NCBI GenBank assembly: GCA_030625775.1
Contig: DAOUQC010000016.1
Coordinates: 1-64,000 of the forward strand
Direction of reading: 5' to 3'
Length of the DNA: 64,000 bases
From: Verrucomicrobiota bacterium
GTDB taxonomy: Bacteria > Verrucomicrobiota > Verrucomicrobiia > Verrucomicrobiales > DEV007
A program made the position numbers and the translations under genes. The notes below the pieces were generated by a model. That model was not told the DNA's origin. It ran no database searches and saw only the letters and a list, made by a program, of their open reading frames with translations. Below, in pieces: positions 1-64,000 of the stretch; the first letter of the stretch is position 1, and every line of letters starts with the position of its first letter.

Positions 1-1419
1 GGGCGTGATTCGACAAATCTGGGTTCGCGGGATAATGGGGTGCTGGTCAAATACAGCCGGACTGACGGGCGTCCGGATACTGTTTTTTTGGTTGCAGGTG
101 ATGGTGATGTGAAAAAACCAAAAATCAGTTTTTCATCGAATCACCGTGAGCTGATTTTTAGCTATGATTTGGAAGTGCCGGCTGGTGGGAAGGTGGCATT
201 GGTGCACTGGATATTGCTGCGCACTTTGAGGTCTCCGGATGAGGTGAGCGAGGTATTGCGGCCCTTTTATTTGCGCCGCCGCTTGTTACAGCCTCAAGTG
301 GGTAGGGCTATTTCGAAAGAGGTTGCCAATTTCACCGCGGAGGCTTTGCCAGAGCAGACGGTGGAGCCGTATTCGCTGGAATCACTGGTGGCTTTGAAGC
401 AGGCGACTGATGCCTACGGTGCAAAGCGTTTGTGGGAAGATGTTCTCTGGATCACCGGGGAGAATCAATTGGCCGGGACGGTGAATGGAAAAGCCAGCTT
501 GAAAGTCAATACAGCCTTTGGCGCGCGGGAAGTGGCAATAGGGAAAGTGGCGGCGATTCAGGGGGGGGGAGGGGTGGGACGGACACCACGTATTTTTTTA
601 CGCGATGGCCAGGTTCTGGCTGGCAACATAGAAGCGAAGGATCTGAGTATGACCAGTCGCGATGGCTGGGACATGGACTTGAAGGTGGAGGACTTGATGT
701 TTTTACTGATGCAATTGGGTGAGGCCGACGGGAAAGCGCCGGATGGGGCTGGTATTTTTGTCGCTTTGCGCAGTGGGGATGTGTTGGCAGTTGATGGTGG
801 GGATGGAAGTGCTGGATCCAGCGATGTGGAGTTGGGAATATTGTCACCGTGGGGAAATGATCGCCTGCCCTTGAATGAGATCGAGTCTTTACGTTATACC
901 AGCGGGTCAGTGCCGAAGTATCGCCTGCATCGTCAGGACGGGTCTTGGATGAGTGTGTTTCTCAACGATGAAGATCTGCATTTGGGAGTAGGGTCAGAGG
1001 AAGGGCTTAAGGTGCAGGCTGGCAAGATTGCCGGGATATGGAGGACGGGAAAACAGAGTTTGGAAGGAAGGTCTGAGATGGATGAGTGGTTGGACTTTGA
1101 GGACATTGGTGAAAGGTCTTCCCTGCCGACACCTTGTTGTTTGCTGGTGGGGAGTAACTTGATGCATGGAGAAATTTCGATGGAAGCTCTTCATCTGGTG
1201 TCGGGAGGAGCAGTGACAAAAATAAATCCACGGGAGATTGTGGCGATGGAACGTGTGGATGATCTGGAGGCGGTTCCGGTTTTTAATCTGGAACTAAGTG
1301 GCGGCAATCGTTTGAAAGGGAAACTGCGTGAGCGTTCGCTGATTGTGAAAACCCCGTCGCGGAGCTGGGATATTCCAGTGCAGCATTTTATTGCTTATCT
1401 TAACAAGGAGGCCAAATGA
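1..1419 (+). CDS. Beta-repeat protein, 5' end cut by the window (paralogue of the next gene)
   Basis: The reading frame is open from base 1, so the start lies outside the window; the first in-window GTG/CTG codons at 40 are internal. I do not recognise a named family. The protein carries repeated short beta units of the type 'FLRDGQVLAGNIEAK' followed by a hydrophobic segment, and it aligns by eye with the next gene: IFLRDGQV against VFLRDGQV, and KVAAIQGG against KVAALVGG. It lacks the C-terminal HEAT-like tail of that paralogue. Its stop overlaps the next start (ATGA at 1416-1419), so translation is probably coupled. Position at the head of a MoxR/vWA gene train suggests an exported envelope component; that is inference. 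The 5' partial state is due to the window, not to decay. Confidence 0.85.
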   Translation, partial: GRDSTNLGSRDNGVLVKYSRTDGRPDTVFLVAGDGDVKKPKISFSSNHRELIFSYDLEVPAGGKVALVHWILLRTLRSPDEVSEVLRPFYLRRRLLQPQVGRAISKEVANFTAEALPEQTVEPYSLESLVALKQATDAYGAKRLWEDVLWITGENQLAGTVNGKASLKVNTAFGAREVAIGKVAAIQGGGGVGRTPRIFLRDGQVLAGNIEAKDLSMTSRDGWDMDLKVEDLMFLLMQLGEADGKAPDGAGIFVALRSGDVLAVDGGDGSAGSSDVELGILSPWGNDRLPLNEIESLRYTSGSVPKYRLHRQDGSWMSVFLNDEDLHLGVGSEEGLKVQAGKIAGIWRTGKQSLEGRSEMDEWLDFEDIGERSSLPTPCCLLVGSNLMHGEISMEALHLVSGGAVTKINPREIVAMERVDDLEAVPVFNLELSGGNRLKGKLRERSLIVKTPSRSWDIPVQHFIAYLNKEAK

Positions 1420-3521
1420 AGAAGGCGGAGCCAGGCAGAACGGGACGGTGGCTGGCAGCAGCGTCGGGGTGGCTGGTGTTGTTTGTGGTATTGATTCCGC
1501 AATTGAGCCGAGGGCAATCAACTGCGCTTTCAAGCTCCAAGAGAGGGGTAAAAGTAGAGCGTCTCATTCCAGCCGCCATGGGTATCCGGACTGACAAGCT
1601 GGGCAACAGCTGGAATGTTGAACAGAATGGGAATCTGGGGAGAGTGGGAAACAACATGATGGTGAACAGCGGGCTCAGTCTGTATGTCAACAACCAGCAG
1701 TTTTATACCTATCAGCCAATGATGACAGCCGACGGCAAGGAGTATGTTCTGCATAACCGCCAAAACTCGTCGATGATGGGGCTACAGGTGGTGCGCAGGG
1801 TGCGTTTGTTGGAGAAACAGGGTGTGATGCGCTATCTGGAGATTTTGACTAATGCGACATCCAATCCTGTGACAATCAATGTCAGTTTGCGAACCAATTT
1901 CAGTGGTAACTATAAGAGTTATATCACCAATGACGGGCATTCCAACGTGGTGATGCTGGGTGCGAGAGAGAGTGGTGTGTTGGTGATGCCGGGTTCAAGC
2001 CAGGTGAATCGAGCATTTGTTTTTTCCCTTTGCTCGGGGAAAAGCACCCTCAAGCCCTCCATCAGCAGTCAGAATAAATACGCTTTGAGTTTTCAGTATA
2101 ATGTATCCCTGGTTCCAGGCCAAACGGTGGTATTGGCTCATGCGGTGAGCCAGGTTCCGCTGCCAAACAGTTTTGATCGCAAGGCCATGCGAAGGCTTTT
2201 TCGTCCGGTTGAACTTGACCGGCTCCAGTCCGTCATTCCTGCAGAGCTGAGGAAATTGGTGATCAATTACAAAGGGGCGGCCAGTCCGGGAGGCGTGTCT
2301 TTGATGGCGGGTACCAGCGTGGAAGGTCTGGGGGTGGATCGTTCGAGTCGGGATACACTGGCTTTGGGAGAAAAAACCCGGCTGCTGGGTAAGGCGACCT
2401 GTTCCTCGTTGAAGATAAAAACGGTTTATGGAGAAGCTAAAATTCCATTCGAAAAAGTAGCCGCTCTGGTTGGAGGGAACCGGGGAAGGCGTGATGTGTC
2501 CCGGGTGTTTTTGAGGGATGGCCAGGTGTTCACCGGCGATGTCGAGGTGAAGGGGCTACGCTTTGTGATGGCGGGTGGAGGGAATATGAATCTCGATGTG
2601 CGCAATCTCGATCGACTGGTGTTGGGGGAAGTTGCCGACGAGGGTAAATGGGATCGTAATGTGGTCGCGATGGTGGAAACCTTTGGAGGAGACCGCCTGG
2701 CGGTGGTGGATGGGGAAGCGTTGGCTTTTTCAGGCATGACTTCCTGGGGTGATTTGAATTTTACTTTGGAGGACATCGTGTGGATGGCTCCCCAGGAAGA
2801 AGAGGCTGTTGGCCATTATGTCGAATTTAAAAATGGAGCCCGCAGTTTTGTCTATCTGGATGGAGATCGAGTGGCTATGGACTCGGCATTTTTTGGCAAA
2901 CAGAATGTCAAAATTCATGAGATTCGGGCGGTGGTGACACGGGTTTCAATAGATCGTAGTGAGGCTGGAAAATCCCTGGGAATGGAAGAGGGCCCGGTAA
3001 TTTTGGAGCCGTATTTGAAGGTGGGCGGGGATCAGCGGATTATTGGGAAAGTAACGAATTCTCAACTCAGGGTTTTGACTCATGCTGAAACGGTTGAGCT
3101 GAGACCTGGAGAAATTCGACTGATGAAAAATGTCAGTGATGAAGCCGGGCTTAATGGTGGGGCTGCGGACGATGAAGCGGTGTTCCGTTTTGAACTGTGG
3201 GGAGGGGGTATCATTACGGGTTATCTAGCCGAGAATTTTTTGTCACTTCGAGTCCGCGGGGAGGCATGGCGGGTGCCGCTCCGGGATGTGAGGGAGTTGG
3301 TGACTCCTGTTCCCCAATTGAGCGAGACCGTGCGTAAGGATCTTTCCCGCCTCATCAGACAAATGGGTTCCGTCGAGTGGCAGGTCAGGGAGCGGGCAAC
3401 GGAAGAGTTGCTGGAATTCGGTTATCTTGCCAAATCCATTTTGGAACAGGAGTATCAAACGAATAACGATCCCGAAGTGCGCAGACGGATCGGGCAGGTT
3501 CTGGCGAGGCTCGGGCCATGA
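1416..3521 (+). CDS. Secreted beta-repeat protein with C-terminal HEAT-like tail
   Basis: A 701-residue protein with an N-terminal export signal: basic residues, then the hydrophobic stretch WLVLFVVLIPQL, then a likely cleavage site near residue 36. Residues about 50-250 resemble a beta-sandwich region also present in the upstream paralogue. Residues about 300-600 hold repeats built on 'VFLRDGQVFTGDVEVKGL' and similar units with a Gly-rich turn and a hydrophobic strand. The last 65 residues (RKDLSRLIRQMG to the end) are helical and look like one HEAT-type pair. The start overlaps the preceding stop by 4 bp. No known enzyme motif is visible. Tandem duplication with the preceding gene and the downstream MoxR/vWA genes suggest the pair are envelope substrates or partners of that system; this is inference. 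Confidence 0.85.
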   Translation: MKKAEPGRTGRWLAAASGWLVLFVVLIPQLSRGQSTALSSSKRGVKVERLIPAAMGIRTDKLGNSWNVEQNGNLGRVGNNMMVNSGLSLYVNNQQFYTYQPMMTADGKEYVLHNRQNSSMMGLQVVRRVRLLEKQGVMRYLEILTNATSNPVTINVSLRTNFSGNYKSYITNDGHSNVVMLGARESGVLVMPGSSQVNRAFVFSLCSGKSTLKPSISSQNKYALSFQYNVSLVPGQTVVLAHAVSQVPLPNSFDRKAMRRLFRPVELDRLQSVIPAELRKLVINYKGAASPGGVSLMAGTSVEGLGVDRSSRDTLALGEKTRLLGKATCSSLKIKTVYGEAKIPFEKVAALVGGNRGRRDVSRVFLRDGQVFTGDVEVKGLRFVMAGGGNMNLDVRNLDRLVLGEVADEGKWDRNVVAMVETFGGDRLAVVDGEALAFSGMTSWGDLNFTLEDIVWMAPQEEEAVGHYVEFKNGARSFVYLDGDRVAMDSAFFGKQNVKIHEIRAVVTRVSIDRSEAGKSLGMEEGPVILEPYLKVGGDQRIIGKVTNSQLRVLTHAETVELRPGEIRLMKNVSDEAGLNGGAADDEAVFRFELWGGGIITGYLAENFLSLRVRGEAWRVPLRDVRELVTPVPQLSETVRKDLSRLIRQMGSVEWQVRERATEELLEFGYLAKSILEQEYQTNNDPEVRRRIGQVLARLGP

Positions 3522-3562
3522 GGGAGGGCTGATAGAGAAGAATCAAATGAACGAAAAAGTCA

Positions 3563-5524
3563 GTGGCTAATACCTTAAGCACAGCATCAAATTTTTCTGA
3601 ACCCGGCGAGAGCATGAGCTCGTCAGAGGTTTCTCTTGCGCCCTTGGCCGAGCGGGTTCAGCGCCGCTTGATGAGAATCCGTTTTCGTGAATGGATGAGT
3701 CGGGGTCAAATCCTTGTGCCGCTGGTGGGGATTGTGGCAATTGTTGCACTCAGGGTCCTGAGGCAGTGGAGATCGGGGGAGATCTGGGTGGCAATTGCCT
3801 TGTTGCTTGCCTGGATGGGGCTGGGGCTTTTGTGGATCATGCTCAGGCGTCCGGGCAGACTTGAGTCTTTGATGGTGTGGGATGAACGTTCCGGCGCAAA
3901 GGACATGTTTTCGTCGGCCTGGTTTTTTGAGCAGAAATCGCAGGACCTCAGTGAAGGCGAAAAAAGGCATTTGCAGCGCGCCAAGCTCAATGTCTGCCAG
4001 GTTCAGGATGATGTAGAAGAGGGCTTGCCACTGCCTTCGGTCACACGACTGGGCTGGATGGTGGTTTTTCTTTTAACTTTTGCTTTAGTGCCTTTGCTGC
4101 GACCGGGGATTGCCGCGGGGGACGCTGAGTTGTCGGATGACATGCTTGATGAGGCCCGGAGACAGGCGCTGGAGTTAGCTGACAAGACTGCGGCAATGAA
4201 GACGATGGAAGGGCTCAGTGCTGAAGAAAAAGAGGAAGCCAAAAAGCTTCAGGAAATGGTAAAGGAGGTGTCCGAGGAATTGAATAAATCGGATGGCAAA
4301 AGTGCACGTGAAGTGTTGTCTGCTCTTGAGGAGAGGGCACGGGCGGCAGAAAAGCTGGCGAAAAAATTAGGTTCGGCAACAGATGCCTGGGCATCGGAGG
4401 GAATGTTGAAAGAGATGAGCCAGCATGCTGATCTGGCGGATTTGTCTTCAGCCTTGAAAGACAAAAATGCAGCAATGAGTTCGGCGGAATCGGATCGTCT
4501 GGAAGCTATGTTGGAGGATCCGGACATCAAGACGGAAGCACAACAACGCATGACGACAGCTTTGACGCGGACGATGGGCGCGGCCAATGAAGAGGATAAA
4601 TCCAAGCCTGTCGGTGAGCATGTGGGTAATGCTTCTTTGAAAATGGAGAGCAAGCAGCCCAAGCCGGCAGCTCGTGATTTTGGACGTTTGGCTGATCATT
4701 TTCGCAAGGTGGCCAGGAGAGAGGCTGCACAGAAAAAGATGCAGGAACTGGCGGATCAACTGCGTAAGGCGGGTAGCAAAATCAGCGGCAGCAAATTAGA
4801 GCAGATGAAAAAACTGGTGAGCAACAAAAACAGCGCCAAAATGCCAAAGGGGATGAAACCTTTACAGACGGGCAAGGGTGCCAAAGCGGGGCCATCGATG
4901 GCTAATAGTCCCATCAATCAGCAAAATGTTTCGCAGTCACAGCTTCCCATTCCCGGGATTCAGAATCAACCGCTGGGAGCGGGACAAACGCAAAAAGGCG
5001 GAGCCTCCCCGGTTCCAGGATCTAAAAATGCCCAGCAAGGGAAAGGACAAGGACAAGGCAAGGGGAAAGCCATGGCGATGGGGCAAGGCAAGGGAAAAAA
5101 ATCGGGAGCACCCGGTTTGATGGCTCCCGTTCCTGGACAGGGGCAGGGAATGAAGGCTCCGGGAGCGGGCCTGGGCGGACAGCAAGGCAATGGGGCCAGT
5201 GGAGGTGCTTCGGTGGCCAGTGCAGGAGGGCAGGAGGTTGGGAGTGGTACCACTGGTTTGGGGACGGATAAGACGGATGTCCGGAAAGCGGTGAGGGATT
5301 CGACTGTGTCAGCACAGATCAATGCCGATGGAGAGTCATCGAGGCGTTCGGTGCAAGGGAAGGCGAGGCAGGAAGCCGCACAACGCGAGCGTCAGCAGGC
5401 CGCTGTGGATTTCATTAAAGTAGAAGAAGAAGCTTTGGACGAACGTGCTCTGCCCTTGTCGCGTCGGGATCATGTGCTCAAGTATTTCACCGCTTTGAGA
5501 AAACGTTTCGAAGAAGAAAAATAA
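3563..5524 (+). CDS. Membrane protein with coiled coil and basic Gln/Gly-rich tail
   Basis: A 653-residue protein. Three hydrophobic segments are visible at roughly residues 51-67, 74-95 and 163-182. They are followed by a charged, Ala/Glu/Lys-rich coiled coil (about 190-310), a second helical stretch, and a low-complexity Gly/Gln/Lys/Met/Pro region (about 430-560) with many 'GQGKGK' type runs. The C-terminus (about 600-653) is helical and charged. GTG at 3563 is the first start after an in-frame stop at 3548; ATG at 3614 is an equally plausible start. I do not recognise a named family with confidence; large TM plus coiled-coil proteins of this layout accompany MoxR/BatA genes in planctomycete and verrucomicrobial genomes. 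It lies between the beta-repeat genes and MoxR, so it is probably a membrane scaffold of the same system. Confidence 0.8.
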   Translation: MANTLSTASNFSEPGESMSSSEVSLAPLAERVQRRLMRIRFREWMSRGQILVPLVGIVAIVALRVLRQWRSGEIWVAIALLLAWMGLGLLWIMLRRPGRLESLMVWDERSGAKDMFSSAWFFEQKSQDLSEGEKRHLQRAKLNVCQVQDDVEEGLPLPSVTRLGWMVVFLLTFALVPLLRPGIAAGDAELSDDMLDEARRQALELADKTAAMKTMEGLSAEEKEEAKKLQEMVKEVSEELNKSDGKSAREVLSALEERARAAEKLAKKLGSATDAWASEGMLKEMSQHADLADLSSALKDKNAAMSSAESDRLEAMLEDPDIKTEAQQRMTTALTRTMGAANEEDKSKPVGEHVGNASLKMESKQPKPAARDFGRLADHFRKVARREAAQKKMQELADQLRKAGSKISGSKLEQMKKLVSNKNSAKMPKGMKPLQTGKGAKAGPSMANSPINQQNVSQSQLPIPGIQNQPLGAGQTQKGGASPVPGSKNAQQGKGQGQGKGKAMAMGQGKGKKSGAPGLMAPVPGQGQGMKAPGAGLGGQQGNGASGGASVASAGGQEVGSGTTGLGTDKTDVRKAVRDSTVSAQINADGESSRRSVQGKARQEAAQRERQQAAVDFIKVEEEALDERALPLSRRDHVLKYFTALRKRFEEEK

Positions 5525-5559
5525 CATATAAATTACAGAAAATTCATGTTTGAGGGATA

Positions 5560-5594
5560 CTGAATCCTGAGTGCTGAATTCTGACTACTAAAAA
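5560..5594 (+). repeat. Degenerate heptamer repeat before moxR-family gene
   Basis: CTGA recurs at 5560, 5567, 5574 and 5581, exactly 7 bp apart (units CTGAATC, CTGAGTG, CTGAATT, CTGACTA), followed by the weaker CTAAAAA. The run ends 4 bp before the ATG at 5599. The last unit merges with a run of A residues. It is the first of several heptad-periodic leaders in this window. No Shine-Dalgarno core is present in it. Confidence 0.7.
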
Positions 5595-5598
5595 AAAC

Positions 5599-6606
5599 AT
5601 GGAAAAAGACATGGAAAAAGATCTAGAAAAGTTTTGTAAGGATTTTGAAAAACTGAAGAGAGAAATTCAGAAAGCTATTGTGGGTTACGATGATTTGCTG
5701 ACGGATACTCTGGTGGCTATTTTTTCCCAGGGGCACGTGCTGCTCGAAGGGGTGCCGGGTTTGGGCAAAACCTTTCTGGTAAGAGTATTATCCGATGTGA
5801 TGGGCTTGGAGCCCGGTCGGGTGCAGTGTACGCCGGACTTGATGCCTGCGGATATTCTAGGCACCCAGATTGTGAATGAAGATGACAATGGCCGGCGGCG
5901 GATGGATTTCGAAAAAGGTCCGGTGTTTGCCAATCTTGTGTTGATCGATGAAATCAACCGGGCAACCCCCAAGACCCAAGCGGCCTTGCTGGAAGTGATG
6001 CAGGAGCACGCGGTGACGATGGGAGGGGAACGGCATGTATTGCCTGAACCATTTTTTGTCATGGCGACCCAGAATCCGATGGAGATGGAAGGCACTTATC
6101 CACTTCCGGAAGCTCAATTGGATCGTTTTATTTTTAAACTGAGACTGCCTTTTCCGGATGAGGAAGCTTTGGTGGAAATTTCCAAACGAACCACAGGGTT
6201 TGGGCAGAACAACTTGTCGGAGGTGATTGAGGGAGACCGCTTGATTGAGTATCAGAAGCTTTTGACCCGGGTGCCGGTAGCTGATCATGTGACAGCTTAT
6301 GCGGCTCGTCTGGTGCTCGCTACCCACCCCGATGTGGAAGGGGCGAGTGAAGATGTGAAACGGTATGTCAGTTACGGAGCCAGTCCCCGGGGCTTGCAGG
6401 CTCTTATCCGGGGCGCGCGGGTGCACTCGGTATTGGATGGGCGCAGCACGGTTTCCACGGATGATATCCGCCGAGTTGCAGCTGGTGCCTTGCGCCACCG
6501 TATTATTTTGAATTTTGAAGGTGAAGCAGAGGGCATCGACATCGATAAGCTGGTCACTGATCTGCTGGAAAAAGTGCCGTCGCCTTCGGAGGCCGCGGCA
6601 GCGTGA
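5599..6606 (+). CDS. MoxR-family AAA+ ATPase
   Basis: A 335-residue MoxR-type AAA+ ATPase, a normal length for the family. Walker A is GVPGLGKT at residues 51-58 and Walker B is VLIDEINRA with D117 and E118. The sensor-1 region FVMATQNPMEMEGTYPLPEAQLDRF-type motif follows at about 150-175 and is diagnostic for MoxR. MoxR ATPases act as chaperone-like partners of von Willebrand A (vWA) proteins; three vWA-type genes follow downstream (11026, 11958, 13960), a classic association. The N-terminus has a short repeated EKDMEKDLEK segment, so ATG at 5599 or at 5611 could be used. The gap to the preceding gene is 74 bp and contains a heptamer repeat. Confidence 0.95.
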   Translation: MEKDMEKDLEKFCKDFEKLKREIQKAIVGYDDLLTDTLVAIFSQGHVLLEGVPGLGKTFLVRVLSDVMGLEPGRVQCTPDLMPADILGTQIVNEDDNGRRRMDFEKGPVFANLVLIDEINRATPKTQAALLEVMQEHAVTMGGERHVLPEPFFVMATQNPMEMEGTYPLPEAQLDRFIFKLRLPFPDEEALVEISKRTTGFGQNNLSEVIEGDRLIEYQKLLTRVPVADHVTAYAARLVLATHPDVEGASEDVKRYVSYGASPRGLQALIRGARVHSVLDGRSTVSTDDIRRVAAGALRHRIILNFEGEAEGIDIDKLVTDLLEKVPSPSEAAAA

Positions 6607-6615
6607 GGGAGAAGG

Positions 6616-6650
6616 GTTTGAAATTTGGGTTTTAAGATTTGAAATTAATA
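6616..6650 (+). repeat. Heptad-periodic T/A-rich leader before the TPR/PQQ gene
   Basis: Five consecutive heptamers share a T-rich front and purine-rich end: GTTTGAA, ATTTGGG, TTTTAAG, ATTTGAA, ATTAATA. The array covers the potential TTG start at 6639, which is one reason to prefer the GTG start at 6669 for the downstream gene. Confidence 0.6.
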
Positions 6651-6668
6651 CAGCAAAGACTGGAGCCT

Positions 6669-9600
6669 GTGAATAAGTCGGCGACGTGTATTCTCACTTT
6701 TCTACTGGCGGGATTGCTGCTGGTTAGTACCGGTGCGGATTTGTTGGCTCAGGACAAAGGGGGAGCGCCGGGACTTCAGGGGGAGGCGTTTGACAAGCAG
6801 TCCCTGGCACTGCGGACGGCCTTGCATTACGACTCTTCGCTGGATGCCCCTTTGAAGAGTTTGATCCGCTTGTATGAGAAGGCCGGACGACTGGAGGATT
6901 TGTTGGGTTTATATCGTGCCCATACGAGCCAGTATGGGGATGATGTGGGGGCGAAGGTGGTGATGGTAAGGCTGTTAAAAGCACTCGAACGTGTGGAAGC
7001 GACCGAGATGATCCGGTCGGCGGCACAGCAACACCCGGAGCATTCCGGATTAAAGTATCTCTTGTACCAGAATTTCAAAAAACGAGGAGACCAGCGAGCG
7101 CTGAAAACTCTCTCCGATGCGATTGACCTGCAAAAAGGACAGGGACACAGACAGGCTTGGATGGAGGAACTGCTGGAGCAAGCCCAGGAAAAAGATGCAA
7201 GGACTTTGGCCGAAGGTCATTTGCGTGAGATGCTGGCTGTGCAGGATCACACGGCGGCCACGCTGCTGATCCTGGCGAGGCAGATGCACCGCTATCATTT
7301 TGAAGAGCTGTGTCTTCTGGCTTTAACGAAGGCTCGGAAAAAAAAGCCGGATGCTGAAACGGGGGTGGAAATCGAATTGTTAGCCGCCCGGGCCGAGGCA
7401 GGTCTGGGACGCTTCGATGCGGTCGCAAAACGTATGGATGTTTTGTTGAAACGCCTTGCACCGGATTACCGGCGACGGCGTGAGATCATGAAGTTGAGAG
7501 TGAGTCTGGTGAAAAATGATGTCGATCGTGATAAGCTTATCGAACAGGCCAGATTGCGTTATGAAAGAGAGCCCTTGAACGAGGGAGCGGTGCTGGATTA
7601 CGCTGAATTACTGTCAGCCAATGAAATGCGCAGGAAGGCAGCCGAGGTTGTGGTCGCGGGAGCAGGGCGATTGCCCAAGAGCGAGGCATTGGAAAAAGAA
7701 GCATTGAGTTTGTTGGATCGAATTGGTGATGAGGAGGGAATGCTGGCTTTTTTGCAAGAGCGACTGAAAGGGGAGGCCGGACGAGATGATCTTCAGTATC
7801 GCATGGTCAAAGTCGAATATTTGTCAGGCAAGGCGGATGCCGCCAGGAAACGCCTTGAGAAAATACTCGAGAAGCTGGGTAAGGAAGAGCGGGCGCGGCG
7901 TTTGCTTGATCTGGCTCGTTATTTGAGACAAATGAGCCAGCCGGGTGACTCTGCGGATTTGCTGGCAGAGGTGGTAGCTTTATTGCCAGCACGCCTGGAT
8001 GTGAAACGGGAATTACTTGAGACTTTGCTGGCTCTCGAGCAGCGAAGCAAAGCGCAAAAATTGTTGGCTGGTATTTCGATTATCGATGCGGAAATCGAAA
8101 ATTTTGTAGATCTGGTTCAGTTCATGGTACAGGCCGATTTTTTAGTTGAAGCACAAGATGCCCTGGAGGCCCGGCTGAAAAACGAAGGGGATCGCCTGGA
8201 CTTGAATCTACTGCTGGTATCGGTGCTTGGGAAGACGGGTGATCGGAAAAAGGCTGAGGAAATTTTGATGAAATCCAGGGCAGCTGCGGACACTTCGGCT
8301 CGTTATGCCCAATGGCTGGAGTCAGGTTTGGGGCTTTATGAGCTTCTCGAAAGCCCTGAACAATTTTTTGATGCCGAACAGTTTCGTTTTTTGGAAGAAG
8401 GGGAGGATTGGACGGCTGACCGGGTGGATCGTTTTCTCACTCTATGCGAACTGGGTGAACGCAAACGGTTGGGAGACAGAGTTGCACAGGCTTTGCGCAA
8501 TCAACTCGCCGATGCTTCCTTGCCAGCTCCTTTGAAGTTGCGTTTGCGTTTGTTATTGGTGAAAGCTCTGGACAAATCCCCGGACAAGGCCGGTGAAGTT
8601 GAAGAGCAGCTGGAACTGCTGGCAAAAGAAGATGGCAAACACGCTGACAATTATCAATTGCGCAGAGCTTTGTTGTATCACTCTAATTCCCGTCCGGATT
8701 TGGCCAGGAATTTATTGGAAAGTGTCGACATGGAAAAGGTGGAGGATGAATCGATTCTCCGGGCGGCTTATTTGGTTTTTCTGGAGTATTCGTTGGTGGA
8801 GAGTGCAAAGGTTTGCCTGGAAAAACTCACTGACAAGGAATCGACAGATTCCGGTGGCTGGGAAAAACGCTTGAGCTTGCTGGCGGCTCTGGGCGAAGAG
8901 GAAGAGTTACGGGTGGTCTTGCGTCGTTTACTCGCCGGGATTGATCGTTTGATCCTGAAAGCTGAGACCCTGCAAGCTCTGCGCAGTCACCTGTTGGATT
9001 CCTATTGGAGATCAATTTCTCCCTTGTTAAAAAAAGGTGGCAATGAGTCTCTGAATGAAATCCTGGTGATGCTGGATTCCGTGGACCGTGATGCTAGACA
9101 GGCAAGGGACCGGGGATGGAGCTTGTGGACCAGGGCTTATGTGTTGAATCGTCTGGAGCGTATGTCGGCACGAGATGAAGTGGTGAAGGAGTTGACTGTA
9201 TTTTTAAATGACAGGGAAAACGCCTCCTCTCAAGACGGGGAAAGCGGGCAGGCTATGATTGCCTTTCCCGATGGCTTGGCGATGTCGGCGGGAGCGGCAG
9301 TTGGACTTTTGAAAGCGGAGGGAGAAGAGAGGCAATCCGCTCCGATAGAGTTTGAGGACAGTGAAGGTCCTTTAGGAGATCTTGAGATGGCGTGGGCTTT
9401 TGAAGCTGATCCCGGAGCCCGCATCCTGCAAATTGCCCCGGCAGGAAAAACGTCGGTATTGGTGCTGGATGACCAGGGGGCGATTTACCATGTGGATGCA
9501 GATAGTGGCAAGTTGCTTTGGTATGAGCAATACCGGGTATCTGCCGAGTCCGGACAGACAAGCTCACGGCATTCCCTGTCAGGTGGTGCTTATGGAGGAA

Positions 9601-11021
9601 TCACTATCAGTAATTCGCAGTTCCAGGTTCGTCAGCGAGGCAGCAGTATCATGGTGCAGCAAATGGGTGCCCCTTATCGCAATGCCCGGATTGGACCGGC
9701 AAGTGGAGGAGGGGCAGCAGCTTTTTTCGCTCCTGGAGTCAAGAAGGTGCGCTCGTTTTTACCTGATGGAAGCAGCAGCTTTTTCCTGTCTGTTGGTGAT
9801 CAGATCAAACGTTACCGGATAGAAGACGGTAGTTTGCAGTGGCAATCGGATCTGGCTTCTGGTGCAGGGGGGCTGACAAGTATAGCAATGGGCATGCCCA
9901 CTATTTCACATCCGGATCCTGTGATGTTTCTGGATGGTGATCACTTATTATGTTATGTGCCTGAGTTGGATGTGGCGAGCTGTTTTGAAAAGCAGACGGG
10001 AAAGCTGGTCTGGTCGAGAAACCTGGCGGTGGCGAATTCGGTGAAGGGAATGGTTTATAGTTTGAATTCCGGGGCAGCGTTTTCTGATGGGCGTTTGTTT
10101 GTATTTGGACAGAGTTGTGAAATTCTGGATTCAAGCAATGGCAAAACCCTGTGGTCATTTGATGATCGTGGAGTGCATCGTTTTCCGCTGTCTCTGCATC
10201 GGGTACAGGAAAATGAGGAGCGGGAGGGGGCAGCGAAAACTGCGGAGTCGCCATCAGTTTCATCGTCCTCAGCATCAGCGTCGGTGATGTCGGGCGGCGG
10301 GGCGGCCTTGCAACAGCTCACAACTTTTTTGGATCATAACCAGCAGGGGGACGATGTGCTGGGCCGAATGGAACAAGTGAAGCCTTTTTTACAGGGCGAG
10401 GGGGCCTTGGTGGCTCCCGCTGTGCAGTGGAACAGCTTAAGAGGGCTGGGACGGGCTGGTGCAGATGCACGAATTGCGGGGGATCGTTTGTTATTGATGG
10501 GGGATCAAGGGCTTCGCGAGATATCACTGGCTTTACCGATAGGGTCAAATCGTTTCGGGGTTCAGGGGATACTGCTCGGGGTGGCCGGAGACAAGCTGTG
10601 GTTTCTGAATGGGTCGGTTTTGAGGCAGTTGAGCCTGAGCGATCATCGGGACTTGAAGGTGAAGATAGCTGGACAAGCAGAGGGCGAAAGCCGTGTGAAT
10701 GCCGTGATGTCAGGTTCCCGGATTTATGTGTCACATACCCAGGGGGTGTCAGTCTTGAATGCCTATAGTGGCAGAGTGATCAGTGAAAATGAATGGCCGG
10801 GTATGATGAAGGATTATCTGGCGAAACAGGGAGTGTCGAATGGGGGGGGCGGGGAGGATAATGTGGTGGTATGGCAGGGGCGCATTGTCAATATCCCTGT
10901 GGGGCCGGTTTATTGTTTTCCTTTGCGCAATCAGGCCAGTGGGGATCGTTTGTTTACCATGGTGGACGACAGCCGTTTTGTGATGTTGCGTAATCGTCGA
11001 GTAAAACCCCCGGAAAAATAG
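6669..11021 (+). CDS. TPR-repeat protein with C-terminal PQQ-type beta-propeller
   Basis: A very long exported protein, 1450 residues from the preferred GTG at 6669. The first residues, VNKSATCILTFLLAGLLLVS, then form a normal signal peptide, and GGAG lies just upstream; a TTG at 6639 would add 10 residues. Residues about 45-880 are a helical, TPR-like solenoid with many A/L-rich helix pairs. Residues about 915-1450 form a PQQ/quinoprotein-like propeller with strands such as AIYHVDADSGKLLW, CFEKQTGKLVW and EILDSSNGKTLW, each ending in the typical G-K-L-x-W pattern. Such propellers often serve as binding platforms rather than enzymes. The gene sits between MoxR and DUF58 genes with a 4-bp gap to the latter, so it is very likely co-transcribed and part of the same envelope complex. 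Confidence 0.85.
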   Translation: MNKSATCILTFLLAGLLLVSTGADLLAQDKGGAPGLQGEAFDKQSLALRTALHYDSSLDAPLKSLIRLYEKAGRLEDLLGLYRAHTSQYGDDVGAKVVMVRLLKALERVEATEMIRSAAQQHPEHSGLKYLLYQNFKKRGDQRALKTLSDAIDLQKGQGHRQAWMEELLEQAQEKDARTLAEGHLREMLAVQDHTAATLLILARQMHRYHFEELCLLALTKARKKKPDAETGVEIELLAARAEAGLGRFDAVAKRMDVLLKRLAPDYRRRREIMKLRVSLVKNDVDRDKLIEQARLRYEREPLNEGAVLDYAELLSANEMRRKAAEVVVAGAGRLPKSEALEKEALSLLDRIGDEEGMLAFLQERLKGEAGRDDLQYRMVKVEYLSGKADAARKRLEKILEKLGKEERARRLLDLARYLRQMSQPGDSADLLAEVVALLPARLDVKRELLETLLALEQRSKAQKLLAGISIIDAEIENFVDLVQFMVQADFLVEAQDALEARLKNEGDRLDLNLLLVSVLGKTGDRKKAEEILMKSRAAADTSARYAQWLESGLGLYELLESPEQFFDAEQFRFLEEGEDWTADRVDRFLTLCELGERKRLGDRVAQALRNQLADASLPAPLKLRLRLLLVKALDKSPDKAGEVEEQLELLAKEDGKHADNYQLRRALLYHSNSRPDLARNLLESVDMEKVEDESILRAAYLVFLEYSLVESAKVCLEKLTDKESTDSGGWEKRLSLLAALGEEEELRVVLRRLLAGIDRLILKAETLQALRSHLLDSYWRSISPLLKKGGNESLNEILVMLDSVDRDARQARDRGWSLWTRAYVLNRLERMSARDEVVKELTVFLNDRENASSQDGESGQAMIAFPDGLAMSAGAAVGLLKAEGEERQSAPIEFEDSEGPLGDLEMAWAFEADPGARILQIAPAGKTSVLVLDDQGAIYHVDADSGKLLWYEQYRVSAESGQTSSRHSLSGGAYGGITISNSQFQVRQRGSSIMVQQMGAPYRNARIGPASGGGAAAFFAPGVKKVRSFLPDGSSSFFLSVGDQIKRYRIEDGSLQWQSDLASGAGGLTSIAMGMPTISHPDPVMFLDGDHLLCYVPELDVASCFEKQTGKLVWSRNLAVANSVKGMVYSLNSGAAFSDGRLFVFGQSCEILDSSNGKTLWSFDDRGVHRFPLSLHRVQENEEREGAAKTAESPSVSSSSASASVMSGGGAALQQLTTFLDHNQQGDDVLGRMEQVKPFLQGEGALVAPAVQWNSLRGLGRAGADARIAGDRLLLMGDQGLREISLALPIGSNRFGVQGILLGVAGDKLWFLNGSVLRQLSLSDHRDLKVKIAGQAEGESRVNAVMSGSRIYVSHTQGVSVLNAYSGRVISENEWPGMMKDYLAKQGVSNGGGGEDNVVVWQGRIVNIPVGPVYCFPLRNQASGDRLFTMVDDSRFVMLRNRRVKPPEK

Positions 11022-11025
11022 GATC

Positions 11026-11937
11026 ATGGCGGATAATACAATAGCGAGTGAAGAATTGTTCGACGCCGAGTTTCTGGATCGGCTGCGGGCACTTTTTTTG
11101 CGTCTACGAAAGAGGAAGCAGTTGCGAAAGAAGGGGATGCAGTCCTCACCTTCCACAGGTTATACCCGCGAATTCAAAGACTTTCGTCACTACACCCGAG
11201 ACGACGATTACCGTGCGATCGATTGGCGCTTGTATGCGCGTCTGGACAAGCTTTTCATCCGTCTCTACGAGGAAATCCAGGAGTATCACATCCATGTGAT
11301 GATCGATACCAGTGCCTCGATGCAGCAGCCCTTTAAAGAAAAACAAACAGCGGCGTTGAAGTTGGGGGTGGCCTTGTCCTATCTGGGTTTGGTGGGGCAT
11401 CACCGGGTCAGCCTCTACACCATGGGAGAGAAGATCCAGCCGGCCTTGCCGCCGTTGAAAGGGCAGGGAAATATTCAGCGCATCATCGATTACCTAGGGA
11501 AGGTTTCTTTTGGTGGCTTGACGAATCTGGACCGCTGCTTTCATGAGTTCAGGCCGTCGCGCAGACGTTACGGCATCATTTTTGTGGTATCGGATTTTTT
11601 TGGCTCAGGCATCAACGAAGCACATGAAGCCGTCCGTCATGCGACGACTTGGCCGGGGGAGCTTCATTTTATTCAACTGTATCACCCGCAGGAACGCAGC
11701 CCGCAACTGGATGGGGAGATCGAACTGGTGGACGTGGAAACGGAGGAACACCGACGTCTGTGGCTGACCAAGAGGGACCTGAAGCGTTACGAGGAAACTT
11801 TCGACAAGTTCACCCAGGACATCGAACACTCCTGCCGATCACGGCAAATGGATTATCAACAATGGCGAACGGACCAATCCTTTGAGGATCAGTTTTTGGA
11901 GCTGCTCTCCCGTGGATCGGCCCTGGCCGGGGCATAA
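11026..11937 (+). CDS. DUF58 protein (vWA-like)
   Basis: A 303-residue DUF58-family protein. The hallmark block 'RHYTRDDDYRAIDWRLYARL' (about residues 57-76) is followed by a vWA-type MIDAS motif DTSASM starting at D94. No transmembrane segment is visible. DUF58 proteins are standard partners of MoxR ATPases in Bat-like loci. The gene starts 4 bp after the TPR/PQQ stop and ends 20 bp before the BatA-like gene, consistent with one operon. Its role is likely in assembling or remodelling an envelope complex with MoxR; that follows from family association and is not shown by the sequence itself. Confidence 0.92.
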   Translation: MADNTIASEELFDAEFLDRLRALFLRLRKRKQLRKKGMQSSPSTGYTREFKDFRHYTRDDDYRAIDWRLYARLDKLFIRLYEEIQEYHIHVMIDTSASMQQPFKEKQTAALKLGVALSYLGLVGHHRVSLYTMGEKIQPALPPLKGQGNIQRIIDYLGKVSFGGLTNLDRCFHEFRPSRRRYGIIFVVSDFFGSGINEAHEAVRHATTWPGELHFIQLYHPQERSPQLDGEIELVDVETEEHRRLWLTKRDLKRYEETFDKFTQDIEHSCRSRQMDYQQWRTDQSFEDQFLELLSRGSALAGA

Positions 11938-11957
11938 GTGGATTATAGAAGCGTCTT

Positions 11958-13913
11958 ATGCAATTGATTCATCCAGCATTTTTGTATCTCGGCCTGCTGG
12001 CGATCATTCCGATCGTTTTGTATTTTTTCCGTCGCCGGTCAAAGGTGGTGGCGGTGAGTACTTTGGTATTTTTCAAAACCCTGGCCCGGGAACATCAGGA
12101 ATCAGCCTGGTTGCGGCGGATGAAAAAGCTGTTATCGCTTTTGCTGACTTTGTTGATGGTGGCGGCTGCAATTCTGGCTCTGGTAAGGGTGGTATTTGCT
12201 CCACGTGTCGATGATATTAGATCAGTGGTGGTTTTGTTGGATCGCTCGGCTTCAATGGGGACCCTGGACGAAGAAGGGCGGACACGCATGGAAGTGGCCA
12301 AAGAGGAAATCCGGACGCGATTGGATGGTTTGCCCGAGGCAATCGGGGTGTCGTTGATCGCCTTTGACAGTCGTCCCGAGGTGCTGCTGCCCAGAACTCT
12401 GAAGCGGCGGGAATTGATTTCGCGATTGGATCAAATCAGGGTGCGGCCGATTGCCCAGGATTTACCTGCTGCCATGGATATGGCGGTGGTGATTGCGAAT
12501 TTGGAAAAACCGGCGGTGATTTGGCAGGTGTCGGATTCAACTCCTGTCATTGAGCTTGGGGAAGTCTTGGAAAGTGAAAGCGAGGCAGAAAACAGGGAGG
12601 GGCAGGAGAGCGAAGAGGTTGATCAAGCCGCGGGAGGGGGCCTACCTGACGGGGTGTCCCTTGAGTGGGTGAACATGGCGGTCGCGGATGCACTCAATGT
12701 GGGGATCACGGCTTTCCAAGTGAGGCCGATTCCGATGGAGTCTGGAAAATTCGAGGCTTATGTGAAAATCAGCAGCAACCGTGCCGCCAAAAAAACGGTA
12801 AAGACAAAACTGGAAGTGAATCTGGCGGGCATGCCTTTGCAGCTGAGGGAATTGGAACTGGAAGCAGGTATGAGCGAATCCCTGATCATTCCGATCGAGG
12901 GCAGTGACGGGCAACTGCTACGCCTGGAACTTCGTACCGAAGGGGATTGTCTGGCGGTGGATGACCAGGTGGTTTACCCGCTGCCAAAAAATCGTTCCGT
13001 GGTGGTGGCATGGATCACTCCTGAACCGGATCCTTTCACGGAAATTGCCCTGAGTGCGATTCAGGAAGAGGGAATGCTGGACCTCTGGAAAGGAGGGCCG
13101 GATGCCTGGCCCTTGAGTGAAGCGGTGGATGTGGTGATTTTTGATGGCTGGTTGCCTGAGGAGTGGCCTGGGGACTTGCCGGTAATTGTGATGAATCCGC
13201 CCGGCAACAGTGGGCCGATCAAGGCGAGGAGTGTTGGAAAATCAGGGATCCCTTACGAAAGCATCCGGGTGGGGAATCAAGAGCACCCGGTGTTGTTTCG
13301 AGTGAGCAGTACGCGTGTGGCTTTGACCCAGACTTGCGTCTATGATGTGGAGGGAGGCTCGCTGGAGCCCCTGTGGTTGGCGGGCAATGAGGCGGTTCTT
13401 TCGGCCGGGGAGGTTAGAGGTCAGCGAATGGTGGTGATGGCTTATTCTCCGGGGCGGTCGGAGTATTTGCCACTGACGGCATCCTTTCCCTTACTGATGG
13501 GCAATGCGATTTTCTGGTGTGCTGAAAAATCCAAAGCAGTGGTGGAACGGGTCAGGGAAAATCACAGTGGTGATCTGATCCAGGTGGAAGGGGGTGAGTT
13601 GCTGTGGACCGATTGGAAGGGTGGCCAGTGGAGGGAGGAAAAACAGGCTCTGAGCGGAGGGTTGGTCGAATTGGCTCAGACCGGAGTGTGGCGGGCGAGT
13701 GAAGGTCAGCAGGGGGTGGCACATTTGCTTTCCATCACTGAGACGGATATTGAAGCGGCCGTTGATGCCGGGGCGAAGGCGGGAGAAGGGGGGAATACTG
13801 TGGCAGGAAGGGCCAAAGGACAATGGGGTGATGTGACTGGATGGGTTTTGGCAGCTTTGGTAATGATACTGGTGGTGGAGAGTTGGTTGTTTCACCGGCA
13901 TGCGGTTTATTAG
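11958..13913 (+). CDS. BatA-like membrane protein with vWA domain
   Basis: A 651-residue protein. The N-terminus has the BatA-type opening 'HPAFLYLGLLAIIPIVLYFF', a transmembrane segment at about 5-25, followed by a basic RRRSK stretch and a second membrane segment at about 55-78. A vWA domain follows with the MIDAS start DRSASM at D95. The remainder is a long extracytoplasmic beta-rich region, with an acidic linker at about 200-225. A final membrane segment (VTGWVLAALVMILVVESWLF) sits at the C-terminus. This is the usual architecture of aerotolerance-type BatA proteins fused to a large periplasmic part. It is followed after 46 bp by another double-vWA gene, the spacer being a heptanucleotide array. 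Confidence 0.9.
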   Translation: MQLIHPAFLYLGLLAIIPIVLYFFRRRSKVVAVSTLVFFKTLAREHQESAWLRRMKKLLSLLLTLLMVAAAILALVRVVFAPRVDDIRSVVVLLDRSASMGTLDEEGRTRMEVAKEEIRTRLDGLPEAIGVSLIAFDSRPEVLLPRTLKRRELISRLDQIRVRPIAQDLPAAMDMAVVIANLEKPAVIWQVSDSTPVIELGEVLESESEAENREGQESEEVDQAAGGGLPDGVSLEWVNMAVADALNVGITAFQVRPIPMESGKFEAYVKISSNRAAKKTVKTKLEVNLAGMPLQLRELELEAGMSESLIIPIEGSDGQLLRLELRTEGDCLAVDDQVVYPLPKNRSVVVAWITPEPDPFTEIALSAIQEEGMLDLWKGGPDAWPLSEAVDVVIFDGWLPEEWPGDLPVIVMNPPGNSGPIKARSVGKSGIPYESIRVGNQEHPVLFRVSSTRVALTQTCVYDVEGGSLEPLWLAGNEAVLSAGEVRGQRMVVMAYSPGRSEYLPLTASFPLLMGNAIFWCAEKSKAVVERVRENHSGDLIQVEGGELLWTDWKGGQWREEKQALSGGLVELAQTGVWRASEGQQGVAHLLSITETDIEAAVDAGAKAGEGGNTVAGRAKGQWGDVTGWVLAALVMILVVESWLFHRHAVY

Positions 13914-13955
13914 ATAGGAGATAGGAGATAGGAGATAGGAGATAGGAGATAGGAA
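13914..13955 (+). repeat. Perfect heptanucleotide array (ATAGGAG)5 plus one degenerate unit
   Basis: Directly after the TAG stop of the BatA-like gene, ATAGGAG is repeated five times without error (13914-13948), followed by ATAGGAA (13949-13955) and then the ATG at 13960. Every unit carries an AGGAG/TAGGAG core, so the array is a ladder of potential ribosome-binding sites at different distances from the start. Copy-number change would shift the spacing by 7 nt without touching either coding region. Confidence 0.95.
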
Positions 13956-13959
13956 AATA

Positions 13960-16578
13960 ATGGATTGGTTGTATCCAAAGTTATTATTGTTAGTGATTCC
14001 GGCGGCGTTGCTGTTGATGTGGTTTGATGCCAGGTCGACGCATCCGATGTCGATGTTTCGGAGGCGGTTTCTTCTGGTGATTCGGTTGTTGTTGGTATTG
14101 CTGGCAGTGCTGGCTCTGGCGTCACCTGCGAGAGTGGAAAAGAGTCACCAGCAGTCGGCGGTGTTTGTCATGGATCATTCGCAGAGTCAGGGGCAGGCAG
14201 GATTGGCGAAGGTGTATGAAGCAAGTGCGTTGGTGAGCAAGGCTTTGGCGGGAAGTGTGAAGACCGCTTATATTGCCGCCGGGAGTGAGGCCAGGGTTTT
14301 AGCTTACCCTGAATCGGGAGGGATAAGCCCGCGCTTGGAGGATCATGCAGGCTTGATGGAAACGATCGGTGCCAAGACAAATTTTGCAGCTGCAGTGAAA
14401 CTGGCTAGCGGCATTTTTCCCAGTGGCTCGGCCAGGCATATCGTCATTCTTGGCGATGGGCTGGAAACGAGTGGCAGCCTTGAGGATCTGGCTCAGGAAG
14501 CAGCGATTTCGGGGGTTAAGATTCATGCTGTGGGGATAGCGGGCTCGGTACGCCCGGATGTGAGAGTGACTAAAGTGGTCAGTTCCCAGGCTCGATTGAA
14601 TGAGGGAGCCAGCCTGGATTTGAGCGCAACGGTGGAGAGTTCACTTCAGGGTAAGGGGCAGGTGCGTCTATTTGAAAACGGTCTGGAGGTCGAGAGTCGG
14701 CCGATTGAGGTGGAGGTCGGGCAAAATCAGGTGATTCAATTCCGCCGCACTCCTGAGAAGCGGAATATTTACAATTACAGGGTGGTCGTGGAGGGCTTTG
14801 AGGCGGAAGACGCCATTCCGGAAAATAATGAAGCCCTGACGATTGTCGATGTGCGGGGCAAACCCCTGCTGCTCTACATTGAAGGGGAGGCAGACGAGTC
14901 GTCCTACCTTTATAATGCCATGGCCAAGGAGGGGATCCGTCTTGATGTGCGTTCTCCGGACGGCATGCCTGAGTCTTTGCGCGAGTTGGCGGGGTACGAT
15001 GGCATTATTGTGTCGGATGTGTCAGCACATAAAATCGGAGAAATGCGGATGGCGGCGATTCGTGATTATGTCGATAAACTGGGAGGAGGTTTTGTGATGA
15101 TAGGAGGAATGAATTCCTTTGGTGTCGGGGGTTATTACCGAACTCCGATTGAGGAAATTTTGCCAGTGAAATTGAAAGCGCCGGATCAGGAAGAATTCCA
15201 ATCATCCGCCCTGGCTCTGGTGGTGGACCGTTCGGGATCAATGTCGGGGCAAAAAATAGAGATTTGTAAATCAGCGGCGATTGCCACTGCGGAGTTACTG
15301 AACAGCAAGGACTACATAGGGGTTTACGCTTTTGATTCAGCGGTGCACGTGGTGGTGCCAATGACGCGGGTGAATTCGACCAGCACGATTGCAAACCAGA
15401 TCTCGATGCTGTCTGCGGGCGGAGGAACCAATATCTACCCGGGCATGGTGGCTGGCCGGGAGGCACTGAATAAAGTGCGGGCAAAAATCAAACACATGAT
15501 CGTTTTGACAGACGGGCAGACTTCAGGGCAGGGATACCAGGCATTGGCCTCTCAATGTCATGCAGAGGGTATCACAATTTCGACAGTGGCGGTTGGAGCA
15601 GGCGCTCAAGTGGGTTTGCTTCAGGCAATCGCGGCGGCAGGGGGAGGTCAATCTTATGTCACCATGGATCCGACGGCGATTACGCGAATTTTCACCCAGG
15701 ATACCATGGTTCACACTGGGCGGATGATTCGCGAAGAAGCTTTTGAGCCGCAATTAGTCGAACAGCACCCGATGCTGCGCAATTGGGATCAGGAAAATAC
15801 ACCACCATTGCTGGGTTATGTGAAGACCAATCGCAAGGCGACTGCACAGGTGCCTTTGGTCACGGACAAGGGGGACCCGCTATTGGCGCATTGGCGTTTT
15901 GGTTTGGGAAAAGTAACCGCCTTCACTTCGGATTGTAAAACACGCTGGGCTCCATTGTGGGTGACCCAGTGGGGCGGGTACAGTCAGTTCTGGGCACAGG
16001 TTTTGCGTGAAACTGCACGTGCGCCCCAGGGGCAGAATATGGATCTTGCGTTGCATGAACAAGGTGAAGAAGTCAGATTGGCGGTGGATTTGCTGGAGGA
16101 TGCAGGCACCCGTCGCAACGCAGCCGAAGTGGAAGCCGATGTTTATTTTGTGCCGGCCCATTCACTGGGAGCGAGTATGCGCTTGTTAGCGACCGAACCT
16201 TTGGAACAAGAGGGGCCCGGGTTGTATTCCGGGGAATTTCGCCCTGACGAAGCGGGGGTGTATTTGGTCAGAGCGAGAGCTGGTGCCCAGATGGTATCGG
16301 CGGGTTATGTTCATAATCCCTCGGCTGAAGTGGCGACGGGTCAAATAAATGAAGATCTCTTGCGCCGGGTTTGTGAAATTACCGGAGGGCAGTATCTGGA
16401 AAGCGCGAATGATGCTCTGAAACTCGAAGGTTCAGATGTGGCTCGTTATGTTGAGTTGTGGCCCTTGTTACTGAAAATTTTCGTTGCCCTCCTCCTGATC
16501 GATATCGCCATTCGGCGATGGGAAAATGTGCAGGGGATTGGTGAGCAGTTGAAGAAGGCGGTAGGTGTCAGAGCTTAG
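13960..16578 (+). CDS. Double-vWA membrane protein with glutamine-amidotransferase-like domain
   Basis: An 872-residue protein. Two membrane segments lie at about residues 6-23 and 32-55. A first vWA-like region starts with DHSQS at D72. A beta-sandwich and a class I amidotransferase-like fold follow (about 295-385, with 'GGGFVMIGGMNSFGVGGY'), then a second, canonical vWA domain with DRSGSM at D423, T490 in GGGTNIYPG and D518 in TDGQT. The C-terminus has a membrane segment (about 830-850). The same order is known for large membrane vWA proteins next to BatA genes. The second MIDAS is complete, so metal-dependent ligand binding is likely; the first keeps DxSxS but its other MIDAS residues are unclear. 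It is the last gene of the + strand train. Confidence 0.88.
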   Translation: MDWLYPKLLLLVIPAALLLMWFDARSTHPMSMFRRRFLLVIRLLLVLLAVLALASPARVEKSHQQSAVFVMDHSQSQGQAGLAKVYEASALVSKALAGSVKTAYIAAGSEARVLAYPESGGISPRLEDHAGLMETIGAKTNFAAAVKLASGIFPSGSARHIVILGDGLETSGSLEDLAQEAAISGVKIHAVGIAGSVRPDVRVTKVVSSQARLNEGASLDLSATVESSLQGKGQVRLFENGLEVESRPIEVEVGQNQVIQFRRTPEKRNIYNYRVVVEGFEAEDAIPENNEALTIVDVRGKPLLLYIEGEADESSYLYNAMAKEGIRLDVRSPDGMPESLRELAGYDGIIVSDVSAHKIGEMRMAAIRDYVDKLGGGFVMIGGMNSFGVGGYYRTPIEEILPVKLKAPDQEEFQSSALALVVDRSGSMSGQKIEICKSAAIATAELLNSKDYIGVYAFDSAVHVVVPMTRVNSTSTIANQISMLSAGGGTNIYPGMVAGREALNKVRAKIKHMIVLTDGQTSGQGYQALASQCHAEGITISTVAVGAGAQVGLLQAIAAAGGGQSYVTMDPTAITRIFTQDTMVHTGRMIREEAFEPQLVEQHPMLRNWDQENTPPLLGYVKTNRKATAQVPLVTDKGDPLLAHWRFGLGKVTAFTSDCKTRWAPLWVTQWGGYSQFWAQVLRETARAPQGQNMDLALHEQGEEVRLAVDLLEDAGTRRNAAEVEADVYFVPAHSLGASMRLLATEPLEQEGPGLYSGEFRPDEAGVYLVRARAGAQMVSAGYVHNPSAEVATGQINEDLLRRVCEITGGQYLESANDALKLEGSDVARYVELWPLLLKIFVALLLIDIAIRRWENVQGIGEQLKKAVGVRA

Positions 16579-16608
16579 ATTGGGCCGGGGTGCAGAGTAT
16601 TTTGTTGC

Positions 16609-16640
16609 AAAAAAAAGCCTCGATGCATGCGCACCGAGGC
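16609..16640 (-). terminator. Rho-independent terminator of the DUF1080 gene
   Basis: Read on the minus strand, GCCTCG and CGAGGC form a stem (with an inner TGC/GCA pair and a small ATGC-type loop) followed by eight T residues. It lies 28 bp past the DUF1080 stop. On the plus strand there is no T run after the stem, so it works mainly for the minus-strand gene. Confidence 0.85.
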
Positions 16641-16667
16641 TTGGTAAAGCTTAAATGAACTCCGGAA

Positions 16668-17369
16668 TTATTTAAGCTCTTTGATTTTGATATTCTTCCA
16701 ACTCACTTCAAAAGGACCGGTTCCTTTTTTGATGCCGTGTACCTGCAAGCCGATAAAACCGCTGGGGTGAGTTTTGAAAACTTCGTCGTGGGTGAGGTCG
16801 GCGACTTTGTTGCCATTGATCCAAGTTTGGATGTTGTTGCCTTTGGCGACGATGCGGAAGTGATTCCATTCGCCGTTTTTCATGAAAGAGTGAGAGTTCA
16901 CTTCTGCATCCTTGGATTTAGGGGCTGCTGATAACCAGCCGAGGCCAGTAGCTTCACCATAGACCCAGCCGGCTTGACCGGGGCTGGCTTCGATTTCGAC
17001 CTGAGGGCCATAAACACGCCCTTTGTTTTTGTCTGTCTGGTCTTTGACTTTTGACCGGATCTGAACTCCTGAATTGAGTTCATCCGAATCTTTGACGTCG
17101 AATTCGAGTTCAAAATTACCGTAAGTTTTGTCAGAACAAAGAAATGAGTTTGAGCTGCCTTCAACCGTTTTGCCAACGATGGCACCGTTTTCTACCCGGT
17201 AGGTAGCAAAACCACTGCTTTTTTGGGTCCAGCCTTTAAGGCTTTTGCCGTCGAAGAGTTCGACCCAGGCGTCGTCTGCCGCCGATGTCACGGAAAGGGC
17301 AGCAAGTGTGCTGAATACACCTATGCCAGTGATTAGAAATAATTTATTAAAGTTCGGAATTTTGATCAT
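16668..17369 (-). CDS. Secreted DUF1080 (3-keto-disaccharide hydrolase type) protein
   Basis: A 233-residue protein: signal peptide (IKIPNFNKLFLITGIGVFST to about AAD at 30) followed by one DUF1080 domain, recognisable from WVELFDGKSLKGW, NGAIVGK, NFELEFDVK, NSGVQIRS and the C-terminal FIGLQVHG/VSWKNIKIKEL blocks. The domain has a concanavalin-like lectin/glucanase fold and several members have been tied to hydrolysis of 3-keto sugars. ATG at 17369 was chosen because it starts the signal peptide; the frame stays open upstream to 17675 but that part runs antisense into the next gene and is not convincing. The gene is divergent from the SGNH hydrolase and ends at a clear terminator. Gfo/Idh/MocA genes elsewhere in this window fit oxidised-sugar metabolism; that link is inference. 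Confidence 0.92.
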   Translation of the reverse strand: MIKIPNFNKLFLITGIGVFSTLAALSVTSAADDAWVELFDGKSLKGWTQKSSGFATYRVENGAIVGKTVEGSSNSFLCSDKTYGNFELEFDVKDSDELNSGVQIRSKVKDQTDKNKGRVYGPQVEIEASPGQAGWVYGEATGLGWLSAAPKSKDAEVNSHSFMKNGEWNHFRIVAKGNNIQTWINGNKVADLTHDEVFKTHPSGFIGLQVHGIKKGTGPFEVSWKNIKIKELK

Positions 17370-17456
17370 GGTTTTAGAGTGAGGTTTAGATTGAGTCGCT
17401 AATTTAACCAGAAAAACCGATGTGTCGAATAGCGCCTTCCCGTATTTTGTGGATGC

Positions 17457-17485
17457 TTGACAAGCCGGGAGAGATTGGGAACTGT
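17457..17485 (+). promoter_or_regulatory. Possible promoter for the SGNH hydrolase gene
   Basis: A consensus-like -35 box TTGACA (17457-17462) sits 17 bp before AACTGT (17480-17485), a poor -10 match. It lies about 30 bp upstream of the ATG at 17515 in the divergent 145-bp spacer. Weak support because of the -10 box. Confidence 0.25.
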
Positions 17486-17514
17486 GTGTTCTTCTCTCAG
17501 CAATCACATCAGCT

Positions 17515-18912
17515 ATGAAAATTCGTTTAGAACTCCTATTGTCCTTGGGCCTGATGGTTTCAGGGGGCCTGTTCGCCCAGACGCCAGCCCAGAAAAGCAA
17601 AGTTGAAAAAGTCGCCCCGGTGCCGACTCTGGATCTCCAGGATGGGGACACTTTTGTTTTTCTTGGTGATTCCATAACCCACCAGTGTCTCTACACCCAG
17701 TATATCGAGGATTTTTTCTATACTCGTTATCCGGACCGCCAAATTCACTTTCACAATGCTGGAGTGAGTGGTGACCGGGCGACGCATGCACTGGCAAGAT
17801 TTGAAGATGATGTGGCTTCGTTCAAACCGAAATATGTCAGTGTTTTGCTAGGCATGAATGACGGGGAGTATAAAGATTTCAGCCAGGATATTTTCGGAGT
17901 TTATAAAAAGGACATGCTGGAAGTGATAGGAAAAATCGATGAACTGAAGTCCTCCCCCATGTTGCTTTCGCCAACGATGTTCGATCACCATCAACTGGAA
18001 TTGCGGGCGAGCGATCCAACCTTTCCTTTTAAGAACAGGGAGTTCTCGAAGCAGTATAATTCGATCATGGCTTTTTACGGGGCCTGGCTGCGTGAGCAAG
18101 CAACCGGGAATCGATATGCTTTTGCTGATTTCTGGGCGCCTTTGAACGACCTGACTTTTTTGGAACGACGCAGTGAACCTGATTTTACCATGGTCACTGA
18201 TGCGATCCACCCGGATGCGGGGGGGCAGGTGGTGATGGCTTATTCCTTTTTGTCCCAATTGAATCCGGATAGAAGGAGTGTGAGTGCTATTTCGATTATC
18301 AAGCAAGGGAAGGAGTGGAGAGGCCGGGGAGTAGGTGGTAAGATTGATGGGATCAAGGAATTAGATGGAGGCAATGGAATTGAATTCACGTTCAAGGCTC
18401 GCTCATTGCCCTGGGTGTTGCCGGAAGAAGCATTCGGGGTGGAGATGAAAAAGTGGAAAACGCCTGGGCCAGCTATAGGATACAAACTGACCAAGGCAGG
18501 CCACCGGATCAGTAACGAACGACTGAAAGTATCAGGTCTTGAAGCAGGGAATTATGCAGTAAGCATTGATGGAAAATCCATTGGCAAGCCAGTAAGTCAC
18601 GTGGTGTTGGGATCGAAAATTGAACTGCAGGCGAATGTTAATACTCCTCAATACCAGCAGGCGATGCAGGTGGCTTTGTTGAACCGTGAAAAAAATGACA
18701 AGGTGATTCGCCCGCTGCGCAATCTCTGGAGTCGAATCAAAGGTTTACGCAATAGGCATGCCGACGACCCTACTGCTTTTCAGGTGGAATATGAAAAACT
18801 GAAACCTCGTATTGATGAATTCCTTAAATCCTCACGTGAATATGAAAAACGTATTTACCAGGCTGCCCAGCCGAAGGTGCGTAAATACGTGATTCGCCGG
18901 GTGGTGAAGTGA
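17515..18912 (+). CDS. Secreted SGNH/GDSL-type hydrolase
   Basis: A 465-residue protein with a clear signal peptide (cleavage near FAQ at 20-22). Block I is FLGDSITH with catalytic S53; block III is GMND (about residue 114); block V is DAIHPDAGG with the Asp-His pair at about 222-225. These define the SGNH hydrolase family, usually esterases acting on acylated carbohydrates. The domain ends near residue 250; a further 200 residues contain a beta-rich part and a charged helical C-terminus (KVIRPLRNLWSRIK to the end) with no recognised domain. The neighbourhood is carbohydrate-related, so deacylation of a polysaccharide or oligosaccharide is the most likely role. Confidence 0.9.
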   Translation: MKIRLELLLSLGLMVSGGLFAQTPAQKSKVEKVAPVPTLDLQDGDTFVFLGDSITHQCLYTQYIEDFFYTRYPDRQIHFHNAGVSGDRATHALARFEDDVASFKPKYVSVLLGMNDGEYKDFSQDIFGVYKKDMLEVIGKIDELKSSPMLLSPTMFDHHQLELRASDPTFPFKNREFSKQYNSIMAFYGAWLREQATGNRYAFADFWAPLNDLTFLERRSEPDFTMVTDAIHPDAGGQVVMAYSFLSQLNPDRRSVSAISIIKQGKEWRGRGVGGKIDGIKELDGGNGIEFTFKARSLPWVLPEEAFGVEMKKWKTPGPAIGYKLTKAGHRISNERLKVSGLEAGNYAVSIDGKSIGKPVSHVVLGSKIELQANVNTPQYQQAMQVALLNREKNDKVIRPLRNLWSRIKGLRNRHADDPTAFQVEYEKLKPRIDEFLKSSREYEKRIYQAAQPKVRKYVIRRVVK

Positions 18913-18983
18913 GGGGTTATGTGGAATGGATTGCCAATTCGTTTGTTGGTATGCTCTGGAAGCCGATGGAATGGCATTCCCTG

Positions 18984-19919
18984 CTACTGGGCACGTCTCA
19001 CTTCAAACTGGTGGTGTTTGAGGCTGCCTTTCTCTACAATGAAACCCGGGCGTTGGGCAAAATCCCGGGCCTGTTGACTGGTGCGATCCTGGTCGACCGG
19101 GCCAGCGTGGGTGTGCAGCAGATAGCGTAGAGTGAGGGGCTGTGCTTTTTTTATCACCAGGGGGTCGTGCATGCAGAGGGATGCGCCCATCCATCCATCC
19201 TCCCGCACATGCCAGTGACCGGGGAAGTGTGGGTTGTCGGGATGATCGAAGAAGGTGATGCCCTCTGTAACGGTCACACGTTTGCCATTTTGTAACACTG
19301 GCACCGGCCCTGAATAATCCATCCATTCGGCAGATTGACCAAAAATGGCAGGTTCTCCGGTCTGCCCTTCGCTGTTGGTGATTTTTCCTCCACCAAAGTA
19401 AGAGGAAATGGTCTTGGCAACCCGCACGGCGAGAAATCCAAAGTTGGTTTTCCCCAGTTTGACGGTTTCTTTGACAGGCTTGAAAGTGGACTGCAGTTCA
19501 AATAACAGCTCACCATTATTTCCCGGAATGAGAGAGGCAACCAGTTCCTGTTCCATCAGGGTTTGGCCTTTTGCTGTTTGCCATTGCAAGAGTGTGGCAA
19601 GGATGCACTCATCCTTGCCGTCTCGATAGGCCAGCCACATTTTTTCTATAATCCGGGTTCCGGAATTATCTGACCAGAAGTCGTGTCCATCGACGTCGTG
19701 GTGAGCAAACCAGACTGAGCGATGGTGCTCATGGTTGGAAGCACCGGGATGTCCCATGCGGGTAAGTGGCGACCCTGAAGGGCCGGGAAGGGGGAAAAAG
19801 AAGGGGCGAGGGTAGTTCCCTGCGTGATACCAGTGGATTTTTTCTATTCCATCGATTTGAAAAGCTGTCTGGTGCTCGGGCAGAGGGATGATTTCACAGC
19901 GTTGAAATTCGAAGGGCAT
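18984..19919 (-). CDS. DUF6807 (PmoA-like) family protein
   Basis: A 311-residue protein from the ATG at 19919. The frame continues open upstream to 20201, but that part overlaps the divergent hydrolase gene and reads as low-complexity antisense, so the MPFEFQRC start is preferred. The block NHEHHRSVWFAHHDVDGHDFW (about residues 53-73), the late GVTFFDHPDNP motif and the LRYLLHTHAG end are typical of the DUF6807 family, often annotated as 'PmoA'. Its biochemical role is not settled; it is common beside Gfo/Idh/MocA and DUF1080 genes in verrucomicrobial and planctomycete sugar loci. No signal peptide is visible. It is divergent from the next gene across a heptad-repeat leader. Confidence 0.8.
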   Translation of the reverse strand: MPFEFQRCEIIPLPEHQTAFQIDGIEKIHWYHAGNYPRPFFFPLPGPSGSPLTRMGHPGASNHEHHRSVWFAHHDVDGHDFWSDNSGTRIIEKMWLAYRDGKDECILATLLQWQTAKGQTLMEQELVASLIPGNNGELLFELQSTFKPVKETVKLGKTNFGFLAVRVAKTISSYFGGGKITNSEGQTGEPAIFGQSAEWMDYSGPVPVLQNGKRVTVTEGITFFDHPDNPHFPGHWHVREDGWMGASLCMHDPLVIKKAQPLTLRYLLHTHAGPVDQDRTSQQARDFAQRPGFIVEKGSLKHHQFEVRRAQ

Positions 19920-19930
19920 GGGGGTAGGGA

Positions 19931-20000
19931 ATGATGAACGTTGAATTATGAATTTGGAATTTAGAAGTATTAACTCTAAATTGTTGATGATGAATACTAA
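19931..20000 (+). repeat. Ten-unit heptad-periodic leader
   Basis: Splitting from 19931 gives ten 7-mers beginning with A and mostly ending in TGA, TTA or TAA-like triplets: ATGATGA, ACGTTGA, ATTATGA, ATTTGGA, ATTTAGA, AGTATTA, ACTCTAA, ATTGTTG, ATGATGA, ATACTAA. The pattern spans the divergent promoter region and runs across the start codons at 19987/19990. Confidence 0.6.
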
Positions 20001-22014
20001 AGTTTTTTTTCTGACAGGGGCTGTTGTTTTGATGACGTCGATAGGGAGTTGGGCTGATGGTCCGGCGGACAACAAGGCGGAGAATGTGAGGAAGATTCCC
20101 TCAGTCGGAATTGAGGTGCCTGAGGATAAGGAGGCAGAACTTCGTAAGGGTTTGGCGGACCTGGGCAAAAAGATGGAGGAATTGGAAAAAATTTTAGCCA
20201 AGGAAGCAAAATGGCTTGAGCTGATGCCTGATGTGGAGATTTATCATAAGGCGGTGCGTTATGTGTTGGATTATCAGGAGTTTCATCGCAAGTCAGAGTT
20301 TGCGGTAGCGAAGGCACTTTTGGAGGCGGGATCGAAGCGTGCAGATGACTTGAAAGCTCACCGAGCTCCGTGGTTGACTCAGAAGGGCTTGGTGGTGCGT
20401 GGTTACCGGTCTAAAATTGATGGCTCAGCCCAGCCCTATGGATTGGAGATTCCAGAATCTTATTCGTTTGCAGGGCAGCAGGCATCACGCTTGGATTTTT
20501 GGTTTCATGGCCGCGGGGAAACTTTGAGTGAGCTGTCGTTTATCAATCAGCGTTCGCGTTCAAAGGGGAGAATCACCCCGCCGAACGGGATCGTATTGCA
20601 CCCCTACGGGAGGTATTCCAACGCAAACAAGTTTGCCGGTGAGGTGGATTTGTTTGAAGCTTTGGATCATGCACGCAAGTATTATCGGATAGACGAGGAT
20701 CGTATTCTGGTCAGAGGTTTTTCGATGGGAGGGGCTGCCTGCTGGCAGTTTGCGGTGCACTATGCGGATCAGTGGGCAGCGGCTCAACCCGGTGCGGGTT
20801 TTTCTGAAACTCCGGATTTTTTGAAGACATTCCAGAAAGAAACTTTGAATCCCACTCCCTGGGAAAAAACGTTGTGGCACTGGTATGACTGCACAGACTG
20901 GGCGATCAATTTGTCCAACTGCCCGACCATTGCGTATAGCGGGGAAATCGATAAACAAAAACAGGCAGCAGACATGATGGAAAAAGCAATGGATCAAGTT
21001 GGTCTGGATCTGGTTCATATTATCGGACCGGGGATGGCGCACAAATTTCATCCTGATTCACTGGCAGAAATTGAATCACGTCTGACGAATATTGCTAAGC
21101 GAGGACGGGTGAGGGTGCCACGCACGGTGAGGTTGACGACCTGGACACTTAAATACAACCGTATGAACTGGGTGGTGATCGATGAAATGACAGAGCATTG
21201 GAAGCGCGCTCAGCTTGAAGCCGAGTGGGAGTGGCCTAACGGTATTTTTGTGAAAGTGGACGGGGTGCAGTCTTTCACTTTGGACTTTGCTCCGGGAGAG
21301 TGCCCTCTCGATCAGGTGGAAGTGCCGGTGATTGAGATCAATGGCCAGGGCTTGGAAGTTCCACCGGTGAAATCAGACCGTTCGTGGAAGGTGCATTTTG
21401 TGAAAACGATCAAAGGCAAATGGCAGGTGGCCGAAGGTAAAGAAACTTCAGGTTTGAAAAAACGGCATGACCTGCAGGGACCGATTGATGATGCTTTCAT
21501 GGATTCCTTTGTGATGGTGGCTCCCACAAGAAGGGCGATGAATCCCAAAGTGGGGGAGTGGGTGAAAAAGGAGATGGATCATGCGGTGACCCACTGGAGG
21601 CAGCAGTTTCGTGGTGATGCGCGTGTGGTGGATGATGTGAATGTGGACGAGGCAATGATAGCAAACAGTAATCTGGTATTGTGGGGAGACCCTGAAAGCA
21701 ATGCGGTGCTCAATAAAATCATCGCCAAATTGCCGATTGGATGGGGAAAGGACAGTATTAAAGTGGGCAAAAATACATTTCCTGCGGCAGACCATGCCAT
21801 GGTGATGATCTTTCCGAATCCGCTCAATCCAGATCATTATGTGGTGATCAACAGTGGTTTCACCTATAGGGAATATGATTATCTCAATAACGCCCGGCAA
21901 GTCGCCAAGTTGCCGGATTGGGCGGTGATTGATGTGAAATTACCACCGACATCACGTGTACCGGGTAAGGTGGAGAAGGCGGGATTTTTTGGGGAAAAGT
22001 GGGAGCTGAAGTGA
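19990..22014 (+). CDS. Secreted alpha/beta hydrolase (prolyl-oligopeptidase type)
   Basis: Coding starts at ATG 19990 (or 19987), giving a signal peptide with the core VFFLTGAVVLMTSIGSWAD; the frame is open to a TTG-type start at 19948 inside a repeat. The 674-residue product has a charged helical front (about 35-110), then an alpha/beta hydrolase core. The nucleophile elbow is GFSMGG with S245, and the likely acid and histidine lie in 'YSGEIDKQKQ' and 'GPGMAHKFHPD'. The C-terminal 300 residues are beta-rich and end with a dinucleotide-like 'MVMIFPNPLNP' segment often found in secreted verrucomicrobial peptidase/esterase proteins. The exact substrate (acetyl-xylan, feruloyl ester or peptide) cannot be told. 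Confidence 0.85.
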   Translation: MNTKVFFLTGAVVLMTSIGSWADGPADNKAENVRKIPSVGIEVPEDKEAELRKGLADLGKKMEELEKILAKEAKWLELMPDVEIYHKAVRYVLDYQEFHRKSEFAVAKALLEAGSKRADDLKAHRAPWLTQKGLVVRGYRSKIDGSAQPYGLEIPESYSFAGQQASRLDFWFHGRGETLSELSFINQRSRSKGRITPPNGIVLHPYGRYSNANKFAGEVDLFEALDHARKYYRIDEDRILVRGFSMGGAACWQFAVHYADQWAAAQPGAGFSETPDFLKTFQKETLNPTPWEKTLWHWYDCTDWAINLSNCPTIAYSGEIDKQKQAADMMEKAMDQVGLDLVHIIGPGMAHKFHPDSLAEIESRLTNIAKRGRVRVPRTVRLTTWTLKYNRMNWVVIDEMTEHWKRAQLEAEWEWPNGIFVKVDGVQSFTLDFAPGECPLDQVEVPVIEINGQGLEVPPVKSDRSWKVHFVKTIKGKWQVAEGKETSGLKKRHDLQGPIDDAFMDSFVMVAPTRRAMNPKVGEWVKKEMDHAVTHWRQQFRGDARVVDDVNVDEAMIANSNLVLWGDPESNAVLNKIIAKLPIGWGKDSIKVGKNTFPAADHAMVMIFPNPLNPDHYVVINSGFTYREYDYLNNARQVAKLPDWAVIDVKLPPTSRVPGKVEKAGFFGEKWELK

Positions 22015-22055
22015 GATTGGTGGCAACTTCTGGATTGCGTGGATTTTCAGCAAGA

Positions 22056-22544
22056 TCAGAATAATTCGCTACCTTCCGATTCAGGCGGGTAGCCTTCATC
22101 GGGCGGGCTGCCTTTTTGCGAAGCTGCGGCGACGGCTAATTCATCACAACGTTCGTTCTCGGGGTGGCCGGCATGGCCCTTCACCCACAACCAGGTGATG
22201 TCGTGATCGAGGGAGGCCTTCAGTAGGCGTTGCCAGAGGTCGGCATTTTTCAGCGGCTTTTTTTTGCCCCGGCTCCAGCCTTTTTGTTTCCATCCCTGGA
22301 TCCAGCCTTTGTTCATCGCATCGATGACGTATTTGGAGTCTGAGGTAAGGCTGACGGAGCAGGGCTGCTTGAGCGATTCCAAACCGGCGATGGCTGCCAT
22401 CAGTTCCATACGATTGTTGGTGGTGCAGGCAAAACCCTGGCTAAGTTCTTTGCTGCTGCCATTGTATTTCAGAATGGTTCCGTAGCCGCCCGGGCCCGGA
22501 TTGCCTAGAGAGGAGCCATCAGTGTAAATGGTGATTTTTTTCAC
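22056..22544 (-). CDS. rnhA: Ribonuclease HI
   Basis: A 162-residue RNase HI that removes the RNA strand of RNA-DNA hybrids. All catalytic residues are present: D9 (YTDGS), E47 (NNRMEL), D69 (TSDSKY), H124 and D134 (ERCDELA). The basic handle region ([18 protein letters not shown], about 79-96) typical of bacterial type 1 enzymes is also there. The length is normal, with a short acidic C-terminal tail. It converges on the upstream hydrolase gene with 41 bp between stops and lies 34 bp downstream of the start of no other gene on its strand, so it is probably co-transcribed from the Gfo/Idh/MocA gene only if read-through occurs the other way; the order on the minus strand is Gfo/Idh then rnhA. 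Confidence 0.97.
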
Positions 22545-22578
22545 GAAGAAGGCTTATTATAGACTGTAGGCAGGAAAA

Positions 22579-23649
22579 TTACAGGTCGATGGTGCGGCCT
22601 TCTTTGAAGGATTGTTCGGCGGCGAGCACGATACGCAGGCTGTTGACACCGTCGTTCATGTGATCGGTGAGATCGATATCTTCGTTGATGGCTTTGAGGA
22701 AATAGGCTTGTTCGCGCTCACACAAAGCATCGTGGTCAGGTTCGTCTTCCAAGTTGATGATTTCGTCGGCCTGGATGAATTCGTTTTTGTCATCAAGGCC
22801 AGCATGGTGTACACGAAGGGCTTCGGTTTTGGTATGGGAATCGACATTGGAGGATTCTGACTCGCCCCCGGCTTTGTCAGCTACGATCGAGACGCAACCT
22901 TTCGGGCCAACTACGTCTTTCACAAAAAAGGCGACCTCACTCATCATTGGCCCCCATCCAGCTTCGTACCAGCCAACGGATCCGTTTTCGAAGGTGACCT
23001 GCAGTTGGCCGTAGTTGTACATGCCGTCATTCAGCTCATCTGAAAGCCGGGCACCGATAGCACTGACACGGACTGGTTTGGATTGTGTCATTTGGCACAT
23101 GACATCGACGTAGTGGACTCCGCAGTCAACGATGGGTGACATCGAGTTCATCAGGTTGCGGTGCGTGTTCCACATGTCGCCGTGGCTTTGTTGGTTTAGA
23201 TTCATGCGCATCACCAGTGGGTTGCCGAGGGTGCGGGCAATCTCAATGAATTTGATCCAGGAGGGGTGGTGTCGGAGGATATAACCAATACACAGTTTTT
23301 TGTTCAGACGAGTGGCAACATCCACAACTTTTTGAGCTTCTTCGACCGTGGGGGCGAGGGGCTTTTCCAGAAAAACATGAGCGCCGGCTTCCATTGCGGC
23401 GATGGCGTAGGCGGCGTGGGTTTCCGGGTAAGTGTTGATCGACACGCAGTCCGGTTGAACGGTTTTGAGTGCTTCTTCGTAATCACCGAAACAGGCGATG
23501 TCACCGCCAAGTGACTCGGCCAGTTTTTCCCGGCTCCCGGCACTGCGGGTGACAATGCCGCCGATTTCAAATCCGTCGAGTTTGTGATAAGCGCGGGCAT
23601 GGGAAGCTCCCATATTGCCTGCTCCGAGGACGAGTACTTTTTTGTTCAT
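22579..23649 (-). CDS. Gfo/Idh/MocA-family oxidoreductase (cytoplasmic)
   Basis: A 356-residue NAD(P)-dependent oxidoreductase. The N-terminal Rossmann motif is VLGAGNMGASHARAY (residues 7-21), the family EKP motif appears in FLEKPLAPTVEEA (about 94-106), and the C-terminal domain has VDCGVHYVDVM with the conserved histidine. No signal peptide, unlike the other Gfo/Idh proteins in this window, so it acts in the cytoplasm on a sugar, inositol or keto-sugar. It is followed by rnhA on the same strand after 34 bp. The substrate cannot be read from the sequence. Confidence 0.93.
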   Translation of the reverse strand: MNKKVLVLGAGNMGASHARAYHKLDGFEIGGIVTRSAGSREKLAESLGGDIACFGDYEEALKTVQPDCVSINTYPETHAAYAIAAMEAGAHVFLEKPLAPTVEEAQKVVDVATRLNKKLCIGYILRHHPSWIKFIEIARTLGNPLVMRMNLNQQSHGDMWNTHRNLMNSMSPIVDCGVHYVDVMCQMTQSKPVRVSAIGARLSDELNDGMYNYGQLQVTFENGSVGWYEAGWGPMMSEVAFFVKDVVGPKGCVSIVADKAGGESESSNVDSHTKTEALRVHHAGLDDKNEFIQADEIINLEDEPDHDALCEREQAYFLKAINEDIDLTDHMNDGVNSLRIVLAAEQSFKEGRTIDL

Positions 23650-23800
23650 GAGTGATGCTTGTTTCTAGTAAGTTTAAAATCATGACAGTCCTGCGTCAGT
23701 GGGACTGCCCTGCAATGAATGAATAGATGAGCAGATTTGTAGGCAAGCTTTTCCCCTGCCGGCAGAATTATAAGAGGACAGGATAAGGTTGCAAGGCAAC

Positions 23801-24082
23801 TCAATCCTGCTTGGAATTTCTCAGTTCCTGTTCCACGCGTTCGCTCAACCACTGTTTCATCATGCTCTGATAATTCAGGTAACGGGAGCGGGCGATGCGT
23901 TTGATTCGTGACAGCATCTGGGGATCAAAGCGCAGGGTGATCGTGGTGGATTCCCTAACCGTTGGTTTGTGGATGGAGGCATTCATCAGGTGCGGCTCGA
24001 TCATGTGAGCAGCCCAGAATTCAGCTTCCTGCTTTTCGTCTTCGAAATCGGGTAGGTCTTTCCAGTCTTGTAAAACTTTCAC
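23801..24082 (-). CDS. brnA: BrnA-type antitoxin
   Basis: A 93-residue protein starting at GTG. The C-terminal half (TITLRFDPQMLSRIKRIARS...YQSMMKQWLSERVEQEL, about 47-87) is the ribbon-helix-helix DNA-binding segment of the BrnA/CopG group; the N-terminal DLPDFEDEKQEAEFWAAH (about 10-27) is the usual toxin-contact region. It follows the BrnT-like toxin by 21 bp, in the toxin-first order typical for this family. BrnA binds BrnT and the operon promoter; a palindrome at the promoter upstream fits autoregulation. Confidence 0.85.
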   Translation of the reverse strand: MKVLQDWKDLPDFEDEKQEAEFWAAHMIEPHLMNASIHKPTVRESTTITLRFDPQMLSRIKRIARSRYLNYQSMMKQWLSERVEQELRNSKQD

Positions 24083-24103
24083 AGTAGTATTTGGGTTGGA
24101 TGG

Positions 24104-24382
24104 CTAAATATACTCAGCGTTTTTACGGTCATAAAAACCAAGTTCTTTGTCAGTCATATCACGGACAAAAATAACCCGGCAGTTTTTTCCATCTGTCCAG
24201 AATATGGAAAAGAGCGGTCTGCCTCCGACGGTTTTCGCCAGACAGATGTAACGAACATCAGAGTCCGACAGTTCCTGCTCAGGAATCAAACGAATGGCGA
24301 AGGGGTCCTCGAAAGATTCCTCGATTTCTCTAGGACTTACTTTCTTCAGGTCAAAATGAACGTCGAGCCAGTCGAACTCCAT
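24104..24382 (-). CDS. brnT: BrnT-type ribonuclease toxin
   Basis: A 92-residue protein. It begins MEFDWLDVHFDLKKVSPREIEESFEDPFAI, the BrnT opening (F-x-W-D, K, and the 'e-a-F-x-D-P' block), and ends with ICLAKTVGGRPLFSIFW and RVIFVRDMTDKELGFYDR, corresponding to the 'G-R-x-L-x-V' and 'R-I-I-S-A-R...E' blocks of the family. BrnT is a RelE-fold ribonuclease neutralised by BrnA. It departs from the consensus at the usual K-N-x-x-K-H segment (here HFDLKKV), so activity is probable but not certain. It is the first gene of the two-gene operon. Confidence 0.8.
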   Translation of the reverse strand: MEFDWLDVHFDLKKVSPREIEESFEDPFAIRLIPEQELSDSDVRYICLAKTVGGRPLFSIFWTDGKNCRVIFVRDMTDKELGFYDRKNAEYI

Positions 24383-24464
24383 ACGAGTGTTTGATTGTTG
24401 GGTGTAAAAAGGTGGTGAGAAGCTTCAGTGCTATTCGGCTGATCTCTCAGGCCCGAACGGGGGT

Positions 24465-24493
24465 ATTATCCGATGGATTTAACGAAAATCCAA
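24465..24493 (-). promoter_or_regulatory. Promoter with overlapping operator for brnT-brnA
   Basis: On the minus strand TTGGAT (-35, 24488-24493) is followed after exactly 17 bp by GATAAT (-10, 24465-24470). This places a start point about 75 bp before the brnT ATG. A 7-bp inverted repeat, TGGATTT at 24474-24480 and AAATCCA at 24486-24492 with a 5-bp gap, covers the -35 box and spacer. That is where an autoregulating BrnA-like ribbon-helix-helix protein would be expected to bind. Confidence 0.55.
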
Positions 24494-24524
24494 GCTCTTT
24501 CGGGTAGCTTTGTCTAAAAAACAC

Positions 24525-25961
24525 CTATTTCTTGGAAGCCAGGGCAGCTTGATCGATTTGGCTTTTACCCGAAAATGCATTTCCGGATAGTTGAATGTCT
24601 TTGTTGGAATTGGAGATCGACAGGTCTGTGCCACCCTCGACGGTGCGTGAAACCCGGCAGTTGCTGATCGTCGTATCGCTGGTATTGTTCAGAGCAATGC
24701 CCGCGACATTATCGCTGAAGTTCAGGGCATTGAGCAGAAATCCCGAGCACTTGTTCAATTGCACGGCTCCAGCGGCATTTTTTGCTTTGTGAATCGTTGA
24801 GCTACTGATCACACAATCCTTGGAGTCAGTGAAGATCAAGGCGGCTGGGCGTTCGAACTGACGGGGATTGAAGGTATTGCCACTGACGACGATTCGCTCG
24901 CTGTTTTTCACTACCAGATGATCCGAGGTGGGGGCAAAGAGCGTATTTGAAGCAATGGTCACATCGTAAGCATGGATGATGTCGATGTTGTTTTCCGTGT
25001 CACTGATCACATTGCCCGTGATAGTGACAGAATTGATTGGATAACTTTCTTTGCCGAAAATACGGATATTGGCACCACCCGGAGCGGCAAAAATGCTTTT
25101 ATCTTTAGAGTAATTTCCGCTGTGTTGAATGGTGCAACCGGTGATGGCAACTTCAGCAATCGAGTGTTTTCTGTCACCAGCCGAACCAGAGACGTCGAGC
25201 AGAATATTGGCGGCTCTGGTGGGTGTGGGATCGGAAGGCATGTTGCCTTCGATGTCACAACCTGTAATCTGGAGATTGCGTACGTTGCCGTCGCGAACCA
25301 CGATGCCTCCCTGACGGTTGTAGCTGATGTGTGAGTTAGATATGTTGATTTGATGCAGATTGACGTCGTCCAGATAAATCCCAACACCAGAGTTTTCGTA
25401 GAGGTGGCAGTCGGAGATCGTAACGTTGCGGTTACGGGTGGCCAAACGGATGCCGTGCAGGCACCAGCGCACGGAAACACCGGAAATGACGGGTTCCATG
25501 GTCTGAAAAAGCTCAATGCCAACCGCTTCGGGATGGTTGCCAAGGATCTCGATACCTCTGATAATAGGCATACGCTCATTCCAGGTTTCGGGTTTGAAGG
25601 AACTTGGACCGGCGGTGCCTTCATGGGACCCAACAAATTTGATGGCAGGTCCCGGGCCGTCCATGATGAGCGTCACGCCTGCAGAGCTGGTTACTTTCGC
25701 GGCTCCGTGTTTAGTGAGATCAAAGACCAGTGGTTTGGTGATACGATAAATTCCAGTCTTAACAAAGGCTAAATTACCGCCACTTTGATCGATTGTCTGT
25801 TGCAGTTGTGCAGTGAAATCGGGCAGTGAGGGCAGATCCTTGATTTGCGTGCTGGCACTGGGCAAAGGTATAGGCTTGGCATCCTGGGCCTGAAGGATTG
25901 TAGTGGTCGCCGCAGTCACTAATACAGAGGCGAGAGTGGGGAATAAAAAACGTTTGATCAT
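24525..25961 (-). CDS. Secreted right-handed beta-helix (pectate-lyase-like) protein
   Basis: A 478-residue protein from the ATG at 25961, which opens a signal peptide (IKRFLFPTLASVLVTAATTT to LQAQ); the frame is open back to 26003 but the added residues carry a second, poorer hydrophobic stretch. After residue 100 the sequence is a run of short beta-helix coils with N/S/G-rich turns such as NVTISDCHLYENSGVGIYL, NISNSHISYNRQGG and NVISDTENNIDI. This is the Pfam beta-helix / pectate-lyase superfamily layout, used by polysaccharide lyases and by non-catalytic carbohydrate-binding helices. No lyase active-site pattern stands out. It lies upstream of the brnTA promoter and downstream of two sugar-related genes. 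Confidence 0.85.
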   Translation of the reverse strand: MIKRFLFPTLASVLVTAATTTILQAQDAKPIPLPSASTQIKDLPSLPDFTAQLQQTIDQSGGNLAFVKTGIYRITKPLVFDLTKHGAAKVTSSAGVTLIMDGPGPAIKFVGSHEGTAGPSSFKPETWNERMPIIRGIEILGNHPEAVGIELFQTMEPVISGVSVRWCLHGIRLATRNRNVTISDCHLYENSGVGIYLDDVNLHQINISNSHISYNRQGGIVVRDGNVRNLQITGCDIEGNMPSDPTPTRAANILLDVSGSAGDRKHSIAEVAITGCTIQHSGNYSKDKSIFAAPGGANIRIFGKESYPINSVTITGNVISDTENNIDIIHAYDVTIASNTLFAPTSDHLVVKNSERIVVSGNTFNPRQFERPAALIFTDSKDCVISSSTIHKAKNAAGAVQLNKCSGFLLNALNFSDNVAGIALNNTSDTTISNCRVSRTVEGGTDLSISNSNKDIQLSGNAFSGKSQIDQAALASKK

Positions 25962-26019
25962 GGTGTAGGGAATGAGGAGTTGAATAGCCAGGTTCATAAT
26001 CACCCGCTACTAAGTAGAG

Positions 26020-27090
26020 TCAAGTGATGGGAAGGGCTGAGGCCAAAAGCACGGCTTTCTGAACCGCCAGATCGTGTTCAGGTGAAAAATCCGATTTTTT
26101 CTCGCCGCGAATGATTTTGGCGAAATCCAAGGTGTCACCGACGTAGCGTTTATAGGGAGGATTGAATTCGATGGTTTGGTAGCCTTTTTTGTATTTCTCC
26201 CGGGTTTCTGAAAAAGTCACTTTCATCGTCGGGCGATCGAGGGGCTGTATATGGCAGGTGCCTCCTGTTCCGGCGATCGCAAAATGGCGGCGGGCAAATC
26301 CGTCAACTTCCAAAGCCGCCGAGCGCACGGTGGCAGTGGCACGGGGGTATTCAAAGACTGCGAGCATATTGTCCACCAGATCGTCATCAGCATTTTGCAG
26401 GCTCTGTCGGGGAAATGCCGTGACTTTGTCGGGAGCGCCGAGCACCCCGACGGTAAGGTCGATCACATGGCAGGCGAGTTCGAACATGATGCCGCCCGGG
26501 TATTCGGCGATTTTTTTCCGTGCTCCGGCACTCATCACCTTGGACATGGTGGTCTGAACTTCGAAAGGATCGCCCAGCCATCCTTTTTCAAGGAAGTCGC
26601 GCATCAGCATCACGGCTGGATTGTAGCGATACATGTAGCCCATCTGGATAGTCAAATTTTTATTTTTGGCCTTGTTTACGATGCGTTGGTAGTGGGAGAA
26701 TTTTGAGCCCGCGGGTTTGTCGAGGTGAATAGGAAAACCGGCATCGATGGCTTTTTCGGCGTAGGTCAGTAGGTGCTTGACTTCAGTTTCGATGGCCACC
26801 GCCTTGAGATCCGGAGTGTTGAGTGCTTCTTCGACTGAGATAAAAGGCAGGTCTTTGTAGGTCGGGCTTTTTTCAGCGGTTGGGAGGAGTTTAGGATTGG
26901 GTTCCACAACACCGACGACTTCGAAGTCCGGTGAATTACGATAGACATTCATCTTACCCCCGGCATGAGGATGGCCGGTACCGATTTGAATGATTTTTAA
27001 TTTTGGCTTTGTAGATTGGGATGAACCGGTGATCGAGGGAAAAGTGATCGCGGCGGCCGAGGCCTTCAGAACGTTGCGGCGGGTGAGCAT
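26020..27090 (-). CDS. Tat-exported Gfo/Idh/MocA-family oxidoreductase
   Basis: A 356-residue protein starting with the twin-arginine-like signal LTRRNVLKASAAAITFP. The dinucleotide-binding motif is degenerate: IIQIGTGHPHAGGKMNVY rather than GxGxxG(x)H. The C-terminal domain shows HLDKPAG (the family K-P motif), GIMFELACHVIDL and an end block with FSPEHDLAVQKAVL. Exported Gfo/Idh proteins of this kind carry their cofactor across through Tat and act on periplasmic sugars in planctomycete/verrucomicrobial genomes. It is separated by 24 bp from the upstream TIM-barrel gene, also Tat-exported, so the two likely work together. Confidence 0.9.
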   Translation of the reverse strand: MLTRRNVLKASAAAITFPSITGSSQSTKPKLKIIQIGTGHPHAGGKMNVYRNSPDFEVVGVVEPNPKLLPTAEKSPTYKDLPFISVEEALNTPDLKAVAIETEVKHLLTYAEKAIDAGFPIHLDKPAGSKFSHYQRIVNKAKNKNLTIQMGYMYRYNPAVMLMRDFLEKGWLGDPFEVQTTMSKVMSAGARKKIAEYPGGIMFELACHVIDLTVGVLGAPDKVTAFPRQSLQNADDDLVDNMLAVFEYPRATATVRSAALEVDGFARRHFAIAGTGGTCHIQPLDRPTMKVTFSETREKYKKGYQTIEFNPPYKRYVGDTLDFAKIIRGEKKSDFSPEHDLAVQKAVLLASALPIT

Positions 27091-27122
27091 GGGGAAAAAT
27101 TTAAAATTTTAGATTCAGGATC
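27091..27122 (-). repeat. Short heptad-periodic A/T leader
   Basis: The 24-bp spacer between the two Tat-exported genes and the last bases of the upstream gene show 7-bp periodicity (AAAAATT, TAAAATT, TTAGATT, CAGGATC on the plus strand, from 27095). The stretch directly precedes the ATG at 27090. Confidence 0.5.
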
Positions 27123-27996
27123 TGATCATTTGATCAAAGATCTGACGGTTCCTGGTCATCGCTTTTACGCGGTCTTCAGGTTTAGTTGATGTTTCAAACA
27201 GGCACCAGCCATCGTAAGCAGTTTGGGTGAAGTTTTTGAAAAGTTTTTCGTAAGGGTAGGGCTTGTAAGTCCCGTCGAGTTCATGGATGTGGCAGGTGGC
27301 TCCAAAAGCCGAACGCAGCAGCTTGAGATTGTGATCAAATCCATCACCCTCCATATCCTGTGGGTTGCAATTCCAGCAGATCTTGGCATTCGGATGGTCG
27401 GCGATCCTCACAATCTGAGCCATGATGGCTGGTGCCGCGCACTGGCCGTGAACTTCCATACGCACTTGCTGTCCAATGTCAGCACCGTATTGAGCGACTT
27501 CACGGAAAGTCCTGCCGATCTGTTCGAGCGTTTTTTCCTTATCGACACCTTTGTGAAAACTGTTGGGTTTTACTTTCACACCACTAGCTCCGATATCACG
27601 GCTGAGATCGAGAAAGTTTTTTGTTTGTGCGACAGCTTTTTTCAAAATTGCCGGATCCGGATTGTCAAAGCGTTCATCTGATCCCAGTCCCACACAAGTC
27701 ACCGGGCTGTCATCAAAACGCTTTTTGACCTCAGCGCGCTGGTTTTTGCTCAGAGGGATCTCAATGGCATGGGCATGGGTGGTGCGGGGCTCGACTCCGA
27801 GAAGACCGGCGGCTTCGCAGTTTTTGATCAGGGTTGGTAAGTCCCAGTCTTTTCCCCACTGATAAGTCACCAGCCCCACTTTTGTTGCACCTTTTTTAGC
27901 AGCATGGAGAAGTGGAGCTAATGCGGGTAAACCAAGTGCGGCCAGAGCGGATGTTTGGAGAAATGAACGACGGGAAGAGAGGGCAATGGGATTCAT
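27115..27996 (-). CDS. Tat-exported sugar phosphate isomerase/epimerase-type TIM barrel
   Basis: A 293-residue protein. The signal MNPIALSSRRSFLQTSALAALG is a standard Tat motif (S-R-R-S-F-L). The body is a xylose-isomerase-like TIM barrel: KVGLVTYQWGKDWDLPTL at the front, VEPRTTHAHAIEI, the metal-ligand type strands MEVHGQCAAP and ICWNCNPQDMEGDGFDHNL, and HELDG...WCLFETS at the end. Expected E/D/H/E metal ligands are visible in these strands. Such proteins epimerise or isomerise sugars or keto-sugars; here probably periplasmic and paired with the adjacent Gfo/Idh/MocA gene. Confidence 0.9.
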   Translation of the reverse strand: MNPIALSSRRSFLQTSALAALGLPALAPLLHAAKKGATKVGLVTYQWGKDWDLPTLIKNCEAAGLLGVEPRTTHAHAIEIPLSKNQRAEVKKRFDDSPVTCVGLGSDERFDNPDPAILKKAVAQTKNFLDLSRDIGASGVKVKPNSFHKGVDKEKTLEQIGRTFREVAQYGADIGQQVRMEVHGQCAAPAIMAQIVRIADHPNAKICWNCNPQDMEGDGFDHNLKLLRSAFGATCHIHELDGTYKPYPYEKLFKNFTQTAYDGWCLFETSTKPEDRVKAMTRNRQIFDQMIRS

Positions 27997-28046
27997 GCTG
28001 AGAACTTAAGGAAAACCCAGGCTTTGTCGAATGGGGAAAAGAGGAA

Positions 28047-29012
28047 TTACGAATCAGGAATCTGAGTTGCCCAAGGGAGGGAGTTGGGATCGACATTGCC
28101 ACCGGTCAAAATGATACCGACGTGCTTTCCTGAGACATCGATCTGTTTTTCGAGAAGAGCTGCGAGTGGTACTGCGGAAGAGGCTTCTATTACAATCTTC
28201 ATGCGTTCCCAGACGTGGCGCATTGCGGTGGAAATGCCTTTTTCGCTTGCAGTGACCATGCTCAAGAAGGATTGGGAAGGTGAGATCGCCCAGTGAAGCC
28301 AGAAGGCCGTCTGCAATGGTGTCAGGGTCATGTGACGGGATCAGTTTGCCTTGCTGGAAGGAACGATAAGCATCGTCAGCTTGTGAGGGTTCAGCCCCAA
28401 CGATTTTTGTTTTTGGGGAAAGGTAGTGCGAGGCAAGTGCAGTTCCACAAATCAGCCCACCGCCACCGACAGGAGCCATTACCATGTCGAGGTTTGGGTA
28501 GTCTTCGAGAAGTTCGAGCATAACCGTCGCTTGTCCGGTAATGATTCGGTAATCATTATAGGGCGGGATGAAGTTGGCTCCCGTTCGTTCTTCAATTTCG
28601 GTGAGGGTACGCTCGCGTGCTTCCAGAGTGGATTCACAGAAGGTGATGTCAGCACCATATCCAGCGGCAGCATTTTTTTTACCTGTGGAGAATTTTCCGG
28701 CATAATAATGTGAGCCGAGATGCCGCGGGTGCGTGCGGCTTGGGCGAGAGCGGCGGCATGATTGCCCGATGAGTGAGAGGCGACTCCGCGTGAGGCGATT
28801 TCATTACTCAAGCTTTGAACAGCATTGGTCGCCCCACGAATCTTGAATGCGCCGACTTTTTGGAAGTTCTCGCATTTAAAGAAGAGCTTTGCTCCCGTCA
28901 TTTCATCGAGAGTGCTACAGGTCAGAACTGGAGTTCGATGAATGAAGGGGGTGATTCGATCAGCCGCCTCACGAATATCTTGAAGACATAGAATATGATC
29001 CTCCGGAGGCAT
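28047..29012 (-). pseudogene. Serine/threonine dehydratase gene with two frameshifts
   Basis: The product would be a PLP-dependent threonine/serine dehydratase or serine racemase of about 325 residues. The first part is intact (HRTPVLT, then the PLP lysine K57 in GAFKIRGA, then SSGNHAAALA). At an A8 run on the minus strand (28673-28680) the frame is lost; adding one A restores N-A-A-A-G-Y-G-A-D and leads into GANFIPPYND and the VGGGGLICG cofactor loop. Near 28258-28266, between L-L-E-H and M-V-T-A-S-E, about 11 bases seem missing and the first frame resumes through WERMKIVIEASSAVPLAALL and ILTGGN to the stop. The middle 415 bp are thus out of frame and hit a stop at 28479. It could be true decay or assembly/sequencing error; the homopolymer makes the first site suspect, the second less so. 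Confidence 0.85.
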
Positions 29013-29038
29013 TGGAATCTCTATTTATTATCCCCCAA

Positions 29039-29680
29039 TCACGGAACGTCATCACCCTCTTCCGGGTCGACGGGCTCCTCGACGATGAAAGGAGTGTAAC
29101 CACGGCGTTCGAGATAGGCTGTCAGGTCGGCAAAGGTTTCTTCAACACTTAAGTTGTTTGAGTTGGCATCATCGGTTCGATTGCGTTGTAGAAGTGCGGT
29201 CATTTTACTGAACCCGGCAAAACCCTTGTTGCCATCTTCAATGTTGAAGGGTAGTTCACTTTCGTCATCGGCGGATGAGGTGACACCTTCAAGTCTACTG
29301 GCCACTTCTACCTTGATATTTTGTTTCCTAACGCTTTGGGAAGGTTTGCCAATGGCGAGGAAAGTGGTTTGAGGGGTGCCGTTCGAGGCTGATGCAGAGA
29401 TGACGGCGCGAACTTTACTGCCTTGGTTGGCGTAAAACAAGCTGCCAAAATCGGTGATCGTGATGTAGCGACGCAGTGGCCCTTCAAAAAATGTCAGCAC
29501 CCAGGAGGCAGGGCCTCCAGTGGCATCGGCAACCAGCCAGCCATCTTCATAAAAACTGTAGTTGATGGAGTCGCCCTCCTGCTCAAAGTCGATCTTGTAA
29601 ACCACGACCTGCGCAGAGCTTGACTGGATTGAGATCAAACTTGTCCCGAGCAAGATAGTAAGAAGAATCAGAATACGCAT
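29039..29680 (-). CDS. Secreted hypothetical protein
   Basis: A 213-residue protein from the ATG at 29680, which begins the signal peptide RILILLTILLGTSLISIQSS with cleavage near SSAQ. The frame is open back to 29734 without adding sense. The mature part is beta-rich (VVYKIDFEQEGDSINYSFYEDGWLVAD, WVLTFFEGPLRRYITI) with an acidic C-terminus (FIVEEPVDPEEGDDVP). I do not recognise a family. It lies 26 bp upstream of the broken dehydratase on the same strand and 150 bp downstream of ftsY. Confidence 0.75.
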   Translation of the reverse strand: MRILILLTILLGTSLISIQSSSAQVVVYKIDFEQEGDSINYSFYEDGWLVADATGGPASWVLTFFEGPLRRYITITDFGSLFYANQGSKVRAVISASASNGTPQTTFLAIGKPSQSVRKQNIKVEVASRLEGVTSSADDESELPFNIEDGNKGFAGFSKMTALLQRNRTDDANSNNLSVEETFADLTAYLERRGYTPFIVEEPVDPEEGDDVP

Positions 29681-29829
29681 GGAACTTAATGTTTGGGATG
29701 AAGTTATCGATAAGTAAACAGGCTTTGAACTCAAGCTGGAAGCCTTTTTTACAATAATGACTCTTTATCCAACCCCACTGAGCATCGAGGTACTCACGGT
29801 TTCTCATCTTGCGGTTTTTCAGCAGGCTC

Positions 29830-30678
29830 TTATAGAATATTTTCTACAAAAGACTGGGGCTCAAAGGAGTTGAAGTCGTCGAAGCTTTCACCTGTGCCAA
29901 TGAAGCGGGTGGGGATGTTGAGTTCATTTTTGATCACCACGGCACTACCGCCTTTACCCGAACCGTCGAGTTTGGTCACGATGAGGCCGGTGAGGTCGAG
30001 TGCTTTCTGGAATTCTTTTGCTTGCGACAGGGCGTTTGATCCCGTCGTGGCATCCACCACCAGCAGGCGTTCGTGAGGGGCGCTCTCATCCTGTTTTTTC
30101 AGGGTGCGTTGGATTTTCTTTAATTCCTCCATCAGATTGTCACGGGTATGCAGTCGTCCAGCGGTATCGCAGATGAGGAAATCTATATTGTTTTGGATGG
30201 CCGAACGATGGGCATCAAAGCAGACGGCTGAAGGATCCGCTTGATACTGGGTTTTGACCATTGGAATGTCGAGACGCTTTGACCACACTTCAAGCTGTTC
30301 GATGGCTGCAGCACGGAAAGTGTCGGCAGCAGCGAGTAAGATGCTGTGGCCCTGGTTTTTCAATAAATAAGCCAGCTTGGCGGTCGAGGTGGTTTTGCCG
30401 GTGCCATTGACCCCTGCTACGAGGATGACATTCGGGCCTCCTTCGCGTTTTTGTGGCAGTGGCGGAATTTTGTCACCGAGAATCGAGGTAATCTCTTTAC
30501 GGCAGGCTTCAACAATGTCATCGCCACTGAGCTTGCGACCCTGGGCGCGGAGATCATCGACGATTTTTGTCGTCAATCGAATTCCCAAATCACCGGCGAT
30601 CAGGGTTTCTTCCAGATCATCCCAGTCAATTTCTGTCCGGGAAGTGAAGCGGCTTACAATTGATTTGAATAAGCTCAT
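29830..30678 (-). CDS. ftsY: Signal recognition particle receptor FtsY (NG domain only)
   Basis: A 282-residue FtsY GTPase, which docks SRP-ribosome complexes at the membrane for co-translational insertion. Walker A is GVNGTGKTT with K95, DTAGRLHTRDNLMEELKKI is the G3 region, TKLDGSGKGG the G4 region, and the C-terminal FIGTGESFDDFNSFEPQSFVENIL is diagnostic for FtsY over Ffh. The acidic A domain of E. coli FtsY is absent; only the N and G domains remain, a known compact form. The nusB gene lies 33 bp upstream on the same strand. Confidence 0.97.
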   Translation of the reverse strand: MSLFKSIVSRFTSRTEIDWDDLEETLIAGDLGIRLTTKIVDDLRAQGRKLSGDDIVEACRKEITSILGDKIPPLPQKREGGPNVILVAGVNGTGKTTSTAKLAYLLKNQGHSILLAAADTFRAAAIEQLEVWSKRLDIPMVKTQYQADPSAVCFDAHRSAIQNNIDFLICDTAGRLHTRDNLMEELKKIQRTLKKQDESAPHERLLVVDATTGSNALSQAKEFQKALDLTGLIVTKLDGSGKGGSAVVIKNELNIPTRFIGTGESFDDFNSFEPQSFVENIL

Positions 30679-30711
30679 GAGAAAGAGAAGGGACGCTTGA
30701 GTGCTATGAGA

Positions 30712-31173
30712 TTACGCAGGTGGGCCATTGTCTGGTTTGGAAGCAGATTTGCTGTGTTCCTTTTGTATGCGGTCGATCACACCGTTGACAAATCCTGCGG
30801 ATTCCGTGGCACCAAAGCGTTTGGCAATTTCGACCGCTTCGTTGATGGTAACGGCAGAGGGGATGTCATCACGATATAGTATTTCGTAAGTTGCTAGGCG
30901 CAGCAAGCAGCGGTCAACGGCAGTCAGTTGCGCCAAGCTGTAATTTTCACTGGCAGCATCAATACATTGATCAATTTTATCACGATGCGTGAAAATGCCT
31001 GCGATGAGTTCTTTGGCAAAGTCGCGTACTTTTGGTCGGGCGGTGCGCAACTCCCAGAAGTCCGTGCACTGGTCAGGAAGAGTTTCATCGTTCAAGTCGT
31101 GACTGAACAGAAACTGGATCGTAGCCTCCCTGGCTTCTCGCCGGGTGCCTGGTTTTTTGCTTTTATCGCTCAA
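30712..31173 (-). CDS. nusB: Transcription antitermination factor NusB
   Basis: A 153-residue NusB, an RNA-binding all-helical protein that works with NusE (S10) in rRNA antitermination. The N-terminal TRREAREATIQFLFSHDLN and the C-terminal DRCLLRLATYEILYRDDIPSAVTINEAVEIAKRFGATESAGFVNGVID are the conserved blocks. The length is normal, with a short basic lead (SDKSKKPG). It precedes ftsY, an association seen in several phyla. Upstream is a 162-bp spacer with no clear promoter. Confidence 0.97.
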   Translation of the reverse strand: MSDKSKKPGTRREAREATIQFLFSHDLNDETLPDQCTDFWELRTARPKVRDFAKELIAGIFTHRDKIDQCIDAASENYSLAQLTAVDRCLLRLATYEILYRDDIPSAVTINEAVEIAKRFGATESAGFVNGVIDRIQKEHSKSASKPDNGPPA

Positions 31174-31335
31174 GGGCTGTGATTCTTGGTGTCGGCCAAT
31201 CAGATAAACGCATTTCCAGCAAGTGCCAGTGATTAGTACGGCGAAATGCAGAGGCGTAAAGAAATGAAGTCACACAAAAGCGTGAAAATCACCAAGAAGA
31301 AAGTCGCATGAACAAGGTTTTGCCTCACCAGAGTC

Positions 31336-31971
31336 TCACTTCGCAGCACGGATAATTGCGAGGTATTTGCCTGGGTTTTCGTTGAAAGCCGTCAATTGAT
31401 CAAAATCGGCGAGGCGGACGAGTTGATTGGCCACAACATGGTCAATGGCATCATCGCCAAGAGTTTTGCCAGAGACCGCACAGGTTTTGAGCGGGTAAGC
31501 GGCTGTTTGTTTCTCTATCACCGCAGCATCCAGATCGGCAAAGTACTTGCCTGGCTGTTTTTTTAATTCGATCTCTGCATCGCTGGCGGAGAGGCAGAAA
31601 AGACGATTGCGAAAAACGACATCGAGGGCATCTGATCCTAGGGCCTTCCCAGTCACAATACATTTTTTGAGGGGGTAGAAGGGTTTTTGTTCTTTAGCAA
31701 GGCTGGCATTGATTTCATCAACCCGGATATAGGCCTCCTCGGTGAACTTGCTCTTACAGTCACTGCAGCAGACGCGGACTTCCCGTCCCTCATAGTTAAA
31801 AACTTCGTGGCCTTCTTCGAGGGGTTCACCGGTTAAAATGCATATTTCAAGAGGGTAGGGGTCACCGATATCAGGCTCGATGATTTCCTGTGCCTGGAGA
31901 CCTTGCTGGGTAAAATTGGCAAGGACAAGCGTAAGTATGGTAGAAAAGGTGATAAAGAGTTTGGAATGCAT
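31336..31971 (-). CDS. Secreted protein with three cysteine-based YPL repeats
   Basis: A 211-residue protein with a signal peptide (HSKLFITFSTILTLVLANF to about LQAQ). The mature part is three repeats of about 58 residues, each opening YPL-x2-C-x2-[TS]-G-x2-L: YPLEICILTGEPL, YPLKKCIVTGKAL and YPLKTCAVSGKTL. The first repeat also has VCCSDCKSKF, a C-x2-C pair similar to YHS/TRASH-type metal sites. In the second and third repeats those positions are no longer cysteines (LFCLSASDAEI, VRLADFDQL). The layout suggests a metal-binding domain that has triplicated with loss of ligands; this is inference. It is flanked by nusB and the haemoglobin gene. Confidence 0.8.
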   Translation of the reverse strand: MHSKLFITFSTILTLVLANFTQQGLQAQEIIEPDIGDPYPLEICILTGEPLEEGHEVFNYEGREVRVCCSDCKSKFTEEAYIRVDEINASLAKEQKPFYPLKKCIVTGKALGSDALDVVFRNRLFCLSASDAEIELKKQPGKYFADLDAAVIEKQTAAYPLKTCAVSGKTLGDDAIDHVVANQLVRLADFDQLTAFNENPGKYLAIIRAAK

Positions 31972-32012
31972 TTGTGATATTGTGTGTTTGATTTTTTCTT
32001 ATTGTAAAATGA

Positions 32013-32384
32013 TTAAGCTTCTACAATATCGTCTTTCAGGCTCAGCACAAATGTAACGATTTCATCACATTCTTGTTTTGGAATCTGCAATGCCTCCATA
32101 GTGGCACCAGCGTGTTCCAAAAATATGGACCAGTCTTCCTCGCTGATCTTCATGCCTTTGTGAGTCGTCTTCATATCTCTGCCAGTGTAGACCATAGGGC
32201 CACCGGTACTAAGGCATAGGTAATCAATCAGTAGTTGCTTTTCTCTCGCAATTCCATCGTCTCCGCGATTCTGCCAGAATCGTCCCAATTGAGAGTCTCC
32301 CTCCAGTCGGGGTAAGAGGTCGTTGGCAAAAGCAGATATGCTGTCATAACCGCCAAGGCGTTCATAAAGTGATTTTTGATCCAT
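32013..32384 (-). CDS. Group I-like truncated haemoglobin
   Basis: A 123-residue protein from ATG 32384. The open frame extends upstream to 32465 but crosses a transcription terminator stem, so that start is rejected. SLYERLGGYDSI at the front, the GGPMVYTGRDMKTTHKGMKIS block with proximal H75, and the C-terminal EIVTFVLSLKDDIV match group I truncated globins, which bind O2 or NO through haem. Length is normal. It probably detoxifies NO or handles O2; the haem ligand on the distal side is not resolved from sequence. Confidence 0.93.
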   Translation of the reverse strand: MDQKSLYERLGGYDSISAFANDLLPRLEGDSQLGRFWQNRGDDGIAREKQLLIDYLCLSTGGPMVYTGRDMKTTHKGMKISEEDWSIFLEHAGATMEALQIPKQECDEIVTFVLSLKDDIVEA

Positions 32385-32417
32385 GGGGCTTCCGTTATTA
32401 ATACTTGTATTTAAGGG

Positions 32418-32478
32418 AAAAAAGAAAGCCAGCAGGCGAATCGGAGTTCTTACCACTCCGAGCATGCCAACTGGCTTT
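32418..32478 (-). terminator. Nested-hairpin terminator after the DUF1501 gene
   Basis: Read on the minus strand, AAAGCCAG (32471-32478 complement) pairs with CTGGCTTT (32425-32432 complement), a GGC/GCC pair lies inside, and an inner CGGAGT/ACTCCG stem (32442-32447 and 32455-32460) closes a 7-nt loop. A run of Ts (complement of 32418-32423) follows. It lies 31 bp past the DUF1501 stop and 33 bp before the haemoglobin ATG, so it closes the DUF1800-DUF1501 transcript. Confidence 0.8.
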
Positions 32479-32509
32479 CATTGTTTAAAAATAGGATTGT
32501 TCTTGCTGT

Positions 32510-33754
32510 TTAAGCAATGCAATCAATATGAGGATATTTGGCTCCCAAGGCTGCTTCACCGTTGCCACCAATCCACTTGTCGATCACTGAAGCGTAAACG
32601 CTGCGGTAATCAGTCGTGTGCTTGAGGCTTCCGCCGCCGCCGCCCTGCAGGTCAGTCAGGCTGGGGTGTTTGCCATGGATGCCAGGTTTGACTCCCGGGC
32701 CGAACATGAAGAGAGCGGAAGCAGCACCGTGGTCAGTACCGCGGCTACCGTTCTCTTTCACGCGTCGTCCAAACTCACTCATGGTCATGGTGAGCACCCG
32801 TTTGTCCTGGTTCTGAGCTTTCAGGTCTTTGTAGAAAGCAGTGATCGCTTCATCGAGCTGCAACATCAGCCTGTCATGGGCTAGCCTCTGACCCGAGTGG
32901 GTGTCGAATCCGCCCAACTGGGTGTGGTAGATGCGAGTGCTCAAGCCACTGGCAATAAGAGCTGCGATGGTCTTCAGGTTTCTACCCAGGGTTGAATTTG
33001 GATACTCGACTTTGGGTTTGTATTCCTTGGCCATTTTACGAATCATGTCGCTACTGGCGTTGGCGTTCCCTGCAGTCATCTTAATGAAATCCGCATTACT
33101 GGAGAAACCGCCTTTACCCTCCATATTCAGCTTACGGAAAACTTTCTTGCGGGCTTCCTGGCCACGATCACCGGTGTAACGGTAAGAGTCAGGATTACTG
33201 AAGCTGAGGCCGGGGTGCTCCTTGCCAACGAGCGCACGCGGAGTTTTGCCTGCTCCGACAGCGATAGCCAATTTCGGATCAAGATTGCCCTTAAAGGCGG
33301 AGTCGCAGGCCTTACCAACCCAACCAAACATTGCCGTAGTGGGATTACGTTCCGCAGTTTCCCAGATGTCGGTGGCGGTGAAGTGACTGTAGTTGGTGTT
33401 GGGATATCCCACACCTGGAATAGCACAGAAAGCACCTTCATCGAAGAGTGCCTTGATACCCTTCATGCTCGGATTGAGTCCAGCGTAGTTGTCCATCTTG
33501 AGCACTTCACTCTCGTTCACACGAGTTTCAATGCGCAGCTTGTTGTATTCCGGGTCGCCGAAAGGCACGAGGGCACTGAGTGCATCGTGGCCACCAGCCA
33601 ACTGAAGGATCACAGTGACGTTCTGACCCTCCTGGGCCTTTGGTCCCGCCATGGCGGTGTTGACAAGGCCGTAGGGTAGGGCTGCGCCGACACCTACGAT
33701 CCCAAGTCCCTGGGTCAGGAACTCTCTTCGAGTATTTATTGTGAGTTTAGACAT
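32510..33754 (-). CDS. Tat-exported DUF1501 protein
   Basis: A 414-residue protein with the Tat signal NTRREFLTQGLGIVGVGAALP. It then shows the DUF1501 features: VTVILQLAGGHDALSALVPFGDPEY, AGLNPSMKGIKALFDEG, a metal-type GVGYPNTNYSHFTATDIWE, TRIYHTQLGGFDTHSGQ and ALFMFGPGVKPG. DUF1501 belongs to the alkaline-phosphatase/sulfatase superfamily by fold but its reaction is unknown. It follows a DUF1800 gene with an 87-bp gap; that pairing is a hallmark of Planctomycetes, Verrucomicrobiota and some proteobacteria, and both products are exported. Confidence 0.93.
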   Translation of the reverse strand: MSKLTINTRREFLTQGLGIVGVGAALPYGLVNTAMAGPKAQEGQNVTVILQLAGGHDALSALVPFGDPEYNKLRIETRVNESEVLKMDNYAGLNPSMKGIKALFDEGAFCAIPGVGYPNTNYSHFTATDIWETAERNPTTAMFGWVGKACDSAFKGNLDPKLAIAVGAGKTPRALVGKEHPGLSFSNPDSYRYTGDRGQEARKKVFRKLNMEGKGGFSSNADFIKMTAGNANASSDMIRKMAKEYKPKVEYPNSTLGRNLKTIAALIASGLSTRIYHTQLGGFDTHSGQRLAHDRLMLQLDEAITAFYKDLKAQNQDKRVLTMTMSEFGRRVKENGSRGTDHGAASALFMFGPGVKPGIHGKHPSLTDLQGGGGGSLKHTTDYRSVYASVIDKWIGGNGEAALGAKYPHIDCIA

Positions 33755-33841
33755 TTTTCTTTGTAGTTGAGGTTGAGTTAGGGGGTTGTTTTGATTTTTT
33801 TCTGTTGTGAATCAAGTTTTAGTTTTTGATTACTATATTTG

Positions 33842-36793
33842 TTATCCCAGTTGGGAGTCCGGGGAGCTCATGAGGAGAACCAGAACAGCCCTGAGTTTGG
33901 CGTTGACTTCATTCTTCTTGGCTTCCCATTCAGACTGAGGTGGAAGTTTGCCGAGGAACTCGGCCAGAGCTTTGCACTTCTCTGGATCAGGTTTGACGAC
34001 GAGACAGGCTTTGACGAGTTGGTCTACTACTTTCTCCGAGGTGTCCATCTTGTCGTTCTTGAGCAATTCAACCAAGTCAACGTTGGGTGATTCCAAGATT
34101 CTGGCCATTTGGTTGTAACGAATCAGAATACGTTCGGCATTGATCCAGGTGCGTCCTTCATTCCAGCCAGCGACATTCGGCGGCTCGAATAACAGTTGCC
34201 CCATCTGGTTGATGGCTGCATCAATGGTGCCGTAATTGACATCCTTGATCCCCAGATCGCGGATTGCGCCAACCGCTAACTCGGCCGGTCCTTTGATATG
34301 GGAACCCATCGACTTGTCGTTGTAGAACTCTTCCGAGAGGAAGAGGTTGCTCAGCACTGGCCTCAGGTCGTAGCTGCTATAGCGCATCACTTCGGCCATC
34401 TTGTCCACTGTTTCATCATAGGGATTGTCGTGGGCGAGGAACTTGAATAGTTTTCCCGAGATATACTTCGCCGTCGCCGGTTGGCGGAGGATGATGTCCA
34501 CCAGGTCGTCTCCACTCCAGTTGCCCGTCGCACCAAGAATTTTCTTGGGCTCGAGGTCATGACGGGTGGCTAAGTTACGAAACTGGCCGGTCGTTGAATC
34601 GTAATTGTAACCAGTGAGTGCACGGGAAGCCTCGCGAAGATCATCTTCGCTGTATCCTCCGCCTTCACCCATTGAGAAGAGCTCGAGAATTTCACGACCA
34701 AAGTTTTCATTTCCGTTGCCTTTGTAGTTCACATTGTTGTCGAGATAGGAAATCATCGCCGGATCGTGAACAATGCCGCGCAGCATAGCAGAGTAGCTGT
34801 CCACCGCATAGGTGCGGAAGAGCTGGTTTTGCTTGAACAGCATGTAAGTGCGGTAGCGTTTTTTGTATTGCACGGCAAAATGATCATGCCAGAAGAGGGT
34901 AAGCTTTTCTTGCAAGGGGCGAGGTGATTCCGCCATGCGTTTCAACCACCAGCGACGCATTTCAGCCTGTTGAACACGCTCAGGGTTACGGGTTTTGACT
35001 GTCATATACTGACGCTCATCCCAAGGCAAACGTGAGGTCCAGCGTTCGCCGCGTCTCAGGCGTGCTGGGTCGAATTCGATGTTAGCCACCGGCTGGCGGT
35101 AGACCTCAACAAAATGATCGACGGCGTCATGCAGTCCCATTTCGTAGACTTCCTGTACTTCCGCAGGTGTTCCACCGAAACCGGCTCGTACCACCAGGTG
35201 GCGGGCTTTGGCATAAGTCCAGTCCTTGCTCGCCATTGGCTTTAAGCCTCCGTTCATTTTGGCTTGCTCGACGGCGAGTCTGTCCTGAATCGGGGGGATT
35301 ACCTTGGCTTTTTCGGCAACCGTGTTGCGAGCGGCTTTGGTGGCAGCAATAGATTTGTCTGCTGTGTTTTTTGCAGCGGCTGCTTTGGCCACTGCTTTTT
35401 TCGCTGCAACGGTTCTAGTATCGGCAGCTTTTTTCGCGGCGGCTCTGTTTTTGTCAGTAGCTGCGAGCGCTTTCACGGCAGCATTTTTTGCGGTGTTGGC
35501 TGCATCAGCTGCTTTTTTTGCTGCATTTGCATTTTCTCCAGCGACTTTGGCAGCGGCAATCTTTGCATTACAAACTTTTTCAGCTGCGGCCTTTTTGTCG
35601 GCGGCTGCCGCAGCAAGTATTTTCTGAGCTGCAGCTTTGTCCGTATTGGCCTTGTCTGCAGCAGTTTTTGCTGCTGCGGCATTGCCTGCTGCAGTTTTGG
35701 CGGCAATGATCTTGGCATCATTTGCTTTTTTGGCAGCCGCTTTTGTGGCATCAGCAGCAGCTAGGCTTTTATCAGTAGCGGCTTTAGCCGCGGTGGCTGC
35801 ATCAGCTGCTTTTTTTGCAGAGGCGTAGGTGCTGTTTGCCTTGGATTCCGCACTGTTTGCCTTAGCCAGAGCTTTCTCGGCGGTAACCTTTTCCTTTACT
35901 GCATCGTCCTTGGCTCTAATGACAATGTATAGATTGGAACCTTTGACAGTTTGAATGGCAATACTATCAGCCGACCTTTTGGTCGAGTTGTTCTTGTCAG
36001 CTGCTGTTTTTGCTTCGGCGGCTTTCTTGGCAGCTGCTGTAGCAGCAACAAGGGCCTTTTCTGCATTTTTTACTGCGGTGTCATTGTCCGTCATTGCTTT
36101 CTTGGCGGCAGCTACTTTTGCTTCAGCATCTTTCGCAGCTTTGTCTGCGGCTACTTTCGCGGCATCTTTCTTGCCCGTGGTGGCTTTTTTGGCAGCGGCG
36201 GCCTTGGCGACACAATCCTTACAGGATTTGTCGGCGGCGGTCTTGGCAGCCTTTGCTTTGTTCACGGCAGCTTTGGCAACGTTAACTTTATCCTGAGCGA
36301 CTTTATAGGCAGCGGCTTTATCAGCGGCTACTTTTTCGGCGAGTGCTTTTTCCGCGGCAGCCTTTTCCGCGACAACCGGATACGAAGCCCTGCGCACGGC
36401 GGTGTATTTTTCCTGTGCTGCTTTTAGGTTGGCATCGATTTTCTTTCTTTCCTCCCTGATTGAAGCGATTTTGGTATCAATATCCTTCACCTTTTTCTCA
36501 GCGGCCGGTTTTGCAGTGGCATCTGCTTTCGACACGACTTTTTTCGCGGCGGCAAGTTCCCGGGAAGTATCGGCATATTTTCTGGCAGACTCTGCGCGGG
36601 TGGCAATAATATTCCTTACTTCATCATTGGCGGCAGAAACCGCATCTGTGGCTACCTTGGCGGTAGCGATTTTTTTATTTGCTGCATCAGCCAGAGGATC
36701 TGCTGCAACTGCGACACTGGCAAACATCGCTATCGCGATGCCTGCAGTCCAGACGTGTTGTCGTTTTGTTTTCATAATAGATGTTTTTTTCAT
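33842..36793 (-). CDS. DUF1800 protein with long Ala/Lys-rich coiled-coil N-terminus
   Basis: A 983-residue protein. The start MKKTSIMKTKRQHVWTAGIAIA gives a signal peptide with cleavage near VAVAAD (about 30-33). Residues 33-515 are an extremely Ala- and Lys-rich helical region made of irregular 'AAAKKAADA' units, almost free of aromatic residues, with one isolated CKDC at about 190. Residues 520-983 are a complete DUF1800 domain: ARHLVVRAGFGGTPAEV, RRWWLKRMAESPRPLQEKLTLFWHDHFAVQ, ENFGREILELFSMGEGGGYSEDD, and PPNVAGWNEGRTWINAERIL. The usual DUF1800 protein is 450-550 residues, so the coil nearly doubles it. Repeated Ala-rich codons create many long antisense open frames, which are not genes. 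The DUF1501 gene follows. Confidence 0.9.
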   Translation of the reverse strand: MKKTSIMKTKRQHVWTAGIAIAMFASVAVAADPLADAANKKIATAKVATDAVSAANDEVRNIIATRAESARKYADTSRELAAAKKVVSKADATAKPAAEKKVKDIDTKIASIREERKKIDANLKAAQEKYTAVRRASYPVVAEKAAAEKALAEKVAADKAAAYKVAQDKVNVAKAAVNKAKAAKTAADKSCKDCVAKAAAAKKATTGKKDAAKVAADKAAKDAEAKVAAAKKAMTDNDTAVKNAEKALVAATAAAKKAAEAKTAADKNNSTKRSADSIAIQTVKGSNLYIVIRAKDDAVKEKVTAEKALAKANSAESKANSTYASAKKAADAATAAKAATDKSLAAADATKAAAKKANDAKIIAAKTAAGNAAAAKTAADKANTDKAAAQKILAAAAADKKAAAEKVCNAKIAAAKVAGENANAAKKAADAANTAKNAAVKALAATDKNRAAAKKAADTRTVAAKKAVAKAAAAKNTADKSIAATKAARNTVAEKAKVIPPIQDRLAVEQAKMNGGLKPMASKDWTYAKARHLVVRAGFGGTPAEVQEVYEMGLHDAVDHFVEVYRQPVANIEFDPARLRRGERWTSRLPWDERQYMTVKTRNPERVQQAEMRRWWLKRMAESPRPLQEKLTLFWHDHFAVQYKKRYRTYMLFKQNQLFRTYAVDSYSAMLRGIVHDPAMISYLDNNVNYKGNGNENFGREILELFSMGEGGGYSEDDLREASRALTGYNYDSTTGQFRNLATRHDLEPKKILGATGNWSGDDLVDIILRQPATAKYISGKLFKFLAHDNPYDETVDKMAEVMRYSSYDLRPVLSNLFLSEEFYNDKSMGSHIKGPAELAVGAIRDLGIKDVNYGTIDAAINQMGQLLFEPPNVAGWNEGRTWINAERILIRYNQMARILESPNVDLVELLKNDKMDTSEKVVDQLVKACLVVKPDPEKCKALAEFLGKLPPQSEWEAKKNEVNAKLRAVLVLLMSSPDSQLG

Positions 36794-37078
36794 GAGGGGT
36801 GTGGGGGGTGAATATTCTGTCGTAAACGTATAGGGAATTTGTTTTGCAAAACCAAGGCATTGAACGGAGGAATGTGCCGGGGCGATGTAGTAACGGTAGA
36901 CAACCTAGGGCCGACACGAGGGGTGGCTGCGCAAATGTTGCAAAAAAACAACCGGATTCTGTCCTTTGTTTTTTGCTGAAAATCAGGAGACAAGGGATGA
37001 TGGTTACATCCTAACAGGTGATAATATTTATGGTTAGTATATAAGTGTGGTTTTTTCTGAAAGTATCAAAAATCATAG
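36794..37078. other. Divergent intergenic region (285 bp)
   Basis: This is the spacer between the DUF1800 gene and the decayed EF-hand gene. It contains a G-rich stretch at 36796-36810, a perfect 12-bp palindrome GTTTTGCAAAAC (36841-36852), a 5-bp stem GGATG/CATCC near 36996-37012, and A/T-rich sequence after 37015. No coding or RNA gene is visible in it. Confidence 0.7.
36827..36855 (-). promoter_or_regulatory. Possible promoter of the DUF1800-DUF1501 operon
   Basis: On the minus strand TTGGTT (36850-36855) and TATACG (36827-36832) are 17 bp apart, about 35 bp before the ATG at 36793. Both boxes are imperfect. The palindrome GTTTTGCAAAAC fills most of the spacer and could be an operator. 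Confidence 0.35.
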
Positions 37079-38445
37079 GTGTGTTTTGTGAAACTTTTGC
37101 TTTTGCTTGAGGTTCTATTTTTCATGGAGTCACTTTTTCCAAGCCAAAGCTTTTGTGCTGCTATTTCTAATAAGCGTATTTTGATAACAGTTTTTTTATT
37201 TATGCTCTGGATGGGGGGGATGTTAGGAGACGGCCCTATTACAGCTTCAGGATCTGCGGCATCTAAAGTCGAAGCGGAATTCAAACGCCTCGACGCAAAT
37301 AATGATGGTCGATTGATCTTGGAGGAAGTGGGGGATCGCAGAGCCCTTATCAGGGCTGCTGATATAAATGGAATGGAGATGGAGGAGGCACTCTCGATGA
37401 ACTCAAAGTCTGGTTATGAAAGCTCAAAGCTACAACTGAGCCGGATCCAGATGCCGAGCCGCTCATCATTAGTCAAGCCATCCCAATCGGATTGCCTAGC
37501 ACGGAAAAGGGGTGTCGGGCGGCGGCAAGTTATACGGCTCAAAAAAACGGATACAGCTTTATAGTTATGTTTGATGGCAAGATTGTCTTTGAACGTTACA
37601 ACCAGAGTTGGACTGCAGACACGATTCATCGGCTTGCCAGCGGAACAAAAAGTTTTTCAGCTGCGATATTGGCTGCAGCGGTGAAAGATTCTTTGCTCAC
37701 GCTTGACGAGCCCGTTTCAAAAACTTTGAATGAATGGCAAACAGATCCCCGGCTTTCCAAAATTACCCTGCGCCAATTACTCAGCTTGAGCAGTGGGATT
37801 GATCCGGGTGATAATGGCAAGGTTCCCTCTTACAGTGAGGCCATCGCGGCAAAGGTTCTTCAGCCTGCTGGAGAAAAATTTGCTTATGGTCCAGCCCCTT
37901 TCCAGATTTTTGGTGAAGTGATGCGTCGTAAACTGGAGGCTCGCAATGATTTGGATTTTTCTGACTCCCTGGCCTATCTGCGGAATCGGGTGCTCGATCC
38001 TATTGGGCTCGAGGTGCCGGTTTGGTGTCGTGATACGGAGGGCATGCCTCATCTGCCGTCCGGAGCAGCGGTGAGCGCCAGAGAGTGGGTGAAATATGGA
38101 GAATTCCTGCGACAGGAAGGAACTTGGGAAGGCAAGGGACTGGTTGATCCTGAAACTCTAAAAGTATGCCGGACACCTTCGCAGGCTAATCCAGCCTACG
38201 GTCTCACTTTCTGGCTGCTCGGGAGCAGGGGTGGAAAAACCGATGGAGCGCCTGGCTTGGAAAACAGCGAGGAAAATTCCGCAGGGTTTGGTGATATTCA
38301 TGTGGGTGCCTACATGGCAGCTGGTGCGGGCAAACAAAGGCTTTACATCATTCCGAGTCGCAAAGTTGTTGTCGTTCACCAGGCAGAGAGCAAAGGGGTG
38401 GGATTTGATGACGGCGAGTTGCTAGGGCACTTGTTCGGGGAATGA
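37079..38445 (+). pseudogene. Decayed EF-hand / beta-lactamase-fold serine hydrolase gene
   Basis: One ancestral gene can be rebuilt. The first frame (from a GTG near 37079) gives a hydrophobic export region and a first EF-hand, FKRLDANNDGRLILEEV. The second EF-hand, which would read D-I-N-G-D-G-G-G-T-L-D-E, is broken by a 5-bp direct duplication (AATGG AATGG at about 37367-37376) that shifts the frame. Dropping one copy joins it to LDELKVWL, where an in-frame TGA follows at 37417-37419, then a Pro/Glu linker and a beta-lactamase/esterase-type domain: SGTKSF (S-x-x-K), LSLSSGIDPGD and FAYGPAPFQ. The C-terminal part is uninterrupted from 37492, with only a TTG available as start, so a free domain could be made but weakly. 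The two independent lesions argue for true decay. Confidence 0.75.
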
Positions 38446-38455
38446 GAAGCGAGTC

Positions 38456-40228
38456 TTAATCAATAACCGGCAGGTGAATGACGGTGGCGTATTTTCCGCC
38501 GTGCAGGACTTTCTGCTTCGCGACGGCGAGTTCAGCGTCAGCATTGGGGTTCGCGGCGGTATTGTGATTGCGATCAAAGTTGGGAAAGTCGCTACTGGTG
38601 ATGTCGAGCCGGATGCGGTGTCCTGGAAGGAAGGCGTTGGAGCTTGGATTGAGAGTGATGGTGTATTTCACCACTTCGCCGGGAGTGATGAGTTTTTCCT
38701 TTTCGAGACCATTGCGATAACGAGCCCGCACCATGCCAAGGGAAACATCAATCGCCCGACCATCGGGATGCACATCAATCAGGCGGACAAAAAAGTCGGT
38801 GTCGGGGGTGGTGCTGCTGGCAAACAGTTCGACCACCGGATTGCCAGTGACCTCAAGCCGCTCGGTCAGGGGTTCGCTTTGATAAACGAGTATGTCCTGC
38901 CGCTCAGCGTGTGGTTTTTGATCCGCGGGAACCGTAAAAGCAGCTTTTGAATAGAGCGTCGGCACAGGATCCTTGGGATCGTAAGTGTAATGATCGCTGG
39001 ATTCGCTAGCGGGTTTTTCTTTTGTTATTTTTCCATCGCCTGCGGGAGTATTGGCTTTTCCTCCACTGGAGAGAAACAACGATTTGGTTTTGGCTCTTTC
39101 CAGTGGCCAGGTCTGTTCGTCCCGCCATTGATTGTCACCCATAACAAAAATCCGAACCGGTGCTTCATCGGCGATGCCGGTATTTTTGCCTTTCAGCCAG
39201 TAGTCGAACCAGCGCAGGTCTTCGGCTGCCACACTCACCGTAGCTTTGGAGCCGTAATCGATTTTGCCCACTTTTCGCCCGCCCCGTCCAGTGTGGCTCC
39301 AAGGACCAATGATCGTTCGGGAGCCTTTGCGGGCAATTACGGTTTTGCCTTTGGTGAAAATAGCCTTGTCCAACATCATGTTGCCGTTGCAGTGATCGAA
39401 CCACCCAATCACATTGAGATTGGGAACCGTGACATTGGGAACGCCTTTTTGTAGAGCCCAGGGATCGAGTGCGGGATTTTTTAACCAGGCGTGTACGGCA
39501 TCGGATTCTTCTTCCCAGAAAGTTCGTGGTAGTTTCAGCCAGGGGACAAAATGAAGCCACTTATCCTGTTCGGTTTTCCATAGTGCGCGACCATCCGCGT
39601 TCGATTTGGTTCCCGGGGATTGGGAGCGTTTTCGCATGTCGGGAGTCATCGATCCATACCACCACTGCAATCGGCGTCCGGGTTTGATGGATCCCGGGCC
39701 TTCGAGATCGGTGTAGCGGGCAGGGATGCTTTGTGCCGACATACATACGAGTGATGGTGGCGCGAGGGCTGCGGTTCGCCATTGAAGGAAGGCATTGTAG
39801 GAAGCGCCGAAGGTTCCGACTTTCCCGGTGGAGCCTGGAAGTTTGGCCGCCCACTCGACGGTGTCGTAGCCGTCTCTTCCGTCGTTGGTATCAAAACGGA
39901 CAAAAGATTCCCATTGCCCGTCTGATTCGAATCGCCCCCGGGCATCCTGACAAACAACTATATAACCCGCCTTGGCGAAGCGCTTGGCGGATCCATGAAG
40001 ACCATTTTTGTTGTATGGGGTTCGTCCCATCAGGACTGGGTATTTTCCAGGTTTCGCTGGGCGGAAAATATCAGCTCTCAGGATGACGCCGTCGCGCATG
40101 GGCACGTCGACATTCGCTTCCATGATCGGTGCATCGGGGGCGGCTTTTCTGTTCTGCCCCTGTGAGTTCAGGGAAAAGGAGAAGACTGCAAGAAGGGCGG
40201 CAGCGAGAACGAGTAGGGGGCGTTTCAT
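38456..40228 (-). CDS. Secreted CocE/NonD-type hydrolase (X-Pro dipeptidyl-peptidase S15 family)
   Basis: A 590-residue protein with a signal peptide (LLVLAAALLAVFSFSL, cleavage near SQGQ). The N-terminal domain begins VDVPMRDGVILRADIFRP, the family entry motif, and the nucleophile elbow is GTFGASYNAF with S143. DARGRFESDG precedes it. The late blocks WFDYWLKGKNTGI, VRIFVMGDNQWRDE and the jelly-roll C-terminal domain (PLTERLEVTGNP...DFFVRLIDVHPDGRA...RLDITSSDFPNFDRN) complete the family layout. Members are esterases, amidases or X-Pro peptidases. It converges on the decayed EF-hand gene with 10 bp between ends. Confidence 0.93.
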   Translation of the reverse strand: MKRPLLVLAAALLAVFSFSLNSQGQNRKAAPDAPIMEANVDVPMRDGVILRADIFRPAKPGKYPVLMGRTPYNKNGLHGSAKRFAKAGYIVVCQDARGRFESDGQWESFVRFDTNDGRDGYDTVEWAAKLPGSTGKVGTFGASYNAFLQWRTAALAPPSLVCMSAQSIPARYTDLEGPGSIKPGRRLQWWYGSMTPDMRKRSQSPGTKSNADGRALWKTEQDKWLHFVPWLKLPRTFWEEESDAVHAWLKNPALDPWALQKGVPNVTVPNLNVIGWFDHCNGNMMLDKAIFTKGKTVIARKGSRTIIGPWSHTGRGGRKVGKIDYGSKATVSVAAEDLRWFDYWLKGKNTGIADEAPVRIFVMGDNQWRDEQTWPLERAKTKSLFLSSGGKANTPAGDGKITKEKPASESSDHYTYDPKDPVPTLYSKAAFTVPADQKPHAERQDILVYQSEPLTERLEVTGNPVVELFASSTTPDTDFFVRLIDVHPDGRAIDVSLGMVRARYRNGLEKEKLITPGEVVKYTITLNPSSNAFLPGHRIRLDITSSDFPNFDRNHNTAANPNADAELAVAKQKVLHGGKYATVIHLPVID

Positions 40229-40333
40229 GCTGTGAAAGTAATAGCAAGATCAGGAGTCGTAAAGTGTGGTGTGTGGATTCATTGTTGAGTAAGGGGATTG
40301 ACTCCATTGGTAATTTATGGGAAATCACTTTTC

Positions 40334-41755
40334 ATGTTACGATTAAAATTTCTAAATACCCTCCTTTTTTTTGCCCTTCTGGTCGGATCCGGGTTAACGA
40401 CGCTCAACTCTGCGCAGCAACCGAATTTCATCGTTATTCTGGTTGACGATTTGCGTTGGGATGAGCTCGCTTGTATGGGGCATCCATTTGCCGCCACTCC
40501 GAATATTGATCGCATCGCCAATGAAGGGACCTTGTTTCGCAATGCTTTCTGCACCACTCCGCTTTGTTCTCCGGGACGTGCTAATTTACTGACTGGGCTC
40601 TACACTCACAATCACGGCATCCTCGATAATACCCAGCGCAACAAGCAAAGCCACAAGCTCAATACTTTTCCGCGCATTCTTCAAGAGACCGGAAAATATG
40701 AAACCGCTTATGTAGGCAAATGGCACATGGGTAACGACGGCTCCGCGCGTCCAGGATATGATTACTGGGTGAGCATGAAAGGGCAGGGGACTTCATTTGA
40801 TCCGGTGCTGATCGAGAATGGCAAAGAGACCCGTAACACTGGTCATACCACGGATGTATTGAATGCCAAGGCGGTCGACTTTTTACAAGGGAAACACGAC
40901 AAGCCTTTCTGCCTGTACATTGCTCACAAGGCATTGCACCCCGAATTGGTTCAACGGGATGATGGCAGCATTTCTGATCCCGGGGCCGCGCAGTTCCTTC
41001 CTGCGAAACGTCATGAAAAACTCTATGCAAATGTCGGAATCCCACGGCGATTGAATGTAGTCGATGATCTACAGGGTAAACCTGCTTTGCAGCGGAAGAT
41101 TGAGGGCCTGCCCCCGCTCAGTCGCAAAACCGGCACCAGTGACAAAACGATTCTCGACCGTCAACGCATGTTGGTCGCCGTGGACGAAGGTGTGGGGATG
41201 TTGTTTCGTGTTTTGGAGGAGAACAAACAACTCGACAACACTGTCATCATTCTGACCAGTGATCATGGTTACTGGTATGGTGAGCATGGCCTCAGCGTGG
41301 AGCGACGCTTGGCTTACGAAGAAGGGCTTCGTATCCCATTGATGATTCGGTACCCTCGAATGACTGAGGGTAAGGGGATGATCGATCAAATGGTATTGAG
41401 TATTGATCTGGCACCGACGGTTCTCGATCTTGCTAAGGTAGATAAAAGCTACGCATCAAAAATGGACGGACGCAGCCTGGTTCCATTGTTCCATGTTCAT
41501 CCTCCTGTCGACTGGCGTAAGTCGTTCCTGATTGAGTACAATACGGATACGGTGTTTCCCCGGGTGCACAAGATGGGCTATCGGGCAGTTCGCACCGAGC
41601 GATGGAAGCTCATTCATTATCTGGATATGGAGGGAATGGATGAACTCTACGATTTAAAAACTGATCCTTATGAAATGAAAAACCGGATCGCAGATCAGGA
41701 GGCCGGGCTGGCACTCAAAAAGCTGCGTGCGGAACTTAAAATTTTGAGAAAATGA
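40334..41755 (+). CDS. Secreted sulfatase (formylglycine type, CSPGR site)
   Basis: A 473-residue sulfatase from ATG 40334, which opens a signal peptide (LRLKFLNTLLFFALLVGSG); a TTG frame start at 40298 would add 12 residues. Metal ligands D38/D39 sit in VDDLRWDELACMG, and the modified-cysteine site is C78 in LCSPGRANLLTG. The common form is C-[ST/P]-P-S-R; here the fourth position is Gly, but C, P and R are kept. KWHMG and SDHGYWYGEHGL are also conserved. It likely removes sulfate esters from a polysaccharide. Its stop overlaps the start of the second sulfatase by 4 bp (ATGA), so they are co-translated. Confidence 0.93.
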   Translation: MLRLKFLNTLLFFALLVGSGLTTLNSAQQPNFIVILVDDLRWDELACMGHPFAATPNIDRIANEGTLFRNAFCTTPLCSPGRANLLTGLYTHNHGILDNTQRNKQSHKLNTFPRILQETGKYETAYVGKWHMGNDGSARPGYDYWVSMKGQGTSFDPVLIENGKETRNTGHTTDVLNAKAVDFLQGKHDKPFCLYIAHKALHPELVQRDDGSISDPGAAQFLPAKRHEKLYANVGIPRRLNVVDDLQGKPALQRKIEGLPPLSRKTGTSDKTILDRQRMLVAVDEGVGMLFRVLEENKQLDNTVIILTSDHGYWYGEHGLSVERRLAYEEGLRIPLMIRYPRMTEGKGMIDQMVLSIDLAPTVLDLAKVDKSYASKMDGRSLVPLFHVHPPVDWRKSFLIEYNTDTVFPRVHKMGYRAVRTERWKLIHYLDMEGMDELYDLKTDPYEMKNRIADQEAGLALKKLRAELKILRK

Positions 41756-43305
41756 AAGCCTTCACTTTTGTCCTGATAAGTCTCTCGGTATTTGCCACGG
41801 CTTCCGGACTCACTGCAAAAAAACCGAATATCCTGTTCATATATACGGACGATCATTCGCATCGAACGATTGGCTGTTACCCGGAATCATACGATTGGGT
41901 TAAGACTCCGAATATTGATGCTCTGGCAGAAAAGGGAGTCCGATTCAAATACGCTTACATCGGCACCTGGTGTATGCCGTCACGAGCTACATTGCTGACC
42001 GGGCATCATCAGCACGGAGTGAAATCGATGCGGATGGAGGGAAAGTATCCCGGCAGTAAATATGATCCGGAGCTATGCCCTTTCTGGCCGAAGGTATTTC
42101 GGGAAAACGGGTATCAAACCGCGCAGATCGGCAAATGGCATACGGGTGATGATACTGGATTCGGTCGTGACTGGGATTACCAGATTGTTTGGAATCGACC
42201 CCGTCATGCTTCAAATGCGGGCAGTTATTACAAGGATCAGATGATCGAGTTCAATGGGGCCGAGGCGAAAATGGTGAAGGGTTACAGCACAGACAATTAT
42301 ACCAAGTGGGCTTTGGAGTATTTGAATGGCAAGGGGCGGGATGAGGAGAAACCCTGGTATTTGTGGTTGTGTTACGGAGCCGTGCACGGGCCTTTCACTC
42401 CGGCAAAGCGGCATCTTGAGGCCTATCCTGATCTCAAAGTTCCTGCACCGGTAAATATTTATCCTCCCCGTTCGGGTAAACCAGCTTATCTGCAAAAAAT
42501 CAACAATTGGGTCGCTGGAGATGATGGTCAGGCCCACTTGAAAGGACGTAGGCGTGCAACTGGAGAATACAGTCATGGCAAAGGGATTCATGGCAGTTCC
42601 TACAGTGATTGGGTTCGGCAGTATCATCAGGGAGTGTTGGCCTTGGACGAAGCGGTTGGGAAACTGGTGCAGTGCCTTAAGGATACGGGTCAGTATGATA
42701 ACACACTGATCATTTTTACATCGGATCAGGGTTTCGCCTGGGGGCAGAATGGATTTCGTTCCAAGGTGGCTCCCTATGATGCTAATATTCGCAGTGGGTT
42801 GATTGTCTCCATGCCGGAAAATTTTCCTTCGGGAGTTGTTTGTGATGTGCCAGTGGGTGGCGTGGATATTGTGCCGACTTTTTTTGATCTGGCCGGGATT
42901 CAATATCCATGGAAGATGCACGGTAGAAGTTTGCTGCCCTTGCTCAGGGATCCTGGCAATAAGAATCAAAAACGCAGTGTGTTGACCTCATTTACGGCGC
43001 GTCAGTATGGTGACGATACCAATGTGATCCCTACGGATTTAAAAATTTTGCAACGGGTGGCGGGAGTGCCGTGGTATGCCTCGCTGCACGACGGGCGTTA
43101 CAAATACATCCGTAATTTTGTCGAAGGTGAGATCGAGGAACTCTATGATCTCGATGTGGATCCTGATGAGTTGGTGAATCTCGCACTGAAAAAAGAATAT
43201 AGTGAACGGGTGATTAAAATGCGTGTAGCAGCGGTGGCTGAGTTGAAACGAACCGATGCGGGCATGGTAAAAAATCTGCCAACAGTAGCAAAATTGCCGA
43301 AGTGA
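41752..43305 (+). CDS. Secreted sulfatase (formylglycine type, CMPSR site)
   Basis: A 517-residue protein with a signal peptide (AFTFVLISLSVFATASG). Metal ligands D33/D34 are in YTDDHSHRTIGCY and the formylglycine site is C74 in WCMPSRATLLTG, a canonical C-x-P-S-R-x3-L-x-G. KWHTGDD, TSDQGFAWGQNGF and the C-terminal ELYDLDVDPDELVNL blocks are typical of family S1 sulfatases. Both sulfatases require an anaerobic or FGE-type maturation enzyme, none of which is in this window. It is translationally coupled to the preceding sulfatase and followed after 48 bp by an SDR gene. Confidence 0.95.
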   Translation: MKAFTFVLISLSVFATASGLTAKKPNILFIYTDDHSHRTIGCYPESYDWVKTPNIDALAEKGVRFKYAYIGTWCMPSRATLLTGHHQHGVKSMRMEGKYPGSKYDPELCPFWPKVFRENGYQTAQIGKWHTGDDTGFGRDWDYQIVWNRPRHASNAGSYYKDQMIEFNGAEAKMVKGYSTDNYTKWALEYLNGKGRDEEKPWYLWLCYGAVHGPFTPAKRHLEAYPDLKVPAPVNIYPPRSGKPAYLQKINNWVAGDDGQAHLKGRRRATGEYSHGKGIHGSSYSDWVRQYHQGVLALDEAVGKLVQCLKDTGQYDNTLIIFTSDQGFAWGQNGFRSKVAPYDANIRSGLIVSMPENFPSGVVCDVPVGGVDIVPTFFDLAGIQYPWKMHGRSLLPLLRDPGNKNQKRSVLTSFTARQYGDDTNVIPTDLKILQRVAGVPWYASLHDGRYKYIRNFVEGEIEELYDLDVDPDELVNLALKKEYSERVIKMRVAAVAELKRTDAGMVKNLPTVAKLPK

Positions 43306-43353
43306 CTTGCTGTCCTGCTTGCTCTTGTTTTTATATGAGATAACTTCTTAGTC

Positions 43354-44085
43354 ATGGCGAAGAAACTTCAGGATCAGGTGGCTATTGTAACCGGGGGGGC
43401 ACGCGGATACGGAATGGGAATGGCAGAGGCTCTGGTGAATGCGGGAGCGAAAGTGTGGATCACCGGACGCAATGAGGAATGTTTGATGCAAACAGCGGCA
43501 AAAATCGGGGTGCAGGGATTTGTTGCCGATGCCGCTGATGGTGCTGCCTGGGATTGCTTGTTGGAAGTCGTGATGGCTGATTCTGGAAGACTGGATATAT
43601 TGGTAAACAATGCGGGTGAGGGAGTGAACATAGCTCCAACAAACGAGCTGAGTGATGAAGTGATCGAGCGTTCGATCGCCAGTAATTTGACCGGGGCTTT
43701 GTTGGGCTGTCGTCGTGCTGCAAGGGTGATGTCCGAGCAGCAGAATGGATTGATTGTGAACATTGGCAGTGTGTGCGCAAAACATGCCTGGGCGGAGTGG
43801 GGAGTGTATTCGGCGGCAAAAGCCGGTTTGCTGCAGTTTTCTCGAAGTTTGGTGGTCGAGATGCGTCCGCATGGGGTACGGGTGACATCAATTCTACCAT
43901 CCTGGGGACAAACTGAATTTACGCAAGCTGCTGGACTGGCTTCACGGGATGCGGAAGTCTCTGCGCTATGCATTTCCCCCGCAGACATGGGGAGCTTGCT
44001 CGTTGATATCGCCTGTCGCCCCTCTCATCTGGTGACGGAGGAAGTCACACTGTGGCCGATGGTACAGCCGATGACGCAGTTATGA
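43354..44085 (+). CDS. Short-chain dehydrogenase/reductase
   Basis: A 243-residue cytoplasmic classical SDR. TGGARGYGMG (residues 13-22) is the cofactor motif, NNAG is present, and the catalytic triad is S139, Y152 and K156 in VYSAAKAG. A substrate loop VTSILPSWGQTEFTQ follows. It oxidises or reduces a hydroxyl/keto group of a small molecule; its place after two sulfatases and before an FAD protein suggests a sugar dehydrogenase. A later block DMGSLLVDIACRPSHLVTEEVTLWP is ordinary for the family. The start ATG is well placed; no signal peptide. Confidence 0.93.
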   Translation: MAKKLQDQVAIVTGGARGYGMGMAEALVNAGAKVWITGRNEECLMQTAAKIGVQGFVADAADGAAWDCLLEVVMADSGRLDILVNNAGEGVNIAPTNELSDEVIERSIASNLTGALLGCRRAARVMSEQQNGLIVNIGSVCAKHAWAEWGVYSAAKAGLLQFSRSLVVEMRPHGVRVTSILPSWGQTEFTQAAGLASRDAEVSALCISPADMGSLLVDIACRPSHLVTEEVTLWPMVQPMTQL

Positions 44086-44107
44086 GGTTTTTTACTCCCA
44101 GAAATTT

Positions 44108-46756
44108 ATGAAAACACGTCGGTTTGTTCTGATTCTATTATTGGCTCCCTCATTGATTTTTGCAGAGGTGGAGGAAATCCTTACTGACCTGCTCATCGTA
44201 GGTGCCACCGAATCCGGCTGGGCGGCGGCGGTGCAAGCAGCTCGTGGCGGGGGCGAATCGATCACGATTGTTCACGATGGAAAATGGTATGGAGGACAGT
44301 TCACCGAACAAGCGCTGGCCTGTGTCGACGAGAACAAGGGCGTTGGCAAAGTCGGTTGGGGTGTTGACTGGCATCCGATGAAACGGTCCTTTCATCGCTC
44401 GGGTTTGTTCAAGGAATTGATGGATAAGATTGAGGGTCAGAACACGGAGAAATATGGTTCGCCGATGCCGGGCAAACCTTGGCATGGTCCCTCAACATTC
44501 CGCCCTGCAGAAGCGGAAGCAATGTTTCGATTGATGATTCAACCTTATGTTGATTCAGGGCAGATCCAGGTAATCTGGGATCACTATCCAGTGGGAGCCG
44601 AGGTGGTAGACTCGAAACTCAAGGGCGTGAGTTTTGCAAAGCTTGGAACCGATAAAAAAAATCTCCGGGTGCAGGCAAAGCTCACCATCGACGCTTCGGA
44701 TTGGGGAGACGTGATTCAGGTCGCTGGCGCCGCCTACGAGTTTGGGCCGGATCCAGCCAATCGTTACGGAGAAGCGAGCGCTGCAAAGGATCTTTCAGAA
44801 ATCCCGCGCAACGAAATGAACCCGATCACCTGGACGATGATCGTTGAACAGTCGGACGGAGAAACACCGATACCTAAACCCCCGCGTTATGATGATCGAA
44901 ACTATCCGCGTTCTACGGGTTTAGGGCGCAAGGAGTTTGCAGGCCTCAAGTGGGATAGTCTGAAGTCGGGGCTAGGGGGAATTCTCCATTGGCCGGCAGC
45001 GGGGAAAGCATCCAGTCGACAGCTGAGTGTCTACTCGGTCCGGCGTATTGTTGACGGATACAAAAGCAAGGATGGTAAAACTTCCATTCTACTGTGCTAC
45101 ATGAATGGGCAGGATTACCCACTGGAACGTTTGCCGCAGCCGGTCATTGATGCACTTGAAAAGACCGAGGCGGGAGCATCACAAAAGAATATTGTCGAGA
45201 TGACACGGGCTCAGCGTGAAATCATATTCCAGGACGCCAAACAACACTCACTCGGGGTGCTCTATCATCTACAGAATTTTGTTCATGAAAGAGCGAAGGA
45301 TAAAACCAATAGCTTCCGCAGTTTTCATCTCAGTGAAGAGTTTGGCACCGAAGATAACCTGCCACCGAAGCCCTATATTCGTGAGGGATTGCGTATGAAG
45401 GCGATGTATATGATGCGCGAACAGGACGGGCGCAACCGGGATGGAGAAACCAAGGAAAAGGCGAAGGTGCGCTTTGCGAATGTGATGTATCCCGATGCTT
45501 TGTTTCCCTGGCAGTTTCATTACGACTTTCATCGCACGGGGCGAACTTACCTGAGCGATGAAGGGGCTGGCGGTCCGTGGATTGATTATCAAAAACCGAA
45601 TCGTCATACGAAATTCATGAGTGACCGCTCGGTGTTCCCGCTTCGCAGTCTGATCCCTGAAAAAATGGATGGCCTGCTGGGCGCGCAGGGCAATGTCGGC
45701 TTCAGCAGCATCGTCAGCGCAGCGATTCGTTTGCATGACCAGCGCATTCAAATCGGACAGGCGGCAGGAGCAACTGCGGCAGTGGCATTGCTGGCGAATG
45801 TTCAGCCGCGGGAGATGGTGTATGATCGCGCCAAGTTGGAGGCCATTCGTGATGAGCTGTGTGAAGAACGGGAAGGCGCGATTCCAGCCTTGATCTGGCC
45901 TTTCCGGGATCTGGCGGCTGATCATGTGAATTTTGTCGCCATTAATCGCCTGGCGGCGCTTGGGGTTTTGCCGCTCGAATCACGCGAAGTCGATTTCCAT
46001 CCTGATGATCCAGCTGATAAAAGCTGGAGACAGGAAGTTTTGAAAGACAGTGGAGTGAGTGAGGGTTTTGATCTCAAGCCGGAGAGTCGTGGGGTTTTTT
46101 GTCAAAGGGTCTGGGGAAAAATCCAGGCTCTGGGCTGGGATGGATTTGAATTGGAACGAAAAAGCAAACAAGATGCCGACGGGGACGGGATCCTTGATCG
46201 CGATGATGCACTGCTGTTTACCCCTAACAAGCCGATTGTTTTTAAGATCGTAGAGAGTAAACCCACTCCCGATACTGACGGAATTCCGGATGGAAACCTA
46301 GCGCAGAACAAGCCGATACATTTCTATAATTTTTGTGGCCCGCAGGTTCAGCTCAACAAGGGTGAGATTGCTGATATGGGTCAAGCCTTTGCTGAGGGGC
46401 GGGGTTTCGGATGGGAACGTGATCTTGGTAAAAACTACAGAGTGCGTGGCAGAGTGGATGGGCCCCGGGATAGTTTTGTTTTCACTCGCGGCCAGGATAT
46501 GTGGCAATGCTCTCTCGAAAACGGGCGCTACAGGGTTACTGTTTGCATCGGTGATTCTGTTCACGGGCAGCTTGGTCAAAATATCCTTATAGAAGGCAAG
46601 GTAGTAGCAAAAAATACGGATACGGCCGCAGGTCAATTTCAGGAAATGACAGCAATTGTCGAGGTGAGGGACAACCATTTGACGGTGACGCTTGGAAAGT
46701 CGGCTGGCGGATCCAATACGGCCATCAACTGGCTTGCTATTGAAAAGTTGCCTTGA
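44108..46756 (+). CDS. Secreted FAD-dependent oxidoreductase with calcium-type repeat and C-terminal sugar-binding-like domain
   Basis: An 882-residue protein with a signal peptide (TRRFVLILLLAPSLIFA). The FAD-binding N-terminus is DLLIVGATESGWAAAVQAARGG (about residues 27-48); ASDWGDVIQVAGA and the later GLLGAQGNVGFSSIVSAAIRLHDQRIQIGQAAGA (around 520-555) match FAD_oxidored-type proteins. Near residue 690 a thrombospondin-3-like DADGDGILDRDDA calcium loop joins a C-terminal beta domain (about 740-882; VRGRVDGPRDSF, YRVTVCIGDS, TDTAAGQFQEMTAIVEVRD, NTAINWLAIEKL) of the malectin/golvesin type. The gene follows the SDR by 22 bp. Such composites occur in Verrucomicrobiota and Lentisphaerae beside sulfatases and probably act on sugars; the substrate is unknown. 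Confidence 0.9.
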   Translation: MKTRRFVLILLLAPSLIFAEVEEILTDLLIVGATESGWAAAVQAARGGGESITIVHDGKWYGGQFTEQALACVDENKGVGKVGWGVDWHPMKRSFHRSGLFKELMDKIEGQNTEKYGSPMPGKPWHGPSTFRPAEAEAMFRLMIQPYVDSGQIQVIWDHYPVGAEVVDSKLKGVSFAKLGTDKKNLRVQAKLTIDASDWGDVIQVAGAAYEFGPDPANRYGEASAAKDLSEIPRNEMNPITWTMIVEQSDGETPIPKPPRYDDRNYPRSTGLGRKEFAGLKWDSLKSGLGGILHWPAAGKASSRQLSVYSVRRIVDGYKSKDGKTSILLCYMNGQDYPLERLPQPVIDALEKTEAGASQKNIVEMTRAQREIIFQDAKQHSLGVLYHLQNFVHERAKDKTNSFRSFHLSEEFGTEDNLPPKPYIREGLRMKAMYMMREQDGRNRDGETKEKAKVRFANVMYPDALFPWQFHYDFHRTGRTYLSDEGAGGPWIDYQKPNRHTKFMSDRSVFPLRSLIPEKMDGLLGAQGNVGFSSIVSAAIRLHDQRIQIGQAAGATAAVALLANVQPREMVYDRAKLEAIRDELCEEREGAIPALIWPFRDLAADHVNFVAINRLAALGVLPLESREVDFHPDDPADKSWRQEVLKDSGVSEGFDLKPESRGVFCQRVWGKIQALGWDGFELERKSKQDADGDGILDRDDALLFTPNKPIVFKIVESKPTPDTDGIPDGNLAQNKPIHFYNFCGPQVQLNKGEIADMGQAFAEGRGFGWERDLGKNYRVRGRVDGPRDSFVFTRGQDMWQCSLENGRYRVTVCIGDSVHGQLGQNILIEGKVVAKNTDTAAGQFQEMTAIVEVRDNHLTVTLGKSAGGSNTAINWLAIEKLP

Positions 46757-46874
46757 GATATACGACTCAGCTCTTTTCCCTGCCTGTTGCTTATTTTGGA
46801 GGGGTGGGGTGTTTTTGTTCAGATAACAAGATTTTCATTTGTTAGCGGGATGTTTTTTTGGCAAGCTTGATTCC

Positions 46875-49001
46875 ATGCTGTGGTGCGTACGTGTGATGAT
46901 TCCTGTTGTCCCTCTGGGGATGATCATCGCTTTGCTGTATATGTTACAGGCAGGACGGCAATTGGAATTTCGCACGGATGATAATCTGGTGTTTGCCGTG
47001 AGTGAAGAGGTAGGGGGTATTGATCCTTTGATGGTGTTGAGAGGGGCAGAAAGACAAATTGAGTCATTGGTATTTGATCGTCTTTTTCGGCTGGATGACG
47101 AATTGGTGCTTAGAGCAGGCCTGGCGGAGTCCTGGAAGTATCGTCAGCACTTGTCATTTTTTTTCACTGATGAAAAAAATGCGGAGAAAGCTGAGATTCA
47201 AATGATATCCCGGATAGCTGCGGAGAGAGAGCGGAGGCCTGCCGGAAAGTTCAAGCAGGTGAAGCGTGAAGGTTTGTCTCTGAGCATTTCCCTTTCAGCT
47301 TATGATCGTGGAAATGTGAAGGAGGTAATGGATTTTCTCACTGACTTGAAATACCTGCCGGTTCTAAAAGTGCGCTTGAGCATGAAGGGGGCGGTAAGGG
47401 AATCATGGGCGGATTTCAAAAAAAATGCAGCAGAAACGGGGCAGATCAAAAGGGAATGGATCGAGGGCGACCAAGCGGTGGTCCTATTTGTTGCAGGGGA
47501 TGCCGAACAATTTTTGAAAGAGTTGCGTCTTTATTACGAATCCAACCTCAATCTGGATCCCAGGATTGAAATTGTCAGTCAAGCGTCCTGCTTGGATAGG
47601 GCGGAATGGGTGGTGACTCTCAGGGAGGGGCTAGCCTGGCATGATGGCAAGCCCTTCACCGCTGGAGATGTTTTGTTCTCCTACAAAGAATTAACGCATC
47701 CTGTTTCGGCGTCGCCTTTGGTCAGCGTGTTTTCCCACGTAGCATCGCTGCGGATTTTAGGGGAACGTCAGTTTGCGGTGGAGTGTCGCGAGTATTACGC
47801 TCCCATTGCTGAGAGTTGGCAACGGTTGCCTATTTTACCGGCCCATTTGCTGGAAGGGAAAAAAACGGCGGCTGACTGGGAGGATTTTTTCCAGCATCCA
47901 GTGGGGACGGGGGCTTTTGTTTTTGATCAAAGAAGTGAAAATGGTGAGATTTCTTTGAAGCATAATAAAAACTATTTCCGTGGAGTACCCCAGCAGGAGT
48001 TTGTAAAATTCAAGCTGCTGAAAGGTCGTGACGAACGGGCAAGGGGGATGAGAACCGGGGCTATTGACGGTTTGTGGCCAACGGCAAACGAGGGGCGTTT
48101 GATGAGGGAGGATGGAAGGTTTCAGGTAATGAGTGATGTTTTTCGCAAACAGACTTTACTGGCGTGGAATCTGGATCGTCCGGTATTCCAGAAGACAGCA
48201 GTCCGCCAGGCCTTGGCTCATTTGTCAGATGTAAGTTCTTTGTTTGAAGTTGAAACCAGTGAAGGGCTTCGTTTGTGTCGGGGGATTTTCTATCCGGGCA
48301 GCTGGTTTTGTGAAAATGGGATTAAGCTTCCGGATTTGGATCTGGAAAGAGGAGAAGTTTTGTTGCAAGGGGCGGGTTGGACACGTGATGAAGGATTTTG
48401 GAAAAACCCGGCAGGAGAAGTTCTGGCTTTTAAGCTTTTGGTTGATAGGGACTCTCCGAAGCATATGAAGCTAGCCGGGCTATTGGTGGATGGGTGGCAG
48501 GCCCGGGGGATTTCAGTGGAAGTGCTTGCTCTAAAATGGACTGAGTTGGTGGCTGATCATTTGCAAAGCCGGGACTTTGATGCGGCTCTGGTCAGTTGGG
48601 ATTTAAGCCCCGGACGGGATCAATATCGAGTCTGGCATTCTTCTGAAAGTGGGCGTGGTGGTGGGAATATTTTTGCTTTGCGTAATGAGCGGGTTGATCA
48701 ACTGTTGCAATTATTGAAAACAGAATCGGAAGCAGAAGAAGTCAAGCGTCTGGCCGAAAGTCTGCAAAAAAAAATCCTAGAGCTGCAGCCCTGTCTGTTT
48801 TTGACTGAAAGTGCCGAATCGATGATATTGAGAGATGGAGCGGTGCGTCTGGCTCGACCACTAAAGGCCGGGGCTTGGTCGGATGAAAATCCAAGGATGA
48901 CTCCCGCGGGTTTGCAGAATGAATGGCTGTGGTGGAGAAGTCGGAAGCAAGCATCGAAACGCAGTGAAAATAGCAGGGGATTGATACCTGAAGGTAAATG
49001 A
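46875..49001 (+). CDS. ABC transporter substrate-binding protein (family 5, peptide type) with a large insertion
   Basis: About 708 residues from ATG 46875, which opens a membrane segment (VRVMIPVVPLGMIIALLYML); TTG 46839 would add 12 residues. This is an SBP_bac_5 (OppA/DppA-like) protein: AVSEEVGGIDPL at the front, LAESWKYRQ, WVVTLREGLAWHDGKPFTAGDVLFSY, HPVGTGAFVF and KKNYFRG-like HNKNYFRG. Unlike normal members, a stretch of about 148 residues (47150-47595) splits the standard '..ESW..T..LR.GV.WHDG' block. The insert is charged, with a mixed alpha/beta look (SLSISLSAYDRGNVKEVMDFL, AVVLFVAGDAEQFLKELRLY). Downstream are a fused permease and an ATPase-like gene. A membrane anchor instead of a cleaved signal seems likely. 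Confidence 0.88.
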   Translation: MLWCVRVMIPVVPLGMIIALLYMLQAGRQLEFRTDDNLVFAVSEEVGGIDPLMVLRGAERQIESLVFDRLFRLDDELVLRAGLAESWKYRQHLSFFFTDEKNAEKAEIQMISRIAAERERRPAGKFKQVKREGLSLSISLSAYDRGNVKEVMDFLTDLKYLPVLKVRLSMKGAVRESWADFKKNAAETGQIKREWIEGDQAVVLFVAGDAEQFLKELRLYYESNLNLDPRIEIVSQASCLDRAEWVVTLREGLAWHDGKPFTAGDVLFSYKELTHPVSASPLVSVFSHVASLRILGERQFAVECREYYAPIAESWQRLPILPAHLLEGKKTAADWEDFFQHPVGTGAFVFDQRSENGEISLKHNKNYFRGVPQQEFVKFKLLKGRDERARGMRTGAIDGLWPTANEGRLMREDGRFQVMSDVFRKQTLLAWNLDRPVFQKTAVRQALAHLSDVSSLFEVETSEGLRLCRGIFYPGSWFCENGIKLPDLDLERGEVLLQGAGWTRDEGFWKNPAGEVLAFKLLVDRDSPKHMKLAGLLVDGWQARGISVEVLALKWTELVADHLQSRDFDAALVSWDLSPGRDQYRVWHSSESGRGGGNIFALRNERVDQLLQLLKTESEAEEVKRLAESLQKKILELQPCLFLTESAESMILRDGAVRLARPLKAGAWSDENPRMTPAGLQNEWLWWRSRKQASKRSENSRGLIPEGK

Positions 49002-49008
49002 AAATTTG

Positions 49009-50838
49009 ATGGCAAGACGTGATATCAGTATGGCTGAGTATTTGGTTGATCTAAGTCTGAAGTATTTTTTCAGAGCAGTGATCGCCGGGCTTCTCATTGG
49101 TCTTTTCATTGAGGTGTTGATGAAGATTGATGCATTGCATCAGGGGAATGATTTGCAGGATCATGTGTGGGCATTGGCTTTGAATGTTTTGTCAGGTGAC
49201 GGGGAAACAAGTGGATTGAAGAACTTTGCCCGGGAGATTGCTGGAGCGGCGGTCGAGAGCTTGAAGCTGTGGCTGTTGGCAGCATTTCTGGTAATGGGCT
49301 TCGGGCTTTCTCTTGGGCTGGTGTCCGGGCGCCTGGTTTTTGCCACACGGAACTGGCGTTCGGGGGGGCGGGGAATTGGGAGGGTGTTATTATTTACATG
49401 TTTTTTGTTGAATTGGCTGCCCGCTTTTGCTTTGGCCAGTTGCCTGGTTTTTTATCTGGTCGACTTTCAGGAGCTTCCTGTGTTCGACTTGATCAAAAAT
49501 GGAACCCGGGGTTTGAGTGGTCATGATTCATGGGTGGCAGAGTGGTGGCGCCTGTTGTTACCTGCGGGGGTGGTGGCGGTTTCCGGTATTGCCTGGCTGG
49601 CAAAAGAGGTGGCGTACATAATACGTTCGGTTTGTGAAGCGGGCTATGTGGGTGTCGCTGAGGAGCGGGGTTTGACTGGAGATTATTTATACTTCTCTTA
49701 TATAGTAAAAAATTCTCTGCGTAGCATCGGTAGCGTGGTTCTTCACAGCCTGCCTTATTTATTAAGCTCGTTGATTCTTGTTGAATGGGTATTTCGGTTT
49801 CCGGGATTGGGCTTGATGACCCGGACGGCAGTTGTGAATGATGATTTTGTCAGGCTTCTTGCTATGGGTGGGGTGTGGGCAATGATAGTGACGCTTGGTG
49901 GTTTTCTATTGGAAGTATTTTTTGGTTTTATAGATAAAAAAACCCGTGAAGAAGGCGGCTTGAGCGTGATGACCATGCAAAAGCTTGAATGGGGCGTAGC
50001 TGCCGACCTGACAGGAGAGATTAGAACAAAGCGGGAAAAGCAGTGGCGGAGGATGAAACAGGCGGGCTTGGTGGTTTTTCTGCTTTGTGGTGTGTTGTGG
50101 GGAATTTATCTGTTTGCAGAGTTTCGCTGGGGCTTGGTGGTACAAGTTGAGATGGAGGGAGGCGATGGGGGGGCGTTGATTCAATCCGATGCCTGGCGGG
50201 TTCTGGCTGCAGCAAATGGAACTCTGGTGATGTGCCTGGTGGTCAGCATTTTGACAGTGCTGTTTTCTTTTTGTGTAGCAGGTGTGCTGGGTTGGTTGGG
50301 CGGTTGGCGGGCCTATTGTCTGCTAGCCAAAATTCATGCGGCTGCATTTACTGTTCCGGTGATGTTCTGGTTGCTTGCCAGCCTGACAGTATCGGGTGCT
50401 GGGTTCTGGTCGATGGTTTTGCTCCTGGTTTGTATTGGCGGTTCATTGGGAGTGGGGGTGCTCAGTCGGTGGTTTCTCGATATTGAATTTCAAGGCTGGG
50501 TGGAGGCGGCAAGGGCTTCGGGTTTGAGTCGGGGCAAAATTTTTCTCTGGCATTTTGTTCCCGCACTTTGGCCTCGGATGTTTTCAAGGATGTTGTTGTT
50601 GCTGCCGCCGGTGCTTCTATGTGTGGTAGCAATGGATTTTTCGCATGTGCTTGAAGAAGGGGGCGGGACAAAGCGTTGGGGCGGGCTGATGGAACAAGGG
50701 GTCGGTCAAATATGGGAGGATCCTCAGCTGCTGTTTTTTTCGGTGACAGCCGTATGGGGGGGCGCGGTGTTTTTTGATCTCATTGCAAGTTGGGCAAAAT
50801 CTGAAGGAGGGGATCGGCTCGGTCCGGATATTTATTGA
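49009..50838 (+). CDS. Fused OppB-OppC-type ABC permease
   Basis: A 609-residue multi-spanning protein that holds both permease halves of a peptide-type importer. The first half (to about 325) has the usual OppB-like layout with an EAA-type loop EERGLTGDYLYFSYIVKNSLRSIGS and LLSSLILVEWVFRFPGLG; the second half (from about 345) has the OppC-like EAARASGLSRGKIFLWHFVPALWPRM loop. Normally these are two genes. A charged linker (KTREEGGLSVMTMQKL...RTKREKQWRR) joins them. ATG 49009 is preferred over the TTG just before it. It lies 7 bp after the binding-protein gene and abuts the ATPase-like gene (stop 50838, start 50839). Confidence 0.9.
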   Translation: MARRDISMAEYLVDLSLKYFFRAVIAGLLIGLFIEVLMKIDALHQGNDLQDHVWALALNVLSGDGETSGLKNFAREIAGAAVESLKLWLLAAFLVMGFGLSLGLVSGRLVFATRNWRSGGRGIGRVLLFTCFLLNWLPAFALASCLVFYLVDFQELPVFDLIKNGTRGLSGHDSWVAEWWRLLLPAGVVAVSGIAWLAKEVAYIIRSVCEAGYVGVAEERGLTGDYLYFSYIVKNSLRSIGSVVLHSLPYLLSSLILVEWVFRFPGLGLMTRTAVVNDDFVRLLAMGGVWAMIVTLGGFLLEVFFGFIDKKTREEGGLSVMTMQKLEWGVAADLTGEIRTKREKQWRRMKQAGLVVFLLCGVLWGIYLFAEFRWGLVVQVEMEGGDGGALIQSDAWRVLAAANGTLVMCLVVSILTVLFSFCVAGVLGWLGGWRAYCLLAKIHAAAFTVPVMFWLLASLTVSGAGFWSMVLLLVCIGGSLGVGVLSRWFLDIEFQGWVEAARASGLSRGKIFLWHFVPALWPRMFSRMLLLLPPVLLCVVAMDFSHVLEEGGGTKRWGGLMEQGVGQIWEDPQLLFFSVTAVWGGAVFFDLIASWAKSEGGDRLGPDIY

Positions 50839-51747
50839 ATGGGGAAAATGAGCAGTAAAATGAACCAGTCCTCTCTTCTGCAGGTTAGCCGACTCAGTCT
50901 TGTCCGGCCTTCCATCCTGGGCAATGAGCGTGTAGTGGTGCGTGACCTTTCCTTTTCAATGTCGAGGGGACAGGTGCTTGCTCTGACGGGGGAAGATGGT
51001 GGGGGGATGTCTGCGCTGGCACAAGCAGTGGCGAGTTTGTTGCCGCGTGGGGGGTTGAAGATAAAGCAGGGGAATATTTATTTGGATGGAGAGGATCTGG
51101 TGAGGATGTCTCCTCGCAAGCTTCGGCGGCGCAGGCTTGCCTATTTTGATCGTCATTCGACTCAAATGCTCAATCCCCTGTGCAGTATCAGGCAGCACTT
51201 GATGGAAGCCGTTGCTTGGAAAACGATCGATGAGCGTAAATCCGGGCAAAATCTGATTCAGGGGCTCTACCAGGTGGGTTTGGCTGAGCCAGAGTCGATC
51301 TTGGACCGGTTACCGGCGGAATTGTCCCCGGAAGAACTGAGTCGGGTGGTGATTGCCATGGCCTTGCAGGCGGGGGCGGATTTTATCGTGGTGGATGAAA
51401 TGACGGCCCATCTGGATGCTACGGTCGAGCAGCAGATTCTCGAACTGCTGGTGGATTTGAAAAACCAGCAGGGGCTTTCCATTTTGCTTGTTACCCATCA
51501 TCCCGGCATCATTGAAGCGATGGCAGATGTCCTGGTGGTGATGTTTGAAGGAGTGGCAATAGAGCAGGGCAAGGTGGCCGATGTTTTGTTCGCCTCAGGG
51601 AATCCCTACGTCAAAGCATTGATGGGCTGTGCTCCACGCCTTGGAGAAGGTCGGCTTCGACTTGGAGAGATCACCGAAGCTGAGCGTCAAGCGGCAAAGG
51701 CACTTGTGGAGCAACACTTGTCCAGCAAACCAGAGGGTGCAGGCTGA
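50839..51747 (+). CDS. ABC ATPase-like subunit with degenerate Walker A and signature motifs
   Basis: A 302-residue OppD/DppD-like protein that starts at the base after the permease stop. Walker A should read G-x-x-G-x-G-K-[ST]; here it is G51-E-D-G-G-G-M57-S58, so the ATP-phosphate-binding lysine is Met. The signature is LSPEELSRVV in place of LSGGQ-x-x-R. The Q-loop region, Walker B FIVVDEMTAHLD with its Glu, and the H-loop THHPG are kept. The tail GLQVGL-type peptide-transport C-terminus ends with NPYVKALMGCAPRLGE, as in OppD. Either this subunit cannot hydrolyse ATP by the normal mechanism or it works with a second ATPase coded elsewhere; no second gene lies in this cluster. Confidence 0.88.
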   Translation: MGKMSSKMNQSSLLQVSRLSLVRPSILGNERVVVRDLSFSMSRGQVLALTGEDGGGMSALAQAVASLLPRGGLKIKQGNIYLDGEDLVRMSPRKLRRRRLAYFDRHSTQMLNPLCSIRQHLMEAVAWKTIDERKSGQNLIQGLYQVGLAEPESILDRLPAELSPEELSRVVIAMALQAGADFIVVDEMTAHLDATVEQQILELLVDLKNQQGLSILLVTHHPGIIEAMADVLVVMFEGVAIEQGKVADVLFASGNPYVKALMGCAPRLGEGRLRLGEITEAERQAAKALVEQHLSSKPEGAG

Positions 51748-51798
51748 TTGAGTTTCCGTGTTGCAGGATTGTTACTTGAATTGAGCGGAATTGTACTC

Positions 51799-51828
51799 GA
51801 ATACAAACCAGAAGAATACAAACCAGAA
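51799..51828 (+). repeat. 15-bp tandem duplication abutting the gpmI start codon
   Basis: GAATACAAACCAGAA occurs twice without error or gap at 51799-51813 and 51814-51828. The last A of the second copy is the first base of the gpmI ATG. The repeat replaces any normal Shine-Dalgarno region; 15 bp is close to two of the heptads seen elsewhere in this window. Confidence 0.95.
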
Positions 51829-53363
51829 TGTCGAAGAAACCAGCAGTATTGATTATCAGGGATGGGTGGGCTGAAAACCCGGGCGGAGAGGGCAGTGCTA
51901 AAAAAGATGGTAATGCCACATTGCTAGCGGATACCCCCTATCACGATCACTTGTTCTCTACTTACCCCGCAAGCCGGATCAGCGGCAGTGGAACTGATGT
52001 GGGATTGCCTGATGGGCAGATGGGAAATTCAGAAGTAGGGCATTTAAACCTTGGGGCAGGACGAATTGTTTATCAGGACCTTACGAGAATTAATAAGGCA
52101 ATCGAGGAAAAAGAATTGGCAGCTAATTCCGTGCTGCTTGAAGCTTTTAAAAAAGCCAAAGGGCAGCGTCTGCATCTGATCGGTTTGGTGTCTGATGGCG
52201 GAGTGCACAGTCACCAGGAGCATTTGGTGGCGCTGGCAGAGGCAGCTAAAGGTGCGGGTTGTGACGACATCATGGTGCATGCGATCACTGATGGGCGGGA
52301 CACTTCACCGACAGGAGGCGAAAAATACGTCGGTTACGTTGAAGACAAACTAGGTGAGATAGGGGTGCGGATCGGCACGGTGATCGGGCGCTATTACGCG
52401 ATGGATAGGGACAATCGTTGGGAGCGCAGCCAATTGGCCTGGGATGCGATTGTGAACGGGGTTGGCGATTTTTGTGAAATATTGCCCTCGGATGCGATTG
52501 CCCATCAGTATAAAGAGGACAAAACCGATGAGTTCCTGCTGCCGATGATTTTTTCCGAGCCGGATCAGCAACGGGTAAATGATGGTGACGTGGTATTGTT
52601 TTTCAATTTCAGGGCGGACAGGGCTCGTCAGTTGTCACGGGCTTTTCTCGAAGAGGGCTTTGACGGCTTTGAACGCGGGGTCTGGCCGCAAGTAAACTAC
52701 GTCACTCTGACGGAGTACGATGAGCATTATGACTGTCCGGTGGTGTTCCCTCCCGAAAAGCTTGAAAAAGTGCTCGGAGATGTTGTTGCCAGTGCTGGCT
52801 GCACGCAGTTGCGTATCGCTGAGACGGAGAAATACCCCCATGTGACCTATTTTTTTAACGGCGGGGAAGAGCAGCCCTTTGAAGGGGAGGACCGGGCGAT
52901 CATTCCTTCACCCAAGGTAGCGACTTACGATTTGCAACCGGAGATGAGTGCCGGGGAAGTAACGGACACGGTGGTGGCACGGATTGAGAACTACGATTTG
53001 ATGATTTTAAACTACGCTAACCCGGACATGGTCGGGCACACAGGAGACGTGGATGCGGCGATCAAGGCAGTGGAGACGATTGATGCATGTGTGAAGAGGG
53101 TGGTGGAGCGGGTAATGGAGTTGGATGGCAAGCTTCTCATCACCTCTGATCACGGAAACTGTGAGGTGATGCGTAACTCTGACGGTTCACCCCAGACGGC
53201 GCATACCACCAATCTGGTGCCAATGATATATGTCGCTGCCGATGCCGATAGCATAAAGCTTAATGACGGTATTTTGGCCGACATAGCACCGACGCTGTTG
53301 GACATGATGGGATTGCAGCAACCCTCCGTCATGACCGGCCATAGCCTGTTGGAAAAAAAGTAG
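51828..53363 (+). CDS. gpmI: 2,3-bisphosphoglycerate-independent phosphoglycerate mutase
   Basis: A 511-residue enzyme of glycolysis and gluconeogenesis that interconverts 3- and 2-phosphoglycerate using two Mn ions. The front AVLIIRDGWAENPGGEGSA has metal ligand D12, and the catalytic serine is S68 in GQMGNSEVGHLNLGAGR. LVSDGGVHSHQEHL, HAITDGRDTSPTGG, FNFRADRARQL and the C-terminal LNYANPDMVGHTGD and ITSDHGNCEVM metal blocks are all present. Length is normal. The start ATG overlaps the preceding 15-bp repeat. It may be read with the transporter genes upstream, 80 bp away, but nothing links them functionally. Confidence 0.97.
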   Translation: MSKKPAVLIIRDGWAENPGGEGSAKKDGNATLLADTPYHDHLFSTYPASRISGSGTDVGLPDGQMGNSEVGHLNLGAGRIVYQDLTRINKAIEEKELAANSVLLEAFKKAKGQRLHLIGLVSDGGVHSHQEHLVALAEAAKGAGCDDIMVHAITDGRDTSPTGGEKYVGYVEDKLGEIGVRIGTVIGRYYAMDRDNRWERSQLAWDAIVNGVGDFCEILPSDAIAHQYKEDKTDEFLLPMIFSEPDQQRVNDGDVVLFFNFRADRARQLSRAFLEEGFDGFERGVWPQVNYVTLTEYDEHYDCPVVFPPEKLEKVLGDVVASAGCTQLRIAETEKYPHVTYFFNGGEEQPFEGEDRAIIPSPKVATYDLQPEMSAGEVTDTVVARIENYDLMILNYANPDMVGHTGDVDAAIKAVETIDACVKRVVERVMELDGKLLITSDHGNCEVMRNSDGSPQTAHTTNLVPMIYVAADADSIKLNDGILADIAPTLLDMMGLQQPSVMTGHSLLEKK

Positions 53364-53472
53364 GGGGTATTTGTACAAAATATCCATCCAATGAGTTGCG
53401 TTGACGCTAGGTTTGCGTATTGGTGTGGCGCGCTTGAAGCGGCGGGATCAAAAGATCACGCCGTCATGGATT

Positions 53473-53546
53473 TACCCCATGGTGTAAGGGTAGCACAATA
53501 GATTTTGATTCTGTTAGTCGAGGTTCAAATCCTCGTGGGGTAGCCA
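53473..53546 (+). tRNA. tRNA-Gln (anticodon UUG), CCA encoded
   Basis: A full cloverleaf can be folded. Acceptor TACCCCA (53473-53479) pairs with TGGGGTA (53536-53542), with discriminator G at 53543 and genomic CCA at 53544-53546. The D stem is GTGT/GCAC with loop AAGGGTA. The anticodon arm is ATAGA/TCTGT with loop TTTTGAT, giving anticodon TTG (reads CAA). The T stem is CGAGG/CCTCG with loop TTCAAAT. The variable loop has four bases. Confidence 0.97.
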
Positions 53547-53709
53547 ATTGAGAAAGCCGGGTTGAGAGTCAAATTTCCACGTCTCCAGCCTGCAGTCCTT
53601 TTGCCGTTCAGCAAAAAATGTCCTAATTCTGCCTCTTCCCGTTATTGAACTGGTAACAAGGCGAATTTTATAATTCGTAGCCATGTAATCTCAAAACAAA
53701 AATGTTATC

Positions 53710-55071
53710 ATGAACACCCCCGAATCCTCCCCACCCACAAGCTCCCGACGGAATTTTCTCAAGAACAGCGGTCGGATCACAGCCGCCTCTGCTTTGGCCG
53801 GAGTAAGTATCCCATTTGTTCACGCCGCCGATGACCAAACCATCCGTCTCGCTCTGATCGGCTGTGGCGGACGTGGTGCGGGTGCGGCAGGCAATGCACT
53901 CACCGTAACCGGTGGTCCGGTCAAATTGGTTGCGATGGCCGACCTTTTTAAAGACAAACAGGACCGGGCCCACAAGGCGTTGAAGAAACAGTTCAAGGAC
54001 AAGGTCGATGTGCCCGACGAACAACGCTTCATTGGTTTTGATGCCTACCGCAATGCGATTGATTGTCTGCGCCCGGGCGATGTGGCTTTGCTGACCACGA
54101 ACTCCTACTGCCGCGCCACCCATTTGGATTATGCGGTGGAAAAGGGCGTGAACGTATTTATGGAAAAATCCTTCGCTCCCGATCCCGGTGGGCTGCATCG
54201 GATGCTGCGCGCAGGTGAAGTGGCGGAAAAGAAAAATCTCAAGATTTCCACCGGCCTGATGTGTCGTCATTCGGTGGCACGGCAGGATTTTATCAAAAAA
54301 GTCCGTGATGGGGAACTGGGCGACATTCCTTTGATCCGGGCCTACCGCATGGGGCGTAAGGCTTATTTATTGTCGCGCAATTCGGGTGAGTCCGAGGTGG
54401 AATGGCAAATTCGCAACAAGGGCTTTTTCAACTGGGTCTCCTCCGGGCGGCTGATCGAATATATGATCCACCAGATCGACGAAATCTGCTGGTTGAAGGA
54501 TTCCTACCCGGTCTCGGCACATGGTATGGGCGGAAGGATTCCCAACAGTCCAGACCTGGGCCAGAACCTGGATACCTACTCGGTGGAATACAGCTTTGCC
54601 GACGGCTCGACAGCAATGGTCTACAGCCGCGACATGGACAAGGCCAAAATCGATTTTGCTACTTATGTGCACGGCACCAAAAAGGCCGGGCAATTTTCCG
54701 GTATGACCCACAAGGCTACAGTGCATACCTACAAGGACATGCACAACATGAGTCGTCGGAACATCGATTGGAAAGCGGAACGTGAGCCCTGCAATCCGTG
54801 GCAGGCCGAGTGGAACGTGTTGCTGTCCAAGATCCGCAACGACGAAAAACACAACGAAACGAAGCGTTCGATCTACTCGAACTTTGCCTCGATCCTGGGG
54901 CGCGCTGCCGTCCACTACCAGAACAAGCTCAGCTGGGACGAGGTGTTTAGTTCCAAGTTCAAGTTCTGCGACAACATTGACGGTATGAATTTTGGCCAGA
55001 CTTCCCCGGCACTACCCGATGACAAAGGCGCGTATCCGGTGCCGATCCCCGGACAGTGGACGGAGATTTAA
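53710..55071 (+). CDS. Tat-exported Gfo/Idh/MocA-family oxidoreductase
   Basis: A 453-residue protein with a Tat signal (SSRRNFLKNSGRITAASALAG). The Rossmann motif is LALIGCGGRGAGAAGNAL (about residues 48-65). The family K-P position is EKSFAPDP, where Pro is lost (E-K-S in place of E-K-P). LMCRHSVARQDFIKKVRDGELGDI and LIEYMIHQIDEICWL are the typical C-terminal blocks with the conserved His. Length, somewhat above 350, reflects the longer second domain common in exported Gfo/Idh proteins of these phyla. It stands alone, 164 bp after the tRNA. The codon use (many C-ending codons) looks different from the neighbours, which hints at high expression or transfer. Confidence 0.92.
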   Translation: MNTPESSPPTSSRRNFLKNSGRITAASALAGVSIPFVHAADDQTIRLALIGCGGRGAGAAGNALTVTGGPVKLVAMADLFKDKQDRAHKALKKQFKDKVDVPDEQRFIGFDAYRNAIDCLRPGDVALLTTNSYCRATHLDYAVEKGVNVFMEKSFAPDPGGLHRMLRAGEVAEKKNLKISTGLMCRHSVARQDFIKKVRDGELGDIPLIRAYRMGRKAYLLSRNSGESEVEWQIRNKGFFNWVSSGRLIEYMIHQIDEICWLKDSYPVSAHGMGGRIPNSPDLGQNLDTYSVEYSFADGSTAMVYSRDMDKAKIDFATYVHGTKKAGQFSGMTHKATVHTYKDMHNMSRRNIDWKAEREPCNPWQAEWNVLLSKIRNDEKHNETKRSIYSNFASILGRAAVHYQNKLSWDEVFSSKFKFCDNIDGMNFGQTSPALPDDKGAYPVPIPGQWTEI

Positions 55072-55476
55072 CTGATGGCTACTGCTAGGGTAAGGAAATG
55101 CTGATTTTGGCGAAAGCGCTGCTCAAGAAAAAGCAGAGAACCCCAATTGCTGTGAGGACGAATTGAAAGGACATGGGGTGCCGAGGGATGGGAAAATAGC
55201 AAAGAAGGGTCTGCTTCTCATCGGCTTGGAAGAAAAGGAACTGGACAAGATTGCAAAAGGAGATCAACGGAAGGCGCTGGTGGCACTTGCGATCAAACAG
55301 GAAACTGGAGTGCCTTTGAAATGGATTGTGGAATGCTTGACAATGAGAGTCACTACAGGAAGTGAGTCGATATGCGAGTCAATCAATAAAACGTTGTCGG
55401 TCGCTGGCACCGCAAAAAAAGCATGACTTTGACGTCTGGCCAGTTATGATATTGTCGGTCTGTCAGTTGAAACGAT
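55072..55476. other. Spacer with transposase remnant upstream of the M36 gene (405 bp)
   Basis: The only recognisable content is the transposase C-terminal fragment at 55163-55426. The first 90 bp show a short inverted repeat (CTGCT/AGCAG near 55119-55134) with no T run. No promoter stands out before the M36 ATG. Confidence 0.6.
55163..55426 (+). pseudogene. C-terminal remnant of a REP-associated (Y1) transposase-like protein
   Basis: An 87-residue frame from a TTG with no good start. Its pattern (LLLIGLEEKELDKIAKGDQRKALVALAIKQETGVPLKWIVECLTM) resembles the helix-turn-helix tail of verrucomicrobial/planctomycete REP-associated tyrosine transposases, which read L-G-W-x-E-x-E-L, then K-G-D-x-x-K-x-A-L-A-x-x-[LI]-R-x-E-T-x-x-[ST]-L-x-W-I-A. 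No HUH catalytic domain remains upstream, so it is a remnant. The call rests on pattern recall and is moderate. Confidence 0.45.
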
Positions 55477-58400
55477 ATGTGGCATCAGAACTCAGGGGGA
55501 AAGTGGCAACGCTTTTCGGTGTTTTTTGCTATTGGAACAGGGATACTTCTGATCCTTGTGATGCTGTGGTTTCATGATCGCAGGGGTGGCTCTCTCGATA
55601 GCGGGAGCGAGGAGGACGGGAACGAGGAGGAAATTCAGAGATCCCTCGTAACTGGCGATACAGGACCTTCTGCCGGAAAGGATTGGATGCCTGACAATTC
55701 TGATTCAAGGAGTTTCAGTGCGGCTTCATTTGCAAAAAATGCAAAACTACCAACGCCTCCTGAAAAACGCCTTTCCAAAACGGTTCGCGTTCGACCCCGG
55801 GCCGACCAAATAAAGCCTCAACAACGCCGTGCAAACGGATTTTTGACGGGGCCGACAGCGGGAGAGCCACTGGATGTTGCCTTGGGGTATCTATCTGAGT
55901 CGCGTGAGGATTTGGGGTTTGCGGAGGAGGATATTGCGGACCCTCTTCTCAGCAGTAGCCACACGTCTAAGCACAATGGAGTCACTCATCTTTATTTGAG
56001 ACAGCGATATGAAGGTATCGAGGTTTATGGGGGCGATACAAATATAAATATCGCAGGCGATGGCAGCATCATCAGTGCCAATGTTGGTTTTGTTGCGAAT
56101 GTCGCGAAAGAAGTAAATCGAATCGCCCCGCTTCTTTCCGCTGAAGAGGCGGTGCTCCGTGCGGGAGTTCATCTGCAACAGGAAGTGCCGGAGCAATTGA
56201 TTGAGATTGATCAATCGAATGAGGCCGACCAAAAAGTGCTCTTTGAGGGTGGCAACCTTTCCCGGGATCCAATTCCGACGCGCTTGATGTTGCTGCCGGA
56301 AAATTCCGGAGAGACAAAATTGGTATGGAACACAGTTCTTCATCTTCAGGATGGTGCTCACTGGCTGGATTTGAATGTCGATGCAGAATCAGGGGAAGTG
56401 CTCACGGTGGCGAACTGGGTTGCTCATGCGGATTATCGCGTGTTTCCCCTCCCTCTGGAAAACCCTGACGGTGGTGCTCGTGCCTTGATCTCAGACCCTC
56501 AAGATGCGACGGCATCTCCCTTTGGGTGGCATGACACGAACGGAGCGGCAGGAGCCGAATCGACTGAAACAAAGGGGAATAATGTGAACGCGCAGGAGGA
56601 TGCCGATGCGAATAACACAGGTGGATCGCGACCCAATGGAGGTGCAGGGCTGAATTTCGATTTTACTCTCGATTTGAATCAAGCACCGAGCAATTACGAG
56701 TCGGCCTCACTCACGAATTTGTTTTACTGGAATAACATTCTCCACGACCTGCATTACCATTACGGCTTTGATGAAGCCGCGGGAAATTTTCAGTTCAATA
56801 ACTATGGCAACGGAGGAGCGGGAGGGGATCCGGTTGAAGCGGACAGCCTGGATGGATCCGGGACAAATAACGCCAACTTTGCGACTCCCCCGGATGGACA
56901 GATACCAAGAATGCAAATGTATCTCTGGGCAGGAGTGGAAGGTGGTGTCACGGTAAATTCCCCGGCCTCGATCAGCGGTGCGTATGAAGCTCTCTCATCA
57001 TCTTTCGGGTCGGTTCTGTCTTCCAACGTCACGGCCAATGTTGTCCTTGTGAATGACGGTTCGATTTATCCGACACTGGCCTGCCAAACAATTCTCAACA
57101 CTGCGGCTCTATCGGGAAAAATTGCTTTTATTGATCGGGGCGGCTGTAATTTTGTCGACAAGGTGAGACGGGCGCAGATTGCAGGAGCGGCAGGAGTCAT
57201 TGTAGCCAATAATCAACCCGGAGAAACGCTACTCCGAATGTCTGGAACGGATTCTTCAATCACAATTCCCTCTTTCTTCATTTCCTACGAGGACGGTCTG
57301 CTTATCCGAAACAAAATCACCAGCGGAGTAAACATGACGCTGGGGGGGCAACTTGATCGTGACAGTTCGTTGGATAACCTCGTCATCATTCACGAATATG
57401 GGCACGGTATCTCTAACAGGCTCACAGGTGGTTCAGCAAACTCCAGTGCCCTGTCCGCTGCTCAGAGCCGGGGAATGGGAGAAGGCTGGAGTGACTGGTG
57501 GGGCTTGATACTGACCGCGAAACCCTCTGACACTGCCACTACGAGACGAACCGTGGGGAATTATCTCCTCGGGCAATCAGCATCAGGATCAGGGATTCGT
57601 CCTGCGCCTTACACGACGGATTTCAGTGAGAATCCACTCACCTTCGGGCATCTCCGTTCCGGTGAACTCTCGGTTCCTCATGGAATCGGATCAGTTTGGT
57701 GCACAGCTCTCTGGGAAGTGTATTGGAATCTTGTAACTGCCCACGGCTTTGATCCTGATTTTTATCAGGGCAATGGCGGGAATAACATCGCCCTGCAGCT
57801 TATTATGGACGGGCTGCAACTTCAGCCGGCAAACCCCACTTACCTCGATGCTCGCGATGCGATAATTCTTGCTGATACAATCAACAATGCCGGTGCCAAC
57901 CGGGATCTTCTCTGGCAGGCTTTTGCAAAGCGGGGAATGGGATTCAGCGCCTATGATGGAGGTAGCCCTTCTTCTCTCGAAGTCGTCGAGTCCTTTGATC
58001 TTCCCGATGATTTAACCATTGACCCGGGGGCACACGATCCGTTTTTTACCTCAGGAAATCCGGGAGGCGGATTCTTTCCGGCCAATCGAAGCTACACCCT
58101 TGAGCATACCGGAACTGGCACAATTAATTGGAATGCCTCTTCACTGGCGGCCTGGTTGGATATTGCTCCTGCCGCCGGATCACTCAGTGCGGGGCAAACA
58201 ATCTCTGTCGTAGTTTCCCTGAATGCGAACGCAAATGCTCTTCCTCTCGGAACATACAGTGAACGAGTGCTTTTTCGGAATTTGAGTTCCGGAATAAGTC
58301 AGGGGCGGGATGTTACAGTGAGCGTCAATCAGCTCTCCGGTGCCCTTGAATCTACCGGGCTCAGCATTTTCACCAATGACCCCCCGTGGCTTCCACAAGT

Positions 58401-61400
58401 TATGGTTACTCACGACGGATCAGATGCAGCGCAAAGTGGTGCCATCACTCATGATCAGGTGACTTCGATGCAAACTACGATCAACGGTCCGGATACTCTG
58501 GTTTTCTGGTGGAAAGTTTCATCCGAGGAAGGCTACGATTTTCTGAGCTTGTTAGTTGATGGAGTTGTTCAGGAATACATCAGTGGGGAGGTCGCATGGA
58601 CACAGGTTTCCGTGGATATTCCGGCGGGAACCCACAAAGTGGTTTGGGAATATAGGAAAGATTTTTCTGTCGATGGTGGTCTGGATACCGCCTGGGTGGA
58701 TCAGATTGATCTGGCACGCGATCAGCCACCGATCATGACAAGCCGATCAGCAGCAGACGGTCTTGTCGGCAAGCCCTTTGCCTATCAAATTGATGCCACA
58801 GAGAATCCGACTTCGTATGGGAGCGATCCTTTGCCAACCGGGCTTAGTTTTGATTTAAACACGGGATTAATCTCCGGCGTGCCAACTGTGGCGGGAACAA
58901 ATACCGTAACTCTGTCTGCGACTAACGCTTTCGGAACCGGGACAAAAGAGGTGACAATTCGAGTTCGCGATGTTGCCGGAATTCCTTTTACCGAGAATTT
59001 TGAAAGTGGCTCCCTCGGCGATTTCTGGCTGGCCAATGGTACGAACACAGCCCGAAATGAGGTGACGCAGTCTCATGGCCCTTTCGAGGGGGCATGGCAT
59101 TTCACCATGGACAGCAGCGCCGGTGAGTTTTCCCGCAATGAATTGACGGTCGCGCTTAATCTGACAGGCAAACAGGATGTATTGCTAACCTTTTGGGCCA
59201 AAGAATTTGGAGATGAATCGAACGGACCACCGCCAACTCCTTTCACCGGGGGAGCGGACTTTGATGGGGTGGCGATTTCTGAAGACGGAATTGACTGGTA
59301 TGAAGTCAAAGCATTGCGGGGAGGAATTCGCAGTTCCTATGGCCTCTTTGCAGTGGAACTGGATAAAGCGATTGTGGAACATGGTCTGAGTTACAACTCA
59401 AATTTCCGGATTCGATTCAATCATTTCGACAATGATGCCATTTCACAGGATGGGTTTGGAATCGACGATATCCGGGTGCAAAGCGTGATTCTCAATACAA
59501 CGCTTGAACTCACCTTGGGCGGTGGCGGTGGGCAAACCTTTTCGGGCGTGGGCACAGCGGGTGCCTACATCTCTCTGGTTTCGAATCGGGACGGGGTAAT
59601 CGGACGTACAACAGCTGACGGGAGCGGGAACTGGTCTATTGACGTGACTGGGTTGCGAGGCGGATCCCACCAGATTACAGCGAGCGTCTTCGGGATTCCG
59701 ATAACTAATGCCGTCTTCACGATCGAGGGAGGCCTCCCTCCGAGCGAGATCACCAATGAGTTAATTTCTTTTGAAAGCACCTGGAAATATCTGGATAATG
59801 GAAGCGATCAATATTCCCCAACCACGCCTTTCTATAGTGAAACCTATGATGACAGTGCCTGGGCAGAGGGCGTAGCCCGTTTCGGATACGGTGGAGACGA
59901 AGAAGTGACCGAGGTGAGCTACGGAGGGAATGCCGCGAACAAACATATTGCCACTTACTTCAGGAAAACCTTTACCTACGAACCGGGCAGCGTTTCCTTT
60001 GAACGACTCGCGTTGAGCCTCTACTCAGATGATGGTGTTCGCGTCTATCTTAACGGAACTCTTCTACAGAAACACCGCATGCCGGGCGGAACACCTACCC
60101 ATACAACCTTGGCGTCATCGGTATCGGATGGAGACAACGAGATGCGGCTGTATTCCTTTGAATTCGACAAATCCCTGATTCGGGAAGGCGAGAATATGGT
60201 GGCCGTCTCTGTCCATCAGCGAACAGCTAATTCCGATGATCTGGGATTTGATTTACGATTGGCATTGACCAGAGACTGGTTTTTGTCGGGCATTGATCTC
60301 GGTGGTGATATGGAGAATTTCGCGACGGCAGATATTGACGGTGACGGGGATGTCGACCTGATTTACTACCGTAGTGGAGAGCTATACTACCGCTTGAGCC
60401 TGGGAGACAACCTTCTTGCCGATGAAGTGAGTTTTGATAATGAGAGCTTCGGCCTGGTCGAGAAGCCTTTGATTTCGGATCTTAACCACGATGGATTGCC
60501 TGATATCGTTGCCTATAGCCCGGGCGGTGCTGGGATTCGCACCTACCTGAATACGGGAGCCAACTATGACTCAGCCAATGCCTTTAATCGTGTCCACAAG
60601 CATGATAGTTTTTCGGCCGTTGGCACCTGTCTGGGAGACCTGAACGGTGACGGTTACGATGACCTGATTTATCAACGACAGACCTCAGGCGGAACGAACG
60701 AACTCTACACGATCTGGTGGCGTCCCAATGATCAAAGAGGGGAGTGGAATAACCCAATTCAAATAATCGACGTGGAGATACTTACGTGGGGCGGGGGTAT
60801 GCATCCGGTAGATATGGATGGTGATGACGACCTCGATCTCGTGTTGGGAATTCTCTGGGGAGGGAGGGTTTCCTGGCTCGAAAATACGGGAAACGGAACA
60901 TTCTCGGCAGAGCAACTCATTTTGAATGAGACAGATTCCTACGAACTGAAAGTGCGTGACCTGAATGGAGATGGCGCCCCTGATCTCTTCTTCAACAATT
61001 TCACCAATCCGGGAACCTATTGGCACGAAAATGACGGGAACGGTAATTTTGGGCGTCGATGGGCAATCCAGATCGGAGAAACATACCTCCACCCCCGCCT
61101 CCGGGACGTGGATAGTGACGGTGACCAAGATCTTCTTTTCGGATACTTTGAATCCTACGACCAGATTTGGTATAGGGAGAATGACGGGAACGGCCATTTT
61201 TCTCCAGCTCAGGAGTTTCAGCTATCGGAGGGAGGATCGATCCCGCTTGATGATATCGATATTACTGATTGGAACAGCGATGGATTTCCTGATGTCCTCC
61301 TGGCCACTCGCACAGGGCATCCAATCCTTTTCCTAAGTAAATTTGGAGCTGGCCCGAGAATCAATACTTTTACAGTTAATGACAATACCGTTGCTCCCGG

Positions 61401-64000
61401 GGATTCAGTTACACTCACCTGGACGACAGAAGGGGCACTGGCGGTCAAATTGGACGGAGTGCCGGTGGCGGCAAATGACTCCGTAATCAGGCAGGCAGGC
61501 GACGAAAATACCGAGTTCGTTTTAACCGCCAGTAATGATGATGGAGCCTCCGAGAAAGTGCTGACTGTTTTTGTGCCGGGAGGCGGATTCGAGACAGAAA
61601 TAAATATTACCGAGACGAACGAAATTGATCGAATTCAGAACCTGGCGGTCGGAGACATTGATGGAAATGGAACAGTGGATGTAGTCATTGCAGCGGAATA
61701 CACCCATAAGGTCGCTTGGGTTTCCAACGATGGCACGGGACAGTTTTCAGACCCGATTATGTTCAATGAACAATACCTCAATCCCGGCGGAGTAACTGTG
61801 GGCGACTTTGATGGAGATGATGACAACGACATTGTAATGATGTCTCTTGCGAGTTCGAATGAGGATGGACCGATGGTTCTTTACCGAAACAATGGTGATG
61901 GCAGTTTTGCCGCGAGACAAGTGATTGATGCCAATGTAAGGGGAAGCAAGATCCAGAGCCGGGACATGAACAATGATGGGAATCTTGATCTAATCTATTA
62001 CTACAGCAATGACTATCACGTTCGGCTTGGTAGCGGAAACGGGACATTTCTTGCTCCAATTAATATCGGTCTTTCAGCACGCGAGGACTTTAAGTTTGTA
62101 GATATGAACGAGGATGGTATTGAAGACCTTATCTATATCAGCGATGCTGATGTTTTAACAATCTATCCTGCGCGGGGAGTATTGGATTATCCCTGGGAAG
62201 ATCGAGTTACCGTTGCAACGAGTTTATCATCTTCGAAATCAGTCGAAATACACGATTACAACAATGACAGACATATGGATATTATGGTCATTGGTGACAA
62301 CAGAGTAACTCTTTTCCTTGGGAAAGGTTTGCTCCAGTTTGATCGAATCAATAACGAGATCGATCACCTCGACGATGTTCGCGACACCATTTCACGTGAT
62401 TTTGATCAAGATGGTGATCAGGACATCATTTTTCTAACATCAGATGATGAGGATCCATCAAATCCCTATGAAGGGCAATTATATTGGCTGGAAGGAGACC
62501 GCTACGGGAATTTCAGTCAGGTTCAAATGATCTCCGAGTCAATCCCGAATGATGGCTATCAACTGCACGCAGCCGATTTTGACGGGGACGGCTACCTCGA
62601 TCTCCTGACGGGCGGGGGAAGCTACACCCATCAGCGAATCGTCTGGTCCCGCAATGCGACTGGCCGTGCAGCCCCGCCGACTTTGTCATCAGAATCAGAC
62701 TCGGGGCTGACGGACGATAATCTGACCAGCACAACAAATCCGGATTTCATCGGCTCGGCGGCACCTGGATCGACCATTGTTCTTCGATCCTCTCTCGATG
62801 GTGTTATCGGAACAACTACTGCAGACGGTAGTGGCTTCTGGTCGATCACGGGCAATAAGCTTTCACACGGAAATCATCAAATCACAGTATCGGAAAATGG
62901 GGGATCTCCCTCGGCATCATTAAATGTGGAAATCGATACCTTGGCCGAAGTTCCCGACGGCCTTGTTCTCAACGCAGGGAGCGATTCAGGCATTTCTGAC
63001 TCCGATGCCTTGACCAATATCGATACTCCGGTCATCACAGGTGTATCAGAAGCCGGGGCTACCATTGATTTGATCAGCTCAATTGACGGCGTTATCGGGA
63101 CCGGGACTGCCAATAGCGAGTTCTGGATTACCACTTCGGCCCTAAGCGATGGGATCCATCAGATTCAGGCAAAATCCACCGACCTTGCCGGAAACGAAAG
63201 TGAACTTTCAAATCCTGTCACCATCGTCATTGATACAACGCCACCAGCCGCAATTTCCGTTCCGGATTTGGCCACCGGAAGCGATTCCGGAACCTCCTCA
63301 ACGGATAATTTAACCAATGCCACCTTCCTCACATTCGAAGGGAGTTCCGAGGAAGGAGCCACGGTGACTTTGTTTTCTGATGGAGTGGAAGTGGGCAGTG
63401 CCCCCGGAGGTGCCAGTTGGAGTATTACCTCCACGGCTCTAACCAATGGAGCGCACAGCATCACTGCGAGCCAGAGTGATTTGGCCGGTAACGACGGAAT
63501 TCTATCCAGCTCGCTTCCCGTGACCATTGATCTCATTGATCCCACAGTGTCTATCTCGACCCCGACTGCGAACCCCACTTTCACTACGGAAACAGAAACG
63601 ATCAATTTGGGTGGAAGTGCTGCTGACAGTTCAGATATCGAGAAAGTGGAATGGGTCAACGATCTCGGCGGACAGGGAGTCGCCGCAGGAACGACTTCCT
63701 GGACAGTCAGCAATGTGACCCTGCAATTCGGGACCAATAACATCACGCTGACGGCAACAGACAAAAGCGGAAACACCAAAACAGATACTCTGGCAATCGA
63801 GTATGCTCCCCACATGGCCCAGACCTATGCCGACTGGGCCACGGCTAATCTCCTTTCTGGAGGCCATCAACCACCGGAGGCCACTCCATTTGGAGACGGG
63901 GTTCCGAACATCGTAAAGTATGCTTTCAATATGAGCGGTCGCCGTGCCGATAATTCAGTCCTGGACATTGGAACCGGGACAGCAGGTCTTCCGGCAATTT
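55477..64000 (+). CDS. Giant M36 (fungalysin-type) metallopeptidase with PA, FG-GAP and Ig-like repeats, 3' end cut by the window
   Basis: An uninterrupted frame of 2841 codons runs from ATG 55477 past the window end. In order: a membrane segment (about 13-32); a Pro/Arg-rich linker; an FTP-like propeptide (about 140-330); an M36 catalytic domain (about 388-840) with zinc motif HEYGHG (H639, E640, H643) and third ligand E669 in GEGWSDWWG; a PA domain inserted at about 520-600 (FIDRGGCNFVDKVRRAQIAGAAGVIVAN). Then come a BACON-like domain (about 866-945), a putative Ig domain (PLPTGLSFDLNTGLISGVP), two blocks of FG-GAP/VCBS repeats (about 1610-1955 and 2055-2398; DIDGDGDVDL, DFDGDGYLDLL) and three Ig-like repeats with 'SDSG' openings (about 2398-2740). 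The last visible part (YADWATANLL...GVPNIVKYAFNMSG) resembles the usual near-C-terminal segment in Verrucomicrobiota. It is a surface or secreted protease. Confidence 0.93.
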   Translation, partial: MWHQNSGGKWQRFSVFFAIGTGILLILVMLWFHDRRGGSLDSGSEEDGNEEEIQRSLVTGDTGPSAGKDWMPDNSDSRSFSAASFAKNAKLPTPPEKRLSKTVRVRPRADQIKPQQRRANGFLTGPTAGEPLDVALGYLSESREDLGFAEEDIADPLLSSSHTSKHNGVTHLYLRQRYEGIEVYGGDTNINIAGDGSIISANVGFVANVAKEVNRIAPLLSAEEAVLRAGVHLQQEVPEQLIEIDQSNEADQKVLFEGGNLSRDPIPTRLMLLPENSGETKLVWNTVLHLQDGAHWLDLNVDAESGEVLTVANWVAHADYRVFPLPLENPDGGARALISDPQDATASPFGWHDTNGAAGAESTETKGNNVNAQEDADANNTGGSRPNGGAGLNFDFTLDLNQAPSNYESASLTNLFYWNNILHDLHYHYGFDEAAGNFQFNNYGNGGAGGDPVEADSLDGSGTNNANFATPPDGQIPRMQMYLWAGVEGGVTVNSPASISGAYEALSSSFGSVLSSNVTANVVLVNDGSIYPTLACQTILNTAALSGKIAFIDRGGCNFVDKVRRAQIAGAAGVIVANNQPGETLLRMSGTDSSITIPSFFISYEDGLLIRNKITSGVNMTLGGQLDRDSSLDNLVIIHEYGHGISNRLTGGSANSSALSAAQSRGMGEGWSDWWGLILTAKPSDTATTRRTVGNYLLGQSASGSGIRPAPYTTDFSENPLTFGHLRSGELSVPHGIGSVWCTALWEVYWNLVTAHGFDPDFYQGNGGNNIALQLIMDGLQLQPANPTYLDARDAIILADTINNAGANRDLLWQAFAKRGMGFSAYDGGSPSSLEVVESFDLPDDLTIDPGAHDPFFTSGNPGGGFFPANRSYTLEHTGTGTINWNASSLAAWLDIAPAAGSLSAGQTISVVVSLNANANALPLGTYSERVLFRNLSSGISQGRDVTVSVNQLSGALESTGLSIFTNDPPWLPQVMVTHDGSDAAQSGAITHDQVTSMQTTINGPDTLVFWWKVSSEEGYDFLSLLVDGVVQEYISGEVAWTQVSVDIPAGTHKVVWEYRKDFSVDGGLDTAWVDQIDLARDQPPIMTSRSAADGLVGKPFAYQIDATENPTSYGSDPLPTGLSFDLNTGLISGVPTVAGTNTVTLSATNAFGTGTKEVTIRVRDVAGIPFTENFESGSLGDFWLANGTNTARNEVTQSHGPFEGAWHFTMDSSAGEFSRNELTVALNLTGKQDVLLTFWAKEFGDESNGPPPTPFTGGADFDGVAISEDGIDWYEVKALRGGIRSSYGLFAVELDKAIVEHGLSYNSNFRIRFNHFDNDAISQDGFGIDDIRVQSVILNTTLELTLGGGGGQTFSGVGTAGAYISLVSNRDGVIGRTTADGSGNWSIDVTGLRGGSHQITASVFGIPITNAVFTIEGGLPPSEITNELISFESTWKYLDNGSDQYSPTTPFYSETYDDSAWAEGVARFGYGGDEEVTEVSYGGNAANKHIATYFRKTFTYEPGSVSFERLALSLYSDDGVRVYLNGTLLQKHRMPGGTPTHTTLASSVSDGDNEMRLYSFEFDKSLIREGENMVAVSVHQRTANSDDLGFDLRLALTRDWFLSGIDLGGDMENFATADIDGDGDVDLIYYRSGELYYRLSLGDNLLADEVSFDNESFGLVEKPLISDLNHDGLPDIVAYSPGGAGIRTYLNTGANYDSANAFNRVHKHDSFSAVGTCLGDLNGDGYDDLIYQRQTSGGTNELYTIWWRPNDQRGEWNNPIQIIDVEILTWGGGMHPVDMDGDDDLDLVLGILWGGRVSWLENTGNGTFSAEQLILNETDSYELKVRDLNGDGAPDLFFNNFTNPGTYWHENDGNGNFGRRWAIQIGETYLHPRLRDVDSDGDQDLLFGYFESYDQIWYRENDGNGHFSPAQEFQLSEGGSIPLDDIDITDWNSDGFPDVLLATRTGHPILFLSKFGAGPRINTFTVNDNTVAPGDSVTLTWTTEGALAVKLDGVPVAANDSVIRQAGDENTEFVLTASNDDGASEKVLTVFVPGGGFETEINITETNEIDRIQNLAVGDIDGNGTVDVVIAAEYTHKVAWVSNDGTGQFSDPIMFNEQYLNPGGVTVGDFDGDDDNDIVMMSLASSNEDGPMVLYRNNGDGSFAARQVIDANVRGSKIQSRDMNNDGNLDLIYYYSNDYHVRLGSGNGTFLAPINIGLSAREDFKFVDMNEDGIEDLIYISDADVLTIYPARGVLDYPWEDRVTVATSLSSSKSVEIHDYNNDRHMDIMVIGDNRVTLFLGKGLLQFDRINNEIDHLDDVRDTISRDFDQDGDQDIIFLTSDDEDPSNPYEGQLYWLEGDRYGNFSQVQMISESIPNDGYQLHAADFDGDGYLDLLTGGGSYTHQRIVWSRNATGRAAPPTLSSESDSGLTDDNLTSTTNPDFIGSAAPGSTIVLRSSLDGVIGTTTADGSGFWSITGNKLSHGNHQITVSENGGSPSASLNVEIDTLAEVPDGLVLNAGSDSGISDSDALTNIDTPVITGVSEAGATIDLISSIDGVIGTGTANSEFWITTSALSDGIHQIQAKSTDLAGNESELSNPVTIVIDTTPPAAISVPDLATGSDSGTSSTDNLTNATFLTFEGSSEEGATVTLFSDGVEVGSAPGGASWSITSTALTNGAHSITASQSDLAGNDGILSSSLPVTIDLIDPTVSISTPTANPTFTTETETINLGGSAADSSDIEKVEWVNDLGGQGVAAGTTSWTVSNVTLQFGTNNITLTATDKSGNTKTDTLAIEYAPHMAQTYADWATANLLSGGHQPPEATPFGDGVPNIVKYAFNMSGRRADNSVLDIGTGTAGLPAI

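Follow-up and report, generated by a model that had tools for sequence, protein, structure and literature searches.

Joint loss of catalytic motifs in two unlinked, probably partnered ATPases of an Opp/Dpp-type importer of Verrucomicrobiales

In the Escherichia coli importer DppABCDF (PDB 8z1v-8z1z), the subunits DppD and DppF are both competent ATPases, and both bear [4Fe-4S] clusters at the C terminus (PMC12136057). Departures from two consensus ATP sites have been described elsewhere. The fused sugar-importer ATPases RbsA and NupO combine a Lys-less Walker A with an altered signature, and only one of their two sites is described as degenerate (PMC11466899); heterodimeric exporters with one degenerate site keep one consensus, active site (PMC7756269). 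Here, we describe an importer locus from a 64,000-nucleotide stretch (the window) of a Verrucomicrobiota genome (G000) and compare it with genomes of the same family (f1) and of other families of the same order (f3, f4, and f5).

The transporter genes form a tight forward-strand cluster comprising a substrate-binding protein (SBP), a fused permease, and, as the last transporter gene, an OppD-type ATPase (D), followed by gpmI. The SBP (46839..49001; 720 aa) has an N-terminal helix resembling a membrane anchor and matches SBP_bac_5 (Pfam PF00496, 3.9e-46, residues 253-606). The permease (49006..50838; 610 aa) joins an OppB-like half to an OppC-like half (Pfam BPD_transp_1; NikC/Opp2C at residues 398-594); its C half keeps an EAA loop (WVEAARASGLSRGKIFLWH), and alignment shows EAA-type loops in both halves. 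As expected of an Opp/Dpp (PepT) importer, the operon encodes an SBP of the SBP_bac_5 family, a pair of BPD_transp_1 halves, and an ATPase of OppD type. Orthologs of the operon SBP occur in 41 of 75 f1 genomes and, at the threshold used, in 85 of 332 genomes from the order, every one of them in f1 or f4, and the gene order SBP-B-C-D is maintained across f1. The gpmI gene (phosphoglycerate mutase; 51828..53363, + strand), a conserved downstream neighbor of D in several genera (L051, L052, L058-L060, L062, L154, and L160), is probably not part of the complex. Upstream of the SBP gene lies an FAD-dependent oxidoreductase-like gene (44108-46756), which is syntenic in the congener G002 (L051 7564-9891).

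The SBP also contains an insert (residues ~95-258 by alignment; 47121..47612), about 130 to 160 residues long and conserved in two families of the order. It is predicted, with low confidence, to form two tandem beta-alpha-beta-beta-alpha units; a single-sequence AF2 model (pLDDT 59) gave weak ferredoxin-fold matches. An earlier reading of the window, made from its sequence only, counted the insert and the permease fusion among the signs of an undescribed system. Both features are real, but the alignment shows the insert throughout f1 and also in f4 relatives with canonical ATPases, and fused permeases are likewise found in G004, G038, and G051, whose ATPases are canonical. Because canonical-ATPase relatives carry both, we rejected insert and fusion as evidence of lost pumping or of a new system. 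Other arrangements were seen in the order. In the f4 genus g24, a single protein of ~305 residues replaces the fused permease between the SBP and a canonical D (L163 4972-5892, L164 5089-6006, and L165 6465-7382). In G037, a close canonical D homolog sits beside a second OppD/OppF pair, making three ATPases in a row (L054 7030-9916), and no insert-type SBP was detected in the genome.

Subunit D (50839..51747, + strand; 302 aa) begins at an ATG that abuts the permease stop codon. It matches Pfam ABC_tran at 2.4e-15 (57.8 bits versus a gathering score of 25) and the NCBIfam NikD, CntD, YejF, and OppD models with E values from 1e-47 to 1e-37, none of them reaching its curated cutoff; the best of these matches, NikD, scores 162 bits versus a cutoff of 318.7. 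Among solved structures, chains of DppD and OppD are its best relatives, and a scan of contigs returned a distant Tenericutes ABC gene as the sole match. An AlphaFold model of D alone had a pLDDT of 40 and was set aside. The profile matches indicate that D is a genuine ABC ATPase, albeit one with degenerate motifs, and the 302-aa translation bears out how the sequence-only reading had read them. Walker A (50989..51012) is GEDGGGMS (G51-E-D-G-G-G-M57-S58), which fails GxxGxGK[ST] through replacement of Lys57 by Met; the signature position (51322..51336) fails the LSGGQ test and reads LSPEE, in the context L162-S-P-E-E-L-S-R169. Walker B (FIVVDE, 51382..51399) retains Asp186 and Glu187, and the H-loop His220 (T-H220, 51496..51498) is retained in G000 but in only 4 of 33 f1 orthologs. 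Alignment with homologs reveals a further loss, that of the Q-loop Gln (FDRH versus FQEP), which the sequence-only reading did not mention. Automatic annotation of D as a "peptide import ATP-binding protein" would probably misstate its function.

Whether Met57 is conserved was proposed as a check on this reading, with Lys in the orthologs taken as the mark of a single-strain mutation. The outcome is mixed. The congener G002 also has Met, in a D protein ~66% identical to that of G000 and encoded by different DNA; this shared Met in a different surrounding sequence led us to reject a single-strain mutation or a sequencing or assembly error. On the other hand, Lys is kept in 27 of the 33 orthologs in the degenerate D clade, and its loss is therefore not a universal f1 trait. 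It is replaced by Met (G000 and G002), Ile (G061), Val (G082), Pro (G033), and Cys (G003), representing at least five independent losses by tree position; the two congeners of G000 differ in this respect (GEDGAGMS in G002, GEEGCGKS in G001). Yet orthologs with Lys have no LSGGQ and, in most cases, no His in the H-loop. LSGGQ is lost in all 33 f1 orthologs outside G004, the Gly-Gly pair of the signature being intact in none, while Walker B Asp persists in 25, Walker B Glu in 22, and D-loop Asp in 31 of the 33. The emphasis of the sequence-only reading on Met57 is misplaced: loss of the Lys is a late step within a co-degeneration that extends across the family.

The sequence-only reading also noted that the cluster has no second ATPase, which is correct within the gene cluster, and offered two options: a regulatory or sensory complex in place of a pump, or a canonical subunit encoded elsewhere. 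The genome-wide search for an orphan OppF-like gene that it called for found one. Among 43 ABC-ATPase matches in G000, one of the closest own-genome matches to D is an orphan OppF-type gene, F (G000:C156:7207-7992, minus strand; protein P0002), whose best NCBIfam model is OppF (1.4e-60). It lies between thiG and rodA, directly upstream of rodA, and supplies from an unlinked position the second, OppF-type ATPase of an Opp/Dpp (PepT) importer. A partner elsewhere thus exists, but its own motifs have decayed as well (GEQHSGKM at Walker A, FPDK at the Q-loop, LNPGQ at the signature position, and CHD at Walker B). We therefore rejected a dedicated canonical partner elsewhere in G000; rescue by such a subunit is unsupported, and the non-pump option gains. 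G000 also has canonical OppD/F genes, including OppF paralogs on C94 and C96. Since other OppD/OppF paralogs in these genomes have canonical motifs, a systematic sequencing artifact is disfavored.

Orthologs of F lie directly upstream of rodA in f1, f3, f4, and f5 genomes and are canonical in f3, f4, and f5. Among f1 genomes with readable rodA loci, F is present in all 35 that have the operon and in 1 of 10 in which the operon was not detected (Fisher P = 1e-8; 0.005 when collapsed by genus). In G015 and G018, thiG adjoins rodA and F is absent. The single genome with F but no detected SBP operon is G008, an assembly in 720 contigs, where a canonical orphan F lies upstream of rodA (L189). The rodA gene next to orphan F in G002 (L169 4456-5643) contains an in-frame TAA, which is either an assembly error or a real break. 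The signature Ser of F is kept in 2 of 35 sequences and the D-loop Asp in all 35.

For each genome, D was matched with F, and both composite sites of the pair were scored for eight catalytic residues, site 1 being the D Walker motifs with the F signature and site 2 the F Walker motifs with the D signature. The 11 pairs in which D is canonical, of which ten belong to other families and one (G004) to f1, all score 8/8 at both sites. Every one of the remaining 31 f1 pairs is degenerate at both sites, with best scores of 6 and 5 of 8, and the architecture of one consensus and one degenerate site is found in 0/31. No composite site in these 31 pairs combines Lys with both Walker B acidic residues (Asp and Glu) and with the Ser and Gly of the signature; even a single consensus ATP site, as in Opp/Dpp, is absent from G000 and from all 31. 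Decay has usually gone further at site 2 than at site 1. In G000, site 1 is without Lys, Gln, and signature Ser, and site 2 is without Walker A Ser/Thr, Gln, Walker B Asp and Glu, and signature Gly; in G001, site 1 is short of the Q-loop Gln and signature Ser only. In the trees, the 33 degenerate D rows group in a single supported clade, as do the 34 degenerate F rows, and the branching of one clade mirrors that of the other; D and F pairwise distances correlate at an r of 0.83 (0/1,000 permutations as high), a value that still includes shared descent. Common descent accounts for part of the tree mirroring and of the shared presence, and r by itself would be no proof of partnership. The stronger argument that D and F are partners is that two unlinked genes went from canonical to degenerate together, although the tree shows only one such change. 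Co-degeneration can thus reveal unlinked partners.

The reading that we favor, with some confidence, is that these genes encode a conserved heterodimeric pseudo-ATPase importer, which would no longer pump by repeated ATP hydrolysis and would serve instead, without hydrolysis, as a receptor, gate, or scaffold. The complex would consist of the Opp/Dpp-type parts SBP, B, C, D, and F, with D and F paired as a heterodimer that would dock on the permease at its EAA loops; the D-F contact is suggested by the genomics. Residues for ATP hydrolysis being lost at both composite sites, the pair would hydrolyze ATP poorly or not at all, and ligand binding by the SBP may set the state of the membrane receptor, gate, or scaffold. 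Lineages that keep the Walker A Lys of D perhaps bind nucleotide statically at the D site; in G000, Lys57Met probably weakens that binding.

The strongest competitor is a slow but real transporter, in which site 1 still binds and occasionally hydrolyzes ATP or ATP binding alone drives the stroke, after the manner of asymmetric ABC transporters. We regard it as unlikely but worth serious attention: D often keeps Lys and the Walker B residues, site 1 of G001 is short of two residues only, degeneration of one site is common among transporters (PMC7756269), and in TmrAB the binding of ATP can power translocation (PMC7205462). With Lys in 27/33 D proteins and site 1 the less decayed, slow hydrolysis in some species is possible. 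However, asymmetric transporters keep one consensus site, and none of the 31 degenerate pairs does; the signature Ser of F and the H-loop His of D are rare, Lys has been lost repeatedly from D proteins that were nonetheless retained, and the window species is itself without it.

The degenerate genes remain constrained. Nei-Gojobori dN/dS values, which are rough because dS is near saturation, range from 0.08 to 0.24 for D and 0.03 to 0.15 for F in degenerate pairs and from 0.03 to 0.15 for D and 0.04 to 0.13 for F in canonical relatives. The 68 degenerate D and F ORFs are stop-free except for one stop, internal or terminal, in the F of G067. These data indicate purifying selection on D and F despite the loss of catalytic residues, and pseudogene decay is disfavored by dN/dS and by the intact ORFs. 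They bear directly on the view that the transporter is in slow decay under relaxed selection, its function gone or being lost. Degenerate D and F do have long branches, the system was not detected in 34 of 75 f1 genomes (some of them incomplete), and dN/dS of D is somewhat higher than in canonical pairs. Nevertheless, dN/dS stays far below 1, F is constrained about as much as canonical F, the 68 degenerate ORFs contain a single stop among them, synteny of the operon has been kept across f1, and the D-loop Asp is nearly invariant; we consider slow decay improbable. There is a similarly small chance that D pairs with one of the canonical OppF paralogs present in G000 (C94 or C96) to form a hybrid with one working site, since a dedicated F exists with matching distribution, tree, and degeneration, and such a pairing would put the Walker site of the canonical F opposite LSPEE and its signature opposite the Lys-less Walker A of D.

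For the pseudo-ATPase importer, we suggest, tentatively and as rather less probable than the reading favored above, that a complete importer was converted once, early in the family, from an ATP pump to a non-hydrolytic receptor or scaffold by joint motif loss in its two unlinked ATPases, possibly tied to cell elongation through the fixed linkage of F to rodA. This linkage hints at a role in cell wall elongation, but the gene order is weak evidence because F sits there in canonical relatives too. Those canonical relatives next door offer a natural experiment on what nucleotide-binding domains do beyond burning ATP.

Compared with OppABCDF and DppABCDF, the locus shares a family 5 SBP, two permease halves with EAA loops, and OppD- and OppF-type ATPases; it differs from DppABCDF in that both G000 ATPases are degenerate, F is unlinked, the SBP bears an insert, and the permease is fused. 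The C-terminal four-Cys [4Fe-4S] motif is absent (the only Cys residues are 115 and 264 in D and 42, 150, and 178 in F), and a C-terminal Cys cluster is absent from the canonical relative G038 as well. The metal or opine importer ATPases NikD/NikE and CntD/CntF are short (~230 to 270 residues), as here, but D falls far below the NikD curated cutoff and the motifs of D and F are degenerate. RbsA and NupO likewise have an importer ATP site without the Walker A Lys, whereas in D/F both sites are degenerate; heterodimeric exporters also show asymmetric decay of two sites, but no D/F pair keeps a consensus site. The literature searched, which left subscription papers mostly outside, describes no importer with both ATP sites degenerate. 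One dead ATP site is well known; two importer ATPases that are jointly degenerate yet constrained across many genera are apparently undescribed in that literature. The complex derives from an Opp/Dpp importer and has the build of one, but it departs from that type in having no consensus ATP site.
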